A model generated the notes under the pieces. The model searched no databases. It was not told where the DNA came from and saw nothing but the letters and a program-made list of their open reading frames with translations. Shown piece after piece: positions 1 through 11,003 of a stretch of 11,003 nucleotides of DNA (position 1 is the first letter of the stretch; the number at the start of each line of letters is the position of its first letter). The translations under genes were made by a program, and so were the position numbers. Origin of the DNA: Cyclobacteriaceae bacterium (GTDB lineage: Bacteria; Bacteroidota; Bacteroidia; Cytophagales; Cyclobacteriaceae); contig JABFSY010000276.1 in NCBI GenBank assembly GCA_013140395.1, positions 1 through 11,003 of the forward strand, given 5' to 3'.

Positions 1-1
1 A

Positions 2-61
2 CTGCAATGGGTGGAGGAGACCTTTAGCCGAGACATGAATTTTGTGGAAGAGGATCGTTAA
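2..61 (+). CDS. 3' end of an unidentified gene (partial)
   Basis: An open frame enters from the left edge and closes with TAA at 59-61, leaving 19 visible residues (LQWVEETFSRDMNFVEEDR). The composition, acidic with an amphipathic Trp/Phe-containing stretch, is protein-like, and the next gene starts about 100 bases downstream on the same strand. The fragment is too short to assign to a family, and no function is claimed. It could be a chance open frame, since 19 codons without a stop is not significant alone. Confidence 0.45.
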   Translation: MQWVEETFSRDMNFVEEDR

Positions 62-164
62 AAGACCTTAGGAAGGCATTTCGAGTCTACTTTTTAATAC
101 TATAAATATTAGATCGAGGTTTCTTATTGGCTATCTTGCGTCTTTGATTTTGAAGCGCAAAAAA

Positions 165-2237
165 ATGAGGGGCTTTTTAACTTTTTGTTTGCTGTTGATT
201 TTGGCCCAGCCTGTCGTAGGCCAGAATAAAGCGCTGATAGATAGCCTCAAGTCAAAGCTCGAAACGGCACCAATCGATCAGCAATTCGAACTCTTAAATT
301 CAATTGGCTGGGAATATCGTTTCGCAAAACCGGACAGCACTATTTACTACTGCGAGCAGGCTTATGAGCTTGGCAAAAAGGAAAACTTGAAGACGAGCCT
401 TGCCAAACCCCTTAACTTTTTGGCAGTCGCCTACAATTATCTGGGTAAACTGTCAAAAGCATATGATCTTGGGCAGGAGGCGATTCGCATAGCTACCATC
501 CAACGAGATTCCAACGAGCTCGCATATGGAAACAACAATATTGGCAGGCTCTTATTTGAGCAAGGCATTCTTTCAAAGTCTTTTCCCTATTTCATAAACG
601 CCCAAAAAATATTTACCTCAACAGGCGATCAATCTGGCATCGCTTATACCAAGCAGAGTTTGGCAGATTTATATCTGGCTCAGCAAGATTTTACGAAAGC
701 AGAACAAGCGCTGCTCGAAGCATTAGCCACTCGATTGCAGCTAAAAAAAGTGCGAGATATCTCGTCTGCCTATGCGCAATTGGGTGGGCTCTATCAGAAA
801 ATGGATGACTTAGAAAAATCGAACTTTTATTTTCTAAAATCAGACTCTGGATACCAAACCATTAACGATGCGATTAACCTGGCCAGAACGAAAATACTGT
901 TGGCCGAAAATTATTTGCGACAGGGTAGGATTTCTGAAGCAAGAAATATTGGTGAAAAAGGATTTGTTTTTATTGAGAGAACAGCCAATATCAGAAGATT
1001 ACCCGAGGCTCATTTGTTGATGGGCAGAATCTATCTGGCTGAAAAAAAATATGGCCAAGCCAGGCAGCAATTCAGTACTGCCCTTCAACTTTCAAAATCG
1101 AGTCAACAAACCACCTTTCAATTGGAGTCTTATTTTTTGTTGGCACAAGTATCCAAAATGCTGAATAATCGCCAGGAGGAGATACTGAATATGAATCAGT
1201 ACTTGATACTGAAAGATTCAATTGAGAATTTGGAGTTGGCGAGGAAAGTAGAAAGGCTCCAATTTGAACTGCAAATTGAATCGAAAGAAAGAGAAAATGA
1301 ATTGCTTAAGGTACGCCAAACACAGACCGAAACATTTGTGGGTCGTCAACGGCTGGCGAATATTTTGTCTGGAGTCGTCATCGTCTTTCTTTCCATATTG
1401 ACTGTTCTGTATTGGCAAATTGGCAAGCGCAGAAAAATGTTGAACGAAAAATTGGCCACCCAAAATGACCAGATCGTAAATCATCAACGTGAAATAGACA
1501 TTCAAAATGATGCATTATCTAAACGAAATCAGGAACTCTCGGATATCAATCACGAGAAAGACACCATCATGAGCATTGTGGCACATGACCTGAAGGCACC
1601 CCTAAACAGAATTTCAGGACTCGCTTATTTGCTTGAAAAAGAAGGCTCGCTGAGTGCTGATCAGCAGACCTATGTCCAAATGATCCGTGATTCTACCAAA
1701 TCAGGCGCCCGATTGATAGCTGATTTACTTGACGCACATGCAATTGAGGAAAACTCAAATGCGCCCTCTTACCAGAATTTTGATTTGGTCAAGTTGCTCA
1801 GCGATAGTATTTCATACTTCCAGGTGATTGCGTTAGAGAAAGATATCAGATTGGAAAAGGATTTTCCAGATGCCGCGTTCTTTGTATCAGACCCTTCCTA
1901 CATAAATCGAATCATTGAGAACCTGCTATCCAATGCAATCAAGTTTTCAAAAGTGGGTAGTTCGGTTTTTTTAAGCTGTCGAATAGAAAATCAAAACGCA
2001 GTAATCAAAGTGAGGGATCAAGGACCTGGATTTACTGATACCGATAAGTTATCGCTCTATAAAAAATTCAAAAAATTAAGTGCAAAACCAACATCGTCAG
2101 AGAGTTCCAATGGTTTAGGCCTTGCTATCGTCAAGACTTTGATTGACCGATTGGGGGGGACTATTGAACTCATCAGTAGCGAAGGGAAAGGAAGCGAATT
2201 CATTCTCACAATTCCCTATGTTCAAACAAAAAACTAG
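165..2237 (+). CDS. TPR-domain sensor histidine kinase (membrane-bound)
   Basis: Predicted two-component sensor kinase of 690 residues that would autophosphorylate on histidine. From the ATG at 165 it has a signal peptide (about 1-20, MRGFLTFCLLLILAQPVVGQ) and a helical TPR region (about 30-345) placed in the periplasm. A charged coiled coil follows (about 350-390), then one membrane helix (about 397-419) and a second coiled coil. The HisKA H-box is SIVAHDLKAPLNR with the phospho-acceptor at His474. The HATPase_c N-box is NRIIENLLSNAIKFS, G1 is DQGPGF (about 618-623) and G2 is GLGLAIV (about 650-656). All catalytic boxes are intact. A TTG at 144 would add seven residues, but the ATG gives a standard signal peptide, so I prefer it. 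No response regulator lies beside it and there is no receiver domain, so its partner must be encoded elsewhere. The ligand or partner sensed by the TPRs is unknown. Confidence 0.93.
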   Translation: MRGFLTFCLLLILAQPVVGQNKALIDSLKSKLETAPIDQQFELLNSIGWEYRFAKPDSTIYYCEQAYELGKKENLKTSLAKPLNFLAVAYNYLGKLSKAYDLGQEAIRIATIQRDSNELAYGNNNIGRLLFEQGILSKSFPYFINAQKIFTSTGDQSGIAYTKQSLADLYLAQQDFTKAEQALLEALATRLQLKKVRDISSAYAQLGGLYQKMDDLEKSNFYFLKSDSGYQTINDAINLARTKILLAENYLRQGRISEARNIGEKGFVFIERTANIRRLPEAHLLMGRIYLAEKKYGQARQQFSTALQLSKSSQQTTFQLESYFLLAQVSKMLNNRQEEILNMNQYLILKDSIENLELARKVERLQFELQIESKERENELLKVRQTQTETFVGRQRLANILSGVVIVFLSILTVLYWQIGKRRKMLNEKLATQNDQIVNHQREIDIQNDALSKRNQELSDINHEKDTIMSIVAHDLKAPLNRISGLAYLLEKEGSLSADQQTYVQMIRDSTKSGARLIADLLDAHAIEENSNAPSYQNFDLVKLLSDSISYFQVIALEKDIRLEKDFPDAAFFVSDPSYINRIIENLLSNAIKFSKVGSSVFLSCRIENQNAVIKVRDQGPGFTDTDKLSLYKKFKKLSAKPTSSESSNGLGLAIVKTLIDRLGGTIELISSEGKGSEFILTIPYVQTKN

Positions 2238-2269
2238 TTAGGCCAATCGAATAATTTTGCTGAGCTGGT

Positions 2270-3415
2270 TTATACTTTCGCTAGCGTGTTTTCTAAATCC
2301 TGAATAAGATCTTCCACATCCTCCACTCCGACACTCAATCGGATTAGCGAGTCGCTCAATCCATTTTTTAATCGCTCCTCTTTAGGAATGCTGGCATGCG
2401 TCATGGATGCGGGATGGTTGATCAGTGATTCAACGCCACCCAAGGATTCTGCCAACGAAAACAATTCTACATTTTCCATGAAGGTAATGGCCTTCTCTAA
2501 ACGATCATCTTTCAAGGTAAAAGAAAGCATTCCACCAAAGTCCTTCATTTGTTTTTTGGCAACGGTGTGGTTCGGGTGATCTTCAAATCCTGGCCAATAT
2601 ACCTTTCCTACTTTGGAATGATTTCGTAAGTATTCGGCAATCTTTTTTCCGTTGAAGCAATGACGCTCCATACGAAGGTGCAATGTTTTGATTCCACGCA
2701 ATACCAAAAAAGAGTCTTGTGGCCCGGGAACCGCTCCACAAGAATTGGCGATAAAAGCCAAGTCTTTGTAAAGCTGTTCATCGTTTACGACAAGAGCGCC
2801 CATAATGACGTCACTGTGTCCACCTAAATATTTGGTAACAGAATGCATTACCACATCAGCGCCCAGATCAAGTGGATTTTGTAAGTAAGGGGAAGCAAAT
2901 GTATTGTCAACAGCTACTTGAATACGATGATTTTTTGCAATTGCCACGCAAGCCTGTATATCGATAATCCGCATCAACGGATTAGAAGGTGTTTCTAACC
3001 ACAATAGCTTTGTGTTTTTGTTGATGCGTGGCAACATGTTTTCAGGATTCGTTAAATCAATAAAATGGAATTTAACACCCGCCCGCTCATACACTTTTGT
3101 AAACAGACGGTAGGAACCACCGTATAAATCGTTGCTGGTGATGACCTCATCACCGGGGTTCAGTAAACGAAGAACCGCATCCGTGGCGCCCATTCCAGAG
3201 GAAAAACACAAACCGAACTTTCCGTTCTCCAAAGCTGCAATATTTTTTTGCAATTGATTACGTGTAGGATTTGCGCCACGGGCATAAGCATAGCCCTTGT
3301 GTTTGCCTGGAGATTCCTGCACATACGTAGAGGTTTGAAAGATAGGTGTCATAATCGCTCCAGTGGAGGGATCAGGCTCAACTCCTGCATGTATAGCTTT
3401 GGTTCCGAATTTCAT
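2270..3415 (-). CDS. Cystathionine gamma-synthase / gamma-lyase family PLP enzyme
   Basis: A 381-residue cytosolic trans-sulfuration enzyme (Cys/Met metabolism PLP family). It would act at cystathionine, either making it from an activated homoserine and cysteine or cleaving it. Visible family landmarks are YAR (Tyr44, Arg46) and NPTR, which bind the phosphate of the neighbouring subunit's cofactor. FSSGMGA (71-77), Tyr98 stacking on PLP, Asp170 in VDNTFASP, and SVTKYLGGH with Schiff-base Lys195 are also present. LAESLGGVESL contains Glu323, and Arg359 would bind the substrate carboxylate. Full length, no truncation. The SLGGVES segment with Glu is seen in many gamma-lyases and in some synthases, so sequence alone does not separate metB from mccB or cystathionine gamma-lyase. 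It lies 72 bases downstream of the E2 gene on the same strand and could be read through from it. It converges on the kinase gene with a 32-base gap. Confidence 0.93.
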   Translation of the reverse strand: MKFGTKAIHAGVEPDPSTGAIMTPIFQTSTYVQESPGKHKGYAYARGANPTRNQLQKNIAALENGKFGLCFSSGMGATDAVLRLLNPGDEVITSNDLYGGSYRLFTKVYERAGVKFHFIDLTNPENMLPRINKNTKLLWLETPSNPLMRIIDIQACVAIAKNHRIQVAVDNTFASPYLQNPLDLGADVVMHSVTKYLGGHSDVIMGALVVNDEQLYKDLAFIANSCGAVPGPQDSFLVLRGIKTLHLRMERHCFNGKKIAEYLRNHSKVGKVYWPGFEDHPNHTVAKKQMKDFGGMLSFTLKDDRLEKAITFMENVELFSLAESLGGVESLINHPASMTHASIPKEERLKNGLSDSLIRLSVGVEDVEDLIQDLENTLAKV

Positions 3416-3487
3416 TCTTGAAAATTTGAGATTTATTTAGCGATCAAAACTTATATCTGCTGACTTCTAAATTCTGTTTTCTTTTTT

Positions 3488-4783
3488 CTAGATGCTTCGA
3501 TTCACATCAAACTTCTCTAAGTAATCAGCGACTCTTCTCACAAAACTTCCACCCAAAGAGCCATCCACCACGCGATGATCGTACGAGTGGGATAAAAACA
3601 TCTTATGGCGCACCACTATCGCATCTCCGTAGGGAGTTTCCATAACGGCCGGTTTCTTTTGAACAGCTCCCAACGCCAGAATCGCGACTTGGGGTTGCAT
3701 GATGATTGGAGTTCCCATCACATTGCCAAAGCTCCCGACATTTGAAACCGTGAATGTGCCTCCAGATAAGTCATCTGGTTTTAACTTATTCTCACGGGCT
3801 CTTTTTGCTAAATCATTCACCACTTTCGCCAACCCTGTGATGTTATACTGATCGGCATTTTTGATCACGGGCACGATCAGGTTTCCACTTGGCAATGCAA
3901 CGGCCATACCGATATTGATATCTTTCTTTTTTATGATCCGATCTCCATCTACTTGTATATTGATCATCGGATAGTCTTTGATGGCCATCATTACGGCTTC
4001 AATAAAGATAGGCGTGAAAGTAAGTGAATCTCCCTCTCTCTTTTGAAAGTCATTCTTCCATTTATTTCTCCAAAAGACGATGTTGGTTACATCGGCCTCT
4101 ACGAATGACGTTACATGGGGAGATATTCGTTTGCTGTCCACCATGCGCTCGGCAATCATTTTGCGCATGCGATCCATTTGAATGATCTCATCGCCACTGC
4201 TAATGGATGCGGGGACTCGTGGAGCAGAATAAGTGCGCGGAGCGGCCGTGATCGTCTTCCCGAGCTTTCTTTGTTGAATAAACTCCAACATGTCTTTTTT
4301 GGTTACTCGACCTTCGGCTCCTGTACCCGAAATCGACTCCAGTTCTGACAGTGCAACTTGCTCTTCTTTGGCTATGTTTTTTACCAGAGGCGAATAGAAT
4401 CGACTTGCGTTTTTGAAATCAGTTGGTGCCACGACACACGCGGCATGGCTCGCAGCACCATTAGTAGACGAACTAACTTCTTTTTTTACCTCAGCAATCT
4501 TGCTTTCAACTACAACTTTTTGAGTTTCTACGCCAGCGGATACATCGGAAGTAATAATTGCTATTGCCTTACCAACCTTCACAACCTCGCCCTCCTTGGC
4601 CAAAATTTCTTTTAGGACACCTGCATGAGTGGACGGCACTTCAGTATCTACTTTGTCAGTAGCCACTTCAAGTACACTCTCGTCTTGTTCAATTTTATCA
4701 CCGGGCTTTTTCAACCATTTTAAAATGGTAGCCTCCATTATACTTTCGCCCATTTTAGGCATAATCAACTCTACTTGTGCCAT
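3488..4783 (-). CDS. 2-oxoacid dehydrogenase E2 (dihydrolipoamide acyltransferase)
   Basis: A 431-residue E2 core subunit of a 2-oxoacid dehydrogenase complex, which passes the acyl group from E1 to CoA by way of a lipoyl-lysine. Domains in order are a single lipoyl domain (1-78, lipoylated Lys44 in ATDKVDTE), a flexible Ser/Ala/Val linker, a peripheral subunit-binding domain (about 128-168, FYSPLVKNIA and GTGAEGRVTKKDM), a second linker, and the catalytic trimer-forming domain (about 200-431). The active-site motif is DHRVVDG with His403 and Asp407. A single lipoyl domain fits branched-chain or 2-oxoglutarate type complexes, and the catalytic domain looks closer to the branched-chain/general group, so the substrate is not certain. 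No E1 or E3 gene is nearby, so E2 is an isolated gene here. A good Bacteroidota -7 box lies just upstream (see 4806-4834). Confidence 0.93.
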   Translation of the reverse strand: MAQVELIMPKMGESIMEATILKWLKKPGDKIEQDESVLEVATDKVDTEVPSTHAGVLKEILAKEGEVVKVGKAIAIITSDVSAGVETQKVVVESKIAEVKKEVSSSTNGAASHAACVVAPTDFKNASRFYSPLVKNIAKEEQVALSELESISGTGAEGRVTKKDMLEFIQQRKLGKTITAAPRTYSAPRVPASISSGDEIIQMDRMRKMIAERMVDSKRISPHVTSFVEADVTNIVFWRNKWKNDFQKREGDSLTFTPIFIEAVMMAIKDYPMINIQVDGDRIIKKKDINIGMAVALPSGNLIVPVIKNADQYNITGLAKVVNDLAKRARENKLKPDDLSGGTFTVSNVGSFGNVMGTPIIMQPQVAILALGAVQKKPAVMETPYGDAIVVRHKMFLSHSYDHRVVDGSLGGSFVRRVADYLEKFDVNRSI

Positions 4784-4805
4784 GATTTCAATCGTTTGAG
4801 TGCCC

Positions 4806-4834
4806 CAAAGGTAATTAGATTTTCACTAGCAAAA
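4806..4834 (-). promoter_or_regulatory. Predicted Bacteroidota sigma-A promoter for the E2 gene
   Basis: Read on the minus strand, TACCTTTG (4813-4806) matches the Bacteroidota -7 consensus TAnnTTTG exactly. TTTTG (4834-4830) lies 16 bases upstream as a -33 element, slightly closer than the usual 17-23; another TTTG at 4841-4838 would give 24. Transcription would begin near 4800, leaving a leader of about 15-18 bases before the E2 ATG. It implies that E2 (and perhaps the cystathionine enzyme after it) is transcribed independently of cinA. Motif match only. Confidence 0.5.
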
Positions 4835-4981
4835 GCGCAAATAGATTACAGATGCTTGTTGGTGTAATGTAGCGGTTGAATGCTTGCTAGGTTGTTTTGA
4901 TTTTTGCTGATTTTGGCAAATACTGTGATGGGCATCGGTTCATAGCTATTATTTTGTATTGTTATTTGCCTAGTAAGCAAT

Positions 4982-6229
4982 TTATTTAGGTAAACTTAAT
5001 CGAATGAGATTCAGCACGGCTGCTGAAGCCATTTTAATATTGATCGCTCGATCGCTGGAGATTTGAAGTTTTTTCGTCACCGTTTGGTGTTTATCAGAGT
5101 AGGCAATCCACACCATCCCCACTGGTTTTTCAGGCGTAGCGCCCCCCGGGCCTGCAATGCCACTAGTTGCAACACCGATGTCCGTGTTAAATTTTGCTCG
5201 GACAATATTGGCCATTTCAATAATCGTGGGCTCGCTGACAGCCCCATATTTTTCCAGAACTTCCGGTTTTACACCTAGTTGGCGCATTTTTATCTCGTAG
5301 GCATAGGGTATCATGCTGCCTAAAAAATAATCGGAACAGCCCGGCACGCTCGTGATTAAGTGTGAGAGGTATCCTCCCGTACAACTTTCGGCCATCGAAA
5401 GAGTCAGTTTGCGTTCGCGCAACATTTTGCCAATCGCCACCTCAATCGATTCGTCCCCGTATCCATAAATATAGTCGCCAGCAATGACCTTCAACTTTTC
5501 GACTAACACATCGATTTCATTTTCTAGGTGTGACGAAGAATTGCTAAATCCCGTCAAACGAAGTTTTACCTCTCCTAAACTCGGAAGGTACGCGAGTTTA
5601 ATATGTTCGGGCAAGCTATTTTCCCACGGTGCAATTTTTTCCGCCAGAAAAGACTCTCCGATTCCTATGGTGCGAATGACCTTATGATAAATGTTGGGCG
5701 TATGAAATTTTTCTTTCAATTTCGGAATGACTCGCTCTGTCATCATCTTTTTCATTTCATGAGGCACTCCGGGCATTGACATAAATACCTTGCTATCTTT
5801 TTCAAACCACATACCAGGCGCTGTACCGATAGGGTTTGTGATTTTTGTGCAACAAACAGGAAGGGCGGCTTGTTGTCGATTGGGTTCGATCATTTCTCTA
5901 CCACGGCTTTTGAAGAAAGCAGTAATTTCTTGCAATGCTTCTTCGTGGATTTCTAGTTTGCAGTTAAAATATTTTGCTAACAATGGTTTTGTTAAGTCGT
6001 CACTAGTGGGGCCAAGCCCTCCGGTAATCAAAACAATATCCGCTCTTTTTTCAGCTTCAGCGAAGGCGGTCAGGATTTCATCCTCTTGATCGCCAACGGT
6101 GGTCTTGCGAATGACTTTGATGCCCACTTTGTCCAATTCTACACTCATCCACTGAGCATTTGTATCAACGATTTGACCATACAATATTTCATCGCCAATG
6201 GTCAATAGTTCTGCTAGAATTTTTTTCAT
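4982..6229 (-). CDS. cinA: CinA: MocF-like domain plus NMN deamidase domain
   Basis: A 415-residue two-domain CinA protein. The N-terminal half (about 1-170) is the MoaB/Mog-like COG1058 domain (LTIGDEILYG, then GGLGPTSDD at 70-78, and MPGVPHEM at 152-159). In CinA homologues this domain carries ADP-ribose pyrophosphatase activity. The C-terminal half (about 260-415) is the PncC amidase, which converts nicotinamide mononucleotide to nicotinate mononucleotide in pyridine nucleotide recycling. Its nucleophile is Ser282 in AESCTGG, with Lys314 and the SGIAGPGGATPEKPVG loop (356-371). In the segment after SVPG this copy reads LGSMIPYAYEIK where many homologues have GGVVxYSNxxK, so the substrate-side loop is somewhat divergent. 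Cytosolic. It starts 14 bases after the stop of the channel homologue gene, so the two are probably cotranscribed. Despite the name, nothing in the window links it to DNA uptake. Confidence 0.95.
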   Translation of the reverse strand: MKKILAELLTIGDEILYGQIVDTNAQWMSVELDKVGIKVIRKTTVGDQEDEILTAFAEAEKRADIVLITGGLGPTSDDLTKPLLAKYFNCKLEIHEEALQEITAFFKSRGREMIEPNRQQAALPVCCTKITNPIGTAPGMWFEKDSKVFMSMPGVPHEMKKMMTERVIPKLKEKFHTPNIYHKVIRTIGIGESFLAEKIAPWENSLPEHIKLAYLPSLGEVKLRLTGFSNSSSHLENEIDVLVEKLKVIAGDYIYGYGDESIEVAIGKMLRERKLTLSMAESCTGGYLSHLITSVPGCSDYFLGSMIPYAYEIKMRQLGVKPEVLEKYGAVSEPTIIEMANIVRAKFNTDIGVATSGIAGPGGATPEKPVGMVWIAYSDKHQTVTKKLQISSDRAINIKMASAAVLNLIRLSLPK

Positions 6230-6243
6230 TTTCGTTGATTTGA

Positions 6244-7194
6244 TTAATTGAACGCGGCAGATCCGACAAAAATCACGTTTGCCAGTACAAAAACAATAAG
6301 AATTGCTCGCGATCCAATCTTATTGACGCGTAAGCATTGATCTTTTTTGCCAGCGTCATACAGACGCAAGCAAATAGCGGAGACCAGCAGAATACTAAAG
6401 ATGGCAAAGAAGGTCAGTGTATGCAACGTGTCTACTAGCGTAAAAGTAGAAGATTCCGGAAGCAATGAATCGATGATGTACTTGTTACCAACAGCAGCAA
6501 ATAGACCGCCCACCGGTAGGCCAAAGCGCGGCTCGTGTTCCCAAGGTTTCGGTGCAAAACTGATCATGGCAATCAAAAAGGCGATGTACATGCCCAGAAA
6601 TATTTTCATAAATAAGCCCACTGCATCTCGCTGCAGATTCATTTCAATAATGAAAGCAGAAAACGTCTGCGGGTTTCGACCCGGACGTGAGTCTCCGAAA
6701 CCTGTTTCGTAGTGATTGGTTCCAACAGAAACTTTGAAATCACGGATGTTCCACCCATCAATTGCTTCGGTGGGACTGAAACGGCTACCTTTTTTGTCAG
6801 CCTTAAAAATCATGCTACTACTATCGTATTGAGAGTTTTCAATTTGCATACTCAAATGCTGCTGATCAAAAGGAAAATCTTGCACGTTCCACTTTTCTTT
6901 CATGGTAGCTTTCATCTTCATCATGACCCATTTCTGCCCATTTAAGCTATCCTCTATGGGGGTAGATTGCTCGTAGCCTTTAGCGGTGGGCATATCCAGT
7001 TGGGTGAGGAAATCATATTTTGGATTTGCATACAAAAACCAAAGCCAAAATCGGGCTGTATATTCCTTTTCATGAAAATTAATATCGTGTACACTGAGGA
7101 CGTAGGCGCCAACAGTCACCGTGTCGGGTTGCGCTAATGCCTTTCCACTTGGAAGCGCTAGTAGGAGTAGGAGCCAAATGGTTTTGGATTTCAT
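6244..7194 (-). CDS. Prokaryotic pentameric ligand-gated ion channel homologue (Cys-loop superfamily)
   Basis: A 316-residue predicted inner-membrane cation or anion channel subunit, probably homopentameric. A signal peptide (1-21, ending GKALAQ) precedes a beta-rich extracellular domain (about 22-190). That domain contains VTVGAYVLSVHDI (first strand), FPFDQQ (107-112, the pro-loop without the eukaryotic cysteines) and GWNIRDF (147-153). Four membrane helices follow: M1 about 191-213, M2 about 224-245 ending at LLP, M3 about 251-277 beginning TLVDTLH, and M4 about 295-314 (SRAILIVFVLANVIF). From memory of the Gloeobacter channel GLIC, the pro-loop, GWDIESF, the LP at the end of M2 and SR...FLLAN of M4 all correspond in order. 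The stretch holding loop A and its WxP motif seems missing. The protein ends right after M4. Expression probably extends into cinA. Ligand and ion selectivity cannot be read from the sequence. Confidence 0.8.
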   Translation of the reverse strand: MKSKTIWLLLLLALPSGKALAQPDTVTVGAYVLSVHDINFHEKEYTARFWLWFLYANPKYDFLTQLDMPTAKGYEQSTPIEDSLNGQKWVMMKMKATMKEKWNVQDFPFDQQHLSMQIENSQYDSSSMIFKADKKGSRFSPTEAIDGWNIRDFKVSVGTNHYETGFGDSRPGRNPQTFSAFIIEMNLQRDAVGLFMKIFLGMYIAFLIAMISFAPKPWEHEPRFGLPVGGLFAAVGNKYIIDSLLPESSTFTLVDTLHTLTFFAIFSILLVSAICLRLYDAGKKDQCLRVNKIGSRAILIVFVLANVIFVGSAAFN

Positions 7195-7213
7195 AGTATG
7201 ATGAATTGATTTG

Positions 7214-7242
7214 GCAAGATAGCGACAACTGCTTCAAACAAA
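7214..7242 (-). promoter_or_regulatory. Possible promoter for the channel-cinA unit
   Basis: On the minus strand TTTG (7242-7239) is followed after 17 bases by TATCTTGC (7221-7214), an imperfect match to TAnnTTTG. It sits about 20-27 bases before the channel ATG, the expected distance for a short leader. A second TTTG directly follows the first. The -7 element deviates from consensus, so this is a weak call based on position and spacing. Confidence 0.3.
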
Positions 7243-7313
7243 CAATTAATGGTAGCTAGCGGAAATATCCTTTTCTTGAGCTAATTTTCCATTTGAAAAC
7301 TAAACTATCCCTT

Positions 7314-7754
7314 ATGCATTCGTTACTACTGGCCACCCATTCAATTCTTCGCTATTTTATATTAATCAGCCTGGTTTGGGTCATCGCTCGATCGTTGGCA
7401 GGTTGGTTAAATAAAACTGGTTATGTTAAATTAGACGACCAACTAGGATTCGGTCTATTTATGCTCACCCACACGCAGTTGCTATTGGGCATTATTCTTT
7501 TTTTTGTAAGCCCGATTGTCATATTTAGTGGAGCCTCCATGAAAGTTCCTGCAGCTCGTTATTGGCTGGTAGAGCACAATACAGGAATGCTTGTTGCGGT
7601 TGCCTTCATTACGATGGCGCGTATAACGTCAAAGAAGATGACTGATTCCATTTCCAAGCATAAAAGGATGTTCATTTTTAATGCGATTGCACTAGCCACG
7701 ATCCTGCTCATGATTTTCCAGAGTAAACGTGGGTTTCTGGGCATCACTTACTAA
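7314..7754 (+). CDS. Small four-helix membrane protein, cytochrome b-like family
   Basis: A 146-residue integral membrane protein with four predicted helices (about 3-30, 44-71, 84-103 and 118-136). Histidines sit in or next to them: His9 in ATHSILRY, His53 in LTHTQLLLG, His88 in VEHNTGM and His116 in SKHKRMF. I recognise the pattern from Bacteroidota proteins often labelled 'cytochrome B'. The regularly placed helix histidines make haem b binding plausible, but it is unproven. No CxxCH motif is present. I start it at the ATG (MHSLLLATHS), which fits the family start, rather than at the in-frame TTG seven codons upstream. It is divergent from the channel gene, with 119 bases between the two start codons, and lies 62 bases before the OmpA-type gene. 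It could alternatively be a non-haem membrane protein; function unknown. Confidence 0.8.
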   Translation: MHSLLLATHSILRYFILISLVWVIARSLAGWLNKTGYVKLDDQLGFGLFMLTHTQLLLGIILFFVSPIVIFSGASMKVPAARYWLVEHNTGMLVAVAFITMARITSKKMTDSISKHKRMFIFNAIALATILLMIFQSKRGFLGITY

Positions 7755-7816
7755 TTTGATCGCAGAACTATATAGTGTTGTTTTTTAGACTTGATGCTAG
7801 CCAAAGAAAATTTCCT

Positions 7817-9577
7817 ATGAAACTCCTTTCGTTGTTTTTTTTGTTTTGTGTTAGTTATGTTGCCCACGCGCAAGAAATTAGCGCACGTTACGAGTTGGTT
7901 AAAATGAACGACAACGTAAATACTCGTTATAACGAGGTGTCGCCCGTTGTTTCACCAGATGGCAAAAGCCTTTACTATTTTGTGGCTAATCATCCAGAGA
8001 ACACCTATGGAAAGGACGGTAGTCAGGATATTTGGGTGTCATCACTGGATGATAAAGGCCAGTGGATGAAAGCCAAGCATTTGGGTGCCCCCTTTAATCA
8101 AAATCGATACAATCAAGTCTTTAATTTTATGCCGGATGGCTCTCTTTTTATTAGAGGCGGACGAAGCAAAAATTCGAAAGGGTTTTCAATTGTCAGTCTT
8201 GGCGGAAATTGGAATGAGCTAAAAGTGACAGATTTTGACGCGATGGATAAGGGCCAATTCAATGGCGCGACCATTTCAGCTGACGGAAAGCAAATCATCA
8301 TGTATTTTGCCGAGAAAGAGAAAGAAAAGTTTAGCGATTTATACTTTTCTTCTCAACAGCCAGATGGACATTTTTCGAAGCCTGTGAAGTTGAAAATAAG
8401 TTCTATAGCCGATGATTATGCACCTTTTCTCTCGCCCGATCAAAAGACATTGTATTTTGCCAGCAATCGGTTTGTAAAAGATCGCGTGGGGCAAAGTGAT
8501 GTGTATAAAGTAACTCGTCTTGACGACACATGGGTGAATTGGTCGGAACCGCAAAACCTGGGGAGAGCGGTCAATACCCCTTCTGAAGATGCTTATTTTT
8601 CAATTGATGCAAGCGGGAATATTTTCACTGCTCGTGCAGGTGCCACGGTGGACGGTGGCAACTTTGATTTGCTCATACTGAAACCACGAAATATCAAAAT
8701 TTTGTTAACGGGTATGGTGTTCAATGAGAAGACCAAGCAATCCCTACAGGCAGCCATTGAAGTGAAAATGAAAGATCAGAAACCGGTGAGCTTGAAATCC
8801 GGATCTGCGGGAAAATTTGAGACACATATCCCAGAAGTACCTGGCTATACTATCAGTGCCGCTGCAAGCGGGTTTTTGCCCTACACGCAAGATTTCAAGA
8901 TCCCTAAATTGTTGCATGACACAACACTTCACGTAGACATTTATCTGACACCATTGGCAAAGCAACTTACACTGGCTGGCGATGTATTGGATAAAAAGAC
9001 AAGCAGTCGAGTAGCCAATTCAAAAGTAAGCATTGTGTTCAAGAGCGATAGAACCGTAGATTATAAGTTAGCTAGTTCGGATGGAACATACCGACAAGAC
9101 ATTCCAAGCTTAGGATGGTATTTATTGGGTGCCTCTGCGGAAGGCTACTTAAATGCAAGCGATAGCATTCTGGTAGACAATGCTGACCTGACACCCGTCA
9201 CTAAAAACATTTTCCTGACCCCCATTGAAGTAGGGCTTACGGTTCGCTTGAAAAATATCTATTTTGATTTTGATAAAACTACCCTCAAGTCAGAGTCGTT
9301 TGTTGAATTAAATAAAGTGGTGGACTTCCTTAAACAAAATTCAAAAGTTTCAATTGAGATAGCAGGCCACACCGACAGCAAAGGCTCTGATACGTACAAT
9401 GCGAATCTCTCACAAGGGCGTTCTCAGTCCGTGGTTGACTATTTGGTGAGTCAGGGAATTGAAGCATCACGATTGGAGGCTCATGGATACGGAGAATCAA
9501 AACCAATCGAAACCAACGACACCGATGAAGGTCGCGCGAATAATAGGAGGGTAGAATTTACTGTGTTGAAAATGTAG
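7817..9577 (+). CDS. OmpA-family protein with PD40 propeller repeats
   Basis: A 586-residue exported protein. It has a type I signal peptide (1-18, ending YVAHA) with no lipobox cysteine at the cleavage site. A PD40/WD40-like beta-propeller region (about 35-290) shows repeated PDGKSLYY, ADGKQIIMY and PDQKTLYFAS strands. Two carboxypeptidase-regulatory-like beta sandwiches follow (about 295-378 and 385-468), then a C-terminal OmpA domain (about 476-586). In the last, IYFDFDKTTL opens the fold. Asp520 (GHTD) and Arg535 (NLSQGR) are the pair that contacts meso-diaminopimelate in peptidoglycan, spaced 15 residues apart as in E. coli OmpA. It therefore probably anchors an outer-membrane or periplasmic propeller to the cell wall. 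Proteins of this architecture are common in Bacteroidota, some next to type IX secretion components, but none is visible here. I chose the ATG at 7817 because the 14-residue upstream extension would bury the signal peptide. Confidence 0.9.
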   Translation: MKLLSLFFLFCVSYVAHAQEISARYELVKMNDNVNTRYNEVSPVVSPDGKSLYYFVANHPENTYGKDGSQDIWVSSLDDKGQWMKAKHLGAPFNQNRYNQVFNFMPDGSLFIRGGRSKNSKGFSIVSLGGNWNELKVTDFDAMDKGQFNGATISADGKQIIMYFAEKEKEKFSDLYFSSQQPDGHFSKPVKLKISSIADDYAPFLSPDQKTLYFASNRFVKDRVGQSDVYKVTRLDDTWVNWSEPQNLGRAVNTPSEDAYFSIDASGNIFTARAGATVDGGNFDLLILKPRNIKILLTGMVFNEKTKQSLQAAIEVKMKDQKPVSLKSGSAGKFETHIPEVPGYTISAAASGFLPYTQDFKIPKLLHDTTLHVDIYLTPLAKQLTLAGDVLDKKTSSRVANSKVSIVFKSDRTVDYKLASSDGTYRQDIPSLGWYLLGASAEGYLNASDSILVDNADLTPVTKNIFLTPIEVGLTVRLKNIYFDFDKTTLKSESFVELNKVVDFLKQNSKVSIEIAGHTDSKGSDTYNANLSQGRSQSVVDYLVSQGIEASRLEAHGYGESKPIETNDTDEGRANNRRVEFTVLKM

Positions 9578-9583
9578 TTGGGC

Positions 9584-9808
9584 CTATTCAGTGTCTTCCA
9601 GTACTTCCTTAGCCTGATCAAAATCCTTTTCAAAAATATGTAGTCTGACTCCCGGAAAGATATCATTGCGTAGCGGGTAGAGTCCGGTAAAATTTTCTTC
9701 CGTTAGAAAGCAAGGAATGCCATACGCATCCAACTTCGTTTTAGCGATGTTCGCTGCAATGGCGTTGTCAAACGCGGAGTAAATGATGATTTTTTCGGCT
9801 TGGTCCAT
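9584..9808 (-). CDS. DUF2007 small protein
   Basis: A 74-residue soluble acidic protein that fits the DUF2007 family ('putative signal transducing protein'), a ferredoxin-like alpha/beta fold of unknown role. Visible features are the opening beta strand (KIIIYSAFD), a helix (AIAANIAKTKLDAYGI), the CFLTEEN strand and turn, and the closing strand with the helix FDQAKEVLED. These match the family's habit of a strand-helix-strand with a LxxxGI.xxL pattern. It is full length for the family. It converges on the OmpA-type gene with a 6-base gap and diverges from the sigma factor gene, with a candidate promoter at 9825-9857. No biochemical function can be inferred. Confidence 0.8.
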   Translation of the reverse strand: MDQAEKIIIYSAFDNAIAANIAKTKLDAYGIPCFLTEENFTGLYPLRNDIFPGVRLHIFEKDFDQAKEVLEDTE

Positions 9809-9824
9809 TGCGAATTTAGGTGTC

Positions 9825-9857
9825 TAAAGATAGTTATTTAACTTCTAGAGAAGTCAA
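9825..9857 (-). promoter_or_regulatory. Possible promoter of the DUF2007 gene
   Basis: On the minus strand TTG (9857-9855) and TATCTTTA (9832-9825) are separated by 22 bases, inside the Bacteroidota range. The second element matches seven of the eight positions of TAnnTTTG. It would start transcription about 10-12 bases before the DUF2007 ATG at 9808. The 14-base dyad at 9841-9854 lies between the two elements. Confidence 0.35.
9841..9854. promoter_or_regulatory. 14-base dyad ACTTCT-AG-AGAAGT, possible operator
   Basis: A perfect inverted repeat with 6-base arms and a 2-base centre. It lies between the predicted -33 and -7 elements of the DUF2007 promoter, where a bound dimeric repressor would block RNA polymerase. 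Six-base arms can arise by chance, so this is a candidate operator only. Confidence 0.3.
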
Positions 9858-9878
9858 CTCCATTTGTTCTTGGTAATT

Positions 9879-9896
9879 TCCCGATCGCTATCGGGA
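9879..9896. repeat. Perfect hairpin TCCCGAT-CGCT-ATCGGGA
   Basis: A 7-base perfect stem with a 4-base loop, GC-rich against an AT-rich flank. It lies upstream of both divergent genes, so it is not a terminator for either. Palindromes of the TCCCGATNGCTATCGGGA type recur as short intergenic repeats in many Bacteroidota genomes as I recall, and this may be one copy. Its role is unknown. Confidence 0.5.
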
Positions 9897-9928
9897 TAGG
9901 ATGGTCATGAAAAATAAATAGAATTAGC

Positions 9929-9957
9929 TTGTAACATCTGTAAACCCTTGCCGTCTA
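9929..9957 (+). promoter_or_regulatory. Predicted ECF-type (autoregulatory) promoter of the sigma gene
   Basis: TTGTAAC (9929-9935) and CGTCTA (9952-9957) are separated by 16 bases, the geometry of ECF promoters, which typically have an AAC-containing -35 and a CGTC-type -10. Transcription would begin about 9963-9965, leaving only 5-7 bases before the sigma ATG at 9970, so the message would be nearly leaderless. Many ECF factors transcribe their own gene, which makes self-activation the simplest reading. Motif-based inference. Confidence 0.5.
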
Positions 9958-9969
9958 GCTCTTGAAACG

Positions 9970-10482
9970 ATGAATATCGAAGTCTTTGAAACCCGGGTGC
10001 TGCCTACGAAAAACAAGCTTTTTCGGTTTGCTTTCAGGCTTTTGGGCAGCAGCGAGGAGGCCAAGGATGTGGTGCAGGAGGTGATGATGAAGGTGTGGAA
10101 CGGACGCGAGCAGATGGGCGCGATTGACAACATGGAGGCTTGGTGTATGCGCATTACCAAGAATCTATCGCTGGATCGCCTTCGCTCAAAAGAACGCAGA
10201 ACGACCGATTCGATGCAAGAAGGCTTTGAAGTTCGTCAAGAAAGTTTAACACCGTACGAAAAAACAGAAATACATGAAAGCATGCAACGGGTAAATGAAT
10301 TGATTGAAGCACTGCCCGAAAAGCAGCGGCAGGTGATGCACCTTCGTGACATAGAAGGGTACAGTTACAACGAGATTTGTGAAATTCTGGAACTGGACAT
10401 GAGCCAGGTGAAAGTGAATTTGTTTAGGGCGCGAAATTTTGTGCGGGAACGATTGGTAAAATTAAATGCGTATGGACTCTAA
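9970..10482 (+). CDS. ECF-type RNA polymerase sigma factor
   Basis: A 170-residue sigma-70 family factor with only regions 2 and 4, the ECF layout. Region 2 (about 10-75) contains LFRFAFRLLGSSEEAKDVVQ and VMMKVW, followed by AWCMRITKNLSLDRLRSK, which would bind core polymerase and the -10 element. A linker (about 76-104) leads to region 4 (about 107-162), with LPEKQRQVMHLRDIEGYSY and a helix-turn-helix ending VNLFRARNFVRERL for the -35 element. Full length with no extra C-terminal domain. The start is the only ATG that gives the whole of region 2. It overlaps the next gene by about 11 bases, so the two are translationally coupled, as sigma/anti-sigma pairs usually are. A matching ECF-like promoter lies just upstream. 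The stimulus is unknown. Confidence 0.93.
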   Translation: MNIEVFETRVLPTKNKLFRFAFRLLGSSEEAKDVVQEVMMKVWNGREQMGAIDNMEAWCMRITKNLSLDRLRSKERRTTDSMQEGFEVRQESLTPYEKTEIHESMQRVNELIEALPEKQRQVMHLRDIEGYSYNEICEILELDMSQVKVNLFRARNFVRERLVKLNAYGL

Positions 10483-10987
10483 CGAAATAAAGGGATTGCT
10501 GGAGAAGTATTGGAACTGCGAGACATCGCTGGAAGAGGAGCAACAATTGCGCGCTTACTTTCGTGGCGAAGTGCCACAAGCGATGAGCGAGACGGCCGAA
10601 CTATTCCGCTACTTTGAGCTGCATCAGAAGATGACTGTAAGTGGCAAAGATTTTGATGCGGAGGTAAAGAAGAAGATTAAGGGTCACCGCCCAGCAGGAA
10701 AATCAGTAAAGATGTATGCCAACTATGCACGAATTGCGGCTGGCGTGTTAGTGATGGTGGCAGCTGGTTACTTTGTGAGACTGGAAGTGCGGAAAGCGTA
10801 TCCACCTGAAATGGAAGATACGTTTAGTGACCCACGTGTGGCACTAGAAGAAACAAAGAAGGCACTGATGATGATCTCTAACAGCTTTAACAAAGCACAT
10901 CAAGAGGCAGCAAAGATTGAGATGTTTAATGAAGCAGAGGAGAAAATAAAGGGAAAATCAGTAGAAGAAAAAAAAGTGAACATTTAA
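10472..10987 (+). CDS. Single-pass membrane protein, probable anti-sigma partner
   Basis: A 171-residue protein with a soluble N-terminal part (about 1-78, opening EIKGLLEKYWNCETSLEEEQQLR), one membrane helix (about 83-103) and a charged helical C-terminal part (about 104-171). By the positive-inside rule (KSVKMYANYAR before the helix) the N-terminus is cytoplasmic, where it could hold the sigma factor. The gene overlaps the sigma gene and has no other visible role, so anti-sigma function is inferred from arrangement and topology. It lacks the zinc HxxxCxxC motif of classical anti-sigma domains and has no FecR domain, so it belongs to another type, common beside Bacteroidota ECF factors. An ATG two codons upstream (10466) would also work; I prefer 10472 (MDSNEIK). 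The C-terminal segment EETKKALMMISNSFNKA looks like a conserved helical module of unknown role. Confidence 0.75.
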   Translation: MDSNEIKGLLEKYWNCETSLEEEQQLRAYFRGEVPQAMSETAELFRYFELHQKMTVSGKDFDAEVKKKIKGHRPAGKSVKMYANYARIAAGVLVMVAAGYFVRLEVRKAYPPEMEDTFSDPRVALEETKKALMMISNSFNKAHQEAAKIEMFNEAEEKIKGKSVEEKKVNI

Positions 10988-11003
10988 AAGAGAACTTAAA
11001 AAC

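Follow-up and report, generated by a model that had tools for sequence, protein, structure and literature searches.

The gene on the minus strand at 6244..7194 of the window (the whole stretch of 11,003 nucleotides that was analysed) was confirmed to encode a real homologue of the Pro-loop receptors, the pentameric ligand-gated ion channels (pLGICs), from a clade that is poorly annotated and stands out by its outer domain and pore. Its open reading frame has an ATG start, no internal stops and a length of 316 amino acids, and the product probably forms, as the only kind of subunit, a homopentameric ligand-gated ion channel in the inner membrane, a reading to which we give a probability of about three in four. 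To our knowledge, the physiological role of the bacterial relatives of nerve-cell receptors is still open. This little-studied branch has an outer domain without a piece found in GLIC, ELIC and the GABA-A receptor, together with a near-unchanging, glycine-rich pore helix; the odd outer domain and pore therefore make it a promising subject for studies of the role of such channels in bacteria. The clade is also a natural test of how much of the loop A region gating requires in a pLGIC.

Homology and predicted fold

Of the two Pfam profiles proposed as a check in the preliminary description of this DNA, Neur_chan_LBD (PF02931) matched residues 85-160 with 27.6 bits against a curated cut-off of 26, whereas Neur_chan_memb (PF02932) gave no match in the window protein at E values up to 1. 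PF02931 also matched all 40 members of alignment A2 at E <= 0.01, and PF02932 was not among the families matched by these members at E 0.01. The channel reading is weakened because the transmembrane part is left without a Neur_chan_memb match. The NCBIfam model LGIC_1 (NF033918) scored 41.8 bits, far under its curated cut-off of 500. As a control, a profile made from A2 minus the window sequence was scored against GLIC and 500 shuffled GLIC sequences; GLIC obtained 50.2 bits and the best shuffled sequence 5.3 (437 of the 500 shuffles scored). The structure predicted for the monomer consisted of a beta-sandwich, with eight strands of at least three residues, over four transmembrane helices, and a structure search aligned it with solved pLGICs including GLIC. 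A resemblance by chance was ruled out by the shuffle control and the fold match. DUF998 was rejected as the family (E 0.0076, 16.3 bits against a cut-off of 30; 17/40 A2 members at E <= 0.01) and, because the whole predicted model fits pLGICs, its match was taken as a general resemblance of membrane helices.

Based on the profile match, the GLIC profile score and the predicted fold, the pLGIC membership and complete four-helix core claimed in the preliminary description were borne out: a profile match and a sandwich over helices were both found, with the reservation of the missing Neur_chan_memb match. The motifs that it had listed, FPFDQQ (107-112), GWNIRDF (147-153), LLP (244-246), TLVDTLH (252-258) and SRAILIVFVLANVIF (295-309), are all present in the translation in the order claimed. 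Its proposal of a periplasm-facing protein also appears sound, judging from the N-terminus: residues 1-22 (7129..7194, minus strand), a hydrophobic run followed by an ALAQ/PD cleavage-like site, read as a Sec signal peptide-like segment, so that the N-terminal domain is apparently exported. These residues are variable across the family in A2.

The conserved residues of the superfamily are given in Table 1 of Jaiteh et al. (2016, PMC4795631), where the Pro-loop is F/YPxD with its proline in 100%. The window protein carries FPxD, the beta9 aromatic, the pre-M1 arginine and the M2-M3 proline. FPFD occupies residues 107-110 (6865..6876, minus strand); P108 and D110 were found in 100 of 100 aligned proteins, and P108, F109 and D110 are invariant in A2. 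W148 of beta9 and the pre-M1 residue R189 (6628..6630, minus strand) each occur in 100/100 proteins, and P246 of the M2-M3 loop in 99/100. The sequence has just two cysteines, at 275 and 287, and the pair flanking the Pro-loop is absent; strictly speaking, the protein is therefore no Cys-loop receptor. In this it differs from the glycine, GABA-A and GluCl receptors, whose Cys-loop cysteines are stated for metazoans (PMC4795631).

Distribution and phylogeny of the clade

The family search, run at E <= 0.001 against a database clustered at 90% identity, gave 3236 protein matches, some of which may fall outside the clade. Groups A, B and C, used below, are the best-scoring 120 rows each of 3236, 974 and 203 matches and are not samples of all. 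Scanning of contigs yielded 130 relatives, and the best 80 of these, which were kept, came from Cytophagales, Chitinophagaceae and other Bacteroidota records. The Bacteroidota origin given in the preliminary description agrees with this set, and its expectation about annotation held among the best 120 of the 3236 rows, where "hypothetical protein" was the sole name wherever one was given. Of 296 genomes sampled from the phylum, 15 were matched by the A1 family profile and 3 by PF02931; Pfam alone therefore overlooks most of this large family in the sampled genomes. Among 78 genomes of the window's taxonomic family, the channel gene was present in 6, with 5 strong matches. A second PF02931 match in the window's own genome (E 0.055) was far under the cut-off.

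In a tree of 29 rows, groups A and B were joined at 99/99, apart from the canonical channels (93/86) and from group C (99/99); the program flagged long branches, and the order of canonical channels versus group C is unsure. Group B was not one clade, as L008 fell outside A and the remaining B. Group C (Chlorobium, Desulfamplus and others) was considered as part of the same clade and rejected, since it stands apart in the tree and showed the M2 pattern of groups A and B in 0/120 listed proteins.

Group C (P0241-P0360) represents a second pLGIC branch without WxP, with Chlorobium, Desulfamplus and Rhizomicrobium records. Its M2 is commonly of the RTAMPATALLT type, a precomputed Pfam domain was available in 3/120 listed rows, and a predicted model showed a sandwich and four helices (pLDDT 87.2).

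Tandem pairs of channel genes with 60-67% identity were found in 4 of the 80 loci (L045, L047, L053 and L062), and heteromers are therefore possible in relatives. Species names, with no MAG label, are attached to seven of the 80 loci, namely those of Pseudochryseolinea flava (L058), Chryseosolibacter histidini (L064), Chryseolinea serpens (L067), Chryseolinea lacunae (L068), Chryseotalea sanaruensis (L072), Cytophaga aurantiaca (L085) and Ginsengibacter hankyongi (L094), so that knock-outs could be attempted. A literature search by title and start of abstract returned no paper on the clade among the matches listed, and others may exist. A relative of 682 amino acids was observed in another genome of the window's family (G340, L111:1706-3754); on reading, it joins a periplasmic binding protein type I-like N-terminal part to a divergent pLGIC, and its best PDB match was 4yeu, a chimera of ELIC and GLIC, with ELIC chains next in rank.

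Outer domain and pore helix

The presumed periplasmic beta-sandwich covers residues 24-189 (6628..7125, minus strand). The extracellular domain (ECD) of pLGICs is described in general terms as having ten beta strands (PMC9897478), against eight strands of at least three residues and short bridges in the predicted ECD of the window protein. In the profile-to-GLIC alignment, profile positions 20-61 were paired with GLIC 13-54 and positions 65-309 with GLIC 79-311; GLIC 55-78 therefore has just three residues as its counterpart. This GLIC stretch, beside loop A, contains IWIP and, as we take it, strand beta3. The gap site lies at residues 61-65 of the window protein (7000..7014, minus strand), with no WxP.

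The same shortening was seen in relatives. The distance from the beta1 motif G-x-[YF] to the Pro-loop proline (six commonest values counted per group) is 99 residues in GLIC and 79 residues in 119/120 listed proteins of group A and 116/120 of group B. In group C it was 84 in 71/120 and 56 in 33/120 listed proteins, with other values in a few, and at the value of 56 the pattern probably caught another site. No WxP was found within 85 residues N-terminal of the Pro-loop in the listed proteins with a Pro-loop (0/120 in group A, 0/119 in group B, 0/119 in group C) or in the locus proteins (0/100). The script recovered the pattern in three of four controls, GLIC, ELIC and the canonical Bacteroidota channel L099. 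The fourth, GABA-A alpha5, was missed, and the likeliest cause is an earlier LPLD mistaken for the Pro-loop; hWxP is nevertheless in its sequence, seen by eye as IWTPD, unlike in the window protein.

The absence of hWxP is not new in principle, as it is already implied by Tasneem et al. (2004, PMC549065), who ascribe the hWxP motif ahead of strand 4 to animal receptors and to some of the bacterial ones. The bacterial ART-LGICs described there are alike in that some forms miss hWxP, and Cytophaga hutchinsonii is among the hosts. However, the Cytophaga ART-LGIC is described as fused to MCP-N and Cache domains, whereas the window protein is without additional domains; the passages on these proteins (PMC549065) make no mention of the M2 signature of the window clade. 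Loop C has the motif Y162-E-T-G-F-G-D168 (6691..6711, minus strand), with Y162 in 100/100 proteins, and the pattern Y.[TSR].[FW]G occurs in 120/120, 115/120 and 114/120 listed proteins of groups A, B and C.

In the membrane part, M1 (residues 192-213; 6556..6621, minus strand) has the invariant K197 (100/100) and, aligned with the GLIC M1 proline, the likewise invariant G201, which is the minority residue at M1 14' (Pro 77% and Gly 5% in the superfamily; PMC4795631). M2 (residues 220-245; 6460..6537, minus strand) reads R0'FGLPVGGLFAAVGNKYIIDSLLP23', R223 being 0' and P246 being 23'; thus 0' is basic and 9' is Phe, a substitute found in 13% of the superfamily (PMC4795631). M3 (residues 253-280; 6355..6438, minus strand) has D255 (100/100) and H258 invariant in A2. 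M4 (residues 284-315; 6250..6345, minus strand) is the least conserved of the helices, with N306 invariant in A2.

M2 is the least variable segment tested. Over its residues 220-245, the mean top-residue frequency in the 40 rows of A2 is 0.95, with 20/26 columns at 0.95 or above, against 0.84 for M1, 0.71 for M3, 0.46 for M4 and 0.51-0.85 for segments of the outer domain. The pLGIC M2 positions that line the pore are established, and a gapless match to GLIC and GlyR gives E-2', G2', G6', F9', G13', Y16' and S20' as the expected pore face. The residues G6', F9', G13', N14', K15', Y16', I17', I18' and D19' are identical in 40/40 A2 rows, and -2' is acidic in all 40 (33 E, 7 D). Between the window protein and P0121 from Ignavibacteria, identities were 50/165 in the outer domain, 7/22 in M1, 19/24 in M2, 12/28 in M3 and 8/31 in M4, and the M2 identity to three group C proteins was only 5-6/24. 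The pattern R[FLY]GL.VG[GA][LI]FA..GNKY was found in 118/120 listed homologues of group A, 120/120 of group B and 0/120 of group C; the wider clade does not share it throughout, as L008 has IASQY where others have VGNKY. A transmembrane-profile search of 395 genomes gave 16 matches in 14 of them; the matched frames are 318-377 residues long, and no other architecture bearing the same M2 was among them.

The preliminary description had likened the protein to GLIC motif by motif, and this part of it failed: the hWxP/beta3 stretch is absent, and the M2 pore face differs and is near-invariant within its own clade. GLIC, the proton-gated pLGIC of Gloeobacter (PDB 3eam and others), has about 15-16% identity to the window protein and shares the fold, the beta9 Trp, the pre-M1 Arg, the Pro-loop (YPFD versus FPFD), acidic residues at -2' and 19', Pro 23', a short M3-M4 loop and an Asn in M4. 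It differs in having beta3 and IWIP, and its M2 (NVTLVVSTLIAHIAFNILVETNLP) is without the glycines, 9' Phe and 15' Lys of the window protein. The best PDB match of the transmembrane profile was 6fl9 (E 9.6e-7; entry title Cys-loop ligand-gated ion channel), presumably sTeLIC, which is alike in its gapless M2-M3 match, Arg 0', Gly 6' and Asp in M3 but has RIDLAGGNLLLFIAFNFTISSDLP as its M2. DeCLIC, also a pLGIC, has a pore narrowed at 9' (Leu) and 16' (Phe), for which the window protein has the comparable residues 9' Phe and 16' Tyr, but carries an extra N-terminal domain that the window protein lacks (PMC9897478). The three glycine rings, Pro 4' and Lys 15' set the window protein apart from the M2 helices of the PDB channels compared, among which single glycines at 2' or 6' do exist.

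Proposed mechanism and genomic neighbourhood

From homology we infer that the window protein conducts ions and binds a ligand; pentamer formation and ion selectivity are predictions as well. After export, the beta-sandwich would lie in the periplasm, where a small solute or protons may act as the stimulus, probably at the interface between subunits, beneath the conserved loop C. Alternatively, the stimulus could act on polar residues presumably buried in the membrane part, namely the conserved K197, K238, D242, D255 and H258, which map to its upper half via the GLIC alignment. The signal would then travel by way of the Pro-loop and the beta1-beta2 and M2-M3 loops to move the M2 helices, and ions would pass a pore lined by Gly 2', 6' and 13' with a putative gate of the aromatic rings Phe 9' and Tyr 16'. 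These two are reasonable gate candidates because DeCLIC is constricted at 9' and 16' (PMC9897478). Conduction is not to be taken for granted, because the three glycine rings, Pro 4' and Lys 15' are unlike the M2 of PDB channels.

The acidic rings at -2' and 19', placed as in GLIC, may slightly favour cations, although M3 Asp 26' and Arg 0' point the opposite way. An anion-selective channel like the glycine and GABA-A receptors is thus a serious possibility, if the lesser one. It would account for the R or K at 0' in 40/40 A2 rows, Arg 0' being, like M3 Asp 26', characteristic of metazoan anion channels, and for the added positive charge of K15' near the outer pore. D255 is M3 26' if T252, aligned with GLIC T253, is taken as 29', and Asp at 26' with Lys or Thr at 29' is described as typical of metazoan anionic channels (PMC4795631). 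GluCl, GABA-A and GlyR also rank alongside GLIC in the VIA fold comparison. Against anion selectivity, -2' is E or D and 19' is D in 40/40 A2 rows.

Beyond selectivity, we tentatively suggest, as something rather unlikely, that the Cytophagales/Chitinophagaceae/Ignavibacteria clade is a separate pLGIC class, which would sense without beta3/hWxP and have a glycine-lined, aromatic-gated pore (G2', G6', F9', G13', Y16') and a putative buried Lys-Asp-His cluster coupling protonation or lipid to gating. If true, permeation would be unlike that of any characterised pLGIC, for example through an unusually wide pore or with larger solutes passing. It is improbable that the protein is a non-conducting receptor, with the fold retained as a sensor or scaffold and M2 conserved for packing rather than permeation. 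Gly 2', 6', 7' and 13' could permit tight packing and the Pfam channel model misses the transmembrane part, but the gating-interface residues are retained, and no signal-relaying extra domain accompanies the 16 transmembrane-profile matches with their frames of 318-377 residues.

The neighbourhood of the putative channel gene was also analysed. The gene cinA (4982..6229, minus strand) begins 14 bases downstream and is the next gene in 12/96 loci, the window's own included; in 28/96 loci the next gene, on the other strand, belongs to cluster 3 (D-aminoacyl-tRNA deacylase-like on reading). The divergent neighbour (7329..7754, plus strand) encodes a small hydrophobic protein with several histidines, four-helix-like on reading and with no Pfam or NCBIfam match. 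This small gene is the divergent neighbour in 5/5 strong channel carriers among the 78 genomes of the family and lies at most five genes from the channel gene in 55/80 loci. That the window protein is no independent channel and acts as a subunit or regulator of this small membrane protein and the envelope genes at 7293-9577 is nonetheless very improbable, as the small gene is present in 65/78 family genomes against 6/78 for the channel gene, so that the small protein does not require the channel, L094 has no small gene within four genes, and the shared position may be plain synteny. With these frequencies, no firm link to a neighbourhood partner was obtained.

RNA and tRNA features were looked for in the window and none was found. 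At the two ends of the window, a TPR-repeat sensor histidine kinase (TPR_12, HisKA, HATPase_c) is encoded at 144-2237, and at 9970-10987 an ECF sigma factor gene precedes a short one whose product has a single membrane-helix-like stretch and is, on reading, possibly an anti-sigma factor.
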